A stretch of 64,000 nt of DNA from Amycolatopsis bartoniae (GTDB taxonomy: Bacteria; Actinomycetota; Actinomycetes; Mycobacteriales; Pseudonocardiaceae). The stretch spans positions 1-64,000 of the forward strand of contig NZ_JACHWH010000016.1 of NCBI RefSeq assembly GCF_014191255.1. Reading direction: 5' to 3'. The notes beneath the pieces were generated by a model. That model was not told where the DNA came from. It was given only the letters and a program-made list of their open reading frames with translations, and did not search any database. The translations under genes and the position numbers were made by a program. This document shows positions 1 to 64,000 of the stretch, one piece after another; within the stretch, counting starts at the first letter, position 1; every line of letters starts with the position of its first letter.

Positions 1-388
1 TCAGGAAGCCCGACAGCTCCGTCGCGGCGCCGAACACGTACAGCCAGAACCCGAGCATCGTCAGCCGGGGCGCGGCCACGTTCGGTGCGCCGACCTGCAA
101 CGGCACCAGGTACAGCCCGATCGCGATCGCCAGCGGCGTGATGACGAGGTAGATCATGCCGGAGCCGTGCATCGTGAACAGCTCGTCGTAGGTCTCGTTG
201 CTGATCCACTGTTCGTCCGGTTGCGCCAGCTTGGCCCGCATGACCAGCGCGAAGGCACCGAACGCGAAGAACAGCACCAGCGCCACGGCGGTCATCAGCA
301 ACGCGATGCGCTTGTGGTCGGTGGTGCTCAGCCAGGTCCGCGCCGGCTCCGGACGGCTGACGACCGCTCTCGGCTCGGTCGCCGTCAC
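1..388 (-). CDS. ctaD: Cytochrome c oxidase subunit I, N-terminal part (cut by window edge)
   Basis: Catalytic haem-copper subunit of the aa3-type terminal oxidase, in the cytoplasmic membrane. Only the first 129 residues are inside the window. The early segment STTDHKRIALL matches the conserved start of COX1. A first membrane helix lies at about residues 28-50, and a second begins near TMHGSGMIY, where His74 is the expected low-spin haem a ligand. The GTG start at 388 overlaps the coxB stop as GTGA, so the two are translationally coupled, with coxB first. The CuB and haem a3 ligands lie outside the window. The family is clear, but whether this is the main or an accessory oxidase cannot be judged. 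Confidence 0.93.
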   Translation of the reverse strand, partial: MTATEPRAVVSRPEPARTWLSTTDHKRIALLMTAVALVLFFAFGAFALVMRAKLAQPDEQWISNETYDELFTMHGSGMIYLVITPLAIAIGLYLVPLQVGAPNVAAPRLTMLGFWLYVFGAATELSGFL

Positions 389-1035
389 GCCTGTCCTCCC
401 TGGGCCAGCCACTGCTGGTACTGCTGTGGCGACACCACCCGCACCCAGAAATGCATCTCGGTGTGGTAGGAGCCGCAGAACTCGGCGCACCGGCCGAGCC
501 ACTGACCCTCATGATCGAACGTGAGCGTCACCGCGTTGGTGTGGTCGGGAAAGGCGTCGACCTTCACCCGCAGGTCCGGGATCCAGAACGAGTGCTGGAC
601 GTCGCTGGAGCTGATGTTCAGCTGGACCGGTTCACCCGCCGGGACCACCAGCGTCGGCAGGTCGGTGTTCCGGTCGCCGCAACTGCCGGTGACCGACTTC
701 TCCGGTTCGTGGTATTGGAAGCGCCAGCACCACTGGAAGGCATCCACGTCGACGCGCGCCGCCGGGGGTGTCGTCGCGGACTCGGGCTTCACCTGAGCGC
801 TCAGGTCGTTGTTGGCCGAGGCACTGACGTAGGCGATGGCTCCCGCGATCGCAGCCAGCACCACGGCGTAACCGATCTCCACGACGGGGTGAGAGCTGCG
901 GCGGCGCGTGTCACCCGACCGTTTGCGGCTCAGCAACAGTGCCAGCGCGACGGCGATCCCGACCAGCACGAAGACGATGCCCGCCACCAGCCCCTCGAAG
1001 CTGATCATGCGCTGGAATGCGTCGCGGAACTCCAC
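385..1035 (-). CDS. coxB: Cytochrome c oxidase subunit II
   Basis: Electron-entry subunit of the terminal oxidase, 216 residues. Two N-terminal membrane helices (about 10-36 and 49-68) anchor an outward-facing cupredoxin domain. The CuA ligands are visible: His148 in DVQHSFW, then Cys183, Glu185, Cys187, His191 and Met194 in CAEFCGSYHTEM. The GTG start at 1035 is preceded by GGAGG six bases upstream, which favours it over the ATG at residue 10. There is no lipobox cysteine near the N-terminus, unlike many subunit II proteins. It overlaps ctaD downstream. The upstream gap of about 108 bp is shared with the divergent formate dehydrogenase operon. A much longer antisense frame extends past this start but is only a shadow of the dehydrogenase gene. 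Confidence 0.93.
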   Translation of the reverse strand: MEFRDAFQRMISFEGLVAGIVFVLVGIAVALALLLSRKRSGDTRRRSSHPVVEIGYAVVLAAIAGAIAYVSASANNDLSAQVKPESATTPPAARVDVDAFQWCWRFQYHEPEKSVTGSCGDRNTDLPTLVVPAGEPVQLNISSSDVQHSFWIPDLRVKVDAFPDHTNAVTLTFDHEGQWLGRCAEFCGSYHTEMHFWVRVVSPQQYQQWLAQGGQA

Positions 1036-1143
1036 GCCGGCCCTCCGGTTCGTGATCACATGCCGCACAGGACAAGTTTTGCGTAGGCCAAAGATAGCGG
1101 TGATACTGAGCATCGGCAGTGCGAGACAGGGACGGGAGAAGCG

Positions 1144-1440
1144 ATGGCCACCCGGAAGCAGGTGCGGGACCTCCTCGCCTCGGGCCTGGACTTCGCCGAG
1201 ATCGGTCGGCGGCTCGGAATTCCGCCCGGTCTCGCCCATCTCGTCGGTACCGGCCTGCCCGCGGACGGCTCGGACGCGCCGAGCCCCGAAGAGCGGCGCA
1301 GCCGCGGCCTTCCTCCCACGGCACAGGACCTGGTCAACCCCCCGCACGAGAACCCGACGAGCCGCGAAACGGTGCACCGCTGGATCGGCGAACGGGTACG
1401 CGCCGACGCGCAGATGCGCGCCGCGGGAAAGGAGAGCTGA
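1144..1440 (+). CDS. Small conserved-context protein leading the formate dehydrogenase operon
   Basis: A 98-residue soluble protein with no membrane segment or signal peptide. Residues 3-40 (KQVRDLLASGLDFAEIGRRL...) look like a short helix-turn-helix of the kind that reads 'segment-wise rule, then IGRRLG'; the C-terminal part contains SRETVHRWIGERVRAD. Three bases separate its stop from the start of the catalytic subunit, so it is almost certainly co-transcribed with it. Possible roles are an accessory or maturation factor or a small DNA-binding regulator of the operon. No cysteine motif is present, so it is not an extra Fe-S subunit. Function is unknown to me. Confidence 0.75.
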   Translation: MATRKQVRDLLASGLDFAEIGRRLGIPPGLAHLVGTGLPADGSDAPSPEERRSRGLPPTAQDLVNPPHENPTSRETVHRWIGERVRADAQMRAAGKES

Positions 1441-1443
1441 GCG

Positions 1444-4400
1444 ATGGGCCTGACTCGACGGATCCGCGACTGGCCGGTCTACCGGCAACTGGCCGAAAAG
1501 GATCTCACCGGCCGTGGTGCCGCGGCGAAGAGCCGGATCAGCCTGGAGCTCACCCCGCGCACCACCGGCGCGGACAAGGTCGTCAAGTCCGTCTGCCCCT
1601 ACTGCGCGGTCGGTTGCGGGCAGAACGTCTACGTGGAGAACGACAAGGTCACCCAGATCGAGGGTGACCCGGACTCCCCCGTCAGCCGCGGCCGGCTGTG
1701 CCCGAAGGGCTCGGCGAGCCTGCAGCTGACCACCGGTTCGGCCCGGCAGCACCAGGTGCTCTACCGGCGGCCGTACGGCACGGAGTGGGAGCCGCTGGAT
1801 CTGGACACCGCGATGGACATGATCGCCGAGCGCACCATCGCCGCGCGGGCGAAGGGCTGGCAGTGGGAGGTCGACGGGGCACGCACCCGGCGCACGCTCG
1901 GGATCGCGAGCCTCGGCGGCGCGACGCTGGACAACGAAGAGAACTACCTGATCAAGAAGTTGTTCACCGCGCTGGGCGCGGTGCAGATCGAGAACCAGGC
2001 CCGTATTTGACACTCCGCCACGGTTCCCAGTCTGGGAACCTCCTTCGGTCGCGGCGGGGCCACGACGTTCCAGCAGGACCTGCAGAACTCCGACTGCATC
2101 CTCATCGAGGGCTCGAACATGGCCGAGTGCCATCCGGTCGGGTTCCAGTGGGTGATGGAGGCCAAGGCGCGGGGCGCGAAGGTGATCCACGTCGACCCGC
2201 GGTTCACCCGGACGAGCGCACTCGCGGACATCCATGTGCCGCTGCGCGCCGGGACGGACATCGTGTTCCTCGGCGGGATCGTCAACCACGTGCTGCGCGA
2301 GGAGCGCTACTTCCGGGAGTACCTGCTCGCCTACACCAACGCGGCCACGATCATCGCCGAGGAGTTCGCCGACACCGAGGACCTCGACGGGGTCTTCTCG
2401 GGCCTGGACCGCGAGAACCGCAGCTACGACACCGAGACCTGGCAGTACGACGGCGCCGAGGTGCAGGCCGCGTCCGGCCAGCGGGACCAGGAGTGGAACC
2501 GGCGCACCGGTAAGGGCGCCTCGGTGAGCCAGGCGGGCCGCGGGGAGGCCCACGGCTCGGGCGGTGCCGAGATCCAGTCCGAGCCGCAGGTCGATCTCAC
2601 GCTGGAGCACCCGCGGTGCGTGTTCCAGATCCTCAGGCGGCACTTCGCCCGCTACACCCCGGAGATGGTGGAGCAGATCTGCGGCGTTCCGCAGGACACC
2701 TTCCGGCAGGTGTGCGAGCTGCTGGCGGAGAACTCCGGACGCGAGCGCACCACGGCCTTCGCCTATGCCGTCGGGTGGACGCAGCACACCGTCGGTGTGC
2801 AGTACATCCGTACGGCGGCCATTCTGCAGACGCTGCTGGGCAACATCGGCCGGCCCGGCGGGGGCATTCTCGCGCTGCGCGGGCACGCGTCGATCCAGGG
2901 TTCGACGGACATCCCGACGCTGTTCAACCTGCTGCCCGGCTACATCCCGATGCCTCACGCGCACACGAACGAGGACCTGGACACGTTCGTGCAGGCCGAA
3001 GGCACCCGGAAGGGCTACTGGGGCAACCTGCGGTCGTACCTGGTGAGCCTGCTCAAGGCCTACTGGGGTCCCGCGGCCCGCCCGGACAACGACTTCTGCT
3101 TCGACTACCTGCCCCGGCTCACCGGCAGCCACAGCACCTACGAGACGGTGCTGGCGCAGCTGGAAGGCAAGTGCAAGGGCTACTTCCTGCTCGGCGAGAA
3201 CCCGGCGGTCGGCTCGGGGAACGCGAAGATGCAGCGCCTGGGCATGGCGAACCTCGACTGGCTGGTGGTACGGGACTTCTCCCTCATCGAAAGCGCGACC
3301 TGGTGGAAGGACGGGCCGGAGATCGAAAGCGGGGAGCTGCGCACCGAGGACATCGCCACCGAGGTCTTCTTCCTGCCCGCCGCCGCGCACACCGAAAAGG
3401 ACGGCAGCTTCACCAACACCCAGCGCATGCTGCAATGGCACCACCAGGCGGTCGAGCCGTCCGGCGACGCCCGCAGCGAGCTGTGGTTCACCTACCACCT
3501 CGGCCGCAAGATCCGCGAAAAGCTGCTGTCGGCGACGATGGACGAGTCCACATCGGACGAGCAGCGCGAGCGCGACCGGCCGGTGCTCGAACTGACGTGG
3601 GACTACCCCACCAAGGGCCCGCTGGACGAGCCGGAGGCCGAGGCCGTACTGGCCGAGATCAACGGCTGGAACGCCAAGGCCGAGCCGCTGTCCAGTTACG
3701 AACAGCTCAAGGACGACGGCTCGACCGCGTCCGGCTGCTGGATCTACTGTGGTGTCTACTCCGGCGGCGTCAACCAGGCCGCGCGGCGGAAGCCGGGCGG
3801 CGAGCAGAACTGGGTCGCCCCGGAGTGGGGCTGGGCCTGGCCCGCGAACCGCCGCATCCTCTACAACCGCGCCTCCGCCGACCCCGACGGCAAGCCGTGG
3901 AGCGAGCGCAAGGCGCTCGTGTGGTGGGATGCCGAGCAGGGCAAGTGGACCGGCCACGACGTGCCTGACTTCAAGGTCACGAAACCGCCGGACTTCCGGC
4001 CCGGCGAGGACGCCACCGGACCGGACGCACTGACCGGCACGGACGCGTTCATCATGCAGGCCGACGGCAAGGCGTGGCTGTACGTCCCGGCGGGGCTCAC
4101 CGACGGTCCGCTGCCGACGCACTACGAACCGCAGGACTCGCCGTTCGACAACCTGCTGTATCCGCAGCAGCGCAACCCGGTCCGCCAGGTGCTGCCACAC
4201 GAGCACAACCGCTTCCAGCCCAGCGGCACCGAGCCGGGCGCGGAGGTGTTCCCGTTCGTGCTCACCACCTACCGGCTCACCGAGCACCACACCGCGGGCG
4301 GGATGAGCCGCTGGCAGCCCTACCTCGCGGAGCTGCAACCGGAGTTGTTCTGCGAGATCTCGCCGGAGCTGGCGCGCGAACGCGGCCTGGAGCACCTGGG

Positions 4401-4725
4401 CTGGGCCACGATCGTCACCGCGCGCGCCGCGATCGAGGCGCGGGTCCTGGTCACCGACCGGGTGACGCCGCTGAAGATCCAGGGCCGGACGCTGCACCAG
4501 GTGGGGCTGCCGTACCACTGGGGCCCGAACGGGCTGACCACCGGCGACGCCGCCAACGAGCTGATCTCGCTCAGCCTGGACCCCAACAGCCACATCCAGG
4601 AGACGAAGGCCGCGGCGTGCGACATCCGGCCGGGCCGCCGCCCGCGGGGCCCGCGCCGGGTCGAGCTGGTGCGGGACTACCAGCGGCGCGCCGGGATCAC
4701 CGCCGAGACCGGAACGGAGATGTGA
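1444..4725 (+). CDS. fdhA: Selenocysteine-containing formate dehydrogenase, catalytic (alpha) subunit
   Basis: Molybdenum/tungsten bis-MGD oxidoreductase that oxidises formate to CO2, 1093 residues when the TGA at 2008-2010 is read as selenocysteine. Both halves are in one frame. The protein around the TGA reads NQARI-Sec-HSATVPSLG, which aligns with the NQARV-Sec-HGPTV active site of E. coli FdnG as I know it. A [4Fe-4S] site is formed by Cys51, Cys54, Cys58 and Cys86. Later motifs such as HVDPRFTRTSALAD, WTQHTVGVQ and NRRILYNRASAD are typical of the FDH-N/FDH-O family. Unlike FdnG there is no N-terminal Tat signal, so the enzyme should face the cytoplasm. It lies between the small leader protein and the Fe-S subunit, one base before the latter's ATG. 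An automatic annotation would split it into a 188-residue and an 868-residue ORF. Confidence 0.93.
2008..2040 (+). promoter_or_regulatory. Selenocysteine UGA codon with bacterial SECIS hairpin
   Basis: The in-frame TGA at 2008-2010 is followed, after 11 bases, by a perfect 8-bp inverted repeat (GGTTCCCA 2022-2029, TGGGAACC 2033-2040) closing on GTC. If the last A-U pair opens, the apical loop is AGUCU, close to the AGGUCU loop bound by SelB in E. coli fdhF. The UGA-to-loop distance (about 18 bases) also matches that family. A weaker lower stem could form between CCGCC at 2015-2019 and GGCGG near 2053. The hairpin lies inside the coding region, as expected for bacterial SECIS elements. Confidence 0.88.
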
Positions 4726-4726
4726 G

Positions 4727-5611
4727 ATGACCACGACCGATCCCGCCTCGGCCACCGGCTACCGCGACCACCCGCCGCGCATGGGGTTCTTCACCGACAC
4801 CAGCGTGTGCATCGGCTGCAAGGCCTGCGAGGTCGCGTGCAAGGAGTGGAACGCCATTCCCGAGGACGGCATCGCTCTGTCCGGTATGTCCTACGACAAC
4901 ACCGTGGGGCTCGGTGCGGACACGTGGCGGCACGTCGCGTTCATCGAGCAACGCAAACCCCTCGCCCGGCAGGATCCCGGGCTGTACCACGACGTCGACG
5001 TGCTCGCGATGGCCGGCGCGGAGTCCTCTCCGGACTTCCGCTGGCTGATGGCCTCCGACGTGTGCAAGCACTGCACCGAAGCCGCCTGCCTGGACGTGTG
5101 TCCCACCGGCTCGCTGTTCCGCACCGAACTCGGCACCGTGGTGGTGCAGGAGGACATCTGCAACGGCTGCGGCTACTGCATCCCCGCCTGCCCCTACGGC
5201 GTCATCGACCAGCGCAAGGACGACGGCCGCGCCTGGAAGTGCACCCTGTGCTACGACCGCGTCGGCCAGGGTCAGGAACCCGCCTGCGCCAAGGCTTGCC
5301 CGACCGACTCCATCCAGTTCGGGCCGCTCGACGAGCTGCGCGAGCGCGCGCAGGGCCGCGTCCGGCAGCTGCGGGACGCCGGAGTCACCGACGCCCGCCT
5401 CTACGGCGAGGACCCCGGCGACGGCGTGGGCGGTGACGGCGCGTTCTTCCTGCTCCTGGACGAACCCGAGGTCTACGGCCTGCCCCCGGACCCCGAGGTC
5501 ACCACCCGCGACCTGCCGGCGATGTGGCGGCACGTGGCCACCGCCGCCGCCACCCTCGCCGGCGGCGCACTGGCCGCGTTCCTTGGCACGACACTCGGAA
5601 GGCGGAAATGA
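4727..5611 (+). CDS. fdhB: Formate dehydrogenase iron-sulfur (beta) subunit
   Basis: Electron-transfer subunit of 294 residues that should carry four [4Fe-4S] clusters from the catalytic subunit to the membrane subunit. Four cysteine groups are visible in order: CIGCKACEVAC (Cys28, 31, 34, 38), CKHCTEAACLDVC, CNGCGYCIPAC and CTLCYDRV...CAKAC. A single hydrophobic helix near the C-terminus (about 265-290, rich in A and G) would anchor it to the membrane, as in FdnH. It starts one base after the catalytic subunit stop and its stop overlaps the next start as ATGA. There is no Tat signal, consistent with a cytoplasmic orientation of the dimer. Confidence 0.93.
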   Translation: MTTTDPASATGYRDHPPRMGFFTDTSVCIGCKACEVACKEWNAIPEDGIALSGMSYDNTVGLGADTWRHVAFIEQRKPLARQDPGLYHDVDVLAMAGAESSPDFRWLMASDVCKHCTEAACLDVCPTGSLFRTELGTVVVQEDICNGCGYCIPACPYGVIDQRKDDGRAWKCTLCYDRVGQGQEPACAKACPTDSIQFGPLDELRERAQGRVRQLRDAGVTDARLYGEDPGDGVGGDGAFFLLLDEPEVYGLPPDPEVTTRDLPAMWRHVATAAATLAGGALAAFLGTTLGRRK

Positions 5612-6579
5612 ACGCACGTCCTGGACGCGAAGCGCTCACCGGCGTCGCCACCGGCCGCCGGCGCGAACGCGGCGAGCAGCCGATGGTGCCGGATGCCGAA
5701 TTCACCTCCTACTACGGCAAACCCGTCATCAACGCGCCCGTCTGGCACTCCCCCGACATCCCGGGCTACCTGTTCCTCGGCGGCCTGGCAGGAGCCTCAT
5801 CGCTGCTGGGCGCCGGAGCGCAGGCCACGGACCGGAAGGCACTCGCGCTGGCGGCCAAGACCGGGGCGTTCGGCGCGATCAGCCTCTCGCTCGCCGCGCT
5901 CGTGCACGACCTCGGCCGCCCCGCCCGGTTCCTGAACATGCTGCGGGTACTGAAGGTGACCTCCCCGATGAACGTCGGCTCCTGGCTGCTCGCCGCGTAC
6001 GGGCCGCTCGCCGGAGCCGCCGCGTTCTCCGCCGTGACCGGCAAGCTGCCCCGGATCGGCGCGCTGGCCACGGCCGGTTCGGCCACGCTGGGCCCCGCCG
6101 TCGCCGCCTACACCGCCGCGCTCGTCAGTGACACGGCCGTGCCCGCCTGGCACGACGGGTACCGCGAGATGCCGTACGTCTTCGTCGGTTCGGGCGCGAG
6201 TGCCGCGGGCGGTCTCGGTCTCCTCGCCGCACCCGGCCCGGAAAGCGCTCCCGCGCGGAACCTCGCCGTGCTCGGGGCCGCGCTCGAGATCGGCATGCTC
6301 AAGCGGATGGAGCACCGCCTGGGCATGGTCGCCGAGCCCTACCACACCGGCAAGGGCGGCAAGTACCTGCGCGCCGCCGAAATCCTGTCGGCCGCCGGGG
6401 TCACCGGCGCGGTGTTCGGCCGGGGCCTGGTGCGACGGTTGTCCGGAGCCGCGCTCATCGCCGCCTCCGCCGCGACCCGCTGGGGCATCTTCCACGCGGG
6501 CAGGGACTCCGCGAACGACCCGAAGTACACCGTCGTCCCGCAGCGGCAACGGCTGCGGGATCGCGCGACCTCCCGATGA
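5608..6579 (+). CDS. NrfD-type membrane subunit of formate dehydrogenase
   Basis: Integral membrane protein of 323 residues in the NrfD/PsrC family, which passes electrons from Fe-S subunits to the quinone pool without haem. The sequence has about eight alanine/glycine-rich hydrophobic segments and the early motif PDIPGYLFLGGLAGASSLLG typical of the family, then DLGRPARFLNMLRV. The ATG overlaps the Fe-S subunit stop (ATGA). E. coli FDH-N uses a cytochrome b subunit instead, so this enzyme swaps the membrane module. NrfD proteins in some complexes are proposed to contribute to ion translocation; whether this one does cannot be seen. Confidence 0.88.
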   Translation: MNARPGREALTGVATGRRRERGEQPMVPDAEFTSYYGKPVINAPVWHSPDIPGYLFLGGLAGASSLLGAGAQATDRKALALAAKTGAFGAISLSLAALVHDLGRPARFLNMLRVLKVTSPMNVGSWLLAAYGPLAGAAAFSAVTGKLPRIGALATAGSATLGPAVAAYTAALVSDTAVPAWHDGYREMPYVFVGSGASAAGGLGLLAAPGPESAPARNLAVLGAALEIGMLKRMEHRLGMVAEPYHTGKGGKYLRAAEILSAAGVTGAVFGRGLVRRLSGAALIAASAATRWGIFHAGRDSANDPKYTVVPQRQRLRDRATSR

Positions 6580-6724
6580 CGGAGTCCACTACCCGGGTGA
6601 GCTCCGCGGCGCGTTTGCACTGTGCAGGTTTTTGCGGCATCTTTACAGGCAGGAGTGCCGGGAAGTCTGGTCGGCGGCCCGTTCCGACCGGAGCGGGTTC
6701 TTCGCCGACGCCTGGAGCTCACTC

Positions 6725-7942
6725 GTGGTACTCGTTCTCGCGTTCGGCGTCGTCCTGCTGCTGAGCGTGTCGTTGTCCGGGCTCGCGGCCCGGACCGTGC
6801 TCTCGACCGCGCTGCTGTTCCTGCTCGCCGGGGCCCTGATCGGCCAGGGCGGCCTGGGCCTGATCACGGTCCATCCCGCGGATCCGCTGGTCACCTCGCT
6901 CGCCGACCTCGCGCTGTTCACCGTGCTGTTCACGGACGGCCAGCGTGCGAACCTGCCCGCGCTCCGGGAGAACTGGCGGCTCTCCGGCCGGGCCCTGGGC
7001 CTCGGGATGCCGCTCACGATGGCGGGCATCGCGATACCCGCGCACTTCCTCACCGGCCTCGACTGGCCCACGGCGTTCCTGCTCGGCGCGATCCTGTCCC
7101 CCACCGACCCGGTGTTCGCCTCGGCCATCGTGGGCCGCTCCGACGTCCCGTTGCGACTGCGCAGGCTGCTCAACGTCGAGTCCGGACTCAACGACGGGCT
7201 GGCACTGCCGTTCGTCCTGATCTTCCTCGCCACGGCGAGCCACGAGCACTCGCACCTGGGCATCGTCGCGCTCGAACTGGTCGGTGGCCTGGCCCTCGGC
7301 ATCGTCGTGCCGCTCGTGGTCGCGCTGGCCTGGCGGTTGCGGATCCTCACCGCCGAACCGCGCCTGCAGGCACTCGGCCCGCTGGCGATCGCGGTGCTGC
7401 TCTACGCGACCTGCCACCTCACCGGCGCCAACCCCTACCTCGCGGCGTTCGCGGCCGGATCAGCGCTGGCGACCGTCGACAAGACCGCGGCCGAGTGCTT
7501 CGAGCCGTTCGGCGACCTGCTGTCCGAGATCACCAAGTTCGCCGCGCTGCTCGTCTTCGGCGCACTCATCACCGTCGACCGGCTCTCGCACCTCACCTTC
7601 GGCGGCTGGGGCCTCGCGGTGCTGGCGATCCTGCTCGTCCGCCCGGCCGCTCTGCTGCTGTCGTTGCTGCGCACCCCGTTGACCCGGCAGGAGCGAGTGA
7701 CCGCCGCATGGTTCGGCCCGAAGGGATTCGCGTCGGTGGTGTACGGCCTGCTGGCGCTGCAGTCCGGCATCCCCGGCAGCGAGACCGTGTTCGACCTCGT
7801 GGCGGTCACCATCGCGCTGTCGATCGTGCTGCACTCCTCGACCGATGTGCCCGTGGCCCGCGCGCTCCGGGTCGAGCCGCCCGACAACCTGCCCGGGGGC
7901 CGTACCGGCAGCGACGACCTCCAGGCGAACGAAAGGAGCTGA
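6725..7942 (+). CDS. CPA1-type cation:proton antiporter
   Basis: Membrane antiporter of 405 residues, most likely Na+ or K+/H+ exchange, with about 12 hydrophobic helices. Motifs include GAILSPTDPVFASAIVG and NVESGLNDGLALPFV, the paired DP and ND-type core motifs of the NhaP/CPA1 family, and later AWFGPKGFASVVYGLL. The open frame extends further upstream, but those residues are antisense-like. I chose GTG at 6725 because it begins the first hydrophobic helix and has GGAG seven bases before it. The gap from the NrfD gene is about 145 bp, so it may have its own promoter. The next gene follows 39 bases after its stop. Confidence 0.85.
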   Translation: MVLVLAFGVVLLLSVSLSGLAARTVLSTALLFLLAGALIGQGGLGLITVHPADPLVTSLADLALFTVLFTDGQRANLPALRENWRLSGRALGLGMPLTMAGIAIPAHFLTGLDWPTAFLLGAILSPTDPVFASAIVGRSDVPLRLRRLLNVESGLNDGLALPFVLIFLATASHEHSHLGIVALELVGGLALGIVVPLVVALAWRLRILTAEPRLQALGPLAIAVLLYATCHLTGANPYLAAFAAGSALATVDKTAAECFEPFGDLLSEITKFAALLVFGALITVDRLSHLTFGGWGLAVLAILLVRPAALLLSLLRTPLTRQERVTAAWFGPKGFASVVYGLLALQSGIPGSETVFDLVAVTIALSIVLHSSTDVPVARALRVEPPDNLPGGRTGSDDLQANERS

Positions 7943-7981
7943 ACGTGCCGCAGGCTTGGCCGCGGGCAATACTCTGGACTC

Positions 7982-8422
7982 ATGCACGCGAAGCAGATGG
8001 CCGAGGAGTTCCCGGCCGTCGACATCGACTCGGACGCGCTGGCCGCGGCCCGGCTGCTGGCCGAGCACGGGCTGCAGGGCCTCGTCGTCACCAAGGGGCC
8101 GGGCTGCCCGCACGCCGTCCTGCCCGCGGCCTCGGTCGTGGCGTTCCTGGTACCGCGCTACATCCAGGACGACCCTTCCCTGGCGGGCGTGCTGTCGGAG
8201 TCGGCCGCCGACCGGATCGCGGAGAAACTCGCCGGCCGCACGGTCCGGGAGCTGCTGCCCGACCACCCGCCGGAGCTGCCGGTGGTCCAGAGCGACGACA
8301 CCGTCGTCGAAGTCGCGGCCACGATGGCCCGGTTGCGCTGCCCGCTGGTCGCCGTCCTCGAATCCGGCGAGCTCATCGGAGTGATCACCGCACCCCGGCT
8401 GCTGGAGCACGCCCTGCGCTGA
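7982..8422 (+). CDS. CBS-domain protein
   Basis: Soluble 146-residue protein with a CBS pair: a degenerate first repeat at about 5-60 and a clearer second repeat ending [29 protein letters not shown] modules bind adenine nucleotides and usually gate transporters or enzymes. It sits between two ion transporters, which suggests it regulates one or both (inference from context). The bases before the ATG (CAATACTCTGGACTC) include a -10-like hexamer at leaderless distance, so a separate short transcript is possible. Confidence 0.8.
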
Positions 8423-8435
8423 CCGGAGGGGCGCG

Positions 8436-9728
8436 GTGAGCGCGGCGATCGCGATCGCCGTCTTCGTGGTGGCTTACGCGTTCATCGCGACCGAGAAGAT
8501 CCCCAAGATGGTGGCCGCGCTGGTCGGGGCAGGCGTCATCCTGGCCATCGGGGTCGTGGGTTCGGACGAGGCGTTCTACTCCCGGGACACCGGGATCGAC
8601 TGGGACGTCATCTTCCTGCTGCTCGGCATGATGATCATCGTCGGCATCCTGCGCAAGACCGGCGTGTTCGAGTACACCGCCATCTGGGCCGCGAAACGCG
8701 CCCAGGGTTCCCCGCTGCGAGTCCTGCTCCTCCTCGTCCTGATCACCGCGCTCGCCTCCGCCTTCCTCGACAACGTCACCACCGTGCTGCTCATCGCCCC
8801 GGTCACGCTGCTGGTGTGCGACCGGCTCGACACCAGCCCGGTCGCGTTCCTCATCGCCGAGGTGTTCGCGTCCAACATCGGCGGCGCGGCGACGCTCATC
8901 GGGGACCCGCCGAACATCATCATCGGCAGCCGCGGGGGCCTGACCTTCAACGACTTCCTGGTCAACGTCGCCCCGATCGTGCTACTCGAAGTCGCCGCGC
9001 TCGCCCTGGTGCTGCCCTGGCTCTTCCGCGGCTCCTTCACCACCGACCCCGCCCGTGCCGCCGAGATCATGGCTCTCGACGAACGCGAGGCCATCCGGGA
9101 CCCGAAACTGCTGATCAAGAGCGGCGTCGTGCTCGCCGCGGTCTTCACCGGTTTCGTCGGCCACTCGGTCTTCCACCTCGCACCGTCGGTCGTCGCGCTC
9201 GTCGGCGCGGGTCTGCTGGTCCTGATCTCCGGCACGCGGCCGGACGAGTACCTGGCCGGGGTCGAATGGGAAACGCTGCTGTTCTTCGCCGGGCTGTTCG
9301 TGATGATCGGAGCACTCATCCACACCGGGGTGATCGACCACCTCGCCCGGCTCGCCGCCGACGCCACCGGCGGCAACGCCCTCCTCGCGACGATGCTGAT
9401 CCTGTTCGTCTCCGCGCTGCTGTCCGGCGTCGTCGACAACATCCCTTACGTGGCCACGATGAGCCCCCTGGTCGCCGGGCTCGCCGCCGACCTGCCGAAC
9501 CAGACCCACGCCCAGGCCCTGTGGTGGTCGCTCGCCCTGGGCGCGGACTTCGGCGGCAACCTCACCGCCATCGGCGCCAGCGCGAACGTGGTGGTGCTCG
9601 GCATCGCGCTGCGGGCCGGTCACCCCATCTCGTTCTGGGAGTTCACCCGCAAGGGTGCCGTGGTCACCGCAGTCACCGTTCTGCTGGCCGCGCCTTACTT
9701 GTGGCTGCGGTACCACGTTCTGGCCTGA
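8436..9728 (+). CDS. ArsB/NhaD-type ion transporter (IT superfamily)
   Basis: Polytopic membrane protein of 430 residues with about 11-12 helices. Signature segments are [34 protein letters not shown] and, in the second half, [14 protein letters not shown] and [16 protein letters not shown], the duplicated ion-binding repeats of the ArsB/NhaD/P-protein family. Possible substrates are Na+ with proton exchange, arsenite or dicarboxylates; there are no arsenic genes nearby, so Na+/H+ exchange is the better guess. GTG start at 8436 with GGAGG 8 bases upstream and 13 bp after the CBS gene, so the two are one unit. Confidence 0.88.
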
Positions 9729-9760
9729 CAACTGTCGCACTGTGCTCATGCGTCATGGGT

Positions 9761-9803
9761 CGCCGGGACCGGGCTGCCGTGGCGAAGCAGTCCGGTCCCG
9801 GCG
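9761..9803 (+). terminator. Strong hairpin, probable (bidirectional) terminator
   Basis: A perfect 12-bp inverted repeat, CGCCGGGACCGG at 9761-9772 and CCGGTCCCGGCG at 9792-9803, with CTGC/GCAG able to extend the stem inwards after one mismatch. It lies 33 bp after the transporter stop and before the tail of the convergent LysR gene. No U-tract follows, which is common for actinomycete terminators. The remaining 9804-9984 holds nothing I can recognise. Confidence 0.65.
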
Positions 9804-9984
9804 TGGGGCGCTGCCGTCAGTGTCCCCATCGGAAGCAGCGCTCGAACCAGATGATTCCCGAGAGTTCGCCGCCCGCACCTGACGATTTCCTGACGTCCAC
9901 GGCGGCGCCGTCCCGGAGGTGGCTGCTCCGCGTCCTGCCCGCGAAGTCCGGCCCCCTCGGCGCAGCGGCTGGCGGGACAGGACA

Positions 9985-10845
9985 CTAGTTCGTCGCGTAC
10001 AGCTGGGTGACCGCGTCGACCAGGTCACTCAAACCGTGCGCTTGGTGGCCGCGCCACCACGCGAGCCGCACGGGAATCCGGGGACCGTCCTTGATCGGCC
10101 GGTAGCTCACCCCCGGGCGCGGGTGGTGGTGCGCGGTGGCCTCGGCAGTGGTTCCCACGCCGCGCCCGGCGGCAATGGCGTCGAGCCAGCTGTCGACGTC
10201 GTTCGACTCGACGAATTGCGGGGTTTGCTCGGCCCCCTGCCAGAGGCGGCCGCTGGTGGTCCCGGCCCGGGGATCGATGATGACAGTGCGGCCGGCGATC
10301 TCGGCCATGCTCAGCCGGCGCCGGCGCGCCCATTGCGGATCGTCGGAGGCGAACGCGACCAGCCGGCGTTCCAGCCCGACCACGAGCGAGTCGAACTGCT
10401 TCTCGTCGACCGGCCTCCGCACGATCGCCACGTCGCACACGCCCTCGGCCAGGCCGGCCGTAGGCGAGTTGTGCCGGACCAGCTCCAGTTCGATCGCATC
10501 ATGCCGCTGAGCCCAGTTCCGTTGCAGGCGCGCGGTGTGCTTTCCCAGCGCCGCCCACGCGTACCCCAGCCGCAGGACGCCGTGCCGGGAGCTCAGGAAC
10601 TCGGTGAACCTCTCCGCCTCGGCCAGCACCCGCCGGGCATGGGGCAGGAGCAGTTGCCCGGTACTGGTGAGCTCACACCCTTGAGGCACCCGCCACAAGA
10701 GCCTGTCGCCGACAGTCTTCTCCAAGGCCGCGATCGTGCGCGAAACCGCTGCCTGCGAGACGAACAACCGCGCCGCGGCTTCCGTGAACGACCCCGCCTC
10801 GGCGGCCGCGACGAAAAACCGCAGCTCTCGAAGACTCCATTCCAT
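9985..10845 (-). CDS. LysR-family transcriptional regulator
   Basis: Regulator of 286 residues. The N-terminal winged helix reads LRELRFFVAAAEAGSFTEAAARLFVSQAAVSRTIAALE, a standard LysR DNA-binding domain. The rest is the periplasmic-binding-like effector domain. The ATG at 10845 begins the canonical MEWSLRELRFF; the longer frame upstream has no family similarity. It is divergent from an EamA transporter gene with 68 bp between the starts. That is the usual arrangement for a LysR protein controlling its neighbour. The effector is unknown. Confidence 0.92.
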   Translation of the reverse strand: MEWSLRELRFFVAAAEAGSFTEAAARLFVSQAAVSRTIAALEKTVGDRLLWRVPQGCELTSTGQLLLPHARRVLAEAERFTEFLSSRHGVLRLGYAWAALGKHTARLQRNWAQRHDAIELELVRHNSPTAGLAEGVCDVAIVRRPVDEKQFDSLVVGLERRLVAFASDDPQWARRRRLSMAEIAGRTVIIDPRAGTTSGRLWQGAEQTPQFVESNDVDSWLDAIAAGRGVGTTAEATAHHHPRPGVSYRPIKDGPRIPVRLAWWRGHQAHGLSDLVDAVTQLYATN

Positions 10846-10913
10846 AACCGAAGCGTATGGCAGGGCCGGAACATGCACTAGGTCATGAACGGGTGCGGAC
10901 CTACCGTCGTCGT

Positions 10914-11918
10914 ATGGACACCCGCTGCAGGACACGTGCGCACCACGCGCCCGCCGGGCGGCAGCTCTCCGCCGCGACGGCGACTCCGGGCCAGCGCGGC
11001 ACTGGTATCGCGATGATGCTCGCCAGCTCCGTGTCGAACCAGGCCGGCGCCGCACTGGGGGCGATGGCGTTCCCGGCCATCGGTCCGGTCGGCGTTGTCG
11101 CCGTCCGTCAGTTCGTGACCGCACTCGTCTTGACGCCGATCGTGCGGCCAAGGCTCCGCGGACTGCGCGGCGACCAGTGGCGGCCGATTCTCGGCCTGGT
11201 GCTCGTGTTCAGCGTGATGAACCTCAGCCTGTACACGGCGGTCGAGCGCATCGGGCTGGGCTTGGCCGTCACCCTCGAGTTCCTCGGCCCGCTCACCGTC
11301 GCCATCGCCAGCTCGCGACGGGCGCTCGACATCGCCTGCGCCGTTCTGGCCGGAGCCGGCGTCGTGGTGCTGACCGATCCGGGCCCGACCTCCGACGTCG
11401 TCGGCATCGCACTGGCTCTCCTCGCGGCGCTGGCCTGGGGTTCTTACGTCCTGCTCAACCGCACGCTCGGCCAGCGCCTTCCCGGGTTGCAAGGAACCGC
11501 GGTGGCCGGCCTCGTCACCTCGGCCGCCTGGGCACCGATCGCAGTGGTCTGGTTCGCGTTCCACACCCCCACCGCGGCGGCCATGGCACTCGCTGTCGCG
11601 TGCGGGTTGTTGTCCTCGATCGTGCCCTACGTCACCGACCTGCTCGCCCTGCGGCGGGTGCCCGCCCAGATGTTCGGCACCTTCACCAGCGTCAACCCGG
11701 TCTGGGCGGCACTGGCGGGCTGGCTCCTGCTCCACCAGGCGCTCCACCTCGACGAATGGATCGGCATCGGGTTGATCGTCGTCAGCAACGTGGTCGTGTC
11801 CGCGCCAGGATTCGCCGCGTCCCAGCGACAGGTGCGAGCCAAGCCGCCTCAGGATGCCCAGAACGAAGGCCAGGCAAGTTCACGCCCCGACTTGCCGGCA
11901 CTGCCGGAGTCGCGGTAG
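10914..11918 (+). CDS. EamA/DMT-family transporter
   Basis: Drug/metabolite transporter of 334 residues with ten predicted helices in two EamA halves. The first half includes LYTAVERIGLGLAVTLEFLGPLTVA and the second SSIVPYVTDLLALRRVPAQMFGTFTSVNPVWAALAGW, the typical end of RhtA/YdcZ-like exporters. Likely exports an amino acid or small metabolite. ATG at 10914 was chosen because it gives a short basic leader; an ATG at 10857 in frame is possible. Probably regulated by the divergent LysR gene. Confidence 0.87.
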   Translation: MDTRCRTRAHHAPAGRQLSAATATPGQRGTGIAMMLASSVSNQAGAALGAMAFPAIGPVGVVAVRQFVTALVLTPIVRPRLRGLRGDQWRPILGLVLVFSVMNLSLYTAVERIGLGLAVTLEFLGPLTVAIASSRRALDIACAVLAGAGVVVLTDPGPTSDVVGIALALLAALAWGSYVLLNRTLGQRLPGLQGTAVAGLVTSAAWAPIAVVWFAFHTPTAAAMALAVACGLLSSIVPYVTDLLALRRVPAQMFGTFTSVNPVWAALAGWLLLHQALHLDEWIGIGLIVVSNVVVSAPGFAASQRQVRAKPPQDAQNEGQASSRPDLPALPESR

Positions 11919-12140
11919 ACGGTGCAGTCGTTGCGGTTGCCGGGTGGTGGGTCGCGGTGGCGATGACCAGGCGAGTGCCGAGGTCGATCCGGCGAGATCC
12001 CGAACAGCGCCGATCTGGCGCATGGTCAGGTTCGTCCGCCAATACACTGCTACCAGCAGCACCCGGTCGGCCAGCGGCAACGCCCACTGCCTCTCCGGTC
12101 GCCCATCTGCGATCCGGATTGGCGCGGGGCGATCAGGGTG
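11890..12140 (-). pseudogene. Relic of an IS5-type DDE transposase gene
   Basis: On the minus strand one frame reads PIRIADGRPERQWALPLADRV then LLVAVYWRTNLTMRQIGAV, the N-terminal HTH part of IS5-family (Tnp_4) transposases. After an internal deletion a second frame gives RIDLGTRLVIATA, and a third frame reads GNRNDCTVYRDSG, the conserved GNRNDC segment that belongs about 100 residues later in intact enzymes. The gene is therefore deleted and frameshifted, and only about 250 bp survive. No terminal repeats are visible. It marks an old insertion between the EamA transporter and the hydrolase. Confidence 0.72.
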
Positions 12141-12159
12141 GAATTTCGCGTCGAAGGAA

Positions 12160-13029
12160 TCAGGCCCTGGTGGCGTTCGCCGCGATGGCGTCGGCGATCC
12201 GGGTCCACGCGGCCTCGGGCAGGTCGTGTCCCATGCCCGGGATCACCAGCAACTCGGCGCCGGGGACCGCTTCAGCCGTGGCGCGTCCACCGCTCACCCC
12301 GACCAGCGGATCGCTGTCGCCGTGGATGACAACAGTCGGAACGTCGACAGCACGCAGGTCCTCGGTGCGGTCCTCAGCGGTCGCGTTGGCCGCGATCTGG
12401 CGGAACGTTCCGGCCGGGTGGAAGGCGCGGTCGTACTTGGCGGCGGCGCGGCGCGCCAGCTCCTCGTCCGCGGTCTCCAGGCCGGGCGAGCCGATGAGCC
12501 GGTAAAGAGCGACCTCCGCGGCGATGGCCGCCTCGCGGTCGGCACCGGGCACGGGCACCGCGGCGGCGGGGTTGTCGAGGCTGGTTCCGCCGACGGCGGG
12601 ATCGCTCGTGGTCGACATGATCGAGGCGAGGCTGGCCACCCTTTCGGGACTGTCGATGGCGAGTTGTTGCGCGATACCGCCACCCATCGAGGCGCCCACC
12701 AGATGGACACGGGGCAGGTCAAGAGTGTCGAGCAGGCCGGCGGTATCGGCCACCAGGTCGGAAAACCGGTAGCGCGCGGTGGAGAGATCGCCCGCGAGCA
12801 GCCGGTTCAGGTCGACATCGCCGAGCTCGTCGAACCAGGTGGACAGGCCGACGTCGCGGTTGTCGAACCGGATCACGTGGAAGCCACGTGCTGCGAGGAG
12901 CTCGCAGAACCCGTCGGGCCACCCGAGGAGTTGTTCTCCCACACCGTGGATCAGCAGCATCGCTGGATCAGCGGGATCGCCGGTTGTTTCGTAGCAGAGC
13001 TCGATGTTGTTGGAGCGCGCGAAAGGCAT
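12160..13029 (-). CDS. Alpha/beta-fold hydrolase
   Basis: Soluble hydrolase of 289 residues. Visible elements: the oxyanion segment LLIHGVGEQLLGW, the strand FHVIRFDNRDVGLS, the nucleophile elbow GASMGGGIAQQ, the acid loop VIHGDSDPLVG and the catalytic His in GMGHDLPEAAW. This resembles the RdmC/aclacinomycin methylesterase and epoxide-hydrolase-like group, but the substrate cannot be told. The ATG at 13029 has AAGGA upstream and removes a long unlikely N-terminal extension. It is on the same strand as the GH89 gene, about 100 bp downstream of it, and next to a transposase relic. Confidence 0.85.
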   Translation of the reverse strand: MPFARSNNIELCYETTGDPADPAMLLIHGVGEQLLGWPDGFCELLAARGFHVIRFDNRDVGLSTWFDELGDVDLNRLLAGDLSTARYRFSDLVADTAGLLDTLDLPRVHLVGASMGGGIAQQLAIDSPERVASLASIMSTTSDPAVGGTSLDNPAAAVPVPGADREAAIAAEVALYRLIGSPGLETADEELARRAAAKYDRAFHPAGTFRQIAANATAEDRTEDLRAVDVPTVVIHGDSDPLVGVSGGRATAEAVPGAELLVIPGMGHDLPEAAWTRIADAIAANATRA

Positions 13030-13127
13030 GTCAGTTCCTTTGTCCAAAGTATTCGGCGGTGAAGGGGTAATGGCGCGAATGCCGAAGCCGCCGTCCTTGC
13101 CGGTCGTCCGCGATGCCTGATCTCCCC

Positions 13128-15347
13128 TCATGCTGCCCGGAGGATCCGGACCGCGAGATCGAGGACGACGGACGCCGCGGCGCGGACGTCACCCTGGGGG
13201 CGGTGCGGGTGGATGGTGTCCGCCCGGTTCCACCGATCTGCGTGCACGTACCAATCGACCGGATTCGTCGGCTCGCCGACGAGGGTCGCGCGGACCTCGC
13301 TGAGCCACCGCGCCCAGCGGGAGCGGTAGTAGTCGCCCACGAGACCGGCCCAGGACCGGTTCGCGTACTCGGCCAGAACCGTCGAGTCTTCGTATCCCCA
13401 GGAAGTCAGGATTCGCTTGGCCTCCATGACGAGGTAGCCGCGTTCGTCCTCCGTACCACCCCACGCGCGGGCGTCGGCCAGCCAGCGGCCGAGCAGGAAA
13501 TGCTCGTTCGTGCCGAGCACGGCGTCCTGCGCGTCGATCAGGTCGAGCAGGCGCCGCACGGCCGTGTCGTAGGCCTGGAGGTCGCACGCCCGTGCCGCGG
13601 CCTCGATCTGGCGCAGCGCCGTCCGGGCAACATCGTCCGCCACCTGGCGCGCCAGATCGACCAGGTCATAGGACAACCCCGGGGTGTCCAGCCGCTCCGC
13701 GGCGTCGAGCAACGCCCGCAGCGCCGGGATCAGGGCGCCGTCCGGATACGCGGCCGCGCGCGGACCCACCAGGCTGGCCTGATTCGCGTCCAGGCTCGGC
13801 ACGGCCGCGATCACCGAGTCGGTGCTGGCGTACGGCGACGCGACTTCGGACATGGCGTCCGCCAGCTGGTCGATCATCGCCGAGAAGGCGGGCACACCAC
13901 GAACATCCGCGGCGTCGACCGGCAGACCAGCCAACGCCTGCGCGGTCTCGGCGGGCAGGCGCCCGCTCTTGTCGTGCCGCCACGGTCCGTAGGCCGTCCG
14001 CAGCAAGACCCGCCACGCCTCGTCGGCCCGCGCGTCGGCCGCGCCGTACCGGGACGTGGTCCACTCGCGCACCCACGCGCCGAGGTCCACGGGCTCCGTC
14101 GCCCAGGTGAGGTCGTGGAACAGGTCCCACAGCACCGGGTTGTTCGCCACGCCTTCAGCCATGTCGGCGAGTCCGACCAGCCCGGGTGGCCGGGTGCGGT
14201 CCCGCCAGCGGCGTGGGAGGGCGGCGACGTCCGCCAGGTCACCGTAGAGCGTGGTCCGGCCGCCGTAGTTGGGCAGGATACCGAGCACCCAGTCCGGCCC
14301 GCCGAACCCATCTTCGCGGTGGTCCTCACCGGTGAGGTCGATGACCAGGACGCGGTCGGTCCCGACGGCCTCGAGCAACTCGCGACGCGGGTTACCGCCC
14401 CAGGCCTGCATGACCCACGTGGCGCCCGGGTCGGCGGCCGTCATCGCCCGCCGCACGCCGCGCGCCGCCGCACCGAGGTCGGTGCCTCCGGTGTGCCCAC
14501 CCTCGTGGACCAGGTCCACCGCCCACATTCCGGTGGCGCCGAACGCGGCACGCTGCTCGGCGTAGAACATCGCCGCGACCGCGGCGTAGGCGTCGGTGGT
14601 CGAGTCGAGCCAGTCGGGCCGCACCGGCCCCACGACGTCCTTGAACCAGCGGCCTTGGGGAACCGTCCTGGCACCGGCCCAGTGCGCGGTGAAGCCAGGC
14701 GGCACCGTGCCGCTGAACCCCGGCAGCACCGGGACGATGTCGAGCGCCCGCATCCGCTCGATCACCCGCCGCGCCAGCGCGGCCCGATCGTGGACGAGGG
14801 TCCTGGTCGTGCCGCGGCCGAAGCTCTGAATGTTGTTCAGCCACAGCCACGGTTGGTGCGACGGCGGTCCAAGCCACCGCAAGAGCTCCTCCTCCTCGTA
14901 CCCGCACCGCAGGAAAGTTTCGAGGTACACCAGTTCCTGGCCGACCGTGAGGTGCGCCGCGGTCACCCCGGCGGCCGCCAGCAGATCGATCTCGTGTTCC
15001 CACTGCGCCCAGTCGTAGTACGGCGTCGTGTATCCGCCGACGGTCAGGTTGTAGGCGATCCGGCGGCCGATCGCCGCGTTCCCGGAAACCTCCGCGCCGT
15101 CCGGCAGGTCGCGGTCGACCGGCCGGGTCCCGAGCCGCGACACGTGGGCCACACCGGTCCGGCGGGCGTATGCCGCGTAGCCGGCGACCGCCGCGCCGGC
15201 ACCGGACGCGGTGACGGTCAGCACGCCACCGGCGGATCGGACCCGGAATCCGTCGTCGACCTCCGGGGCGAGGCGGACCCGGACGGCAGACGCGGGCAAC
15301 CCGCTGAGCCTGCGGATCGCGGCATCGGCGGGCTTGCTCCCGGTCAT
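13128..15347 (-). CDS. Alpha-N-acetylglucosaminidase (GH89)
   Basis: Glycoside hydrolase of 739 residues that removes terminal alpha-linked N-acetylglucosamine. The middle matches human NAGLU and bacterial GH89 block by block: YYDWAQWEHEIDLLAAAGV with LTVGQELVYL, then VLPGFSGTVPPGF, then AVDLVHEGG (the acid/base Glu region), then VLGILPNYGGRTTLYGDL, the counterpart of CMLHNFGGNHGLFG. No signal peptide or anchor is present, so it should act in the cytoplasm on imported sugars. The ATG overlaps the stop of the upstream transporter gene (ATGA), so import and cleavage were coupled. That transporter is now frameshifted. Confidence 0.85.
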   Translation of the reverse strand: MTGSKPADAAIRRLSGLPASAVRVRLAPEVDDGFRVRSAGGVLTVTASGAGAAVAGYAAYARRTGVAHVSRLGTRPVDRDLPDGAEVSGNAAIGRRIAYNLTVGGYTTPYYDWAQWEHEIDLLAAAGVTAAHLTVGQELVYLETFLRCGYEEEELLRWLGPPSHQPWLWLNNIQSFGRGTTRTLVHDRAALARRVIERMRALDIVPVLPGFSGTVPPGFTAHWAGARTVPQGRWFKDVVGPVRPDWLDSTTDAYAAVAAMFYAEQRAAFGATGMWAVDLVHEGGHTGGTDLGAAARGVRRAMTAADPGATWVMQAWGGNPRRELLEAVGTDRVLVIDLTGEDHREDGFGGPDWVLGILPNYGGRTTLYGDLADVAALPRRWRDRTRPPGLVGLADMAEGVANNPVLWDLFHDLTWATEPVDLGAWVREWTTSRYGAADARADEAWRVLLRTAYGPWRHDKSGRLPAETAQALAGLPVDAADVRGVPAFSAMIDQLADAMSEVASPYASTDSVIAAVPSLDANQASLVGPRAAAYPDGALIPALRALLDAAERLDTPGLSYDLVDLARQVADDVARTALRQIEAAARACDLQAYDTAVRRLLDLIDAQDAVLGTNEHFLLGRWLADARAWGGTEDERGYLVMEAKRILTSWGYEDSTVLAEYANRSWAGLVGDYYRSRWARWLSEVRATLVGEPTNPVDWYVHADRWNRADTIHPHRPQGDVRAAASVVLDLAVRILRAA

Positions 15348-16617
15348 GCGATCTCCCCACGGGCAGGGCGCTCGGACACGACAACCGGACGGACCCGCAG
15401 GACCGCGACGGACCCGAGCAGGGCAATGGCACCGCCGATGAGGAACAGCGCCGGATAGCCGCCGAGGGTCGTCACCGCGAGCGACGCGACGAACGGGGCG
15501 ACAACCTGGGGTGCGGTCAGTGCGATGTGGAACACGCCGAGGTCGCGGCCACCGTCACCGCTTTCCGGCAGCACCAGGGTGGCCAGCGCCAGATCGACCC
15601 CGAGGTAGAGGCCCAGCGCGAGCCCGCTCAGCGCGGTGCAGACCAGGAACCCCGTCCACGTCGGCCATCCCAGCGGCACTAGCAAGGCCACCGACAGCAG
15701 CACCGACGACGCGAGCACGAAGCCACGATGCCTTCCGTAGCGGTCCACCAGCGGGCCGGCGACGGCCGTGCCCACCGTGACGAACACCAGGCTGATCGTC
15801 AGTGCGGTGGCCACGCCGTCGGCCGCGGTCGACCCGGGCGGCGGATCGATGAAGTCCTGCAGGATGTAGAGGCTGAACCCGTTGACCATGGTGTAGCCCA
15901 GGTAGAGCACCGCCCGGGAGAGAAAACCCAGCGATAGTCGCGAAACCGGAGGCTCGCGAACGTCCTTCGCAAGTCCGCGCGCACGGTCCGCAGCTCACCC
16001 GGCGAAGCGTGCCGCGCTTCCCGAGCCAGCCACGCCGAGACCGCGGCGGCGAGCGCGAAAGCCACCGCCAGCACCACGTAGCCGAGCAGTACGGAGTCCA
16101 CCAAAAACGCGCCGAGCTGAACTCCAAGCACACTCCCGACCGGCAGGCCCAGACCTTGCACGGTACTGGCAAGGCCATGGCGGCGCGGCGGGATCCGATC
16201 CGGGATCATCGCCAGGACCACGTTGAGCCCGACGTTCACGGTGCCCTGGACCAGGAACCAGCCCACGAGCAGTCCGGCGACCGAGCCCGCGGCGCCGAGC
16301 AGCAGCAACGAAGCCGCCGTCGCCAGGCCCCCGAACAGGATCCACGGCGTCCGCCGTCCCCAGCGGCTGCGCGTGCGGTCCGAAAGCAACCCCACGACCG
16401 GCGGCACCGCCAGCGACGCGATCGCGCTGACGCCGGTTACGAGGGCCAGCGCGGAAGGCGCCCCGTCCCCGGCGACGAGCCGGACCTGGCTCGGCAACAG
16501 CACCGACAAGACGCCGCCAATGGCGGCGTAGCCGAAGACGTTGATCACGAACATCGACGCCAGCAACGGCCCGATGCGGGTCACGGCTTCGTTCGGCCGC
16601 GCATGTCGTAAAGGCAT
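15344..16617 (-). pseudogene. MFS sugar-type transporter, broken by a one-base frameshift
   Basis: Two overlapping frames together make a normal 12-helix transporter of about 424 residues. The N-terminal part starts at ATG 16617 (MPLRHARPNEAVTRIGPLLA) and contains LLSDRTRSRWGRRTPWI, typical of MFS/GPH sugar carriers. The frame fails after FRDYRWVF; one base is missing near 15921, and the next frame resumes directly with VLYLGYTMVNGFSLY. Adding one base restores a continuous protein. It is either a recent mutation or a sequencing error. It is coupled to the GH89 gene by an ATGA overlap, so it was probably its substrate importer. Confidence 0.8.
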
Positions 16618-16933
16618 GTCAGTGTCCAAAAGCTCGGGTTCGGGAGGTGGCCCGGCGCTCGTGCACAACGTCTGTGTCGTCGAGCAGGACCGACACGAAA
16701 CCGCGCCCTTCGGATACCGAACGTTCTCCTCTTTCAACAATGGCATGAGCGATGCCGCAACGTCAAGACTGAACGTTCTAGTCACCCAAGAGCCACCATG
16801 CCGACCCCGCCCCGACGGCGCGAACTCGTGTGCGGCGACGGAAAAACCGAGGTGCACAGCCTGCTACCTGAACCGGTATGCTCTGTATCGATCGCTACAT
16901 CCAGGTGTCTCACACTTCCCTTGAGGGCGGCAC
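16618..16933. other. Divergent intergenic region
   Basis: About 316 bp between the broken MFS gene and the carbamoyltransferase gene, lower in G+C than its surroundings. It must hold promoters for both directions. GAGGG lies just upstream of the ATG at 16934. I cannot assign -35/-10 boxes with confidence, and no gene or repeat is apparent. Confidence 0.4.
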
Positions 16934-18514
16934 ATGCGGATCCTTTCCTTCAAACCCGGGCACGACGGCGCCGTCGCGTTCCTCGACGAGGGCCGGCTGG
17001 TGTTTTCCCTGGAGAGCGAGAAGGACTCCTACCCCCGATACGGCGACATCACCCCCGCCGTGGTCGCCGAGGCCATGGAACTCTGCGACGCTCTGCCGGA
17101 CGTCATCTGCCTCGGTGGCTGGGTCAAGGGCTACAACGTCAACGAGCGTCCCATCGGCGCCGGCTACTACGGCTGGCAGGACAACAGCGTCCGGCACGGC
17201 ACCACCAAGGTGTTCGGCAAGCAGGTCAAGACGTTCACGTCGAGCCACGAACGATCCCACCTGATGTCCGCCTACGGCATGTCGCCCTTCGTGAACGAAC
17301 GGCCGTGCTACGGACTGGTGTGGGAAGGCTACATCGGCTCCTTCTACGAATACGGCCCCCGCGGCGAGGTCACTCTGATCCAGGAAGTGATGCGGGAAGC
17401 CGGGATCAAGTACCAGTACCTGTTCTCGCTCGCCGATCCGACCACGACGACCGACTTCGGCGGCTTCCGGTTCTCCAACGCGGGCAAGTTGATGGCGCTG
17501 GCGGCCTTCGGCGCGCCGGACCGGGTGGGACCGGAGGGCAGAGCGCTCATCGAGTTCATCCTCGACCAGCGGGACATCCTGCAGACGGTGCCGAAGGCGA
17601 ACCTCGCCGACTCCCCCTACCACGACATCGGCGTGCGTTCTCCCGAGTTCACAGACCTGGCCGCGGCACATTCCCAGCGGATCTTCGAACAGTTCCACGA
17701 CGTCGCCGCACGGAAACTGACGAAGGGCTACCCCTTGATCATCTCCGGGGGCTGCGGCCTCAACTGTGATTGGAACAGCCAGTGGCGGGAGAGTGGACTG
17801 TTCGAAGACGTCTTCATCCCCCCGGTTCCCAACGACGCCGGCTCCGCGCTCGGCACCGCCGTGGACGCGCAGCGCCACTTCACCGGCGACGCGCGGATCG
17901 AATGGGACCCCTACGCCGGCGCGGAATTCCGCCACGACCTCGACCGGCCGGGCGCCCGGTTCGAACACGATCCGTCCGGCCTGGACGGAGCCGCCCGGGT
18001 GCTGGCCGACGGCGGGATCATCGCCTGGGTGCAAGGCCGGTGCGAGATCGGGCCCCGCGCACTGGGGAACCGGTCGATCCTCGCGTCCGCGAGCGTGCCC
18101 GACATGCAGGCGCGGCTGAACCACGTCAAGGGCCGCGAAGACTACCGGCCCATCGCCCCGGTGTGCCGGGCCGAAGACGTCGAGGAGTTCTTCCACTGGT
18201 CCGCGCCCAGCCCGTACATGTTGCATTTCCAGAAAGTTCGGGATCCCCGGCGATTGCCCGCGGTGACCCATGTCGACGGCACGGCACGCACCCAGACGGT
18301 CACCGCCGAGGAGAACGCCGCCCTGCACGACTTGCTGGGCCGGTTCGGGACACTGTCCGGAGTACCCGTGCTGTGCAACACGTCCCTGAACTTCAACGGG
18401 ACCGGCTTCATCAACCGCACCTCGGACCTGGTCGACTACGTACTGACCCGGGACTTGGCCGGGTTCTGGCTCGACGGCTCCTTCTACCGGACACGGAAGA
18501 CCGGCAACAGGTAG
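16934..18514 (+). CDS. O-carbamoyltransferase (NodU/CmcH/TobZ family)
   Basis: Enzyme of 526 residues that transfers a carbamoyl group from carbamoyl phosphate, by way of carbamoyl-AMP, to a hydroxyl of a sugar or secondary metabolite. The N-terminal Kae1-like domain has SSHERSHLMSAYG (metal-binding His pair) and the nucleotide segment ISGGCGLNCDWN. The C-terminal domain has GRCEIGPRALGNRSIL and YRPIAPVC, all family hallmarks. No biosynthetic cluster or glycosyltransferase surrounds it. It is divergent from the transporter/GH89 pair, which hints at an amino-sugar acceptor as in NodU, but this is only context. Confidence 0.9.
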   Translation: MRILSFKPGHDGAVAFLDEGRLVFSLESEKDSYPRYGDITPAVVAEAMELCDALPDVICLGGWVKGYNVNERPIGAGYYGWQDNSVRHGTTKVFGKQVKTFTSSHERSHLMSAYGMSPFVNERPCYGLVWEGYIGSFYEYGPRGEVTLIQEVMREAGIKYQYLFSLADPTTTTDFGGFRFSNAGKLMALAAFGAPDRVGPEGRALIEFILDQRDILQTVPKANLADSPYHDIGVRSPEFTDLAAAHSQRIFEQFHDVAARKLTKGYPLIISGGCGLNCDWNSQWRESGLFEDVFIPPVPNDAGSALGTAVDAQRHFTGDARIEWDPYAGAEFRHDLDRPGARFEHDPSGLDGAARVLADGGIIAWVQGRCEIGPRALGNRSILASASVPDMQARLNHVKGREDYRPIAPVCRAEDVEEFFHWSAPSPYMLHFQKVRDPRRLPAVTHVDGTARTQTVTAEENAALHDLLGRFGTLSGVPVLCNTSLNFNGTGFINRTSDLVDYVLTRDLAGFWLDGSFYRTRKTGNR

Positions 18515-18665
18515 GAGTCGCGACACAGGTGGAGCCGGCAAAACGCCCGAGCGGACCGAAAACCCGCATCATCGCTCCCCCGGTCGCTGCGGCAACGGTG
18601 TCGATCCGGTGGCAGGCGTCTTCCGGCCCCAGCCGGAACCCGCTCAACGTCCCGGCCAAGTACAC

Positions 18666-19829
18666 CTAAGCGCCCCAGCCGGCCTGGGTGCCGCCGACGC
18701 GGTCGGCGACGATGCCGGCGGCGTAGCCCGAGTCCGCATAGGCGCGCATGGGGTCCTCGGGGAGACCCCGGGACGCGCGCCACTCGGCGAGGGCGGGGCG
18801 CACATCCGTCTGGAAGGCGTCCATCAGGATGGTGTTGGCAGTGAGCACGTCGCCGACGGCCTGAGCCGCCGACAGCGCGTCGCGATCGACGAGAAGGGCT
18901 CGCGCCGTCATCTCCTGCACGTTGAGCACGCTGCGGATCTGCCCGGGGATCTTGTCTTCGATGTTGTGGCACTGGTCGAGCATGAACACGGTGCCGGGGC
19001 CGGCGTAGCCGCCGCCACGGATGACCTCGACGAGGATGCGGAACAGCTGGAAGGGGTCTGCCGCCCCGACGATGAGGTCGTCATCGGCGTAGAAGCGGCT
19101 GTTGAAGTCGAAAGCGCCGAGTTTCCCGAGCCGCAGCAGCTGCATCACGATGAACTCGATGTTGGTGCCCGGGGCGTGGTGACCGGTGTCGAGACAGACC
19201 ATCGCCTTCGGCCCGAGCGCGGTGACCTGGGCGTAGCTGGTGCCCCAGTCGGGAACGTCGGTGTGGTAGAACGCGGGCTCGAAGAACTTGTACTCCAGCA
19301 CCATGCGCTGGTCACCGCCCAGACGCGCGTAGATCTTCTCCAGCGAGTCGGCGAGGCGGTCCTGGCGGGCGCGCATGTCGTCCTGGCCGGGGTAGTTGGT
19401 GCCGTCCGCGAGCCAGATCTTCAGGTCGCGAGACCCGGTCTGGTCCATGATGTCGATGCACTCGAAGTGGTGATCGATCGCCTTCTGCCTGATCCGGTCA
19501 TCGGAGTGCGTGACCGAGCCGAGCTTGTAGTCCTCGTCCTGGAACGTGTTCGAGTTGATCGTGCCCAGCGTCACGCCGTTCTCCTCGGCGTGCTTCGCCA
19601 GCGCGCCGTAGTCCTCGACCCTGTCCCACGGGATGTGCAGCGCCACCGTCGGCGCCAGCCCGGTGTGCTTGTGCACCTGCGCCGCATCGGCGACCTTCTC
19701 GAACGGATTCCGTGGCACCCCCCGCTGCGGGAACACGCGGAACCGCGTACCTGAGTTGCCGAACGCCCACGAGGGCAGCTCGATGGCGAGCTTCGAAAGC
19801 CGGTCGGCGACCGGGCTGAGGATGGTCAT
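18666..19829 (-). CDS. rhaI: L-rhamnose isomerase (RhaI type)
   Basis: TIM-barrel sugar isomerase of 387 residues, converting L-rhamnose to L-rhamnulose (this group also accepts other aldoses). Metal ligands can be matched to the Pseudomonas-type enzyme: Glu in VLEYKFFEPAFYHTD, Asp and His in VCLDTGHHAPGTN and Asp in GAFDFNSRFYADDD. Two ATGs lie six bases apart; I chose the second (19829) because GGAG is six bases before it, while the first overlaps the GGAG. It is the last gene of a leftward train. No rhamnulose kinase or aldolase is in the window, so the physiological sugar is uncertain. 18515-18665 downstream holds nothing recognisable. Confidence 0.85.
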   Translation of the reverse strand: MTILSPVADRLSKLAIELPSWAFGNSGTRFRVFPQRGVPRNPFEKVADAAQVHKHTGLAPTVALHIPWDRVEDYGALAKHAEENGVTLGTINSNTFQDEDYKLGSVTHSDDRIRQKAIDHHFECIDIMDQTGSRDLKIWLADGTNYPGQDDMRARQDRLADSLEKIYARLGGDQRMVLEYKFFEPAFYHTDVPDWGTSYAQVTALGPKAMVCLDTGHHAPGTNIEFIVMQLLRLGKLGAFDFNSRFYADDDLIVGAADPFQLFRILVEVIRGGGYAGPGTVFMLDQCHNIEDKIPGQIRSVLNVQEMTARALLVDRDALSAAQAVGDVLTANTILMDAFQTDVRPALAEWRASRGLPEDPMRAYADSGYAAGIVADRVGGTQAGWGA

Positions 19830-19913
19830 GCGCATCTCCGTGTGAATCGTTTCGGTGGAAGATCGAGCGTGGGACGTGAAGCGCGTCTCTTCGAGGCGAT
19901 GAGGTAAAGAGGT

Positions 19914-19977
19914 CGAGCGAAAGCACCAGGACCGCGCTGCCGGCCCAGCCGATCACCTGCAGGATGACGCCGGTCAT
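19914..19977 (-). pseudogene. Remnant of a small membrane-protein gene
   Basis: From ATG 19977 the minus strand encodes MTGVILQVIGWAGSAVLVL, which looks like the first helix of the small YgjV/CBU_0592-like inner-membrane family. Similarity stops after about 21 residues and the frame then runs into the start of the rhamnose isomerase gene. Either it is the decayed front end of a lost gene or a chance hydrophobic stretch. It is the only content of the gap 19830-20003. Confidence 0.35.
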
Positions 19978-20003
19978 CGATCACCCGGAGACCGGCTCCC
20001 CGA

Positions 20004-20984
20004 TCACCCGTGACGAAGTACCGCCCACGACGGCTCGAGCCGATGCCAGATGAGTTCGGTGGTCTCGAGAGTCCGCGCGGCACTCTCCAGATCGGACCGA
20101 TTGTCGGCGAGGCCCGCCACCACGTCCCGGAAATGGTGCAGGGCGGGGACGAACCCCAGCACGGTCCAGCTGGAGTTCGACGACGTCGGCAGGGTGTAGT
20201 TGGGGCGCCGGACCTCCGCCGGACGATCGGCCGGGCGATACGTGCAGGTGTCGACGTTGTCGACCTGCACGGCGTCCCCTTGCCCGTAGACCTCGACGAA
20301 CTCACCCCGGTGCGTGAAGGAGGCCGTCGTGCAGAAGTCGAACGAGCAGGCCGCACCTCCCTCGGCCCGGGCGACGACACTCACGCTGAGGCCGACGGCC
20401 GGCACGACGTTCAGGACGGCGGAGATCTCGTCCAGCTCACCCACGAGGTACCGCGCGAGATCGATCATGTGTACCGGGTTGTCGATCAGGTAGTGGCGAA
20501 GATCGGCGAGGTACTCGTCGAAGCGGCCCATCGCGAACGTGAAGTGCGCCAAGGAAGGCGAGCCGAATCCCGCGGAACCGATCACCTCCCGGGCACTCTG
20601 GTACGCCGGTGCGAACCGCTTCATGTAGCCGACGACGACCTCGGTCCGCGCCTCGGCGGCGAGCACGGCGAGATCCCGGAGCTCGGAAGCGCGCTGCCCG
20701 CCCGGTTTCTCGCAGAAGACGGGCATCCGGGCCTCGATGCAGCGGGCGAGGATCGGCCGGTAGGCGGCTGGTGGGACGGCCACCACCACGCCGTCGAGTC
20801 CGCCCGCCGCGAGCATGTCCTCGACCGAGGTGTGGTGCCTGCCGGCACCCCAGCGTCCGGCAGTGCTCGCCGCGGACGCCGGCGTCCTGGCGCAGACCGC
20901 GACGAGATCGAACCCGGCCTCGAGGATCGACGGGTACAGGGCGTTGTTCGCGTGCCGGCCCGCGCCCACCACACCGACCCTCAC
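20004..20984 (-). CDS. Gfo/Idh/MocA-family NAD(P)-dependent dehydrogenase
   Basis: Soluble oxidoreductase of 326 residues, usually acting on sugars, inositols or sugar acids. The N-terminal Rossmann motif is VRVGVVGAGRHANNAL, and the conserved cofactor-site segment PVFCEKPGG follows at about residue 95, with NPVHMIDLARYL in the catalytic region. GTG at 20984 overlaps the stop of the upstream binding-protein gene (GTGA), so the two are translated together. The open frame upstream of this GTG belongs to the other gene. It is followed by rhamnose isomerase, which points to sugar metabolism. Substrate unknown. Confidence 0.88.
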   Translation of the reverse strand: MRVGVVGAGRHANNALYPSILEAGFDLVAVCARTPASAASTAGRWGAGRHHTSVEDMLAAGGLDGVVVAVPPAAYRPILARCIEARMPVFCEKPGGQRASELRDLAVLAAEARTEVVVGYMKRFAPAYQSAREVIGSAGFGSPSLAHFTFAMGRFDEYLADLRHYLIDNPVHMIDLARYLVGELDEISAVLNVVPAVGLSVSVVARAEGGAACSFDFCTTASFTHRGEFVEVYGQGDAVQVDNVDTCTYRPADRPAEVRRPNYTLPTSSNSSWTVLGFVPALHHFRDVVAGLADNRSDLESAARTLETTELIWHRLEPSWAVLRHG

Positions 20985-22231
20985 GACGCGCTGGTCCGAT
21001 CCCCTTGCAGGAGCTGATCGATGCGGCTCGCGGCCTCGCCGAAGACCTCCGCCAGGCCATCCGGCTGCTCGTACGCCCGCACGATGGCCGCCGACCACAG
21101 GCTCGCGACATCGAGGTACTCCGGCATGGGAGTGGGCAGCACCCGGGCGGTCGTACGGAGGATCTCGAGGCTGTTGTCACCGAAACCGTTCCACCGGGAG
21201 GCGGCGGCGCGGAACGCGTCATCGTCCCAAGTGCTCTGCCGCGTCGGGTTCATGTTCCCCTCCAGCGCCGCCCGCGCGAGAAAGGCCGGAGAGCTGGCCC
21301 ATTCGATGAACCTCCAGGCACCGGCCTTGTCGCGGGAGGCGCTGTTCATCACCAGCGACCAGGTCCACATGTTCGCCTCTCGCTCACCGCCGGGTCCCAG
21401 CGGCGGCCTGGTGTACGCGACCCGCCCGCGAACCGCCGAGCCGGCTCCCTCGAAAAAGGCGACGTAGTGGTCGGAGTCGACGATCATGCCGTACCGGCCG
21501 GCCGCGAAGTCGCGGGCGACGTCGAGCCAGTGGCCGCCGGGGAACCGCGCCGGCCCGGACGCCCTCGCCGCCGTGAGGAAGTCCCGGGTCGCGGCGAGCA
21601 CTGCCGGACTGGCCAGCGCGCTGCGGCCCGCGTCGTCGAAGTCCGTCGCGCCGTACGACCACACCTGGGTCGCGTAGCCGGTGTACATCGTGTGCCAGGT
21701 GTCGGTTCCGCGCTGCGCGAATCCGCGGACGCCGGGCACGCTTTCCGCGATCCGCGCGGCAGCGGCGAAGTACTCCTCCCACGTCGCCGGCGGCTCGCTG
21801 AGACCTGCCTGCTCCAGCACGTCCGGCAGGTACGCCAGGTTGTAGGTCTCCCAGTTGACCGGGATCTCCAGCAAGGGACCGGATCCGAGGGAGTCGCCAC
21901 GCCGCCCCGTCCAGCGGTTGCCGGCCAGCAGGGACGGCAGGAAGTCGTCCGGCCGGTAGTCGTCGCCGCACGAGTCGAGGTACGAGTCGAGGGGTTCGAC
22001 GATGCCCTCGCCGGCGAGCTTCCACATCGAGACGGGTCCCGACATGAACACATCCGGCGCGGACTCCCCGCGAAGCCGGCTGCGCAGCGCGTCGAGCGTA
22101 TTCGTGACGTAATCCGTTTCGGGAATGATCTCGAGCGCCACGGAGTCCCCCGTGAGCTCCTCGTACTCGCTGACGTGCCGCGCGAGAGTGGCGACATACG
22201 CGTCGTTGTCGGGGCCGATGAAGCGGACCAC
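20981..22231 (-). CDS. Sugar-type solute-binding protein without signal peptide
   Basis: 416 residues of the family-1 extracellular binding protein fold: NDAYVATLARHVSEYEELTG, then APDVFMSGPVSMWKLAGEG, VNWETYNLAYLPDVLEQAG and PATWEEYFAAAARIAESV. The mature domain starts almost at the GTG (22231, AAGGAGA about 10 bases before). No signal peptide, Tat motif or lipobox exists in this or the longer in-frame start, so as written it would stay in the cytoplasm. Matching sugar permeases (MalF/MalG-like) are also missing; its neighbours are a NitT/TauT-type permease and ATPase. It may be an intracellular sugar sensor, or the 5' end may have been lost. Overlaps the dehydrogenase by GTGA. Confidence 0.82.
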   Translation of the reverse strand: MVRFIGPDNDAYVATLARHVSEYEELTGDSVALEIIPETDYVTNTLDALRSRLRGESAPDVFMSGPVSMWKLAGEGIVEPLDSYLDSCGDDYRPDDFLPSLLAGNRWTGRRGDSLGSGPLLEIPVNWETYNLAYLPDVLEQAGLSEPPATWEEYFAAAARIAESVPGVRGFAQRGTDTWHTMYTGYATQVWSYGATDFDDAGRSALASPAVLAATRDFLTAARASGPARFPGGHWLDVARDFAAGRYGMIVDSDHYVAFFEGAGSAVRGRVAYTRPPLGPGGEREANMWTWSLVMNSASRDKAGAWRFIEWASSPAFLARAALEGNMNPTRQSTWDDDAFRAAASRWNGFGDNSLEILRTTARVLPTPMPEYLDVASLWSAAIVRAYEQPDGLAEVFGEAASRIDQLLQGDRTSAS

Positions 22232-22307
22232 GTTCTGATGTCTCCTTCGAATGCTTCGGCATTGGTGCCGAGAGGAACGGTGGAGGGAGGTCGGTGCACG
22301 CCGGTCG

Positions 22308-23936
22308 TCAGACCGAGAACCGGCGGCGCGCACGTTCATGGAGTACCGCGACGATTTCGTAAAGCACGATCACGGTCACCGTCACGACGACCACGTCGGC
22401 CCAGAGCCGGGTGTAGTCGAAGGTCGAGGTGGCGGTCGTCATGGCCTCCGATATCCCGTTTCCGGTGACGAGCCACTCGGCCACCAGCGCACCGAAGAGC
22501 GCGAGCGGGATGCTGATCCGCGCCGCGTTGAGGATTCCCGGCACGGCTCCGGGGATCCTGACGAAGCGCAGAACCGCCCATCGGCCGCCGCTGTAGACGC
22601 TGACGACGTCGATCGTCGAGCGCGACCGCTCCTCGAGCGCGGTGACGATCACGATCATCGCCGGGAAGAAGACCACCAGGAGTCCGGTGACGACGATGAA
22701 CGCGGCCCCTCGGCCGCAGATGGCCACGAGCAGCGGGATGAACGCGATCTGCGGCACGCACTGCGAGGCGATGAGGAGCGGGAGACCCAGCCGCAGCAGG
22801 ACCGGGAAGCTCACGAGCACGCAGCCGGCAATGAACGCGGCGACCATCCCGGCCGTGAAGATCATGCCGGTGTCGCGCATCGTGAGGAGCCAGTCCGAGA
22901 CCAGGGCCTCGCGGTGCGCGGCCGCAGCGCGATGGCTGGTCAGGTAGTTCAGGACGGCCACGGGGGACTTGAACACCAGCCGGCTCGCGCCGCCGAACAG
23001 GACCAGCCCCACCCAGATCACGATCAACGCGATCACCGGGGTGAGCAGCTCGATCACCGTCCGAAGAGGACCGGTGCCTGGCGCGCCCGTGGTGGCGGCC
23101 TGGCCCTCCACGGGATCCACGTGCAGCCGGCGACCGACAGCCGTGATCGCCCCGTAGAGAACACCGCCGATCAGGGTGGCGACGATGGCCACGCCCCAGG
23201 TCTGGGCGGTCTGCAACTTCTGCTGGCTCACGACGAGCGCGACTCCCAGGCCGTGGTCGGCACCGCTGAACTCTGCTACCAGCGCTCCCAGCAGCGCCCC
23301 GGGACCGGCGATGCGCATGCCGGCGATGATGTTGGGCAGAGCCGAGCGGAGCCCGACCTTCAGCAGGATCTGCAGCCGGCCGCCGCCCGCGACATGCACG
23401 ATCGCGGCCGTGTCCGCCGGGGTGGCGCGAAGCCCGGCCAGGACGCCGATGAGCATCGGGAAGAACGAAAAGAGGACCGCCATCGTGATCCGTGTCGGCG
23501 GCCCGGAGCCTTCGAGGCTCGAGATGAGCGGGAGCAGCGCCGGCAGGGGAAGGCAGTAGATCGCGAGGGCGATGCGTGACACGGAACGTTCGAGGAGACC
23601 GGTCAGCGACCCCACCGCGCCGAACACGAGGCTGATCACCAGGGCGATCGCGAAGCCCTCGAGTGCCGTGACCACCGTGGGGGCGGCGTTGCCGAGGTAG
23701 TAGGAGACGTTCGAGATCAGATCGTCGATCACGCTCACCGGCGTCGGCACGGAGCCGGCAGGGAGAAGGCCCGACGCCGCCACGACCCACCACAACGCGA
23801 TGGCGAGCGCGAATCCTCCGACTGTCCACACGGGACGCGGGATCTGCCGTACCGGACGAGTCCGGCCGCGCGCGATCAGCGAGGTCTCCGGTCCGGCGGC
23901 GGCCTGGATCGTCTGCGTGGTCTCCAGGCGTGTCAT
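22308..23936 (-). CDS. ABC transporter permease, two SsuC/TauC-type domains fused
   Basis: Integral membrane protein of 542 residues made of two tandem binding-protein-dependent permease domains (about 35-265 and 290-540). Each half has about six helices and its own cytoplasmic coupling segment: VHVAGGGRLQILLKVGLRSA in the first and VYSGGRWAVLRFVRIPGAVP in the second. In most relatives the permease is a homodimer or two genes, so the fusion supplies both halves in one chain. The ATG lies one base after the ATPase stop. It serves the NMT1-type binding protein encoded upstream in the same train. Confidence 0.9.
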   Translation of the reverse strand: MTRLETTQTIQAAAGPETSLIARGRTRPVRQIPRPVWTVGGFALAIALWWVVAASGLLPAGSVPTPVSVIDDLISNVSYYLGNAAPTVVTALEGFAIALVISLVFGAVGSLTGLLERSVSRIALAIYCLPLPALLPLISSLEGSGPPTRITMAVLFSFFPMLIGVLAGLRATPADTAAIVHVAGGGRLQILLKVGLRSALPNIIAGMRIAGPGALLGALVAEFSGADHGLGVALVVSQQKLQTAQTWGVAIVATLIGGVLYGAITAVGRRLHVDPVEGQAATTGAPGTGPLRTVIELLTPVIALIVIWVGLVLFGGASRLVFKSPVAVLNYLTSHRAAAAHREALVSDWLLTMRDTGMIFTAGMVAAFIAGCVLVSFPVLLRLGLPLLIASQCVPQIAFIPLLVAICGRGAAFIVVTGLLVVFFPAMIVIVTALEERSRSTIDVVSVYSGGRWAVLRFVRIPGAVPGILNAARISIPLALFGALVAEWLVTGNGISEAMTTATSTFDYTRLWADVVVVTVTVIVLYEIVAVLHERARRRFSV

Positions 23937-23937
23937 G

Positions 23938-24735
23938 TCAGGCGCTCCCCACGGCGGCCGGCTGAGCCGAATCGTCCTCGAACAGAAGCTGGCTGAGCTC
24001 GTCGACGAGGTGATGGAACTCCGGGCTCCGCATCATTTCCGGCACGCGGGGGCGAGGCAGGTCGATGGGAACGATGCGCAGGATGCGACCGGGACGCGGC
24101 GTCATGACGACGACGACGTCGGACAGGAAGATCGCCTCCGAGATCCCGTGCGTGACGAGCAAGGTCGTCGATGGCCGCTCGGTCCAGATCCGCTGGAGCT
24201 CGAGGTTCAGCCGTTGCCGGGTCATGTCGTCGAGCGCTCCGAACGGCTCGTCGAGCAGCAGGATCTCGGGTTCGAAGGCCAGGGCGCGCGCGATCGAGAC
24301 GCGCTGCCGCATGCCCCCCGAGAGCTGGCTGGGGCGAGCCTTTTCGAACCCCCGGAGACCCACCAGATCGACGATCTCCTGAATGGCCGCCTGCCCGGGT
24401 CGTCGTCCGGCGACTTCGAGCGGCAGACTGATGTTGTCCGTCACGGTCCGCCACGGCAGCAGCGCGGAGTCCTGGAACGCCACGCCCAGCCGGCCCCGCT
24501 TGCGCACGACGGACGGATTCTCCCCCCTGATCTCGACTGTTCCGCTGCTCGGGCGGTCGAGATCGGCGAGGAGACGCAGGATCGTCGACTTCCCGCACCC
24601 GGAGCGCCCGATCAAGCTCACGAACTGGCTCTCCGCCACCGTCAAGCTGACACCGCCGAGCGCGTCGACGCGCTGTCGCCTCGTCATGAAGGTCTTGGTC
24701 ACGTCGTCGAGCTGAATCCCCGCGGTCGCAGCCAT
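23938..24735 (-). CDS. NitT/TauT-type ABC transporter ATPase
   Basis: Cytoplasmic ATPase of 265 residues. Walker [10 protein letters not shown] at 43-51, Q-loop in [12 protein letters not shown], signature LSGGMRQR, Walker [13 protein letters not shown] and the H-loop in [10 protein letters not shown] are all present. The set [12 protein letters not shown] and DEPFGALD is typical of SsuB/TauB/NrtD-like proteins. It starts 24 bases after the XRE-cupin gene and ends one base before the permease gene. It energises import of the substrate bound by the lipoprotein at 25374-26453. Confidence 0.93.
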
Positions 24736-24759
24736 TCGGTCCCTCCTTCTGTTCTGTGG

Positions 24760-25377
24760 TCAGTGCTGGAAGTTGCCGACAATGAGAACTTCCGCCGTTT
24801 CGCCGCCCACCAGCTGCCAGCGGTGTGCGATGTCGCCGTCGTGGTTCAGCGCGTCACCCGGACCCAGTTCGATCGGGTCCCTTCCCTCGAACTCGACACG
24901 GAGCTGGCCGCGGATGACATAGACGAAGTCCTCGCCGTCGTGCGTGAACCAGTCCTGCGGCGGATCCGACGGGGTGATCAGATAGCGATGCGCCTTCAGC
25001 CGGCGGCCGGGGCCGCCTCGCGTCAGGAGCCTCGGCCGCTGGGCGTCCTCGCGCTGCGCTGCGGGCATCTCCTGGCCCGTTCCGGCGCGGGTCACCATGA
25101 TCGAGGCCGAGCTCACGGGGAGAAGTCCGTTCGGTGTCGTCCCCAGCACTTCGGCGAGCCGGTAGAGGCGGGGCAGACTGATGGAGGACTGCCCCTTCTC
25201 CACCTGCGTGATGAACGAGGCGGAGACGCCCAGCCGAGCGGCGAGCTCCTTGCCCGTCATGCCCAGTTCGCGACGCCGGCGCCGCACGGCGGCGCCGACG
25301 TCGCGGGCGAAAGCATCCGTCGCGCCGTCGGAGGCGCTCGGCTTCATCGGTCCGGGGGTGGGTTCTTCGGTGCTCAC
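24760..25377 (-). CDS. XRE-family regulator with C-terminal cupin domain
   Basis: Regulator of 205 residues. The HTH at about 35-85 reads RRRRELGMTGKELAARLGVSASFITQVEKGQSS, and the C-terminal half is a cupin (HDGEDFVYVIRGQLRVEFEG, LGPGDALNHDGDIAHRW), where metal or small ligands may bind. This architecture is that of PuuR-like regulators, which often sit inside the operon they control. The GTG start overlaps the stop of the binding-protein gene (GTGA); an ATG at residue 12 is an alternative. It probably represses the train and acts at the inverted repeat over the -10 at 27562-27582 (inference). Confidence 0.88.
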   Translation of the reverse strand: MSTEEPTPGPMKPSASDGATDAFARDVGAAVRRRRRELGMTGKELAARLGVSASFITQVEKGQSSISLPRLYRLAEVLGTTPNGLLPVSSASIMVTRAGTGQEMPAAQREDAQRPRLLTRGGPGRRLKAHRYLITPSDPPQDWFTHDGEDFVYVIRGQLRVEFEGRDPIELGPGDALNHDGDIAHRWQLVGGETAEVLIVGNFQH

Positions 25378-26453
25378 GACAGCGTCTTGAGTTCCGGGTG
25401 TTCCTGGTAGACCGCGGTGAGCAGGGAGAGATCGAACAGATCCGCCGCCGTCGTGTGGACGCCGCTCAGCGCCAAGGTCCTGACCGTCGCCTGCTGCAGT
25501 TCGTCGGTGACGGTGAAGATGCCGTTCTTTTCGGTGTCGGCCGTCTTCATCAGGACGATTTCGGCTTCGTTGCACCCCAGCTGGTTGTCCAGCGAGAACT
25601 TCAAGGACTTCCCGTAGTTGTCCACCGCCAGGCTTGCGCCCTCCTTCGGATCGGCGATGTTGTCGCGCCAACCCATGATGTCGGCCCGCAACGCCGCCTT
25701 GAGCAGGTCCGCGGACTCGGAGATCTGGTCCGTGGACGCGACGTAGGTCTGGGTGACGGTGGACCAGTTGAATTCCGCGAACATCATCACGGCCGGCTCG
25801 TGCCCGGACTGCTGGAGACTGATCGGTGAGTTCGTCGAGTAGTCCAGGATCCCGTCCACCTGACCGGCGACGAGCGGGGCCGGGTCGTACTGGAACGGGA
25901 CGATCGTCACCTCGCTCGCCGTGACTCCGTTGACATCGAGGAAGGCCTGCATGAAAGGCTTGTCGGCGTCGGCGACGGCGATCGTCTTCCCCTTCAGGTC
26001 GGCGGGTGTCTTCAGCGGTTTGCCGGCCAGCGAGACGATGCAGCGCGGATCCTCCTGGTACATCGCGCCGATGATCCGGAACGAGGCACCGTTCGCGTTG
26101 GCTCCGACGATCTCCGTCGGCGACGACACCCCGAACTGCGCCGACCCGTTGGCCAGTTGTGTCAGCACGGAGACCGCCGACGGGCCTCCGGGGATGAACT
26201 TGACCGACGTGAAGCCGACCTGCTTGTAGTACCCCTTCGTGTCAGCAACGTACGAACCCGCCTGCGTGACGTCGTACAGCCAGGAGAAGGCGTAGTTGAG
26301 CTCTCCCAGACCTCCGTCCGCGGTGCCACCCGAACCCGAGTTCGCCGGCGTGCCGCAGGCGGCGAGCGCGAATCCGGCGGTCGTGGCGAGGCCGAGCCTC
26401 AGCATTCCGCGACGCGACATCGTGCCGCGGGAGAGGTCCAGTTGATCGGTCAT
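25374..26453 (-). CDS. NMT1/SsuA-type substrate-binding lipoprotein
   Basis: ABC transporter binding protein of 359 residues. The leader has a twin-arginine motif (MSRRGMLRLGLATTAG) and a lipobox ending LAAC, so it should be exported by Tat and lipid-anchored outside the cell. The mature domain has the NMT1/THI5-like fold: YVADTKGYYKQVGFTSVKFI, QFGVSSPTEIV, LKGKTIAVADADKP and VDGILDYSTNSPI. Relatives bind riboflavin, pyrimidine precursors, aromatic sulfonates or taurine. Its place directly after a deaminase gene suggests a purine- or pterin-like base (inference). Ends in a GTGA overlap with the XRE-cupin gene. Confidence 0.9.
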   Translation of the reverse strand: MTDQLDLSRGTMSRRGMLRLGLATTAGFALAACGTPANSGSGGTADGGLGELNYAFSWLYDVTQAGSYVADTKGYYKQVGFTSVKFIPGGPSAVSVLTQLANGSAQFGVSSPTEIVGANANGASFRIIGAMYQEDPRCIVSLAGKPLKTPADLKGKTIAVADADKPFMQAFLDVNGVTASEVTIVPFQYDPAPLVAGQVDGILDYSTNSPISLQQSGHEPAVMMFAEFNWSTVTQTYVASTDQISESADLLKAALRADIMGWRDNIADPKEGASLAVDNYGKSLKFSLDNQLGCNEAEIVLMKTADTEKNGIFTVTDELQQATVRTLALSGVHTTAADLFDLSLLTAVYQEHPELKTLS

Positions 26454-26464
26454 GGCCTTCGTCC

Positions 26465-27538
26465 CTACTGGTTGTCGGCGCCATAGGCGACCGGGCGGAG
26501 ACGCTCGAGCTCGGCAGTGAACTCGGCGCGGAGGCGTCCGACGGTGGCGTCGTCCGCGAAGCTGGCATCGATACCCGCCAGCGCGTACTTCTCGGCGTCC
26601 TCGACTGTCCATTCGAGATGGACGGCCGCGTCGATGAAGTCCTCGTGCAGCTCCGGGCCGATGAGGGCCGGGTCGTCGGAGTTGAGGCACATGTTGAGCC
26701 CGGCGGCAGCCATGGCCGCGACATCGCGCCGCCGGCCTTCGACCTCGAGCTCGGGGTAGTCGATGAACCAGCACGCCGAATACGGGATCTGCGAGGCCAC
26801 GGTCCGGGCGAGCAGCGCGGGGTCGAGCAAGGCCGCGTACCCGTGGTCGATGCGATCCACCCCGAGGAGGTCCAGGCACTCGACCATCTCGGTGAAGTCG
26901 CCGTGCTCGCCGGCGTGCGCGGTGAGCTTGAGGCCCGCGGCGCGCGCGAGGTCGTAGGCCGCGACGAACTCTGCCGGCCGTCCAGCTTTTTCGTCGCCGT
27001 CGAGCCCGATGGCGACGACCTCGGGGTGGGGGTGTGCGAGTACGTCGCGGACGAGGTTCAGCGCAGCCTCGCCGCCGAACTGACGGTTGATCGCGACCAC
27101 GATCCGCGAGACGACGCCGGCCTCTTCCTGGGCTGCACGCGCCCCGGCGAGGATCCCGCCCACCATCTCGTCGTAGGTCAGTCCGGGATGGTTCTGCGGG
27201 TTGAAGGCGATCTCGCGATATCGAAGACCTCCCTCGGCCGCCGTCACGAGGCTCTCGTACGTGACGGCCTCGAAGTCGCCGGCCGTCTGCATCGACCTGC
27301 ACACGGCGAGGTAGATCTCAAGACCTTCGTCGAAGTTCAGGAAGCGATAGCGGTCGCCCCCGTCCCGAGCTCCGGCGGGGAGAGCGACGCCGTGTCGCTC
27401 GGCGAGACGGACCGCTGTCTTCGGCGGGACACACCCCTCCAGGTGGCAGTGGACCTCGGCCTTCGGCAGCGCGCGGAGGTAGTCCGCGCTCAGACGGCGC
27501 CGGACGATCGATCCCGTCGGGTTGGGCACTGCGCTCAC
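26465..27538 (-). CDS. Adenosine-deaminase-family amidohydrolase
   Basis: Zinc amidohydrolase of 357 residues that hydrolytically deaminates a purine (adenosine, adenine or a substituted relative). Catalytic elements: EVHCHLEG (His30, His32), the Zn-site His and proton-shuttling Glu in TAHAGEHGDF, HGYAALLDP and NSDDPALIG. GTG at 27538 has GGAG five bases before it. First gene of the leftward train, followed after 11 bp by the binding lipoprotein, so import and deamination look linked. The sequence alone does not decide between adenosine and adenine deaminase or a newer specificity. Confidence 0.88.
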   Translation of the reverse strand: MSAVPNPTGSIVRRRLSADYLRALPKAEVHCHLEGCVPPKTAVRLAERHGVALPAGARDGGDRYRFLNFDEGLEIYLAVCRSMQTAGDFEAVTYESLVTAAEGGLRYREIAFNPQNHPGLTYDEMVGGILAGARAAQEEAGVVSRIVVAINRQFGGEAALNLVRDVLAHPHPEVVAIGLDGDEKAGRPAEFVAAYDLARAAGLKLTAHAGEHGDFTEMVECLDLLGVDRIDHGYAALLDPALLARTVASQIPYSACWFIDYPELEVEGRRRDVAAMAAAGLNMCLNSDDPALIGPELHEDFIDAAVHLEWTVEDAEKYALAGIDASFADDATVGRLRAEFTAELERLRPVAYGADNQ

Positions 27539-27561
27539 ACCGTCTCCTCTTCTTCAAGGTG

Positions 27562-27595
27562 CAGTGAGATTAAGTGGCACTGAATTCTTTGTCAA
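27562..27595 (-). promoter_or_regulatory. Promoter with overlapping operator for the deaminase/ABC operon
   Basis: On the minus strand TTGACA (27595-27590) and TAATCT (27572-27567) are separated by exactly 17 bp, close to a consensus vegetative promoter and rare in such GC-rich DNA. An inverted repeat CAGTG...CACTG (27562-27582) covers the -10, a good position for a repressor; the operon's own XRE-cupin protein is the natural candidate. The deaminase start is 24 bp downstream of the repeat. Confidence 0.65.
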
Positions 27596-27819
27596 TGAAA
27601 CGATTTAACCTAGTCTCGGTGCGAGCAGTGGGTTCCCGTCTCCGTGGAGTGCCGAGCCCGCTGGGTACCGAATCACCAGCTCGGCACGAATGAAGCCAGG
27701 CTTAACCGCCAGCTCAGCAGCCGCCGGGTCGCCCGGCGATTCCGGCCAGGCAGGCGCGGATCATCAGGCGTCCCGAGCGGTGCAGGTGAACTGACTGTTG
27801 GCGGCACGTTACCAGATCT

Positions 27820-27839
27820 GACCGACAGGTTGGTAGGTC
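27820..27839. promoter_or_regulatory. TetR-type palindrome (possible operator)
   Basis: GACCGACAGGTTGGTAGGTC is a 20-bp imperfect palindrome of the GAC..AC/GT..GTC kind bound by many TetR proteins. It lies 44 bp beyond the 3' end of the TetR gene and about 280 bp upstream of the deaminase gene, not at an obvious promoter. The rest of 27596-27883 holds no gene that I can support. Confidence 0.35.
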
Positions 27840-27883
27840 TGTTATCGGCGCTGCCGGAAGTCTCCGGGAGCAGCACCGGAGAG

Positions 27884-28489
27884 CTACAGGTGAGCCGCGA
27901 TACTTCCTCGAAGCAGCTCGTCGAACAACGCGACTCCGGCCTCGACGTCGATCTCGCCGGGGTCCTCGAGCCACTGCATCTCCAGGCCCTCGATCACCGC
28001 CAGCAGTAGCGCGGCCAGTAGTCGCGGATCGACGTCCGACCTGAGCTCTCCACGAGCCGCAGACGCCTCGAGAGCCGTCGTCATCGCAGCCCGCAGGCGA
28101 CGCGAGCGGCGCACCAGCCAGTCGTGAGCGGGGTGTTCCGGATCCACGGCCTCGGCTCTGAGGGCATGAGCGAGGAGAATCAGATCGCGCTGGCCGAGGA
28201 TGCGGCGCAGTCGCGCCCGCACCCCGGCGATCAAGGTCGCCACCGAGTCGGCCACGGCGTCCTCGTCCAGCGCCAACTCGGCGTCGCGTTCGTCCAGCAG
28301 AGCGGTGAGGATCGCTTGCTTGTTGGCGAAATGGTGCAGCACGCCGGCGCGTGACAGCTCCGAACGTCGAGCAATCGCGTCGACCGTCGCGGCGCGAAAT
28401 CCGCGGGCAGCGAAGACGGCGTGTGCGGCGTCCAGGATCCGCCGACGAGCGAATTCCCCATCGCTCAGAGAGGAATGCGTGCGTGCCAT
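27884..28489 (-). CDS. TetR-family transcriptional regulator
   Basis: Regulator of 201 residues. HTH at about 15-60: RRRILDAAHAVFAARGFRAATVDAIARRSELSRAGVLHHFANK. The C-terminal helical domain has the HDWLVRRSRRLRAAM... pattern of the TetR_C group with conserved acidic positions. It stands alone between the deaminase operon and the truncated SDR, all on the same strand. Its ligand and targets are unknown; the palindrome just beyond its 3' end is a possible site. Confidence 0.9.
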   Translation of the reverse strand: MARTHSSLSDGEFARRRILDAAHAVFAARGFRAATVDAIARRSELSRAGVLHHFANKQAILTALLDERDAELALDEDAVADSVATLIAGVRARLRRILGQRDLILLAHALRAEAVDPEHPAHDWLVRRSRRLRAAMTTALEASAARGELRSDVDPRLLAALLLAVIEGLEMQWLEDPGEIDVEAGVALFDELLRGSIAAHL

Positions 28490-28669
28490 GGCGTCCAGAG
28501 TAGCGCCAGGCGGGCGGCCACCCCGGTCCCTCTCGGATCCGGACCCACGTGGTCGACGGTGCCGGCGACCCGGTCACCCGGGCGAGCGGCTGTTCGGCCG
28601 GTCCTGCCCGGACCTGATCCTCGTTGAGGTCCACGAGAAACAGGCAAAGCCCGATTACCCTCCAAGACC

Positions 28670-29221
28670 CTAGAAAGTGGCCAGTAGTCCACCGTCGACG
28701 GGGAGAATGGCGCCCGAGATGTAGGAGTCCTCATCCGACGCAAGAAAGGTGATGGCGGCCGCGACCTCCTCCGGAGTGCCTATTCTTCGCGCGGGAATCG
28801 CCGGTTCCAGAGACGCGAGAAGGTCCGCATCGTCGTCGTGCAGCGGGGTACGGATCGTCCCCAGGTCCACGGCATTGACCCGGATAGCCGGCGCGAACTC
28901 GGCGGCCCACGTCCGGGTGAAGGACGCCACCGCGGCTTTCGCCCCTCCGAAGGCGCTCACTCCCGGGAAGCCGCGATGGGCGGATATCGCGAGCACGTTG
29001 ATCACTGCACCGTTTCCCTTCTCCGTCATCGCGGGAGCGAGAGCGGCCGTGAGAAGAAACGGTGCGCGCGTGTTCAGTGCGAAGAGTTTATCGTATTCAT
29101 GGGGTGTATCGCGTCCACTGACGACCACGAAAACTCCTTGGCGCGCCAGCGCAACTGCGGTCGCTTGACCGATCCCACTGGTCGATCCGGCCACCAGGGC
29201 CGTGCGCCTGCTGTCGTTCAT
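28670..29221 (-). pseudogene. Internally deleted short-chain dehydrogenase
   Basis: From ATG 29221 the protein (183 residues; the family is usually about 250) starts with a good Rossmann motif (ALVAGSTSGIGQATA) and ends with a normal SDR tail (SGAILPVDGGLLATF). Between VVVSGRD and HEYDKLFALNTRAPFLL about 60 residues are missing, including the cofactor-site Asp and the NNAG motif. The catalytic YxxxK position reads FGGAK, so the Tyr is replaced by Phe. The frame is open, but the enzyme should be inactive. It is either a decayed gene or a protein kept for another use. Confidence 0.7.
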
Positions 29222-29686
29222 GATCCACGTATAGCACCAAATCAACCCTTCGCGGTTCTTCCCGATCCGGCTTTCAACGTGGCCCAGCAAACCCGTTCCC
29301 TGTCATGTCCCCAAATCCGGCGCGCCAACGGTCGATGATCCGCTCCACCGCCGGACACCGGAAATCGTCTTTTCGGAAGCCAGCTCCTGGACCCGCTCCG
29401 CCAGCCGCAGCAACCGGTCGTGCCACTGCTCACCAGGTACTCGGCTTCGGCCAACATGTTCCGCGCCGGCCAGCGGCGCCGCGACGTCGGCACGAGCGCG
29501 CCTGCCACCCGGGGAGGAGCATCACCGGACTGGAGCACGACACCCGCACAAGCCCGCGTGCGCGGCCAGCACCGGCACCTTGGCACGCGCTTTGGCAAGC
29601 AGAGCGTCAACCGCCTGCGGCGCAAGATGAACCGGCGTCATCAGCAAACCCTCCCCCCTCCCCCGGCTCGAGGCCCGCACTCTCGC
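29222..29686. other. Region without an intact gene
   Basis: About 460 bp between the truncated SDR and the MarR promoter. On the minus strand around 29320-29440 a short frame reads GEQWHDRLLRLAERVQELAS, which resembles the helical C-terminal domain of a TetR-type protein but has no matching start. The rest has mixed codon use in all frames. I read it as decayed DNA rather than a gene. Confidence 0.4.
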
Positions 29687-29730
29687 TTGACAGATCGTTA
29701 GGTACCTAGCTATATTTGCTAGGTGGCTAA
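29687..29730 (+). promoter_or_regulatory. MarR promoter and self-overlapping operator
   Basis: TTGACA (29687-29692) and TATATT (29711-29716) are 18 bp apart. The GTG start of the MarR gene at 29723 is seven bases after the -10, i.e. at the expected transcription start, so the mRNA should be leaderless. An inverted repeat spans 29698-29730: ACCTAGC (29704-29710) and GCTAGGT (29718-29724) pair perfectly, and the outer TTAGGT/GGCTAA arms pair except for two bases. It covers the -10 and the start codon, an ideal site for autorepression. Confidence 0.75.
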
Positions 29731-30187
29731 CAATCCGGTGGATCCCGAACACCAGTCCGCGGGCGCCTGGGCGAAGAAGTACTACTTCGCGACCCGGGTC
29801 GTGATGGAAGCCGTCCTGCGCCCGTACGGCGTCGGGCCCACGCAGTGGTACGTCATGCACCAGCTCATGACCGTGGGGCCGACGTCACAACGCGACCTCG
29901 CACGCATGCTCCAGATCGAGCGCGCGACGCTCACGGGCGTCGTGGCCGCCCTGGTCCGCAAGGGCCTGGTCGAACAGAAGCCTGATGCCACCGATCAGCG
30001 CCAGAAGGTGCTGAACGCCACCCCCGCCGGTGCCGCGCTCTGGCAAGAGCTGCCCGACCCGATCGCCCTCATTCTCGAGACGGCTTTCGACGGCATCGCA
30101 CAAGCCGAGATCGACACGACCGCCCGCGTGCTGCGCGAGGCGACCGGCAAGCTCACCGCCCTCTTTCCGAAGGGAAACGAATCATGA
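29723..30187 (+). CDS. MarR-family transcriptional regulator
   Basis: Regulator of 154 residues with the MarR winged helix: GPTQWYVMHQLMTVGPTSQRDLARMLQIERATLTGVVAALVRKGLVEQ, wing DATDQRQKVLNATPAG. It is expected to be a dimer that leaves DNA on binding a small phenolic or similar ligand. The GTG start has no ribosome-binding site and coincides with the predicted transcription start. The following epimerase-like gene overlaps by ATGA, so both are under the same palindromic operator. Confidence 0.92.
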   Translation: MANNPVDPEHQSAGAWAKKYYFATRVVMEAVLRPYGVGPTQWYVMHQLMTVGPTSQRDLARMLQIERATLTGVVAALVRKGLVEQKPDATDQRQKVLNATPAGAALWQELPDPIALILETAFDGIAQAEIDTTARVLREATGKLTALFPKGNES

Positions 30188-30999
30188 CCGTCCTCATCAC
30201 CGGCGGAACCGGCCTCGTCGGCACACGCCTGCTCCGGCGTCTCGTGGACGCGGGCATCGACTGCCGCGCGATCGTGCGCCCCGGCAAGGAACTCCCGGCG
30301 GGCGTGACACCCATCGAGGGCGACCTGCTCGACCCCGCGACACTGCCGAAGGCCGTCGAAGGCGTCTCCGCCGTCATCCACCTCGCCGCGGTCCTGCGCA
30401 CCCCCGACCCCGCTTTGATCGAACGGGTGAACGTCGGGGGCACGAAGAACCTCATCGAGGCGGTCCAGGCCCACGCTCCCGAAGCGCGCGTCATCATGGC
30501 CAGCACCAACCTCGTCTACAACGACGACCTCTCGCGACCGGCCCGCGAAGAGGACCCGGCCAACGCGCAGCAGCCCTATCCGGCGACCAAGATCATCGCG
30601 GAGCGGCTCCTGCGCGAAAGCGGACTGACCTGGACCGTCCTGCGGTTCCCCTTCGTCTACGGCGACCGCGACGGCCACCTGGAATCCGCACCGCAGCTGC
30701 TGGGCTCCTGGGGCTGGCACCCCGCGGCGACGATGAGCCTCATCCACCACCGCGACATCGCGACCGCGATGCGGCTCGCCCTGACCGGCACCATGGACAA
30801 CCAGGTCGTCAACCTCGCCGACGACGCTCCGACCTCGGTCTACGAGATCGCCCGCATCGTCGGAGCGGAATACAAGGAATCCGCCGAACCCCTGGCAAAC
30901 CCGTGGAAGGGGCACGTCGACGCGACCCTCGCCCGCGAACTCGGATTCCGGCCGCTCGTGCGAAGCGTCCACCAGGCAGCCGCCGAAGACGCGTTGTAA
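30184..30999 (+). CDS. NAD-dependent epimerase/dehydratase-like protein
   Basis: Extended SDR of 271 residues. Rossmann motif TVLITGGTGLVGTRLLRRL, then GDLLDP, HLAAVLR and the substrate segment STNLVY. The catalytic YxxxK is YPATK at about residue 131. Likely a nucleotide-sugar or isoprenoid/aldehyde-type reductase; it lacks the C-terminal domain detail to decide. Translationally coupled to the MarR gene, so its substrate may be linked to the MarR effector. Confidence 0.85.
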   Translation: MTVLITGGTGLVGTRLLRRLVDAGIDCRAIVRPGKELPAGVTPIEGDLLDPATLPKAVEGVSAVIHLAAVLRTPDPALIERVNVGGTKNLIEAVQAHAPEARVIMASTNLVYNDDLSRPAREEDPANAQQPYPATKIIAERLLRESGLTWTVLRFPFVYGDRDGHLESAPQLLGSWGWHPAATMSLIHHRDIATAMRLALTGTMDNQVVNLADDAPTSVYEIARIVGAEYKESAEPLANPWKGHVDATLARELGFRPLVRSVHQAAAEDAL

Positions 31000-31029
31000 C
31001 GACGCGGCGTTCTCACGCTACTACAGGTT

Positions 31030-31039
31030 GGCTATAGCA
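31030..31039. promoter_or_regulatory. GCTATAGC operator upstream of the GntR gene
   Basis: GGCTATAGCA with the perfect 8-bp palindrome GCTATAGC at 31031-31038, about 60 bp before the GntR start. The same palindrome recurs at 31814-31821 in front of the dioxygenase gene. Short AT-centred palindromes are typical of FadR-type GntR proteins. Probably mediates autoregulation. Confidence 0.55.
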
Positions 31040-31096
31040 TGTGGCCAAACTCGCGCCGCTCGACGATCGCGGCGCCGGACCGCAAGGAGCCGCGCA

Positions 31097-31774
31097 GTGA
31101 CCGACTCGGCCGGGAACCCCCTGTCGTCCCTTGAGCGACACGAGTCTCTCGCCGATCGGGCGTACCAGCAGATCCGCGAAAGCATCGCCAGCGGAGCCCT
31201 CGCCCCCGGCCAGAAGGTCACCGAGCGCAACCTGGCCTTCCTGCTCGGCGTGAGCCCCACCCCGGTCCGGGAGGCGCTGCGCCGGCTCGAGCAGGAGCAC
31301 CTGATCGAACGCCACTCGGCGCGCTCGCTCGCCGTCGCCCAGCACTCCACGGAGACGATCCAGGAGCTGCTCTACGCCGAATCGTTGTTGCGCGGCGCAC
31401 TGGCTCGGTTCGCCGCACAGAAGATCACCGACGACCAGGTCGACGAGCTGGCCCGGATCGTCGACGAATTGGCCCGGTCCGGGACTGACCCCGAAGTCGC
31501 TCAGCAGGCCGCCGACCGCTTCGACGCCGTGCTCCGCCGGGCCGCGGCCAATGCCTCCCTCGACTCCCTGGCGTCGAGCGCCGGCGTGTTCGGGCGGGCA
31601 CGCCGCATCCGGCTGATCGAGCAGTGGTCCCCCGAAGAGCGAATGACCCGCCTCCAGATCCATCGCGAGATCGTCGACGCCCTCCGTGCCCGGGACGCCG
31701 ATCGCGTCGAACTGCTGACGCGCGAGCAGCTCGAGTCGTCCCGGCGTCTGCTGCTCAGCGCCGACCTCGACTGA
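31097..31774 (+). CDS. GntR-family regulator (FadR/FCD type)
   Basis: Regulator of 225 residues. Winged helix at about 15-75: LADRAYQQIRESIASGALAPGQKVTERNLAFLLGVSPTPVREALRRLEQEHLIE. The rest is an all-helical FCD ligand-binding domain. GTG at 31097 was chosen for its AAGGAG nine bases upstream and the normal N-terminal length. It precedes the catabolic genes on the same strand with an 80-bp gap holding a second copy of its presumed operator. Expected to repress the dioxygenase operon until an organic-acid inducer binds. Confidence 0.9.
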   Translation: MTDSAGNPLSSLERHESLADRAYQQIRESIASGALAPGQKVTERNLAFLLGVSPTPVREALRRLEQEHLIERHSARSLAVAQHSTETIQELLYAESLLRGALARFAAQKITDDQVDELARIVDELARSGTDPEVAQQAADRFDAVLRRAAANASLDSLASSAGVFGRARRIRLIEQWSPEERMTRLQIHREIVDALRARDADRVELLTREQLESSRRLLLSADLD

Positions 31775-31812
31775 TTCGCCTCTTGACAACAAACCCTCGG
31801 TCGACTTCTATT

Positions 31813-31822
31813 TGCTATAGCA
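31813..31822. promoter_or_regulatory. TGCTATAGCA operator in front of the dioxygenase operon
   Basis: Perfect 10-bp palindrome 33 bp upstream of the dioxygenase GTG, sharing GCTATAGC with the site before the GntR gene. TTGACA occurs at 31783-31788, but I see no good -10 at the right spacing, so the promoter boxes are not assigned. Confidence 0.6.
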
Positions 31823-31854
31823 TCTCGCAGATACCACAGTGCAAGGAGACGCCT

Positions 31855-32907
31855 GTGACCTACTCACCGCTGAGCAAGGACCTGGCTTGGTTGCCCGCCG
31901 ACCTGGAGGACCAGAGCCGATGGATCTACCGGCTCACTCCCGCGGACATCAAGGACATCGAGAACGCGCTCGCCGCGTCCAAGGCCGCCGGGGCCACGAT
32001 CGAGACACTGACCAAGGAGACGTTCCCCCTCGACATCTTCGACGACGCGCTGGCCCTCACCCTCGATCGGCTGGAGAACGACCTCGGCCTGTTCGTGCTC
32101 CGGGGCCTGCCCGTCGAGCGGTTCACCAAGGACGAGCTGCGGTTGATCTACTGGGGCATCGGCCTGCACATGGGCACCGCGCGCTCGCAGAGTTTCAAGG
32201 GCGACGTGCTCGGTGACGTCCGGGACTTCGGCCAGTCCGCCGTCACCCAGACCGGCCGGGGGTACATGTCGCGCGAGGGCCTGGGCTTCCACACCGACAG
32301 CGCCGACATCGTCGCGCTGTTCGTGCTGCGGACGGCCAAGAGCGGCGGGCGGAGCCTGTTCTGCAGCTCGGTGGCCGTCGCCGACGAGATCGCCCGTACC
32401 CGCCCCGACCTGTTCGAGGTGCTGCAGCAGCCCTTCTACCACTCCTGGAAGGGCTCCGAGCGGCCCGGCGAGAAGCCGTACTACCGACAGCCGATCTTCA
32501 GCATCGAAGACGGCCGCTTCTCCTCGCGCTGGGTCGCGCCGCACATCTGGTCGGCTCAGGAGTTCGAAGACGTGCCGCCGCTGACCGACGCGCAGACCGA
32601 GGCGATGAAGCTGCTGATCTCACTCAACGACGACCCGCGGTTCCACACCTCGATGATGTTCGAGCCCGGCGACTTCCAGTTCCTCAACAACCACGTGGTC
32701 TACCACGCACGGACGGAGTTCGAGGACTGGGAAGACGAAGACCGCAAGCGGCACCTGCTGCGGCTGTGGCTGGCTCCTGCCAACTCGCGTCCCCTGAGCG
32801 AGGGCATGCGGGAGTTCTACGGCGACGTCCGGCCCGGCGTCCCCCGCGGCGGATTCCCTGCGCGCGTCGACGATCCCGTCTTCGTCACCCAGGACCAGAA
32901 GGCCTGA
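31855..32907 (+). CDS. TauD/TfdA-family Fe(II)/2-oxoglutarate dioxygenase
   Basis: Oxygenase of 350 residues that hydroxylates its substrate with decarboxylation of 2-oxoglutarate. The facial triad is His146 and Asp148 in LGFHTDSAD and, near the C-terminus, His284 in YHARTEF; Arg303 in HLLRLWL would bind the 2-oxoglutarate carboxylate. GTG at 31855 with AAGGAG before it. The closest relatives of such long TauD-type proteins act on sulfonates, phenoxy acids or carnitine-like compounds. It opens the operon, followed two bases later by the MmgE/PrpD gene, so it probably carries out the first oxidation. Confidence 0.85.
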   Translation: MTYSPLSKDLAWLPADLEDQSRWIYRLTPADIKDIENALAASKAAGATIETLTKETFPLDIFDDALALTLDRLENDLGLFVLRGLPVERFTKDELRLIYWGIGLHMGTARSQSFKGDVLGDVRDFGQSAVTQTGRGYMSREGLGFHTDSADIVALFVLRTAKSGGRSLFCSSVAVADEIARTRPDLFEVLQQPFYHSWKGSERPGEKPYYRQPIFSIEDGRFSSRWVAPHIWSAQEFEDVPPLTDAQTEAMKLLISLNDDPRFHTSMMFEPGDFQFLNNHVVYHARTEFEDWEDEDRKRHLLRLWLAPANSRPLSEGMREFYGDVRPGVPRGGFPARVDDPVFVTQDQKA

Positions 32908-32909
32908 GC

Positions 32910-34334
32910 GTGCCGACCAACACCGAGACGACCGCCGAGGCCACCGTCGCGATCCTGCCCGCGCTGGCCGGGCGGATCAGCGCGTACCGGATCGAGGACC
33001 TCGACGACCACGCCCGCCGGCTCGTCCGCACGGCGTTCACCGACACCCTGGGCGTTGCCCTCGCCGGCTCCGGATTCGCCGGGATCACCGCGATCCGCAC
33101 GGCCGCCGGAATCGCGGCGAGCGAGAACGGGAGCCTCGTGCTCGGCACCGCCGAGCGCGTCCCCGCCCTGGACGCCGGGCTCCTCAACGGTGTCGCCGCG
33201 CACGCCCTGGACTTCGACGACGGCAACTCGGCCCTGGGCGGGCACCCCTCGGCGATGCTCGTGCCCGCGCTCCTCGCCCTCGGCGAGGAGACCGGCGCGT
33301 CGGCGCCGGACGTCGCCGTCGCCTACGCGGCCGGCTATGAGGTGATGATCCGGCTGGCGTACGGGCTGAACCCGGCGCACTACCAACGCGGCTGGCACCC
33401 GACCTCGACCATCGGCGTCATCGGAATCGCGGCGGCGGCCGCGCGGCTGCTCCGGCTGTCCGCGGAACGCACCGCGATCGCGATGGCGGTCGCGGTGTCC
33501 CACGCGGCGGGAGTGAAGGCGAACTTCGGCACGATGACCAAGTCCCTGCACGTCGGGCAGGCGGTTCGCAACGGCATCCTCGCCGCCAAGCTCGCGGCGG
33601 CGGGCTACACGGCCAACCCCGGCGCGCTCGAACACCGGCAAGGCTTCCTCGCCGTCTACAATGGACACGGCGACTTCGACTCCGGGCGAATCGTCGCCGG
33701 GCTTTCCGGGCCGCCGCTGGCCTGCTCCGAGCACAACCCGATCAAGCTCTACGCCTGCTGCCACAGCACCCACGGCGCGATCGAGGCGGCCCGGGAGATC
33801 CGCCGCTCGCCGGGCTTCGACGCGGGCCGCGTCGAAGCCGTCGAGATCACCGTGGATCCGAATCGCCTGCCGCACACCGACCGCCCGGTGCTGACCGAAG
33901 CCCTGTCGGGAAAGTTCAGCCTGCAGTACGTGACGTCCCGGGCTCTGCTCACCGGAACCGTCGCGTTGGCGGACTTCGACGGCGACGCCCATCACGACCC
34001 CGCCACCCTCGCGCTGATGAGCCGGGTTCGGGTGATGCCGGCCGCTCCCGGTGGCCGGAGCAACTCGTTCACCGCGACCGTCCGAATCAGACAGTTCGAC
34101 GGGACCGTGTTCACCGCGACACGCGGTCCGCACGGTTCTGAAAGCGACACGCCGGTCGACCCGTCCCTGCTCCGGCAGAAGTTCACGGACTGCGCCGGGC
34201 GGGTGCTGCCCGCGGACCGGGTGACCGCGCTGAGCGAGGCGCTGCTGCAGTTCCCCGACACCGGCACCACCGTGCGCGAGCTCATGCGGCTCGCCGAAGT
34301 CCACCGTCCCACCGAAGCGAGGGTGACACCATGA
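32910..34334 (+). CDS. MmgE/PrpD-family protein
   Basis: 474 residues of the MmgE/PrpD fold, whose characterised members are 2-methylcitrate dehydratase, cis-aconitate decarboxylase and iminodisuccinate epimerase. Family landmarks: ALDFDDGNSALGGHPSAMLVPALLA, RGWHPTSTIGVIGIAAAAARLL, GTMTKSLHVGQAVRNGILAAKLA and KLYACCHSTHGAIEAA. No propionate genes (prpB/C) are near, so a branched or tricarboxylic acid intermediate of the neighbouring pathway is more likely than methylcitrate. The stop overlaps the AtuA start (ATGA). Confidence 0.88.
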   Translation: MPTNTETTAEATVAILPALAGRISAYRIEDLDDHARRLVRTAFTDTLGVALAGSGFAGITAIRTAAGIAASENGSLVLGTAERVPALDAGLLNGVAAHALDFDDGNSALGGHPSAMLVPALLALGEETGASAPDVAVAYAAGYEVMIRLAYGLNPAHYQRGWHPTSTIGVIGIAAAAARLLRLSAERTAIAMAVAVSHAAGVKANFGTMTKSLHVGQAVRNGILAAKLAAAGYTANPGALEHRQGFLAVYNGHGDFDSGRIVAGLSGPPLACSEHNPIKLYACCHSTHGAIEAAREIRRSPGFDAGRVEAVEITVDPNRLPHTDRPVLTEALSGKFSLQYVTSRALLTGTVALADFDGDAHHDPATLALMSRVRVMPAAPGGRSNSFTATVRIRQFDGTVFTATRGPHGSESDTPVDPSLLRQKFTDCAGRVLPADRVTALSEALLQFPDTGTTVRELMRLAEVHRPTEARVTP

Positions 34335-35701
34335 CCGACCCGATCCGGGTGCTCTTCCCGGTGGGCATGCTGGGCGGTGGCTTTCCGCCCGAGACCGTGA
34401 CCCGCGGCATCGAACTCGGTGCCGACATCATCGCCGTCGACGGCGGCTCCACCGACTCCGGCCCCCACTACCTGGGGACCGCGACGGCCAAGACCGCCCG
34501 GGCCGCCGTCGAACGGGACCTGCGGGTGCTCGTGCCCGCGGCGCACGACGCGAACATTCCCCTCGTCGTCGGATCCTGCGGCACCTCGGGATGCGACGCC
34601 GGTGTCGAGTGGATCTACGAGATCGTCCAGCGGATCTGCGCCGACCTGGGGATCAGCCGGCGAATCGCCAGGGTCTACAGCGAACAGGACCCCGCCCGGA
34701 TCGCCGATCTGCTCGCGCAGGGCCGGGTGCACCCCCTCGGTACGGCCGAGCCGCTGCGGCAGGAGACCGTGGCCCGGTGCCGGCACATCGTCGGGCTGAT
34801 GGGACACGAACCGCTCGCCGACGCGCTCCGCGACGGCGCGGAGATCGTCCTCGCCGGCCGCTCCACCGACACGGCACTGGCGGCGGTGCTGCCCTTGCTG
34901 CGCGGGCTGCCCGCGGGCCCCGCGTGGCACGCGGCGAAGATCGCCGAGTGCGGCGGCCTCTGCACCGAAAACCCCAGGGCTGGTGGCGTCCTGGTGACCG
35001 TCGACGACACCGGCTTCACCGTGGAGCCGCTCGCGGTGCACGCCCGGTGCACCACGCGCAGCGTCGCCGCACACATGCTGTACGAGAACGCCGACCCCTT
35101 CCGGCTCCGCGAGCCGGCCGGCACGCTGAACACGAGCGACGCCGTCTACACGGCGCTCGACGAGCGCCGGGTGCGGGTCGAGGGCTCCCGGTTCGAGCCG
35201 GCCGAGCAGCAGACCATCAAGCTGGAAGGCGCCGCCTCGACGGGTTTCCAGGCTCAGCTGATCACCGGTATCCGCGACCCGGAGATCCTCGGCAGGCTCG
35301 ACGACTGGTGCCGGCGACTGATCGCCTACCTCGACAAGCACGTTCCCTCGACCTTCGGGCTGGCTCCCGGGGAGTACGACTATTCGCTGCGCCGTTTCGG
35401 CCACGACGCCGTACTGGGTGCGGCCGAGCCCGAACGGGGCACCCCACCCCGCGAGGTCGGCCTCGTGCTCACCGTGACCGCCCCGGACCAGGCCACGGCC
35501 GACGACCTGGCGAAGTTCGCCAACCCGATGATGTTGCACCTCCCGCTCGACGACGACAGCCCCTTCCCGACGTTCGCGTTCATCGACTCCCCCGCGGAGA
35601 CCGCGCGGGGCGAGTCCTTCGAGTTCGTGCTGCAGCACGTGGTCGACGTGGCCGACGAGCGAGACCTGTTCCGGACCGTTCATTCGGAGGTGGGAGCGTG
35701 A
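34331..35701 (+). CDS. AtuA-family protein (acyclic terpene utilisation / DUF1446)
   Basis: 456 residues with the AtuA/DUF1446 landmarks VLFPVGMLGGGFPPETVTRG, DIIAVDGGSTDSGPHYLG, VVGSCGTSGCDAG and the middle segment IAECGGLCTENP. The family is named for a citronellol/geraniol gene cluster; the biochemical reaction is not established to my knowledge. It is joined to the MmgE/PrpD gene by ATGA and to the DUF4387 gene by GTGA, and this trio recurs as a unit in catabolic clusters, suggesting a multi-subunit (de)hydratase or similar enzyme (inference). Confidence 0.87.
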   Translation: MTDPIRVLFPVGMLGGGFPPETVTRGIELGADIIAVDGGSTDSGPHYLGTATAKTARAAVERDLRVLVPAAHDANIPLVVGSCGTSGCDAGVEWIYEIVQRICADLGISRRIARVYSEQDPARIADLLAQGRVHPLGTAEPLRQETVARCRHIVGLMGHEPLADALRDGAEIVLAGRSTDTALAAVLPLLRGLPAGPAWHAAKIAECGGLCTENPRAGGVLVTVDDTGFTVEPLAVHARCTTRSVAAHMLYENADPFRLREPAGTLNTSDAVYTALDERRVRVEGSRFEPAEQQTIKLEGAASTGFQAQLITGIRDPEILGRLDDWCRRLIAYLDKHVPSTFGLAPGEYDYSLRRFGHDAVLGAAEPERGTPPREVGLVLTVTAPDQATADDLAKFANPMMLHLPLDDDSPFPTFAFIDSPAETARGESFEFVLQHVVDVADERDLFRTVHSEVGA

Positions 35702-36003
35702 CCCGGCTTCGAGACATCGCGACACACGTCCGCTCGAAGAACGCGGGCCCGTTCTGGCTGACCGTCGACGTCTTCCTGCCCGACCGCGCTTCCTTCGACC
35801 GGGCGGTGGCCTCCGGCCTCACCGACCGGGCGGTGGTCGGCCGGACCTACGACGTCGACCCCGCGACCGTGCTCGTCTTCCCCGTCCCCGGCCTGCACGT
35901 CGTCAAGGTCTCGTTCCCGCGGCCCACCACGCAGGGCGCCCGCGACGACCGCGACATGCACGGCGGTCAGCAGTTCGTCCCCCTGCTCGACCTGGCCGTC
36001 TGA
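35698..36003 (+). CDS. DUF4387 partner of AtuA
   Basis: Small protein of 101 residues: TRLRDIATHVRSKNAGPFWLTVDVFL and later VKVSFPRPTTQGARDDRDMHGGQQ. This is the DUF4387 family, nearly always next to AtuA-like genes; some AtuA proteins carry it fused at their C-terminus. GTG at 35698 overlaps the AtuA stop. It most likely forms the small subunit of the same enzyme. Confidence 0.85.
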   Translation: MTRLRDIATHVRSKNAGPFWLTVDVFLPDRASFDRAVASGLTDRAVVGRTYDVDPATVLVFPVPGLHVVKVSFPRPTTQGARDDRDMHGGQQFVPLLDLAV

Positions 36004-36084
36004 GCCCCGGAGAGCCACTTTCGAACCGGCGGCGCCACCATCGCCCGGCCGGCCGGCCCCCATTCCTCAACGAGGAGGATTCTC

Positions 36085-37440
36085 GTGGACGTTCCCTCTG
36101 CCCCTGCGACACCCGGAACCCGCGGCGCGGACCTCATCGCCCGGTTCGACCGGCTCCCCCGGATGACCCGGCCCCACTGGAGATGGCTGCCGCTGCTCGG
36201 TCTGCTGTCCTTCGGCGACACCACCGACAACAGCGTGCTCGCCTACGCCGCCCCGGCGATGCGCCGGGACTGGGGGCTGTCGATCTCCCAGATCGGCAAC
36301 CTGACGTCGTTGTCGCTCCTGGGTTCGTTCGTCGGGGCCCTCGTCGGGGGCCGGCTGGCCGACCGGTTCGGCCGGAAGCGGATCATCATCGCCGGGACGC
36401 TGCTCTACTCCGTCTCCTCCATCCTGTGCGGGCTCGCCCCGAACTTGGGGGTCCTGGGCCTGTTCCGGGTCCTGTCAGGCCTCGGGATCCAGGCTGTCAT
36501 CGGCGTACTCAGCGTCTACGTGGCGGAGATGTACCCCACCAGGGTCCGAGGGCGCAGTCAGGCGGCCGTGCTGGGGGTGGGTCTGCTGGGGGTGCCGTTC
36601 GCCGCGGTGACCGCCAAACTGATCATCCCGCTCGACCCGCAGGCCTGGCGCTGGGTGTTCGTCGTCGGCGCGGTGGGCCTCGTCCCCGCCATCCTTGGCA
36701 TGTTCCTGCTGCCGGAGTCCGTCCGCTGGCTGATCGCCGGCGGCCGCGACGAGAGGGCCTCCCGCATCGTGTCCGGTCTGGAAGCGCGCTACTCCGGCGA
36801 ACTGCCACCGCCGGTGCTCACCGCCCCGTCGGCGCCGCCCGCACGCGGCAAGACGGCGGAGCTCTTCACCGGGTCCCAGCGCCGCATCACGATCGTCACG
36901 GCGCTGACGCTGGTGTTCGGCATCGTCGCGTTCTACGGGTTCAATTCCTGGGTGCCGACCCTGCTCGCCGAGCGCGGCCACTCGACCGACACCGCGCTGA
37001 CCATCACGACGATCCTTTCCATCGCACCGCCGTTCGGTGCGCTCGCCGGCATGCTGGTGACCGACCGCTGGGAGCGCCGCCACGTCCTCGCCGCCACCTC
37101 CCTCACCATCGCGCTACTGATGGCGGTCTTCGCCTTCACCGACGCGCTCTGGCCCACCATCGTCGTCGGATTCCTCATCACGATGTTCCTGCAGTCGAAC
37201 GCGGTCACGATCTACGCCTACCTTCCGGAGGTCTTCCCCACCACGCTCCGCGGATTCGGCGCGGGCCTGTCCAACGGGGCCGGGCGGCTGGCGGGCGTCG
37301 GCGGCGCCGCGCTCGTCGCGGCGATCTACGGCGTGGCGGGGTTCGTCGGCGTCTTCCTGACCACAGCTCTGTTCTCCCTGGCCACGGCGGTGGTCATCGG
37401 CCTGTTCGGCGAGAACACCCGCAACCGCTCGCTGCGCTGA
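36085..37440 (+). CDS. MFS transporter (aromatic acid/sugar:H+ symporter type)
   Basis: 12-helix carrier of 451 residues. Helix 2-3 loop GGRLADRFGRKRI, the segment YVAEMYPTRVRGRSQAAV after helix 4, LLPESVRWLIAGGRDERA in the central loop and YLPEVFPTTLRGFGAGLSNG near the end are typical of the SP/AAHS groups that import organic acids. GTG start with GAGGAGG before it. Last gene of the operon; presumably brings in the substrate of the dioxygenase pathway. Confidence 0.9.
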   Translation: MDVPSAPATPGTRGADLIARFDRLPRMTRPHWRWLPLLGLLSFGDTTDNSVLAYAAPAMRRDWGLSISQIGNLTSLSLLGSFVGALVGGRLADRFGRKRIIIAGTLLYSVSSILCGLAPNLGVLGLFRVLSGLGIQAVIGVLSVYVAEMYPTRVRGRSQAAVLGVGLLGVPFAAVTAKLIIPLDPQAWRWVFVVGAVGLVPAILGMFLLPESVRWLIAGGRDERASRIVSGLEARYSGELPPPVLTAPSAPPARGKTAELFTGSQRRITIVTALTLVFGIVAFYGFNSWVPTLLAERGHSTDTALTITTILSIAPPFGALAGMLVTDRWERRHVLAATSLTIALLMAVFAFTDALWPTIVVGFLITMFLQSNAVTIYAYLPEVFPTTLRGFGAGLSNGAGRLAGVGGAALVAAIYGVAGFVGVFLTTALFSLATAVVIGLFGENTRNRSLR

Positions 37441-37455
37441 TGCCGGTTCGGGGCG

Positions 37456-39018
37456 TCAGTCATCGAGCCGGTCGGCCATGCGTTCCGCCATCATGATCGT
37501 CGCCAGGTTCGTGTTCGCTCGGGGCACCGAGGGGAAAACGGAGGCATCGACCACCCGCAGCCCTTCGGTTCCCAGGACTCGGCATGAGGAGTCGACGACC
37601 GTGTCGGCGGCGTCGGGCGCACCCATCCGGCACGTGCTCGTGCCGTGCTGGGCGTCTGCGACGGTGGACAGAAGATGATCGTCCAGAGCCCGGTCACTCG
37701 ACAGCGCGTCGAACAACGGCTGGTTGCTCTCCCGCAGCGGATGGGACAACAGACGGGAAACGTCGTCGTGGCCGGCAAGCTCGACGACGGTGCGGACGCC
37801 CTCGCGCAGTACCGACAGGTCGCGTTCGTCGGAGAGCATCCGTTCGTTGATCCGCGGCTGGACGGTCGGGTCGGTCGAGACGAGAGTGAGGTCACCGCGC
37901 GAGTGGACCTTGTTCAGGATGACGCCGAACGCCCCCGCCCGTGTCCCGGCATCACCGGCGGCCATGGCCCAGACGTCCTGGTTGAGTGCGATGAGAAGCA
38001 GGTCGTTCGCATGCGTTCCGCCGGCGCTCGACCACCGTACACAGATGTTGGTGTGCCGATCGTGCGGGGACGAGACGGCGTGTGCGGACAGCAACGGCAA
38101 GGAGAGCAGGGCGATCGGATGATCCTGCATAGCGAGTCCGACCGGGAGATCCTGCCGCACCTCGATCCCCAGGGCCCGCAGTCGCCGAGCGGGCCCGACG
38201 CCCGAACGCATCAGCACGGCTGGCGAGTGGACCGCTCCCGCGCTGAGTACGACCTCGTCCGCGTGCTCAAGGACAGGGCGCCCGTCGACGACCACGCGGA
38301 CGCCGACGGCGCGTCGCCCCTCGAAGACCACCCTGTCCACGAGGGCGTCACCGCGGACGGTGAGGTTCTCCACGTCACGTACGGGCTCGAGATAACCGTC
38401 ATTGACGCTGACCCGCCGGCCCCCGCGCGAGTTGATCGGATAGGGAGACACGCCGAAGGCACCTGGTGCGTTGACGTCCGCCTCCCATGGGAAGCCCGCG
38501 GCGAGAGCTGATTCGACCAGCGCGCGGTCCACCGAGCCCCAGGCTTCCTCCGGGGCGCGGTGGATGGGGGTCGGGCCGCCGCGGCCGTGATAGGGCAGGT
38601 CTCCGAACACTTCGTCGTCCTCGAGCCTGACGAAGTACGGCAGGACGTCGTGGGGCGCCCACCCCTCGCAGCCGAGCCGAGACCAGTCCTCGAAGTCCTC
38701 CATCGGGGGCCGGATCGCGATCTGCCCGTTGACGACCGAGCTGCCTCCGACTCCCCGACCGCGCGCATACAGAAGGGGCGGCTGCTTGTCGGTCCGTGAG
38801 GAGGTCACGTCCCACCAGAGCATCTCCGAGACAGTGCGGTCCAACAGGCCGGCCATCGGGTTCGGTGACCGCCACGCTTCCGGCAGTTCCGCCGAGCGAC
38901 GGTCAGGGCCGGCCTCGAGCAACAGCACACGCCTGCCCCGGGCGGCGGCACGAGCCGCCAGCACCGAACCGGCCGTGCCCGCACCCACCACGATGACGTC
39001 CCAGGTGGACTTCCGCAT
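37456..39018 (-). CDS. GMC-family FAD-dependent alcohol oxidoreductase
   Basis: 520 residues, choline-dehydrogenase-like. FAD motif VIVVGAGTAGSVLAARAA at the N-terminus, GMC signature 1 around LYARGRGVGGSSVVNGQI and signature 2 in LSAGAVHSPAVLMRSGVG. The catalytic His is in DAQHGTSTCRMG and the partner Asn in VPRANTNLATIMMAERM. Oxidises a primary or secondary alcohol. Convergent with the MFS gene (15 bp between stops), so separately transcribed. The upstream gap contains TCAAGATCGCTTGA (39092-39105), an inverted repeat that could be an operator. Confidence 0.9.
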   Translation of the reverse strand: MRKSTWDVIVVGAGTAGSVLAARAAARGRRVLLLEAGPDRRSAELPEAWRSPNPMAGLLDRTVSEMLWWDVTSSRTDKQPPLLYARGRGVGGSSVVNGQIAIRPPMEDFEDWSRLGCEGWAPHDVLPYFVRLEDDEVFGDLPYHGRGGPTPIHRAPEEAWGSVDRALVESALAAGFPWEADVNAPGAFGVSPYPINSRGGRRVSVNDGYLEPVRDVENLTVRGDALVDRVVFEGRRAVGVRVVVDGRPVLEHADEVVLSAGAVHSPAVLMRSGVGPARRLRALGIEVRQDLPVGLAMQDHPIALLSLPLLSAHAVSSPHDRHTNICVRWSSAGGTHANDLLLIALNQDVWAMAAGDAGTRAGAFGVILNKVHSRGDLTLVSTDPTVQPRINERMLSDERDLSVLREGVRTVVELAGHDDVSRLLSHPLRESNQPLFDALSSDRALDDHLLSTVADAQHGTSTCRMGAPDAADTVVDSSCRVLGTEGLRVVDASVFPSVPRANTNLATIMMAERMADRLDD

Positions 39019-39137
39019 CTGTGTACTCCCGAGAACTCGTGCTGCCCCAAGCCTGGAGCTTACGTTCCGCGCCGCGCTCGAAACGGGCGGCTCAAGATCG
39101 CTTGAATCCAGACTCAGAACGAGGTGGACGTCGGCCG

Positions 39138-40010
39138 CTATTCGCGAGTTCCGATTTCCGGGCGGCCCGAGACCGCCATCGAGCCGAGAATCCGCAGGGC
39201 CTCCGCCGATTTCGAGCCCGGCTCGGCCAGGTAGGTGACCAGCATCTGGTCGGGCGCACCAGGCGTCGCCCAGGCGATGTAGGACAGGTCGATGTCCCCG
39301 ACATCCGGGTGCCGCATGAGGTTGACCCCGGTGGTCTTCTCGAAGACGTGGTGCTCGGCCCACAGCCGCCGGAACGTCTCGCTTCGGACAGCCAGTTCCC
39401 CGACCAGCGCGGCCAGTCGAGGGTTGCCGGGGTCTTCGCCCGCGGTCTTCCGCAGGATGCCGACGGTGCCGCGTGCCGACGCCTCCCAATCCCGGTGCCG
39501 GGCCGCGATCTCCTCGTCGAGGAACAACAGCCACGCCGAGTTCCGTTCGGCTTCGGGCAGGGCCGCGTAGTCGGTGAAGACCGCACACGCGAGGGGGTTC
39601 CAGCCGATCACCTGCATCGTGCGAGTCATGACCAGTGCCGGCACGGTGAGGGTCTCCAGGAACTGGCGCGTCAAGTCGGGCATGCGGTCCTTGACCGCGC
39701 GCCGGGCGGGGCGCGGCCGGGGACGTGCCAGGTCGTACAGGTGGGCGCGTTGGGTGTCGTCGAGCAGGAGGACGCGGGCGAGGGAATCGAGCAGGGATTC
39801 GGTGGGGCGGCCACCGCGGCCCTGTTCGAGCCGCACGTAGTAGTCCGTCGACACGCCGACGAGGGCGGCCAGTTCCTCGCGGCGCAGCCCTGGCACCCGG
39901 CGTCGACCGGTGTCCGGTATTCCCGCCGAGCCCGGCGACACGGCGGCCCTTCGAGCTTGTAAGAACTCCCCCAGCTCGGACTTCCAGTCGCCAGGCGTGC
40001 TCGCGGTCAT
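39138..40010 (-). CDS. XRE-family regulator with MmyB-like ligand domain
   Basis: Regulator of 290 residues. HTH near 35-75 contains VPGLRREELAALVGVSTDYYVRLEQGR, and the C-terminal part is an MmyB-like PAS-type domain (VPALVMTRTMQVIGWNPLACAVF...). Proteins of this kind are common in actinomycetes and usually control a divergent enzyme or exporter gene. Here the divergent partner is the MFS pump at 40144, with repeated GTACCCAGG elements in between. Confidence 0.9.
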   Translation of the reverse strand: MTASTPGDWKSELGEFLQARRAAVSPGSAGIPDTGRRRVPGLRREELAALVGVSTDYYVRLEQGRGGRPTESLLDSLARVLLLDDTQRAHLYDLARPRPRPARRAVKDRMPDLTRQFLETLTVPALVMTRTMQVIGWNPLACAVFTDYAALPEAERNSAWLLFLDEEIAARHRDWEASARGTVGILRKTAGEDPGNPRLAALVGELAVRSETFRRLWAEHHVFEKTTGVNLMRHPDVGDIDLSYIAWATPGAPDQMLVTYLAEPGSKSAEALRILGSMAVSGRPEIGTRE

Positions 40011-40055
40011 TTCGTTAGTCTGCCACCGGGAACACGAGGTCGGGTGGTCCTACGA

Positions 40056-40101
40056 GTACCCAGGCTCGCCGGTACCCAGGTCGGGCGACCCCCGGTACCT
40101 A
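40056..40101. repeat. Repeated GTACC elements in the XRE/MFS divergent region
   Basis: The 9-mer GTACCCAGG occurs at 40056-40064 and 40072-40080, 16 bp apart, and a related GTACCTA at 40095-40101. They lie between the divergent XRE and MFS starts, where binding sites for the XRE protein are expected. The core GGTACC is itself palindromic. Confidence 0.5.
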
Positions 40102-40143
40102 CCGGCCCTGAATGGATGTTCGCGGGTCCTCCAACCTCGAAGC

Positions 40144-41616
40144 ATGGCTTCTGATCCACCTGCGCCGGCGATCTCGGCGACTGCGACTCGAGCGTCGATC
40201 GGCGCCGTCCTTCTCGCTTCCTTTTTCCTGCCGTTCGCCGTGACGGGACCGGCGATCGTCCTGCCCGACATGGCGGCCGGCCTGAACGCTTCGTCGGCCG
40301 GCACCCAGTGGGTGCAGAACTCCTACAACGCGATCTTCGCCGCGACCGTGCTCGCCACCGGCAGCCTGGCGGACCGCTTCGGGCGGCGGCTCGTGTTGCG
40401 TATCGGCATCGCGACGTTCGGGCTGGCGATGGCGCTCATCGCGGTCTCGTCCGACATCCTGGTCATCGACGTGCTGCGAGGCGTCCAGGGTCTGGCCGCC
40501 GGCGCCACGGTCTCCGCCGGCTCGGCCGTGCTCGCGCACGCCACCTCGGGCGCGCGGCGAGTTCGCGTGTTCGGCTTGCTCGGCGCCAGTTTCGGTGGCG
40601 GCACCGCCGCCGGCCCCCTGGTCGCCGGCGCACTCGCTCCGCTGGGCTGGCGAGCGATCTTCGTGGTGATCGCACTCGGAGCCGCCATCGCCTTCGTCGC
40701 TTCCCGGTACACACAAGCCTCCAGCGACCCGTCCGCGCCTCGCCCGGACCTGCCCGGCATGGCCTGTTTCGGTGGCGCGCTGCTCGTGCTGTCCCTCGGG
40801 TTCATCCAGGCCGGCGAGGCCGGGTGGTCGAACGTGTGGACTCTGCTGGCGTTCGCGGCGACGATCCTTCTGCTCGGCGCGTTCGTCCTGGTCGAGCTCC
40901 GCGGCAGCCAGCCGATGTTCGACGTCCGCTTGTTCCGCCGTCCTGCCTTCACGGCGCTGATGTGCCTGCCGTTCTCGGTGACGTTCGGTTTGGCCGCGTT
41001 GAACGTGTTCCTTCCCGTGTTCCTGCAGAGCGGCGGCGCCAGCCCGTGGCGAGCCGCGGTCGAGCTGACGCCACTCGAGATCCCGGTGCTGCTGGTGCCG
41101 TTGGCGGCCCGATGGCTGACGTCCCGGTGGTCGATGCGGACCTTGCTGGTCGCCGGTCCGGTCCTGATCGCCGGGGGAAGTTGCGGGCTGGTCGTGGTGG
41201 ATCGCGGTACCTCGACGTGGGTTTCCGCACTGCCCCTCCTGCTCTTCGGCGTCGGCGTCGGCATGGCCTTCTCGGTGATGGACAACGCCGCTGTCAGCAC
41301 GGTCCCCGTGGACAAGGCCGGATCGGCGGCGGGAATGTTCAACACGATGCGGATCACCGGCGAGTCGCTCGCCGTGGCGGCCACCGCCGCGGTGCTCATC
41401 TCGGTCACCGCCGCCCGCACCTCGACCACGCAAGCGGTCGCGGCGGTCCAAGGCCGGCACGTGCCGGTGACCACCGGACACGCGTTCGCCGACGCACTGC
41501 ACGTCGTCGTCATCGGCCTGGGCGTGCTCGCACTCGTCGGCGCCATTCTGACCGGCTGGGCGTTGCGCCGATCCCACGACACCGAAGCCGACGAAATGCG
41601 CGCGGGAACGCGATGA
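40144..41616 (+). CDS. MFS efflux transporter (DHA2 type)
   Basis: 490 residues with about 14 helices. Motif A region GSLADRFGRRLVLRIG, motif C-like segment LLGASFGGGTAAGPLVAGAL and the C-terminal SVMDNAAVSTVPVDKAGSAAGMFNTMR are typical of DHA2 drug:H+ antiporters of the EmrB/QacA kind. The ATG at 40144 begins the normal leader; the frame is open further upstream only because of base composition. Followed by an FAD monooxygenase whose first possible ATG overlaps its stop. A probable resistance or efflux pair under the divergent XRE regulator. Confidence 0.9.
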   Translation: MASDPPAPAISATATRASIGAVLLASFFLPFAVTGPAIVLPDMAAGLNASSAGTQWVQNSYNAIFAATVLATGSLADRFGRRLVLRIGIATFGLAMALIAVSSDILVIDVLRGVQGLAAGATVSAGSAVLAHATSGARRVRVFGLLGASFGGGTAAGPLVAGALAPLGWRAIFVVIALGAAIAFVASRYTQASSDPSAPRPDLPGMACFGGALLVLSLGFIQAGEAGWSNVWTLLAFAATILLLGAFVLVELRGSQPMFDVRLFRRPAFTALMCLPFSVTFGLAALNVFLPVFLQSGGASPWRAAVELTPLEIPVLLVPLAARWLTSRWSMRTLLVAGPVLIAGGSCGLVVVDRGTSTWVSALPLLLFGVGVGMAFSVMDNAAVSTVPVDKAGSAAGMFNTMRITGESLAVAATAAVLISVTAARTSTTQAVAAVQGRHVPVTTGHAFADALHVVVIGLGVLALVGAILTGWALRRSHDTEADEMRAGTR

Positions 41617-41639
41617 CCGGCAGTTCCAGGAGACAGCAC

Positions 41640-42746
41640 ATGACAAAGGACCACCAGTCAGGGACACGTGGTTCCGCCATCGTCGTCGGAGCCTCGCTGG
41701 CCGGACTGATGAGCGCACTGGCCCTGTCCCGCATCGGGCTGCGGGTGACGATGCTGGAGCGCTCGACCCGGAAGGTCCGGACGGGCGCCGCCCTGCCCGT
41801 GAGCGACGGGCTGCTGGAGCGCCTGACGGGCCGGCGCTCGCCCGACGGGAAAGACATCCTCCCGTCGGGCGGCCAGGCCTGGGCGGACGTGCACGCCGGC
41901 CTCAGCTCCGCCGCACAGGCCGACCCCGGTATCTCCCTCCGGTCGCCGGTGCGAGTGACCGATGTGGGCCAGGACGAGCGATCGGCGTGGGTCGTCACCG
42001 ACGACGGCGAGTTCGTGCGCGCGGATCTCGTCGTCGGGGCCGACGGACACGCGAGCGTCGTCCGTCGCCACGTCGTCCCCGAGGCGCCCGACGCGACCTT
42101 CTCCGGATACGTGATCTGGCTGGGGCTGGTCGACGAACGCGAGATCCGGTCCCGCCCGTGGCCGTCGGACCTCGCGATCCTCTACGAACGGGACTACTGC
42201 CTCAACGCCTACTACCTGCCGGGAGCGGACGGATCCGTCGCCCAGGGCAGGCGGCGAATCGGCTGGGGATGGTACGACTCCGGTCGCAACGACCTTCTGC
42301 GCGCCCGCGGAGCCGTGATCGACGATGTTGTCCAGCGCACGCTCCGAGCGGCCGACGTGCCCGACGCGACCTTCGACGAACTTGCCGACGAGGCACGGGA
42401 AATCTGGCCCAGCCCGTGGCGGGAAGCCATCGTCGACTGCATCGGCCGGCGAGCGGTGATCGGCACGCCGATCGGCGAGTACCTGCCGCACCGACTCGTT
42501 TCCGGGCGTGTGTGCCTTGTCGGTGACGCTGCCCATCTGCCCTCACCGATGACCGGCAGCGGCTTCGACGCCTCGGCGCAAGACGCCCTCGCCCTCGCCG
42601 AGGCGCTCGGCGGCAACGGGAACCGGGGCAGCATTTCCGATGCACTGCACCGCTACGAGGCGGCGCGGCTCGATGCGGCTCGGCGACTCGTCCGCTCGGG
42701 TCAGAGCTTCAACAACTCGTTCGCGCCCCGTGGCGCCGCACAATGA
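41640..42746 (+). CDS. FAD-dependent monooxygenase
   Basis: Flavoprotein of 368 residues, PHBH-like. N-terminal dinucleotide motif AIVVGASLAGLMSALALSRIGLRVTMLER, then DLVVGADGHASVVRR and the second FAD motif CLVGDAAHLPSPMTGSGFDA. These are the group A aromatic/TetX-type hydroxylase motifs. ATG at 41640 has AGGAG seven bases upstream; an ATG at 41613 overlapping the pump stop is possible. Together with the efflux pump it could inactivate and expel an aromatic compound (inference). 42747-42875 downstream holds nothing clear. Confidence 0.88.
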   Translation: MTKDHQSGTRGSAIVVGASLAGLMSALALSRIGLRVTMLERSTRKVRTGAALPVSDGLLERLTGRRSPDGKDILPSGGQAWADVHAGLSSAAQADPGISLRSPVRVTDVGQDERSAWVVTDDGEFVRADLVVGADGHASVVRRHVVPEAPDATFSGYVIWLGLVDEREIRSRPWPSDLAILYERDYCLNAYYLPGADGSVAQGRRRIGWGWYDSGRNDLLRARGAVIDDVVQRTLRAADVPDATFDELADEAREIWPSPWREAIVDCIGRRAVIGTPIGEYLPHRLVSGRVCLVGDAAHLPSPMTGSGFDASAQDALALAEALGGNGNRGSISDALHRYEAARLDAARRLVRSGQSFNNSFAPRGAAQ

Positions 42747-42875
42747 GCGGACCGCGCCCGCGATGCCGCACGGGTCGCGAGCGCGCTCCACCGGCATCGC
42801 CCGGCGCGCCACCGGCGACAAGGGCCGCTCCGCCTCATGCCACACCACAACGTGCTGGAGCCGTATCGGAAGAGC

Positions 42876-44498
42876 TCATTTCGACCTCTGTCCGGCCTCC
42901 GCCCGTCGGCGGAGCACCGCCCGCTGCACCTTGCCGCTTGGTGTCTTCGGCAGCTCCGCCACGAAATGCACCCGCCGTGGATACGCGTGCGCCCCATATC
43001 GCTTCCGCACCAGGTCCTGGAGCTCCCCGGCCAGTTCGCCGGGAGGCTCGATCCCCGCTCGCAGCACGACGAAAGCCTCGATCACCTCGCCACGGAGGTC
43101 GTCGGCAGCCGCGACACAGGCGGCCTCGGCAACCACGGGATGACTGATGAGCACCGACTCGACATCGAAGGGACCGATGCGGTAACCGGCCATGATGATG
43201 ACGTCGTCGTCACGGGACGAGAAATAGAAAAAGCCCTCCTCGTCGCGCTGGGCGACGTCGCCCGTCAGGTACCAGCGGCGATCTGCGCTGAACCGCTCCG
43301 CGGTGGCCTCCGGACGATCCAGATACCCCTCGAACCACATCAGCGGGCTCGCGGACACATCGATGGCCAGCCGGCCGAGCCGGCCCGCGCCGAGCACCTC
43401 GTCCCGATCACCGAGAAGTATCTCGGTCGTCCAGCCAGGCAGCGCCCGTCCCATGCTCCCCGGTCTTATTTCCCCGGAAACAGACGGGTGATGGTGATTG
43501 CCGAGGACCATCCCGAGCTCGGTCTGGCCGTAATGGTCGTGAATGGCCGCGCCGAGCACCTTTCGCGACCATTCCACCACGTCCGGATTGAGCGGCTCGC
43601 CCGCGCTCGACACACGCCGCAGAGCCGGCGTCCCGCCGCCGAGGCGGGACGAGGCACGCAGGGCTCGGAAGACCGTGGGTGCCGCGGCGAAATTGGTCAC
43701 GCCGTACTCGCTGAGGATCCGCCAGGTGTCCTCGGCCGTGAACTTGCCGGCAACCAACATCGAGCACCGGCCCAGCAGCAGCGGCGCGACGATCGCGTAA
43801 TACAGGCCATAAGCCCAGCCGGGGTCGGCCGCGTTCCAGTAGATGTCGTCACCCGAGACGCCCAGCCCGTAAGTGAAGTAGCACTCGAACGACGCGAGTG
43901 CCCGGACTGGCACCGCAACCCCCTTGGGACTACCAGTGGTTCCCGAGGTGTACAGCACCATCATGGTGCCGTCCGGCCCCACCGCGACAGGGGCGGCGCC
44001 GGGGGGAAAGCCGATCAGATCGGCGAACCGGACGTCCTTGCCGCCGACGACCTCAGCCGTGTTCACGACCGTCCACGACGGCTGTGGCCCCAACTCGACG
44101 CCGGGTTCGAGCTTGTGGCGTTCCGGCTCGTCGCACACGACCACCTTCGCGTTCGCCTGACGGAGGCGATCACCTATCGCACCCGCGCCGAAGGCGGTGA
44201 ACAGGGGCAGATACACCGCGCCAAGCCGCCAGATGGCGAGCTGTGTCGTGACCAGATCCACACCTTTGGACATCAGAGTCGCGACACGATCCCCACGGCC
44301 GACCCCGAGTGACGCCAGGCCGGCCGCAAGGCGCTCGGAGCGCTCCCGGAGCCGGCCGAACGTCAGGCCGAACGCCGAACAGTCCCGGGTGATCACCTTG
44401 AACGCCAAGGAATCCGCGTCATGTCGATCGCACAGCAGCTCCGCGACACAGGCACCGGGGAGACCGGACGGGTGATCACGGAACTCGTCGCCAACCAT
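42876..44498 (-). CDS. AMP-dependent acyl-CoA synthetase/ligase (benzoate-CoA-ligase-like)
   Basis: 540 residues. Adenylation motifs: MVLYTSGTTGSPKGVAVP, DHYGQTELGM, WYLTGDVAQRDEEGF and the C-terminal catalytic Lys in PKTPSGKVQRAVL. The pattern YWNAADPGWAYGLYYAIVAPLL is that of the acetyl/benzoate/medium-chain group. It activates a carboxylic acid with CoA. I chose ATG 44498, seven bases after the stop of the CocE gene; ATG 44531 would overlap that gene. Last gene of the eight-gene operon; with the synthetase at 46276 it gives two activation steps or two substrates. Confidence 0.88.
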   Translation of the reverse strand: MVGDEFRDHPSGLPGACVAELLCDRHDADSLAFKVITRDCSAFGLTFGRLRERSERLAAGLASLGVGRGDRVATLMSKGVDLVTTQLAIWRLGAVYLPLFTAFGAGAIGDRLRQANAKVVVCDEPERHKLEPGVELGPQPSWTVVNTAEVVGGKDVRFADLIGFPPGAAPVAVGPDGTMMVLYTSGTTGSPKGVAVPVRALASFECYFTYGLGVSGDDIYWNAADPGWAYGLYYAIVAPLLLGRCSMLVAGKFTAEDTWRILSEYGVTNFAAAPTVFRALRASSRLGGGTPALRRVSSAGEPLNPDVVEWSRKVLGAAIHDHYGQTELGMVLGNHHHPSVSGEIRPGSMGRALPGWTTEILLGDRDEVLGAGRLGRLAIDVSASPLMWFEGYLDRPEATAERFSADRRWYLTGDVAQRDEEGFFYFSSRDDDVIIMAGYRIGPFDVESVLISHPVVAEAACVAAADDLRGEVIEAFVVLRAGIEPPGELAGELQDLVRKRYGAHAYPRRVHFVAELPKTPSGKVQRAVLRRRAEAGQRSK

Positions 44499-44505
44499 CT
44501 CTCGG

Positions 44506-46251
44506 CTACTTCGATGGGACGATCGCGGCAAGGAGGTACGACGCCCGGCTACCGCCGCCGTACAGGGTCACCTCGTTGTCGTAGACGGCTGCCGGCCGAC
44601 GGAGCGGGTCGACGTGCGGCCAGATCGAGGAACCACGCAACTCCAGGCCCGACTTGCCCCACATGACCGGCTCACGGCCGTGATCGAAATCGACACCCGC
44701 GACCATCAGACCGAGCCGGTAACCCCGTGGTACGACGATGCTCGTGGGCCAGATTTCGACATCGAGCTCATAGACCTTGCCGGGGAAGAGCGGCTTCACG
44801 GTGTCGTGGCTGAGGTAGGGGCGGAACGGGAGACTCTTCGACTCGTCCAGCTTCCGCTGCGAAGCCCGCAACCAGCCGTTCGTGACGGGGACCTGCGGGT
44901 CCGCCATCCCGTGGAAAAGGACCTCTTGCCCGTGCGGGTCGAACAGCCTGAGGCTGAGGAAGAAGTCCGCGTCCGTGGTGGAGGAGGAAGCCCACAGCTT
45001 GACCGCTTGCGGACCGAGGATCTCCGTGTCGCGCTCCATCGCGGGTGTGAGGAACGTGAGGCCCTTCTTGCTGAACCCCTGGTAGCTCGCGCTCTGCTCA
45101 CCGGGCGGCTTCTCGGTCAGCTCGAGGTTCCCGACATCGAGGTACAGTTTCGTCCATTCGGTGCGCGCCAGCGGCCACTCGTTTTCGGCGCGCTGTTCCA
45201 GCACCTCGTCCCGCGCACTGCGGATATCGAGCCGCACCTTTGGCTGGGTCCGCGCGAAATCCCCCTCGCCCTTGAGCACGTGGTCGAAGAACCGTCGCTG
45301 CAGTTCGACACCCTCGTTCGTGTACATCCCCGCGAACGTGCCCTGGGATTGACGTATCACCAGCCACTTCTGCGTGGACGCGGCATGCAGGAAACCCTCG
45401 GAGTTGCCCCGCAGGTGAACGCCCACCGAGCCCCAGCTGCCCACCGACAGAAGCGGAACTTCGATCTTGTCCCACTGTGCCCTTCGCTGGTCGTAGAAGC
45501 CGTCGTCGAGCGGATGCTCCATCACCTGCACGTACGGGTCCACGATGTTGGCGTCCAGTTCCTCCTGGGACAGCTCCACGTCACCCGAGATCAGCGTGCC
45601 GGTGAACTGGTTGCGGTATCCGCGCGACCCCAGCCCGTGCTGAACGGACCTCACCTGCGAATCCGACCAGCTTCGGTAGAACGTCGAGGGAATCCCGCCG
45701 TGATAGCTGAGCCCGCGGAGCATGTCGTTCCACGCCTCCCAGGCGATCATCCCGGCATGGTGCGGCGGCTGGAGACCGGCGACAAGCCACTGGGACACGG
45801 CAAGGTAGGACATTCCCATCGTCCCGATCTTGCCGGTGGACCACGGCTGCGCCGCTGCCCATTCGATCGCGTGGTAATAGTCCTGCGCCTCCCGCGGCGA
45901 GAAACTGTTCACCACACCCGGTGACCGTCCGATGCCACGGGCGTCCACAACCACGACCGCGTAGCCGTGTGGCACCCATTTCTCGGGGTCCACCGCCTCG
46001 AAGGAGATGTATTTCCCCGACGTGTCCTGGGCGAGTTCGGGCGCGATCTCGAGTGCGTTTTCCCAGGCGTCCGGGTAACCCTGGCAGAAAGGCAGATCCT
46101 TCGCGTAATTCGTGACCGCGAGGACCACGGGATACACACCCTCCGCGGGCGGCAGGAACACGTTGGCACGCAACACGATGCCGTCATCCATCGGAATCGG
46201 CTCGTCGTGCAGGATCCTCATCTCGACTGCCGGCTCTGGCCCCTGATCCAT
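44506..46251 (-). CDS. CocE/NonD-family hydrolase (X-Pro dipeptidyl-peptidase-like)
   Basis: 581 residues. The alpha/beta-hydrolase part has VVVDARGIGRSPG and the nucleophile elbow GTMGMSYLAVSQW, and the C-terminal half is the jelly-roll domain of CocE/NonD proteins (VPVTNGWLRASQRKLDES, FPGKVYELDVEIWPTS, RLGLMVAGVDFDHG). Members cleave esters or amides such as cocaine or cyclic lactones. No signal peptide, so intracellular. In this operon it could open an ester or lactone made by the flavin monooxygenase (inference). Confidence 0.87.
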   Translation of the reverse strand: MDQGPEPAVEMRILHDEPIPMDDGIVLRANVFLPPAEGVYPVVLAVTNYAKDLPFCQGYPDAWENALEIAPELAQDTSGKYISFEAVDPEKWVPHGYAVVVVDARGIGRSPGVVNSFSPREAQDYYHAIEWAAAQPWSTGKIGTMGMSYLAVSQWLVAGLQPPHHAGMIAWEAWNDMLRGLSYHGGIPSTFYRSWSDSQVRSVQHGLGSRGYRNQFTGTLISGDVELSQEELDANIVDPYVQVMEHPLDDGFYDQRRAQWDKIEVPLLSVGSWGSVGVHLRGNSEGFLHAASTQKWLVIRQSQGTFAGMYTNEGVELQRRFFDHVLKGEGDFARTQPKVRLDIRSARDEVLEQRAENEWPLARTEWTKLYLDVGNLELTEKPPGEQSASYQGFSKKGLTFLTPAMERDTEILGPQAVKLWASSSTTDADFFLSLRLFDPHGQEVLFHGMADPQVPVTNGWLRASQRKLDESKSLPFRPYLSHDTVKPLFPGKVYELDVEIWPTSIVVPRGYRLGLMVAGVDFDHGREPVMWGKSGLELRGSSIWPHVDPLRRPAAVYDNEVTLYGGGSRASYLLAAIVPSK

Positions 46252-46275
46252 TTGTTTCCCTTCTCGAACTTCGAC

Positions 46276-47934
46276 TCAGCTGTCGGTGCGCAACGCCGCT
46301 TGCTCGGCAGCGAGGCGTTCTTTCACCAGCTGCCGAAGGACGACCTTCTGAACCTTTCCGCTGGCCGTCTTCGGTAGCGACTCGACCAGTTCCAGCCGCT
46401 CGGGGAACTTCTGGCGCGCGGTGTCGGTGGACTCCAGGTGGCGGACGAGGTCGTCGAGGTCGAGCCTGGCGCCAGGGCGGGCCACGACGAAGGCGCACGC
46501 CTTCTCAGTGAGGACCCTGTCGGGCATCGCGACAACGGCGACCTCCCGGATGGCCGGATGTTCGCCGAGGATCTCCTCGACCTCTTTCGCGCTGATGTTC
46601 TCGCCGCCGCGGAGGATGATGTCCTTCGTGCGGCCCGTGATGCGGACATGGCCCTCGGCATCGATGACGGCCTGGTCACCGGTGCTGATCCAGCCGTCCG
46701 GGCCGATCGTGGCCTCGGTTTCCGACACGTCCAGATAGCCGAGGAATGCCTCCGGGCCACGCACGTACAGATCCCCGGCCACCCCCGGCGGAGCCACCGT
46801 GCCGCCATCCGTCAGGACGCGTGCTTCGGCAGCTCCGAGGATCTGCCCGTCGGTGGTCGCACGGCGCTCCACAGAGTCACCGGGGCCACCCGCGGACAGC
46901 GTCGGAAACTCGGTCGACCCGTACGCGCGCACCGCGACACATTTCAGTTTCTCGTCGGCAAGCCGGATCAGCTGTGGCGGCACGTCCGCCCCACCACACA
47001 CGAAACAGCGCAACGAACTCCCGGCGCCGTTCTCCGGCTCGGCCTCGACGAGGCCGCTGAGGAACGGCGTGGCGCCCACGGTGAATGTGCAGTTCTCGGT
47101 TCTGATGAGGTCGCGCCCCCGTTCGGGCCGCCATTGGTCGAGCAGGACGACCTTCGTCCGCAGCGCCACCGGAAGGTGGATCCCGTAGAGCAAGCCCGAA
47201 ATGTGCGTCACCGGCGACGGCATGAACACCGAGTCCCGATCGGACAGTGAGTATCGCTCGATCATGGTCCGGTTCTCGTACACGAGGCTGTTGTGACTGT
47301 GCACGACGCCTTTGGGCCGGGACTCCGTGCCGGACGTGTACAGCAGCAGGACGGGATCGTCCGCGGACCTCACCACGACCTGTTCGTCCGGCACATTCGG
47401 CCCCGTCGACGGTGCCCCCTCGCCGAGTAGGCCGTCGAACGTCAGCGCCTGGTCTCGCGCACCCCGCACCACCACCATCGTCTCGAGAGTGGCCACCTCT
47501 GCACAGAGCCTGCTCGCCAGAGCCGCATGATCGAATCCCCGGTAGGTCGAAGGGACGAACACGATCTTCGAGCGTGCCTGCCGCAGCATGAACCGCAGCT
47601 CCCGCTGCCGCAGGATCGGGACGAGGGGATTGCTGATCGCACCGATCCGGATCGTGGCGAAATGGACGACCGACGCCTCCCACCAGTTCGGAAGCTGGAA
47701 CGAGACGACATCACCGGGCCCGATTCCCCGGCCACGCATGGCGTTCGCCAGGCTCTCGACCCGGCGGAACAGGTTCCCGTACGTCAGCCGCTGTGCACCG
47801 TCGACGATGGCCGTCCGCGAACCGCATGCGGCCGCCGCCTGTTCGAGCTGCCGATCCAGCATCTCATCGGTCAAATGACCCTGTTCGGCGTAGGTTCTCC
47901 GGGCGCTCGTCTGCCCCGTCGGCAGCGCGATCAT
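46276..47934 (-). CDS. Acyl-CoA synthetase (AMP-forming)
   Basis: 552 residues. P-loop-like motif LLLYTSGTESRPKGVVHSHN, then AYGSTEFPTLS, DGWISTGDQAVIDAEGHVRITGRTKDIILRGGENISAKEVEE and the catalytic Lys in PKTASGKVQKVVL. This is the cyclohexanecarboxylate-CoA ligase/FadD group. Its ATG overlaps the stop of the luciferase-like gene (ATGA), so the two are made together. Different enough from the ligase at 42876 that the two are not recent duplicates. Confidence 0.9.
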   Translation of the reverse strand: MIALPTGQTSARRTYAEQGHLTDEMLDRQLEQAAAACGSRTAIVDGAQRLTYGNLFRRVESLANAMRGRGIGPGDVVSFQLPNWWEASVVHFATIRIGAISNPLVPILRQRELRFMLRQARSKIVFVPSTYRGFDHAALASRLCAEVATLETMVVVRGARDQALTFDGLLGEGAPSTGPNVPDEQVVVRSADDPVLLLYTSGTESRPKGVVHSHNSLVYENRTMIERYSLSDRDSVFMPSPVTHISGLLYGIHLPVALRTKVVLLDQWRPERGRDLIRTENCTFTVGATPFLSGLVEAEPENGAGSSLRCFVCGGADVPPQLIRLADEKLKCVAVRAYGSTEFPTLSAGGPGDSVERRATTDGQILGAAEARVLTDGGTVAPPGVAGDLYVRGPEAFLGYLDVSETEATIGPDGWISTGDQAVIDAEGHVRITGRTKDIILRGGENISAKEVEEILGEHPAIREVAVVAMPDRVLTEKACAFVVARPGARLDLDDLVRHLESTDTARQKFPERLELVESLPKTASGKVQKVVLRQLVKERLAAEQAALRTDS

Positions 47935-49019
47935 CGACTGGCCGACGAGCGACGAGTCGGCAGATCCTGGAGGTGGGGCAGGACCTTGTCGACGAAGTTG
48001 CCGTGATACTCGGCAGCCTGTTCCCACGTCATCCCCGGGCGTGTCGCGATCAGCAGGAACTGGTCGGGAGCCCGCTTCTCGTGGGTGGCGCGGAACTCGG
48101 CAATCGCCTCCTCCGGCGTCATGAAGGTCTTCCGCAGATCGAGACCCGTGATCAATCCCTTGTCGCCGCCGTGGCGGAGGCTCTCGTCCGAGTACACGTG
48201 GATCGACGGCCGCGACTCCCAGGTCAAGCAGTATTCGACCGCGTCACCGTGAAGTGCGGCCGCACGCTCCGGGTCGTCGGTGACAAAACACTGTCCGAAC
48301 ACCGAGATGGTCACATCGTCGGGGTCGCGTTCGTGGCGGGCGCACACGTTCTGCCACATGGGCAACCAGGCGTCCCACCGCTCCTTCGAGGTCAGGCCGT
48401 CGAAGAAGCCGCCGGGTCCGCCCACATCGAACCCCATGCGTGCCACGCGATCGGCCGACTGCTCACTCACCCCGACGACCTGCATGCCAGGACACGGTTT
48501 CTGCAGGGGCTTCGGGGTTATCGTGATGTGCTTGCCCTGGTACCGCTTTCCCTCGTAGTCGAAGGGCTCATCTTCCGTCCAGCAGCGGTGCAGCAGCTCG
48601 AGCCCCTCTTCCAGGAGGCTCGGCCGGTGCTTCGTGTTCACGCCGAGCATCTCCATCTCGACGTCCCACGGCGAGCCGACCTGCCCCAGCCCCAATGCCT
48701 TCAGCCGGCCCCCGGAAATGATGTCGACGAATGCCAGCCGCTCGGCCAGCATGACCGGGTGGTAATAGGGCAACTGGATGATGTTCGTGCCGAGTGACAC
48801 CCGGCTGGTCCGCTCCGCCGCCATGACCAGCGATTCCACGATATGGGGATTGAAGCCGTCGACATCCCCGTGATGCTCGCCAAAACTGATGATGTCCACA
48901 CCCCGGCGCTCCATCTCGGCGATGTGCTCGAAGCCTTCCCGGTAGAACTGCTGCCATGGTGTGAACCACTCCGGGCGAGGCGGGTTGCGCCAATCGTACA
49001 ACAGGCCGAACTCGATCAT
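47931..49019 (-). CDS. Luciferase-like (LLM) flavin-dependent monooxygenase
   Basis: TIM-barrel oxygenase of 362 residues using reduced flavin: SFGEHHGDVDGFNPHIVESLVMAAERTSRVSLGTNIIQLPYYHPVMLAERLAFVDIISGGR is here broken into the usual pieces (FGEHHG, LGTNIIQLP, HPVMLAERLAFVD). The IISGGR segment is the LLM hallmark. Substrates in the family include alkanesulfonates, nitrilotriacetate and ketones (type II Baeyer-Villiger enzymes). No flavin reductase gene is nearby, so reduced flavin would come from elsewhere. It sits between acyl-CoA dehydrogenases and a CoA synthetase in the operon. Confidence 0.88.
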   Translation of the reverse strand: MIEFGLLYDWRNPPRPEWFTPWQQFYREGFEHIAEMERRGVDIISFGEHHGDVDGFNPHIVESLVMAAERTSRVSLGTNIIQLPYYHPVMLAERLAFVDIISGGRLKALGLGQVGSPWDVEMEMLGVNTKHRPSLLEEGLELLHRCWTEDEPFDYEGKRYQGKHITITPKPLQKPCPGMQVVGVSEQSADRVARMGFDVGGPGGFFDGLTSKERWDAWLPMWQNVCARHERDPDDVTISVFGQCFVTDDPERAAALHGDAVEYCLTWESRPSIHVYSDESLRHGGDKGLITGLDLRKTFMTPEEAIAEFRATHEKRAPDQFLLIATRPGMTWEQAAEYHGNFVDKVLPHLQDLPTRRSSASR

Positions 49020-49051
49020 TTACCTCTCCACTCCCTTGTAGAGTCGCCGGG

Positions 49052-50164
49052 CTACCAGAGCGCGAACTCCGTGCCGACGAGAAGGTTCCCCAGCTCTGTC
49101 GCTATCGCACGCTGGTCGCCGTAGAGACCCTGCAGTCCGAGAGCGTGCACATGCCACCGATGAAGCGGGAACTCACGCGTGAAAGCGATGCCGCCGTGTA
49201 CTTGCAGGGCACCCTCCCCCACCGCACGACCCACCTCGGCCGCGATCGCCTTGGCCGTCGCGGCGTCGACATAGCGGCGGGAAGGTTCCGAATACCATGA
49301 GCCGAGGCCCTGCTCACATGCCGCCTCCAAAGTCGTCTGCTTGGTCGCCAGGCCCGCCAGGAGATGCTGAATGGACTGGAACGCTCCGATCGGCCTGCCG
49401 AACTGCTCCCGTTCCTTCGCATAGAGGACTGCGCGATCCAACATGTGTCGCGCATTCCCTGCCGTTTCACACGCGAACAACAGGCGTGCGGCATCACGCA
49501 GTTCGGCGATACCGGCCGCCGCACGTGCCCTGTCTTCCGGACAGTCCTCGAAGAGCGGCTCGAACTCCGCGCCGTCGAAACCGACCGACGCGCATTCGAC
49601 ATACGGGTCGAACGAGTGACGACGGTGGAGGGTCAGCCCCGTCGCGGCCACATCGGCCAGTACGAGCGTGGGTTCCGGGTCCTCGACGACGACCAGGAGA
49701 TGGTCGACGACCCCACCGAGCCGTACCAGATCCACCGCCCCGAAGAGCCGGCCGTTGCGGACAGCCGGCCTGGTGCCCGCGGCCTGGCCGCCGGCCGCGC
49801 CGTCAGCCAGCGAGATTCTCGTCCGGCCGGCGATGAGGTTCGACAAGTGCTCCGCTCTGGTTGCCCGGCTCACCACGAGCGGTGCCGCCACGGCGTTGTC
49901 GAAAACCGGACCCGGGACCAGGTATCTGCCCACGGCGGTGAAGACCCCCGCCATGTCCTGGAGCCCCAGGCCAAGTCCGCCGAGGTTGCGCGGGAGCATG
50001 ACGTCCAACCAGCCCGCGTCGACCAGCGAGGTCCACAGCGACTCGCTCCATCCCGACTGTTCCAGCTCTTCGCGAATCGGGGCGCGGGCCAGCTGGGCTT
50101 CCAGCAACTCCACGGCCGCGGTCTCGAACTCCCTGGCAAAGTCATTTCCAGAAATCTCGATCAC
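49052..50164 (-). CDS. Acyl-CoA dehydrogenase, small-type partner of a pair
   Basis: 370 residues of the ACAD fold: DAGWLDVMLPRNLGGLGLGLQDMAGVFTAVGRYLVPGPVFDNAVA at the N-terminus and DRAVLYAKEREQFGRPIGAFQSIQHLLA later; C-terminal LQVHGGIAFTREFPLHRWHVHALGLQG. The C-terminal YGGT-Glu region of ordinary ACADs is replaced, as in the FadE27/FadE29-like partners of actinobacterial heterotetrameric dehydrogenases. GTG at 50164 overlaps the stop of the neighbouring ACAD gene (GTGA), supporting a complex of the two. Confidence 0.87.
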   Translation of the reverse strand: MIEISGNDFAREFETAAVELLEAQLARAPIREELEQSGWSESLWTSLVDAGWLDVMLPRNLGGLGLGLQDMAGVFTAVGRYLVPGPVFDNAVAAPLVVSRATRAEHLSNLIAGRTRISLADGAAGGQAAGTRPAVRNGRLFGAVDLVRLGGVVDHLLVVVEDPEPTLVLADVAATGLTLHRRHSFDPYVECASVGFDGAEFEPLFEDCPEDRARAAAGIAELRDAARLLFACETAGNARHMLDRAVLYAKEREQFGRPIGAFQSIQHLLAGLATKQTTLEAACEQGLGSWYSEPSRRYVDAATAKAIAAEVGRAVGEGALQVHGGIAFTREFPLHRWHVHALGLQGLYGDQRAIATELGNLLVGTEFALW

Positions 50165-51324
50165 CTCGCCCTGGGAAGTCCGAGCAGCCGTTCCGCGACG
50201 ATCGTCAGCTGAATCTGCTCGGAGCCGCCGTAGACAGAGGCGGCGCGACCGTGCAGGTAGTCCTTGACAATCTGCGCTCCGTCGAGCGATGTGCCGCGGG
50301 TGAGGGGGGCCGCTCGATGCGAACCCAGCAGATCCAGTGCCGTGCCGAACAGCTGCTGCTCGCCCTTCGCGAGAGCCAGCTTGTCGACCGAGTCCAGCGG
50401 AGAAGGTACCTCCGCGTTTCGTGCTCGCCGCACGGCGCGACGCGAAAGTGCCGACAGGCCACTCAAGGTGACGTAGGCGGTGCCGATTTCCGCGGCCACG
50501 TCGGAGCCCGAACCTTCCCGGCGAATCGCGTCCAGCAGATTCCGGTAGGAGACCTCGAGCTCGGCACGACGCCGCAGCGCGTATCCGCTGCGCTCGTGGC
50601 CCAGGGTGTGCATCGCCAGTTCCCATCCGCCGTGGAGAGGTCCCAACAGGTTCGAGCGCGGAACCCGGACGTCTTCGAAGAACACCTCGCAGAACTCGGC
50701 GTCGCCGGTGATCTGGGTGATCGGGCGAACGGTGACCCCCGGCGCGTGCATGTCCACCAGCAGGTAGCTGATGCCCTTGTGCTTGGGCCGATCAGGATCT
50801 GTCCGGGCGAGCACGGCGCACCAATCGCTGTCGTCCGCCCAGCTGGTCCAGATCTTCTGACCCGTGAGCACGAACCCGTCGTCTTCGACGACAGCGCGTG
50901 TGCGCAGAGATGCCAGGTCCGAGCCGGCATCGGGTTCCGAGAAACCCTGACACCAGGTCTCCGCGCCCGACAACAGTGGTTCGGCAAAGCGCTCCAGCTG
51001 CTGCCTGGTCCCATACCTGAGCAGGGTCGGCCCGACGACATGCAAGCCGATCGCCCCGAAGGGCTGGGGAGCCCCGGCACGGGCGGACTCCTCGATGAAG
51101 ATCAGGGCGTGTTCGAGCGAAAGTCCCTGTCCGCCATGTTCCGATGGCCAGTCGATGCCCACCCAGCCCGATCGGTACAGGGTGCTGTGCCACTCCCGGA
51201 GTGCGCCGGTCCGAAGCCGGTAATCCTGCGGAAGCGGGGGCGGCGCGAAGTCCGCGAGCCAGGTTCGCGCGCTGTTCCGATATGCCTCCAGCGCCTGCGG
51301 CTCGACCGAGGCAGGGGACGTCAT
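50161..51324 (-). CDS. Acyl-CoA dehydrogenase, FadE26/28-like partner of a pair
   Basis: 387 residues. WPSEHGGQGLSLEHALIFIEE, WCQGFSEPDAGSDLASLRTRA (FAD/substrate), LTGQKIWTSWADDSDWC and the C-terminal LHGRAASVYGGSEQIQLTIVAERLLGLPR. These fit the group in which two adjacent genes form an alpha2-beta2 ACAD for bulky CoA esters, as in steroid side-chain breakdown. ATG 51324 overlaps the enoyl-CoA hydratase stop (ATGA). It would introduce the double bond hydrated by that enzyme. Confidence 0.9.
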   Translation of the reverse strand: MTSPASVEPQALEAYRNSARTWLADFAPPPLPQDYRLRTGALREWHSTLYRSGWVGIDWPSEHGGQGLSLEHALIFIEESARAGAPQPFGAIGLHVVGPTLLRYGTRQQLERFAEPLLSGAETWCQGFSEPDAGSDLASLRTRAVVEDDGFVLTGQKIWTSWADDSDWCAVLARTDPDRPKHKGISYLLVDMHAPGVTVRPITQITGDAEFCEVFFEDVRVPRSNLLGPLHGGWELAMHTLGHERSGYALRRRAELEVSYRNLLDAIRREGSGSDVAAEIGTAYVTLSGLSALSRRAVRRARNAEVPSPLDSVDKLALAKGEQQLFGTALDLLGSHRAAPLTRGTSLDGAQIVKDYLHGRAASVYGGSEQIQLTIVAERLLGLPRAR

Positions 51325-52088
51325 GTGACCTGCCCGAACTCGGGCGGGCGGCGTTCGAGCAAGGCGCGGACGGCCTCCTGGGAGTCCGGGTGCCCGGAGA
51401 ACTCCCTGGTCAGTCCTTGCTCGTAGGTGTACCCCGCCTTGAGGTCCATGGTCTCGATCTCCTTGAGAGATCGCTTCGCCATCCGGATCGCGGCGCCGCT
51501 GTGGCGCACTATCCGCTTCGCCCAGCCAAGTGCGGTCTCGATCAGGTCCTCCGGCGGGCACACGTCGACGATCCCGCCCAGCGCCCGGGCAGCCGTCGCG
51601 GGCAGGGGGTCCCCGGTGAGATACAGGCACCTGACCCACGGCTGCGGCACCAGACGGGCGAGATGCCGGGCTCCCCCCATCACTCCGACGCCGATCTCGG
51701 GGGTGCCGATGCGCGCGTCGTCGGCGGCGATCACGAAGTCGCAGGACGCCGCGATCGCCAGCCCGGTACCCACCGCCGTGCCGTTGACCGCTCCGACGAC
51801 CGGGACGGCGCAATCCTGGATTGCGAAGAAGGCCGTACGGACGACCTTCATCCGGGCATCGGCGTTGTCCGGAGTCAACGTCGCGAACTCGCCGAGGTCG
51901 TTTCCACCGCAAAAGTGCTTACCCGCCCCCGACAGCACGACGGCGTCGGCGAGCTCATCGGCGGTGGAGAAGAACTCGGTGATCTCGCGATACATCTCCT
52001 GCGTCACGGCGTTCACCGGAGGACGGTTGAGCAGAACGGTCGCGATCCTGTCCGCGACGGTGACTTTCAGATATTTCAAGCCGGTCAT
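51321..52088 (-). CDS. Enoyl-CoA hydratase/isomerase
   Basis: Crotonase-fold enzyme of 255 residues. Oxyanion-hole segment LSGAGKHFCGGNDLGEF, then AVNGTAVGTGLAIAASCDFVIAADDARIGTPEIGVG with acidic residues in the second half positioned as in hydratases. It adds water to an enoyl-CoA or shifts or cleaves a related intermediate. Starts 10 bases after the hydrolase gene and overlaps the following ACAD gene (ATGA). Confidence 0.9.
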   Translation of the reverse strand: MTGLKYLKVTVADRIATVLLNRPPVNAVTQEMYREITEFFSTADELADAVVLSGAGKHFCGGNDLGEFATLTPDNADARMKVVRTAFFAIQDCAVPVVGAVNGTAVGTGLAIAASCDFVIAADDARIGTPEIGVGVMGGARHLARLVPQPWVRCLYLTGDPLPATAARALGGIVDVCPPEDLIETALGWAKRIVRHSGAAIRMAKRSLKEIETMDLKAGYTYEQGLTREFSGHPDSQEAVRALLERRPPEFGQVT

Positions 52089-52098
52089 CGTGCACGCC

Positions 52099-53025
52099 TC
52101 ACGCGTTTTCGAAGGACGGCGTCAACTTGCTCTTGAACCACTCTGCCGTGTGAGCCGCGGCGACGTTCGTGTCACGACGGTCCGAGTAGAGACTCATGTG
52201 CCCCGCGGCAGGGAGCACCTTGAGCGACTTGTCAGGCGACGGGATGCGGTTGAACGCATCGACTTCGAGGTCGACCGAGGTGATGTTGTCACCCGAGACG
52301 ACGATCATCATCACAGAGCGCTCGACGATCCTTGGCAGGTAGGGAAAAACGCTGTAGGTGAGGAGGTGCTGCGTGGACTCGGTGGTACTCCAGTGCTCGT
52401 GCAGTGGCGCTTCCGTCTCCTTGAGCACCTTGAACACTTCGTACGCCTGCGGATAAGGCCAGGTCGGCCGGTCCTCGTGCGGTGCCGGCGACGACATGGC
52501 TTTCGTGCCACCCTTTCCGTCGAAACGGTCCCGAAGATCCTGGAGGAGGTCGTTCTCGAGCAGCCGAAAGTCGATCTCACCGTGGCAGCGTTTCAGGGTG
52601 GTATACCCGTCGACGACAGGGAGCACGGACACGAAGGCCTTGAGGCGCGGCTCGATCGCCGCCAGGATCAGGACGTGACCGCCGCTGTAGGAGATGCCGA
52701 ACGCGCCCAGCGCATTCTCGTCGACCTCGTCCAGCCGCTCCGCGAAGGTCACGGCGTTCCGGTAGTCCTGGATCTGGGCCCACGGATCGATGTGCTGCCT
52801 GCGCTCTCCCCCGCTCTCTCCGAAGCCGCGGTAGTCGAAAGCCAGGAACTGTACGTCGTCCCGCCCGACGATCCGGGCAACGTGCGGGAGCACGATCTCC
52901 TTGGTGTAACACCAGCCGCCGGCACCGATCACCGTCGGCAATGGACCCTCGCGGCCGTCCGGCCGGTAGAAGGTACCGACGATCGTGTCTCCCTCGCTTT
53001 GAAACTCGATCCTCCGCTCCAACAC
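52099..53025 (-). CDS. Alpha/beta hydrolase leading the catabolic operon
   Basis: 308 residues, DLH/FrsA-like. Segments: TVIGAGGWCYTKEIVLPHVARIV, FLAFDYRGFGESGG, nucleophile elbow GAFGISYSGGHVLILAA and the catalytic His in LPAAGHMSLYSDRRD. No signal peptide. Start is GTG at 53025 (then TTG) with a purine-rich site upstream. It is the first gene after the regulator's motif at 53120-53136, so it is probably a committed or entry step, for example ester, C-C or amide cleavage of the substrate. Confidence 0.85.
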   Translation of the reverse strand: MLERRIEFQSEGDTIVGTFYRPDGREGPLPTVIGAGGWCYTKEIVLPHVARIVGRDDVQFLAFDYRGFGESGGERRQHIDPWAQIQDYRNAVTFAERLDEVDENALGAFGISYSGGHVLILAAIEPRLKAFVSVLPVVDGYTTLKRCHGEIDFRLLENDLLQDLRDRFDGKGGTKAMSSPAPHEDRPTWPYPQAYEVFKVLKETEAPLHEHWSTTESTQHLLTYSVFPYLPRIVERSVMMIVVSGDNITSVDLEVDAFNRIPSPDKSLKVLPAAGHMSLYSDRRDTNVAAAHTAEWFKSKLTPSFENA

Positions 53026-53119
53026 ATTGTCCCTTCAGGCGCTGTTCTCGGATGAGTGTCGATTCGGGGCGCTGAGGCCCGCGCTGAAGAAAGAATAAGC
53101 GCGCTGAAAGGGGTACGCG

Positions 53120-53136
53120 TGTCTCATCAATGGACA
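53120..53136. promoter_or_regulatory. TGTCTC-N6-GGACA motif upstream of the catabolic operon
   Basis: TGTCTCATCAATGGACA, 95 bp upstream of the hydrolase start, a partly palindromic 17-mer. The same pattern, TGTCTC-N6-GGACA, occurs at 56048-56064 between the SDR and the third acyl-CoA dehydrogenase. Regulators of the AcoR kind bind inverted repeats of about this size, so it is the likely site of the protein encoded at 53192-54955. Confidence 0.6.
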
Positions 53137-53191
53137 CGAAGGCTCACCGGCGGCGACCGGGCACCGGGGTCAGGCGTGATCGGCCCTCTGG

Positions 53192-54955
53192 TTACACCAG
53201 ATCCAGCACGACCAGGCGCCGGTAGAGCGTCGCCCTCGAGATCCCGAGATCGGCCGCGGCGGCCTTCTTGTTGCCGTTCGCGGCCTGCAGTGCCGCGATG
53301 ACCGCGTCCCGCTCGACCTGTTCCAGCCTCGTCAGCGCCCTTTTGTGCCTCGGCGTTCTGAACTGCAAAGGCAGGTCAGCGACCCGGATCCGAGCGCCGT
53401 CACCGGCCCGGCGGGCCGCGTTGACGATGCGCTCGAGTTGACGGATGTTTCCGGGCCAGTCGAATGAGGACAGCGTTCGCTTGACCGCGTCATCGACACG
53501 AAGGCCGGCGGATCCCGTGGTGCCGGCAATGGTCGCGACAAGTTCCGGGATGTCCTCGGGCCGGTCGCGTAGCGGAGGCACCTCGAGCACATGAGGAAAG
53601 CGTGCGGCCAGCGATGCGGGCGCGGTGGGACGACGTGCGTCGATGGCGAACGTCCCGATGATCCACGCCTGATCGCCGAGACCGTCCATCCAGGAACAAA
53701 GCGCCGCGAGCGCGGGCTCGTCGGCTTTGTCCAGGTGTGTCAGTACCAGTGGCGCAGCGCTGTTCGCGGCTCGTGCGGCGATTTCGGCGAGCCAGGAGCT
53801 TGGCGATCGGCTGACGACCCCGCTGAGGTCAACAGCCGATTCCACGGTGCCGCTCGCGACCGCCGAGAGCCGTTGCGCACAGGTGAGCTTCCCCGTGCCC
53901 GGCTCGCCGATGAGCAGCGTGTGCTGCCTGGTCTCCCACGCGTGGGCGGCTTCCCGCACAAACCGTCGCCACACCGCGCTCTTCCCCGGCAACGTCTCCG
54001 ACAGCCGCGAGTCCGCGGGCCGGCGAGTACGCCGGGACGACTCGGCCTCGGCCGTGCGCAGCTGCACAACCGCGCCCGCCAGACTGTCCGCGGTCTCGAT
54101 CTTCTGGATCGTGGCGTAGACCGGCAGATCACCCTCGCGGAGGACGACCTTCCGCCGGCCGTCCGCCAGCGCACGTTCGATCTTCTCCTGCAGCAACTGC
54201 CGATCGACACCGACCAGGAGGTCGGTCGCCAGCGGATTGGCGATCAGCAGGCGATCGTTCACGGCGATGATCGGACGACGGTAACCGCGCCGATCCGCTC
54301 GGAGATAGCCGTCGAGCAGTGCCCGATCGGCTGCGGCATAGCCCGAGAGCAGGCGTGTCCCGATCTCACTGGCCGCACGGATGGCGAGCGGCATCATGAG
54401 TTCGGAGGCATCCTTCGTCGCGGACACGAAGTCGATCGCTCCCTCCAGCGTCCCGGAGACGGGGTGGATGATCGGCGCTCCGAACGCGGAGAGATCGCGG
54501 TAGACCTCGGAGAAGTGCTCCGCGCCCCGGACGGCGACGGGGTGTTGTTCCTCGAGGACCGTGCCCAGCGCCGTGGTCCCGGCGAGTTGCTCACCGCAGT
54601 CGTAGCCGGGTGCCGCGGCCACGCTGTCGAGCGCGACGAGCAGGCGCCGGGCACTCGCCCATCGCCCCACCAGCTGGCCCTGGGCATCGGTCACGAGCAC
54701 CGCGACGGCGTCGGTATGCATCTCGGCGAATATCGGTTCGACCACGCCGCGTACCGCACGAAGGAACGCACTGTCCGGATCCACCTGACCACGGTGAGGA
54801 AGCTCGATCGGGCCCGCGGGGTTGACGCCGGCGGCCTTGCACCGCGTCCACGAGCGCAGGATCGTGTCCCGAACGCTACCGTCCGCGCCCTCGCCGGCCA
54901 GGAATCGCCGACGAGCCAGCTCGATGGTTCGCTGCTGGGTAGCCACTCTCGCCAT
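53192..54955 (-). CDS. AcoR-like regulator: GAF, degenerate AAA+, Fis-type HTH
   Basis: 587 residues. N-terminal GAF-like sensor at about 75-205 with the AcoR-type core GYDCGEQLAGTTALGTVLEE; AAA+ domain about 320-520; Fis-type HTH at the end (AALQAANGNKKAAAADLGISRATLYRRL). Walker A is intact (GEPGTGKLT, 350-358), but the usual GAFTGA loop for contacting sigma-54 is missing and Walker B reads LTHLDKAD instead of LDEI. Actinomycetes generally lack sigma-54, and such shortened relatives act with other sigma factors. It lies just upstream of the operon, same strand, and probably activates it on binding a substrate or CoA intermediate. Confidence 0.88.
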   Translation of the reverse strand: MARVATQQRTIELARRRFLAGEGADGSVRDTILRSWTRCKAAGVNPAGPIELPHRGQVDPDSAFLRAVRGVVEPIFAEMHTDAVAVLVTDAQGQLVGRWASARRLLVALDSVAAAPGYDCGEQLAGTTALGTVLEEQHPVAVRGAEHFSEVYRDLSAFGAPIIHPVSGTLEGAIDFVSATKDASELMMPLAIRAASEIGTRLLSGYAAADRALLDGYLRADRRGYRRPIIAVNDRLLIANPLATDLLVGVDRQLLQEKIERALADGRRKVVLREGDLPVYATIQKIETADSLAGAVVQLRTAEAESSRRTRRPADSRLSETLPGKSAVWRRFVREAAHAWETRQHTLLIGEPGTGKLTCAQRLSAVASGTVESAVDLSGVVSRSPSSWLAEIAARAANSAAPLVLTHLDKADEPALAALCSWMDGLGDQAWIIGTFAIDARRPTAPASLAARFPHVLEVPPLRDRPEDIPELVATIAGTTGSAGLRVDDAVKRTLSSFDWPGNIRQLERIVNAARRAGDGARIRVADLPLQFRTPRHKRALTRLEQVERDAVIAALQAANGNKKAAAADLGISRATLYRRLVVLDLV

Positions 54956-55072
54956 AGATACCCCCCGCAGACCCTCGTTGGCCTGTCTCAGGTCTCGAAC
55001 TCCACCGTCGTGTGACGACTGTCGGATGCTAACCGGCAGCAGCCACTCTCGACCACACGAGCACCGGCAGGA

Positions 55073-55969
55073 TCAGAGGCGGGGCTTCGGTTCGCCGCTC
55101 GTCGTCCATTTGTCGTCGACCACGGAGAACTGCTGGATGACCGGCGCCATCGCCGCCTTGTTCTCCGCCGTCGCCGGGCCCATCCCGCCTGAGGCGACCA
55201 AGCCGCCATCGACGATCAGGTTCTGGCCGGTCACCCAGGACGCCTGGGGCGACACCAGGAAGAGCGCGGCGTTGGCGATGTCGTCCGGCTCACCCAGCCT
55301 CGGCACCAGCGTGCCGAGCTCCGAGACCCGGCGGCTCTCCGTGCCGGGTTCACCGTAGAACACCATCCCGGCTTCGGTGCCCACCGCGCCGGGAGTGACC
55401 GAGTTGACCCGGACCCCGATCTCGGCCAGTTCGTTGGCGAGGATGACCGTCATCCGCAGAATTGCGGCTTTCGCACAGCAGTAGGACAGGAGGAAGCTCA
55501 GATTGCCGGGATAACCCGCACCCAGAATGCCGGTCGTCGATCCGACGAATACGATCGCGCCACCACCACGCTTGCGCATGTGCGGAATCACGTGTTTGGT
55601 GACCAAATACTGTAGCGTGAGAACGTTGTCCTGCGAGAACTTCCAGTCCTCGAGCGACATGTCCTCGATCGTGCCGATCCGGAATCGGGCCGCGCTGTTG
55701 TAGAGGATGTCGATACCGCCATAGGTCTCGGCAGCGAATTCGGCGAGGCGATGCGCGTTCTCCTCGACCGTGAGATCGAGCGGGTAGAGCGCCTCCATCT
55801 CGCCACCGGCCGCACGGACCAGTTCGACGGTTTCGGCGGCTGTTTCCTCGTTGATATCGCAACCGATGATCTTGGCGCCCTCGGCAGCGTACCGGAGTGC
55901 GACATTCCGGGCGATACCCCTTCCGGTTCCCGTGACGACGGCAACCTTTCCTTCGAGCTGACCCGGCAT
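55073..55969 (-). CDS. Short-chain dehydrogenase/reductase
   Basis: 298 residues, classical SDR. Cofactor motif VAVVTGTGRGIARNVALR, then DLTVEENAHRLAEF, NSAARF at the NNAG position, Ser in FVGSTTGILG and YCCAK as YxxxK. Probably oxidises a secondary alcohol to a ketone. ATG 55969 has GGTGAGG just before it. Divergent from the acyl-CoA dehydrogenase gene at 56116, with the TGTCTC-N6-GGACA motif between them. The C-terminal tail of about 35 residues after VDGGLVASGG is longer than usual. Confidence 0.9.
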   Translation of the reverse strand: MPGQLEGKVAVVTGTGRGIARNVALRYAAEGAKIIGCDINEETAAETVELVRAAGGEMEALYPLDLTVEENAHRLAEFAAETYGGIDILYNSAARFRIGTIEDMSLEDWKFSQDNVLTLQYLVTKHVIPHMRKRGGGAIVFVGSTTGILGAGYPGNLSFLLSYCCAKAAILRMTVILANELAEIGVRVNSVTPGAVGTEAGMVFYGEPGTESRRVSELGTLVPRLGEPDDIANAALFLVSPQASWVTGQNLIVDGGLVASGGMGPATAENKAAMAPVIQQFSVVDDKWTTSGEPKPRL

Positions 55970-56047
55970 ACGCCTCACCTTCCTGCATACCTTGTGCGAC
56001 TTTCTCGACCGTTGTGAGGATGATAGGTGCGACCCGGAAGCACCGTG

Positions 56048-56064
56048 TGTCTCAAACTTGGACA
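56048..56064. promoter_or_regulatory. TGTCTC-N6-GGACA motif between SDR and acyl-CoA dehydrogenase
   Basis: TGTCTCAAACTTGGACA, 78 bp from the SDR start and 52 bp from the dehydrogenase start. Eleven fixed positions match the site at 53120-53136. It is placed to control either or both divergent genes, and so ties them to the operon regulated by the AcoR-like protein. Confidence 0.6.
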
Positions 56065-56115
56065 GAATGGGCGTGATCGACATTCGCGCGGAGAACGGCC
56101 GCTAACATCGGCACT

Positions 56116-57261
56116 GTGCCAGCGAAGAGACTTCTGCCGACCCCCGAAGCCGGCGCGATCGTGGAGGAGGCCCGCCGTTTCGCTCAGGAGGAGCTGACGC
56201 CGCGAGCCGCCAAGGAATCCGAGTCCGATTCGCTGCGGGATGTGTTCGGACGGCTGGGCGAGCTCGGCTACCTGGGCATGCCCTACCCCAAGGCGGCCGG
56301 TGGGTCGGGTCAGCCCTACGAGGTCTACCTGCAGGCACTCGAGGAGATAGGCGGCGCCTGGGCCGCCGTCGGCCTCGGACTCAGCGTCCACATCGCATCG
56401 TGCTATCCGCTCGCCACCCTGGGGACGCGCGCCCAGTGCGAACGCTGGCTCGGCGGGATGCTGGCGGGCGGGCAGCTCGGTGGTTACTGCCTCTCCGAGA
56501 AGCACGCCGGCTCCGACCCGGCGGCGATGCAGTCGCAGGCCCGGCGCACGCCGGAGGGGTTCGAGCTCACCGGCAGCAAGTCCTGGGTGACCCACGCCGG
56601 CGACGCGGACTTCTACACCGTGTTCGCCCGGACCTCGGAGGATCGCTCACACGGCATCTCCTGCTTCCTGGTCGCCGCCGACTCGCCGGGCCTCTCCGTG
56701 CGGCGGCCGGATCGCAAGATGGGCCTGGCCGGGTCGGCTACCGCCACGGTCGACTTCGACGGCATCCGCGTCGAGGCCGAGCGGCTGGTCGGCGGAGCCG
56801 GCCGGGGGCTGGGAATCGCACTCGAGGCACTGGACAGCGGGCGGCTGGGAATCGCCGCCGTCGCCGTCGGACTGGCCCAGGCGGCACTCGATCACTCGGT
56901 GGTATACGCAACGGAACGTGAGACCTTCGGCAAGCCGATCATCGAACATCAGGGCCTCGGCTTTCTGCTCGCGGACATGGCCGCGGCCGTGGCCGGCGCG
57001 CGTGGAGCTTTGCTCGATGCGGCCCGGCGCCGCGATCGAGGCCTCCCGTTCTCGCAACAGGCGTCGATCGCGAAGCTGCTCGCCACCGACGCCGCCATGA
57101 AGGTGACGACTGACGCGGTCCAGGTCCACGGGGCCTGTGGCTACACCAAGGACTTCCCGGTCGAGCGCCAGATGCGGGACGCCAAGGCGCTGCAAATCCT
57201 CGAGGGCACCAACCAGATCCAGCGCATGGTGATCGCGCGCCATCTCGGCCGCGCCAACTGA
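56116..57261 (+). CDS. Acyl-CoA dehydrogenase
   Basis: 381 residues, ordinary short/medium-chain ACAD. GYCLSEKHAGSDPAAMQSQARR, LTGSKSWVTHAGDADFYTVFAR, RETFGKPIIEHQGLGFLLADM and the C-terminal VHGACGYTKDFPVERQMRDAKALQILEGTNQIQ with the catalytic Glu region are all here in the expected order. GTG start at 56116. It is probably the homotetrameric partner to the heteromeric pair at 49052-51324 and acts on a shorter intermediate of the same pathway. Confidence 0.92.
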   Translation: MPAKRLLPTPEAGAIVEEARRFAQEELTPRAAKESESDSLRDVFGRLGELGYLGMPYPKAAGGSGQPYEVYLQALEEIGGAWAAVGLGLSVHIASCYPLATLGTRAQCERWLGGMLAGGQLGGYCLSEKHAGSDPAAMQSQARRTPEGFELTGSKSWVTHAGDADFYTVFARTSEDRSHGISCFLVAADSPGLSVRRPDRKMGLAGSATATVDFDGIRVEAERLVGGAGRGLGIALEALDSGRLGIAAVAVGLAQAALDHSVVYATERETFGKPIIEHQGLGFLLADMAAAVAGARGALLDAARRRDRGLPFSQQASIAKLLATDAAMKVTTDAVQVHGACGYTKDFPVERQMRDAKALQILEGTNQIQRMVIARHLGRAN

Positions 57262-57265
57262 ACAC

Positions 57266-57301
57266 CACTGGCGTGGCACTCGTGTCCATTCGTCGCCAGT
57301 G
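57266..57301. terminator. Inverted repeat between convergent genes
   Basis: CACTGGCG (57266-57273) and CGCCAGTG (57294-57301), a perfect 8-bp stem with a 20-base loop, 4 bp after the dehydrogenase stop and before the tail of the convergent aldo/keto reductase gene. It could end both transcripts. Confidence 0.45.
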
Positions 57302-57351
57302 AGGCGACCGAGTACTTCGATCCGCGAGGCGTTCACGGACGACGACCAGGG

Positions 57352-58356
57352 CTAGCCTTCGCCGCCGAGATCCGGCATGTGCTGTTCGGGGTAGCGGGTG
57401 CCCTTGGCGGCCCCCTTCGGGATGAGCTCGTCGATGCGGACCAGGTCCTCACGGTCGAGCGTGACGGCCGTGCTGGCGACCATGGTCTCGATCTGCCCAG
57501 GTCGCCGCGACCCGACGATCGGGACGATGTCGTCGCCCTGGGCGGCGACCCAGGCGATGGCCACCTGGGCAAGCGTGGCGTGCTTCGCCTCGGCGATCTC
57601 CGCCAGGCCGGAGACCAGCGCAGCGTTGTGCTCGCGGTTGCCGGGCTGGAATCGCGGCATCATCGGCAAGGCACCGCCGGTCGCGCCGCTGCCACCGATG
57701 AGGCCCTTGGCCAGGACTCCGTACGCGGTGATGCCGATGCCGAGCTCGCGGCAGACAGGGAGGACGTCGTCCTCGATGTCCCGGCTGAACAGCGAGTACT
57801 CGATCTGCAGGTCACTGATCGGCGCGACGGCCGCGGCACGGCGAATGGTGTCGGAGTCGACCTCGCTCAGACCGATGTGCCGGACGTATCCCTGCTCGAC
57901 CAGCTCGGCGATCGCACCGATCGTATCCTCGATCGGCACCCGGGGGTCGAGCCGGGCGGGACGGTAGATGTCGACGTGATCCGTGCCCAGGCGCTGCAGC
58001 GAGTACGTGAGGAAGTTTCGCACCGCAGCAGGGCGGGCGTCCTTCACCCCGGCCGGCATTCCGGCCGGGGTGAGCAGCTCGCCGAACTTCACCGAGAGCA
58101 CGGCATCGTCACGGCTGCGCTCGCGCAGGGCACGCCCGACGAGGAGCTCGTTGTGGCCGGCGGCGTAGAAGTCCCCGGTGTCGAGCAGCGTCCCGCCGGC
58201 ATCGAGGTAGGCATGGATGGTGCGGACACTCTCGTCGTCATCAGTGTGCCCGTAGGCGCCCGACATGCCCATGCAGCCCAGACCAGGCGAGGAGACGGCC
58301 GGGCCGCTGTGGCCGAGGCGGCGGGTGTGGAGCGTCGCGGAAGGTGAATCGGTCAT
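57352..58356 (-). CDS. Aldo/keto reductase
   Basis: NADPH-dependent (beta/alpha)8 reductase of 334 residues. Family features: SSPGLGCMGMSGAYGHTDDDES, Asp and Tyr in LLDTGDFYAAGHNE, Lys in LSVKFGE, IEYSLFSRDIEDDVLPVCRELGIGITAYGVLAKGLI and IVPIVGSRRPGQIE near the end. Where most relatives have a catalytic His after DYYQ-HR, this one has VDIYRPARLDP, so His is replaced, as in a minority of the family. Divergent from an XRE regulator with a palindrome in between, so probably controlled by it. Confidence 0.88.
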   Translation of the reverse strand: MTDSPSATLHTRRLGHSGPAVSSPGLGCMGMSGAYGHTDDDESVRTIHAYLDAGGTLLDTGDFYAAGHNELLVGRALRERSRDDAVLSVKFGELLTPAGMPAGVKDARPAAVRNFLTYSLQRLGTDHVDIYRPARLDPRVPIEDTIGAIAELVEQGYVRHIGLSEVDSDTIRRAAAVAPISDLQIEYSLFSRDIEDDVLPVCRELGIGITAYGVLAKGLIGGSGATGGALPMMPRFQPGNREHNAALVSGLAEIAEAKHATLAQVAIAWVAAQGDDIVPIVGSRRPGQIETMVASTAVTLDREDLVRIDELIPKGAAKGTRYPEQHMPDLGGEG

Positions 58357-58403
58357 GCCATCAGCCTCTTCGGCTGCGCGTACGCCGACCAGGCCCGGCG
58401 TAT

Positions 58404-58424
58404 CCAGGGAGAGGCCCTCCCTGG
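58404..58424. promoter_or_regulatory. Perfect palindrome between aldo/keto reductase and XRE genes
   Basis: CCAGGGAG-AGGCC-CTCCCTGG, a perfect 8-bp inverted repeat with a 5-bp centre, 48 bp from the reductase start and 33 bp from the regulator start. It is the expected place for the XRE protein to control both genes. Confidence 0.55.
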
Positions 58425-58456
58425 CTGTCCAGCCTGACGCAAGCGATAGTGGAGGA

Positions 58457-59302
58457 ATGATCGACCGGCACGGGCTCGCGGACTTCCTCCGTCGCAGGCG
58501 GGAACGGCTGCGACCGGCCGACGTCGGCCTGCCCGCCGGTGCTCGCCGTCGGACACCGGGTCTGCGGCGTGAAGAGGTCGCGCAGCTGGCCGGCATCTCC
58601 ACGGACCACTACGCCCGGCTCGAGCAGGAGCGCGGGTCGGCCCCGTCGGAATCCGTCGTGGCCGCTCTGGCCCGTGCGCTGCGATGTGATCTGGACGAAC
58701 GGGACCACCTGCTCCACCTCGCCGGATATTCGGCACCTGCCCGCCGAGCCGGACGGCACGTACGACCAGGGCTCATCGCCCTCGCGAGCCGCCTCGACGA
58801 TGTGCCCGTCTGCATCTACACCGACCTCGGCGAGATCGTGTGGAAAAACGCCCTGCTCACTGCTTTGCTCGGCTACGGGGAGACCGCGCCGGGCCGCGAC
58901 AGCAACATGATCTGGCGCATGTTCACCGACCCGGCGGGACGCGCCAACGTCCCCGAAGAAGACTGGGCGCGGCTGGCCGCCGTACATGTCGCCGACCTGC
59001 GCGCCACCTACTCCCGACGCGGCGGTGACGCGGACGTCACTGCCCTGGTGAACGATCTGCGCGAGGCCAGCGCCGAGTTCCGGGAGTTGTGGCATCGGCA
59101 CGAGGTCGGCGTCCGCCGCTCCGACCTCAAGCGCGTCGTTCACCCCGAGGTGGGGACGATCGAGCTGCACTGCGAGGTCATGCTCACCCCCGACGCCGAC
59201 CTCAACCTCCTCGCCTTCTTCCCCCTCGAAGGCACCGACGCCGCCGAGAAGCTCGAACTGTTGCGCGTCATCGGCACCCAGGACTTCCAGACGACCCCGT
59301 AG
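58457..59302 (+). CDS. XRE-family regulator with MmyB-like domain
   Basis: 281 residues. HTH with RRRTPGLRREEVAQLAGISTDHYARLEQERG and an MmyB-like C-terminal domain (CIYTDLGEIVWKNALLTALLG, WHRHEVGVRRSDLKRVVHPEVG). Same architecture as the regulator at 39138, but clearly a different protein. The ATG follows GGAGG by only one base, too close for a normal site, while GATAGT lies eight bases upstream, so a leaderless mRNA is plausible. It probably controls the divergent aldo/keto reductase. Confidence 0.9.
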   Translation: MIDRHGLADFLRRRRERLRPADVGLPAGARRRTPGLRREEVAQLAGISTDHYARLEQERGSAPSESVVAALARALRCDLDERDHLLHLAGYSAPARRAGRHVRPGLIALASRLDDVPVCIYTDLGEIVWKNALLTALLGYGETAPGRDSNMIWRMFTDPAGRANVPEEDWARLAAVHVADLRATYSRRGGDADVTALVNDLREASAEFRELWHRHEVGVRRSDLKRVVHPEVGTIELHCEVMLTPDADLNLLAFFPLEGTDAAEKLELLRVIGTQDFQTTP

Positions 59303-59364
59303 CCCGGGGAACACAAGCCGCCCACCACCACTCCGTGAAAAGGCGCATCAGAAAAGGCCTCCGT

Positions 59365-60174
59365 ATGCCCGACATCGCTATCGCCTGCTCGATCGACAAC
59401 CGTCCCTGGTCCGGTGAGCAGCTCGCCATGGTGGAGTACGACCGCCATCGCCATGTGCTTCACGAAATGAAGAGGCTCGGGGCCACCATCGAACACGCCG
59501 GTGGCCCGCTCACCCACGAAGAAATCGACTTCCTGAACGCCGCCGACGCCCGCACAGCCTGCATCACCGCACGTCAGTCGTACGGGGTCGACGGCATCAC
59601 ACATCTTTACCGGGACCTGTTGCAGGCGTCCGACCGGATGTGGAAGGCAGTGAACGCGGGGACCGGGAAGAACGCTCCCATGCAGTTCGCCACCGCCGAT
59701 GTCACAGTGACAGGGCTGACCATCGAGGAACTCCATGGCGCGCTGGGTCCGGCCAGCCTGAGCCGCGACTACGCCCTGCTCAACCCAGACCACTACTTCA
59801 TCGAAGAAGACGGCGACGGCATGCACGCGATGGAGACTTTCGGCATGTACGGCGCCCCGACCGAGATGCACCTCATCGCGGACCCGGCCATCCCGGTTCC
59901 CGTCGAGCCGGCAGCTGGATATCTGATCCTCACGGCCGGCTCGACGAGCCTGGCCGGCGACGGCACCGAAATCAATGTTTTGGCATTCCACCAGTACAAG
60001 CCGCTGGAGAACGGTTTCACCGTCAAACTCGGCTCGCTCTATCCGGCGATGACACCGCCACCGATCGTCGAGGGACACAAGGTGCACATGGCCATCGAAT
60101 TCTGGTCGATGTGCGAACTCGCGGCGGGTGTCGACGCCGGGCTACGGCCGGCCTCCTGCTCCGCGTCCGCGTAA
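59365..60174 (+). CDS. Unrecognised soluble protein
   Basis: 269 residues, no signal peptide or membrane segment, even hydrophobicity. I do not recognise the family. Visible features: an acidic N-terminal half rich in His and Asp (EYDRHRHVLHEMKRLG), then GMYGAPTEMHLIADPAIPVP and YLILTAGSTSLAGDGTEINVLAFHQYKP, and several conserved-looking Trp and Met residues at the end. Codon use is that of a real gene (high GC3), and it follows the XRE gene by 62 bp on the same strand. The ATG at 59365 is the first good start; the frame is open further upstream inside the XRE gene. Confidence 0.7.
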   Translation: MPDIAIACSIDNRPWSGEQLAMVEYDRHRHVLHEMKRLGATIEHAGGPLTHEEIDFLNAADARTACITARQSYGVDGITHLYRDLLQASDRMWKAVNAGTGKNAPMQFATADVTVTGLTIEELHGALGPASLSRDYALLNPDHYFIEEDGDGMHAMETFGMYGAPTEMHLIADPAIPVPVEPAAGYLILTAGSTSLAGDGTEINVLAFHQYKPLENGFTVKLGSLYPAMTPPPIVEGHKVHMAIEFWSMCELAAGVDAGLRPASCSASA

Positions 60175-60988
60175 CGTGCGGGCGGGAGAACAGGCTGTCG
60201 AGCTGCCGCTCGATGTGCTCCGGCAAGCGCTGCCCGAGCTGCGGGAGGCCAGCACACGTGCCGCTGAGTAACGAGCAGTCGAGCGCCCTGTTCCTGCCGG
60301 TGCGGCGATCGCGTTCAGGGCAAGTCGCACGGTCAGGCCGTTCATCAACAGGGTCGAGGCAGCCGGGAACTCCGCGCCCGCCGGGGCGGGCATCACCGGC
60401 TCAGCCGGCACAAGCGTTCGACGATCTGCGCGCGCTCTCCACGACAATCCTTTCGGGACCGGCAGCGCTGATACCCGCGACCACCCTCGCCGATGGACCG
60501 GCTCACCGGCCAGCCGACCGACCTGCGACCACGAGGCTTCACCCTGATCGGGCACCACGCGCAGGCACAGACCGGTGAGCTCACCGAAGCGGGCGCCACA
60601 GCGGGGATTCCGCCCACAGTGGTCGACGACCCCGGCTGCGACGCTGAAAGGACCGTCGGAGCGAGGAAACGGCCCGAAAGTGCACACCTTCCCGTTCGGC
60701 GGCGCGATCAACATCATCAGGGTGGAACCCGCCGCGGACCGAGGGTGTGATGGACATTCGACCGTGCAACCGCGGACAACGAAGGAAAACTCACCCCATG
60801 ACCGGACCGGACGACGTGGCCGACCCCGAGCAGCGAGCGGCCGAACTGTGGGCCAGTACCCCACCAGGACGGCCTGGTGCAGACGGGGTCCACTCGGTGA
60901 ACCGGCGATGCGCCGTCGGGACCGTGACCGCGTGAAAAACAATCGCCGTGTGGAAACCCTGGCATCGGGATCGCAACCGGTAATGTCA
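60175..60988. other. About 0.8 kb without a supportable gene
   Basis: All six frames were considered. A long minus-strand frame (60142-61026) is open for 294 codons, but its third positions are not GC-rich and the sequence has no family features. Short plus-strand frames around 60500-60900 are equally unconvincing. No repeats, tRNA or insertion-sequence ends are visible. It may be decayed DNA or a long untranslated region. Confidence 0.5.
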
Positions 60989-61017
60989 TTGCCCTGAACG
61001 GTGATCATCTCTAGTCT
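60989..61017 (+). promoter_or_regulatory. Candidate promoter of the methyltransferase gene
   Basis: TTGCCC (60989-60994) and TAGTCT (61012-61017) are 17 bp apart. The methyltransferase ATG at 61025 is seven bases after the -10, again suggesting a leaderless message. No ribosome-binding site is seen before the ATG. Confidence 0.5.
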
Positions 61018-61024
61018 CCGCGGC

Positions 61025-61819
61025 ATGAGCGACCTGTTCGACGCAGCCGCAATGTACGACGAGGACTACTTGCATTTCTTCGCTGCTCCCGGGGGCGCGA
61101 CCGAGTTCCCTGGGCAAGGACCGACAGTTCCCGCCGCTGCGTTCTCGGGAGAGACGGCTGTGGAGTTGGCGTGGCGGTTGCTGGATCTGCGACCGAACAT
61201 GAGGGTGCTGGACCTCGCCTGCGGACACGGCGACCTGGCCCATCGCCTGGCCGCGCGCGGCTGCCGGGTCACAGGTCTTGACTCCTCGGAGGTCTTCCTC
61301 GACCGGGCCCGCGCCGACGCGGCTGCCGCCGGCGTCAGCGTCGAGTACGTGGCCGGCGACATGCGCCAGATTCCGTGGACAGCGCAGTTCGACCGGGTGA
61401 TCAACTGGTCCACGGCGTTCGGGTATTTCGACGACCCCACCAACCACGCCGTCCTGCGCGGCATCGTCGAAGCTCTACGCCCAGGCGGTCGGCTGGCGAT
61501 GGACTTGGACAACCTCACCTCGTTTCTCGCCTCGTACGCGCCGTCGCGGGTAGTCGCAGCGCGAGACGACGGTGACATGCTCGTCGACCGCTACCGCCTG
61601 AACGCCTTGACCGGCCGGCTCGAGGCAGAACGAACGGTCCTCCGCGGCGGACGAGCCCGCCGGACGTACTTCGTCAAACGGTTGTTCGGCTTCCCCGAGC
61701 TACGCGACTGGTTGCTCACCGCGGGATTCACCACAGTGGCCGGACACGGCGAGGACGGACAGCCGCTGACGGCCGATCACCGACGGATGATCGTCGTGGC
61801 CGGAAAGCCGGCATTCTGA
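61025..61819 (+). CDS. SAM-dependent methyltransferase
   Basis: 264 residues, class I Rossmann-type. Motif I VLDLACGHGDLAHRLAARG, acidic loop VTGLDSSEVFLDRARAD, then VEYVAGDMRQIPW, FDRVINWSTAFGYFDD and EALRPGGRLAMDLDN. Substrate unknown; the type is that of small-molecule methyltransferases. ATG 61025 was chosen over the in-frame ATG at 61001, which overlaps the presumed promoter. Its stop TGA is directly followed by the stop of the convergent TetR gene. Confidence 0.88.
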   Translation: MSDLFDAAAMYDEDYLHFFAAPGGATEFPGQGPTVPAAAFSGETAVELAWRLLDLRPNMRVLDLACGHGDLAHRLAARGCRVTGLDSSEVFLDRARADAAAAGVSVEYVAGDMRQIPWTAQFDRVINWSTAFGYFDDPTNHAVLRGIVEALRPGGRLAMDLDNLTSFLASYAPSRVVAARDDGDMLVDRYRLNALTGRLEAERTVLRGGRARRTYFVKRLFGFPELRDWLLTAGFTTVAGHGEDGQPLTADHRRMIVVAGKPAF

Positions 61820-62506
61820 TCAGGAACGCGGGGCTGCCCAAACCTTTCCCGCCAGCAAGGCCAGATGCAGAGCCACCAAGGTATCCTCCAAGTCCCCCAA
61901 AGCCGTCTGTCCACTGTGCACAGCCGCCCGCACCAGTTCGGTTGTCGCACCGACAGCGGCGTGAAAAGCCTCGTCCGGCACGGCGGGCAAGCTCGGGTCC
62001 AGCCGCCGGGCGTGGCGGTGCCAGGCCGCGTTCAGCCGGGCGTACGCGTGGTGCGCCTCGATGCCCCGGCCGAGCGCGAGCGGGCCCGCGCTGGGCATCT
62101 CCACGTAGAAGACGCGCGCGAACTCGGGCTCGTCGGTGAGGAACCCGAGGAACGCCCGGCACGCCACGCGCAGCACCTCCTCGGGCGGGGTTTCTTCCGG
62201 CAGCGCGCCGGTCTGCGCCCGGATGTGGCCGATCAGCAGGCCGCGCCCGTACAGCGTCGCCTCCAGCAGGCAGTCGGTCTTGTCGCTGAAATGCGCGTAG
62301 AAGGCCGCCCGGGAGACCTTCGCCCTGGCCACCACGTCGGCGACCGTGATGCGCAGGTACCCGCGCTCCGCGGACACGGCGATCATCGCGCGGACGAGCC
62401 GCTCCCGCTGGGCGGCACGGACCGCGTCGGCCGGCAGGCTCGCCCGGCCCCGCGGCAGACCCGGGTTGCTTTCGTGTGTCCGTGCCAGCGAACCCTCTTG
62501 CTTCAT
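61820..62506 (-). CDS. TetR-family transcriptional regulator
   Basis: 228 residues. HTH: AAQRERLVRAMIAVSAERGYLRITVADVVARAKVSRAAFYAHFSDKTDCLLEA. The C-terminal part resembles the TetR_C group with PEFARVFYVEM. ATG 62506. Convergent with the methyltransferase with no base between the stops (TGATCA). Divergent from the MFS gene at 62664 and the natural candidate to control it. Confidence 0.92.
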   Translation of the reverse strand: MKQEGSLARTHESNPGLPRGRASLPADAVRAAQRERLVRAMIAVSAERGYLRITVADVVARAKVSRAAFYAHFSDKTDCLLEATLYGRGLLIGHIRAQTGALPEETPPEEVLRVACRAFLGFLTDEPEFARVFYVEMPSAGPLALGRGIEAHHAYARLNAAWHRHARRLDPSLPAVPDEAFHAAVGATTELVRAAVHSGQTALGDLEDTLVALHLALLAGKVWAAPRS

Positions 62507-62521
62507 CAAGCCCTCGCTTCT

Positions 62522-62542
62522 AAAGTACCCGTTCGTACGTTT
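62522..62542. promoter_or_regulatory. GTAC-type palindrome between TetR and MFS genes
   Basis: AAAGTACCCGTTCGTACGTTT: arms AAAGTAC and GTAC(G)TTT, 16 bp from the TetR start. The sequence directly after (TTGACC, 62541-62546) could be the -35 of the rightward MFS gene. Fits a shared TetR operator. Confidence 0.45.
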
Positions 62543-62663
62543 GACCGCGGACAACCGACACAACGAACGGACAGGCCGAGCGTAACCGCTGTTCGCGGCG
62601 GTGCCGGCCCGGCCGTGCACGCACCCAGGTTCTCGACGAAGCGAGCCGAAGGAGGCGGTCGTG

Positions 62664-64000
62664 ATGACCGCAGGCGTCACGGATACCGAGTACCGGCCGG
62701 CGAACGGCGCGCTGACGCGGCTGCTCTGGCACCGGCAGCTCGACCACTACCCCGCCACCGCACGACGCATGACGTGCCTGGCCATCGCGGTGCTGGCGAC
62801 GATCGTGTTGTACTACGAGCTGTACGTCCCCGGCGCGGTCTCCCCCGCCATCATGGCGCATTTCGGGTTGTCGTTCTCCACCTACGTCTACATCACCGCG
62901 CTCGGCAACCTGATCGGCGCGTTCGCCTCGCTGGTCGCCGGGCTGGCCGACCGGTGGGGCCGGGCCAACCTCGTGGTCTACGGGCTCGCCGTCACCGGGC
63001 TGCTCGTCCTGTTCGGACTGCCCAACGCACCCAACGGCGCCGTCTTCGCCGTGCTGTTCGTGCTGGTGGCGTTCGTCGAGGGCATCATCCTGGTCGCGAC
63101 ACCCGCGCTCGTGCGGGACTTCTCCCCGCAGCTCGGCCGGGCGTCGGCGATGGGATTCTGGACGCTCGGGCCGGTCGTCGGCAGCCTCGTGCTCGCGGAG
63201 GTTTCCAGCCATACCGTGGGTTCGCTGCCCGCGTGGCAGGACCAGTTCGTCATCTGCGGCATCGTCGGCCTGGTCATGTTCGTGGTCGCGCTGTTCGGCC
63301 TGAAGGAGCTTTCGCCACGGCTGCGGGACCAGCTCATGGTCAGCATGCGCGACCGCGCACTGGTCGAGGCCCGCGCCCGGGGCGTCGACGCCGACGAGGG
63401 CCTGCGGCATCCCTGGCGGCAGATGCTGCACCTGGACATCATCGGCTCGGCGTTCGCGATCGCGGTGTTCCTGATCCTCTACTACACCGCGGTCGGCTTC
63501 TTCACCATCTACTTCACGACCATCTTCGGCTTCTCCCTGGCCGACGCCAACGGGCTGGGCAACTGGTTCTGGGCCTTCGACGCGGCCGCCCTGATCCTCG
63601 TCGGCATCGCGTCCGACGCGCTCCGGGTCCGCAAACCGTTCATGGTCGTCGGCGGGATCGGGGCGATCGTGATGACGCTGATCTTCGCCTCCCGCACGTC
63701 GCATCCCGATACCGGGTACTACACGTTCGTCTGGATCATCAGCCTGCTCGCCGTGTTCATGGGCATCGCGTACGCGCCGTGGATGGCGAGCTTCACCGAA
63801 ACCGTGGAGCGGCGCAATCCGGCGCTCACCGCCACCGGACTCGCCGTGTGGGGCTGGATCGTGCGCATCGTGGTCGCGCTGTCGGTCGGGGTGCTGCCGT
63901 TCGTGGTCAACTCCATGTCGCCGCTGGTGGAGCACGGCACCCAGGTCGCCGAGCTGAGCGCGAAGTACGCCCCGCAGTTGCACACCCTCGCCGCGATCGA
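62664..64000 (+). CDS. MFS transporter, C-terminus beyond the window
   Basis: At least 445 residues are visible and the frame is open to the edge. About 12 helices begin at residue 38 (TCLAIAVLATIVLYYELYVPG). Loop 2-3 reads AGLADRWGRANLVVYG, and a long central loop holds RDQLMVSMRDRALVEARARG. The C-terminal half has YAPWMASFTETVERRNPALTATGLAVWGW, typical of a carrier group found next to CoA-pathway genes in actinomycetes. ATG 62664 is preceded by AAGGAGG; GTG 62661 in the same frame is possible. Probably repressed by the divergent TetR protein. Confidence 0.85.
   Translation, partial: MTAGVTDTEYRPANGALTRLLWHRQLDHYPATARRMTCLAIAVLATIVLYYELYVPGAVSPAIMAHFGLSFSTYVYITALGNLIGAFASLVAGLADRWGRANLVVYGLAVTGLLVLFGLPNAPNGAVFAVLFVLVAFVEGIILVATPALVRDFSPQLGRASAMGFWTLGPVVGSLVLAEVSSHTVGSLPAWQDQFVICGIVGLVMFVVALFGLKELSPRLRDQLMVSMRDRALVEARARGVDADEGLRHPWRQMLHLDIIGSAFAIAVFLILYYTAVGFFTIYFTTIFGFSLADANGLGNWFWAFDAAALILVGIASDALRVRKPFMVVGGIGAIVMTLIFASRTSHPDTGYYTFVWIISLLAVFMGIAYAPWMASFTETVERRNPALTATGLAVWGWIVRIVVALSVGVLPFVVNSMSPLVEHGTQVAELSAKYAPQLHTLAAI

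Follow-up and report, generated by a model that had tools for sequence, protein, structure and literature searches.

An in-frame TGA in a formate dehydrogenase gene of Amycolatopsis bartoniae and its probable reading as selenocysteine

Ordinary ORF calling divides a stretch of the Amycolatopsis bartoniae genome into two neighbouring pieces on the forward strand, one of 188 aa (nt 1444–2010) and one of 868 aa (nt 2119–4725). The question raised by this locus is whether the pieces are the remains of a decayed gene, two separately translated proteins, or a single selenoprotein whose internal TGA is read as selenocysteine (Sec). The window analysed is a stretch of 64,000 nt (contig 16, bases 1–64,000) from a 7.76 Mb genome assembled into 23 contigs. 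In the tree described below, the enzymes of two genomes classed in the same genus, G226 and G209, cannot be told apart, over the columns used, from those of Amycolatopsis alkalitolerans and A. taiwanensis, in keeping with the genus Amycolatopsis. An earlier note, made from the sequence alone, had favoured the third answer. We arrive at the same view and, with a probability of about 0.96, consider the gene (fdhA) to encode a selenoprotein in which UGA 2008 would be read as Sec, the product being a predicted cytoplasm-facing enzyme that would oxidise formate and deliver electrons to menaquinone.

A single frame across the TGA

With TGA translated as Sec, the frame at nt 1444–4725 (+) specifies a 1093-residue formate dehydrogenase alpha subunit and contains a single TGA inside the coding sequence (nt 2008–2010, residue 189), besides the TGA that forms the terminal stop. 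The protein belongs to the NCBIfam family NF041513 (formate_DH_Act), scoring 2026.8 bits where the cut-off is 1400; its residues 6–1082 cover positions 2–1067 of the 1067-position profile. It also exceeds the cut-off of TIGR01553 (formate dehydrogenase-N alpha; 919.4 bits, cut-off 814.2) and carries the Pfam domains Molybdopterin, Molybdop_Fe4S4 and Molydop_binding. The continuous 1093-residue protein described in the earlier note is thus borne out by the frame itself and by a profile that runs across the join.

A search of the PDB with FdhA returned 49 distinct sequences at E values up to 0.001. The best solved-structure match was 1h0h (680 bits), the segments around the aligned residue reading EHQARI-X-HSATV and NQARI-U-HSATV. 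In two of the alignments, those to 1h0h and 1kqf, residue 189 falls on the X that denotes a non-standard residue, which agrees with the earlier placing of TGA 2008 at the active-site position of FdnG-type enzymes. The same note had called the gene hidden; this holds for mechanical ORF calling, which does split it in two as had been foreseen, but not for the family as a whole, for which the curated model NF041513 exists. Translation of the two pieces as separate proteins might be entertained on the ground that ATG 2119 opens a long ORF. However, the protein families and the solved structures continue across the join, and neither piece would include residues 190–224, which the alignments show to be conserved. 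This reading was rejected, and we regard it as having almost no chance of being correct.

The hairpin and its conservation with the codon

Immediately downstream of the TGA lies a candidate SECIS apical hairpin (nt 2022–2040, +; GGTTCCC-AGTCT-GGGAACC) of seven pairs, with G 2030 and U 2031 of the AGTCT loop at positions +23 and +24, numbered from the T of the TGA. A loop GU at 23/24 is also found in E. coli fdhF. The window contains 1318 TGA triplets on its two strands (639 + 679), and TGA 2008 alone among them is followed by seven pairs and GT in this geometry. When the stretch was recoded synonymously 200,000 times, 688 of the recodings had both features. The stability of the stem was also considered as evidence for a SECIS and was dropped, because the stem energy is unexceptional, with 1880 of 20,000 synonymous recodings folding equally well or better; the folding z-score for the 53-nt stretch was −2.07. 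The Rfam model SECIS_3 matched nt 2005–2066 with 32.3 bits (E = 1.2e-5), under its gathering score of 63, and a scan of the whole window returned no Rfam family at gathering scores.

Pairing was counted in 57 sequences of relatives; these derive from 58 different stretches, each 57 bases long, two of which have the same first 48 bases. Paired bases occupied 92.5% of the 399 cells but no more than 67.7% once the partner was slid, and 25 cells were altered on both sides compared with 0.9 in shuffles, although relatedness inflates such counts. The pair that joins the third bases of the Val+5 and Gly+9 codons was altered on both sides in 23 of the 57 sequences (CG 21, UA 21, UG 12, GC 1, GU 1, other 1), while the outermost stem pair was unpaired in 29.

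The codon at the Sec position was compared among the best 80 of 588 confirmed loci, and was TGA in 70, TGC in 8, TGT in 1 and TAG in 1. All 70 distinct Sec-type stretches have G23 and U24 together with at least six of the seven hairpin pairs, whereas of the 16 distinct Cys-type stretches one has GU at that place and one has six pairs. The stem-loop reported in the earlier note, with its SelB-like loop at the usual distance, is therefore a feature that Sec-type relatives retain. The protein differs along with the RNA: the residue at +6 is Pro in 70/70 distinct Sec-type stretches, and in the 16 Cys-type stretches it is Ala (10), Val (5) or Ile (1) and never Pro. Ala also occupies this position in 1h0h and 1kqf. 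As a separate observation, the Ser codon following the active-site His is AGC in 16/16 distinct Cys-type stretches and TCC or TCG in all 58 window-type Sec stretches.

A tree was constructed with FastTree from 139 of 140 intended rows (125 of them different), masking residue 189 and keeping the neighbouring columns; the row left out, L183, is a stretch from genome G218 that stops short of the codon. The 19 Cys rows (L059–L068, L144, L148, L149, L151–L154, L156 and L158) make up one side of a single branch with a support of 100, which lies inside the window-type part under midpoint rooting. Since they form one clade, the contrast between Sec and Cys types represents one event rather than sixteen. 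Outside the Cys clade, the window copy and L031 (90% identical) group together. These adjacent Sec and Cys clades show the hairpin retained only where it is needed.

Substitution rates were compared on the two sides of the TGA. Among the five nearest relatives compared, dN/dS was 0.10–0.19 before it and 0.145–0.24 after it, and for the paralogue described below and one Cys relative the values were 0.4–0.6 on both sides. Purifying selection in close relatives is thus alike on the two sides of the codon. A decayed gene, in which a nonsense mutation or a sequencing error has put TGA 2008 into a Cys enzyme, could draw on the existence of Cys relatives (TGC or TGT in 9 of the best 80 of 588 loci). 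Against this, the same TGA occurs in 70 of those 80 relatives and in the paralogue, constraint is similar before and after it, Sec-type relatives keep the hairpin and Cys-type relatives have lost it, and the Cys rows form a separate clade to which the window gene does not belong. A pseudogene or sequencing error was rejected on these grounds, and its likelihood is in our view negligible.

One of the 80 loci (L136, from Geodermatophilus sp. TF02-6) has TAG at the Sec position (nt 6565–6567 of that locus). The tRNA-Sec family match in its genome scored 65.3 bits and has the anticodon cta; ARAGORN names it tRNA-Pyl. The codon and this tRNA match fit the UAG-coded selenocysteine reported for Geodermatophilaceae (PMC5330540).

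Selenocysteine machinery and a second formate dehydrogenase

Contig 10 carries selA (425.9 bits), selD (393.3 bits) and a SelB ORF with a SelB-wing_3 domain that scored 246 bits as a whole (cut-off 242.25); in a six-frame search of the whole genome the selB match was 234 bits, which is under the cut-off. A tRNA-Sec with anticodon tca (77.1 bits) was found on contig 3 and fdhD on contig 2. The earlier note had proposed to look for selA, selB, selD and tRNA-Sec, and had held that its reading would fall if selB or the tRNA were missing; as all four are present in the same genome, together with fdhD, the reading survives. Its central claim, a Sec formate dehydrogenase made by way of TGA 2008, is likewise supported by NF041513, by these genes and by the conserved TGA and hairpin. 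By analogy with the known bacterial mechanism, SelB carrying Sec-tRNA-Sec would bind the mRNA hairpin at nt 2022–2040, so that the ribosome would read UGA 2008 as Sec.

The enzyme and the machinery were also compared across 249 sampled genomes of the family, the tallies being uncorrected for kinship. The enzyme was detected in 151 genomes (E up to 1e-200) and selA in 170 (E up to 1e-40), with 141 having both. The ten genomes with the enzyme and without selA comprise seven with a Cys copy and three with a TGA copy (82–83% completeness). Both selA and tRNA-Sec are absent from seven of the nine Cys genomes among the matches listed, while tRNA-Sec was found in all 13 Sec genomes searched alongside them. 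Two genomes (G031 and G115) have a Cys enzyme yet retain selA and tRNA-Sec, and presumably keep another selenoprotein.

A second formate dehydrogenase gene, 65% identical and with its own single TGA and hairpin, is located on contig 10 (nt 171,205–174,417; L018, L021), directly after selD/selA/selB, whereas the window copy lies away from the sel genes. In the tree L018 is placed in the other part from the window copy, and the two are therefore old paralogues and not the product of a recent duplication. The genome holds two Sec formate dehydrogenases as judged from their genes. What matters more generally is that a gene split by ordinary ORF calling appears to encode one selenoenzyme, and that the genome of an aerobic soil actinomycete is predicted to encode two.

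Partner subunits, orientation and known systems

Downstream of fdhA are two partner genes. The first, fdhB (nt 4727–5611, +; 294 aa), specifies a ferredoxin-type beta subunit that matches Pfam Fer4_11 and scored 199.2 bits with TIGR01582, under the cut-off of 334.7; its number of clusters, probably four, is that of the family. The second (fdhC, nt 5608–6579, +; 323 aa) overlaps the end of fdhB and specifies an NrfD-type membrane subunit (PF03916, 40.9 bits, cut-off 25.8). Among the best 80 of 588 loci, 58 have a match to fdhB and 62 one to the NrfD-type gene; in Streptomyces these matches mostly precede fdhA. The joining of the enzyme to an NrfD membrane subunit, as the earlier note had it, is confirmed by the PF03916 score, and in relatives too the NrfD-type gene is a neighbour of fdhB. 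From what is known of these families, selenium at residue 189 would be a ligand of the bis-MGD molybdenum and participate in the oxidation of formate to CO2, and electrons would pass from the Fe4S4 cluster of the alpha subunit to FdhB, on to the NrfD-type subunit and from there to menaquinone.

As none of the three subunits has a Tat signal, the most likely orientation of the catalytic part is towards the cytoplasm. An in-frame stop (nt 1438–1440) lies immediately 5′ of the fdhA ATG and so leaves no room for a longer, Tat-bearing N-terminus; the N-terminus of FdhA has no Tat motif, inspection by eye of the N-termini of 40 relatives revealed no Tat signal, and the N-termini of FdhB and NrfD likewise lack one. 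The lack of an FdnG-type signal noted earlier is thus corroborated. Export by an unrecognised route, with the enzyme facing outwards, is improbable on the same evidence, although the membrane segments offer it some latitude. A crude hydropathy scan of 19 loci gave one C-terminal hydrophobic segment of FdhB in every case, as also predicted for the window copy; it is often followed by basic residues, and the charge favours neither side clearly. The scan of NrfD was inconsistent (zero to six segments, some rows being cut by the end of the locus).

An ORF of 98 aa just upstream of fdhA (nt 1144–1440, +) has no Pfam match over cut-off; matches to it occur in 19 of the best 80 of 588 loci, and it is probably linked to fdhA. 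Divergent from fdhA is a second-copy, ctaC-like gene for cytochrome c oxidase subunit II (nt 385–1035, −; Pfam COX2, 63.3 bits, over cut-off), to which the other subunit II match of the genome is 44% identical. By raw count, CtaC-like genes lie near fdhA in 9 of these 80 loci, and their association with it is only suggestive. The window begins inside the adjacent gene, which is probably that of subunit I. After the operon (nt 6695–9728) come genes for a cation/proton antiporter (NhaP), a CBS-domain protein and a CitMHS/ArsB-type (ArsB/NhaD-like) transporter, and because matches to them were found in 0 of the 80 loci they were excluded from the system.

Taken jointly, these results allow a further proposal, which we put forward tentatively and hold to be somewhat less likely than its negation: that a portion of the protein beside the active site is dictated by the SECIS, the Sec loop reading V-P-(S/G)-L and that of the single, hairpin-less Cys clade V-(A/V/I)-G-L, and that the window copy, as the second Sec formate dehydrogenase, has become differentiated and is coupled to an alternative oxidase that reduces oxygen in the aerobic respiration of formate. 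If the SECIS does dictate the protein in this way, the family would provide a natural before-and-after test of what an RNA signal costs an enzyme.

Among known systems, E. coli FdnG (1kqf) aligns with the alpha subunit over both halves and at the Sec position, and the TIGR01553 score is over cut-off. The Tat system exports FdnG, which has a cytochrome b as its membrane partner; the window enzyme differs from FDH-N (FdnGHI) in having no Tat signal on alpha and in a third gene of the NrfD type (PF03916) rather than a cytochrome b gamma subunit. The closest solved match is the formate dehydrogenase of Desulfovibrio (1h0h and others), with the same HSATV after Sec; that enzyme is periplasmic and depends on tungsten or molybdenum. 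A literature search that covered few subscription papers found no paper joining a Sec formate dehydrogenase and NrfD.

The formate dehydrogenase alpha subunit is, with SelD, the most widespread bacterial selenoprotein, and many aerobes are among the Sec users (PMC5029168). UGA/Sec formate dehydrogenases are described for Corynebacterium aurimucosum (PMC2830990) and Streptomyces incarnatus (PMC4498112), and within the genus for A. mediterranei, with sel genes and tRNA-Sec, the same account giving none for A. orientalis (PMC4048454). Compared by description, the A. mediterranei enzyme could be of the window type or of the sel-locus type. Three Sec formate dehydrogenases are reported from Actinomycetospora chiangmaiensis, in which formate removal was selenium-dependent and FdhA1 was detected by proteomics; FdhA1 and FdhA2 are given without accession in the table of that 2020 paper (PMC7176365). 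The FDH1 and FDH2 alpha subunits of strain DSM 45062 are described there as membrane-bound, with 1078 and 1089 residues and Sec, and resemble the window enzyme by description. FDH1 of that strain has selA/selB in its own cluster, whereas in A. bartoniae the window copy lies apart from the sel genes and it is the paralogue that stands beside them. Novelty is low, because NCBI has the curated model NF041513 for this family and the A. mediterranei and Actinomycetospora enzymes have been published. Sec formate dehydrogenases are already known in actinomycetes, and fdhA, a near full-profile match to the actinomycete family NF041513 in which no difference was found, adds a member to that published family.
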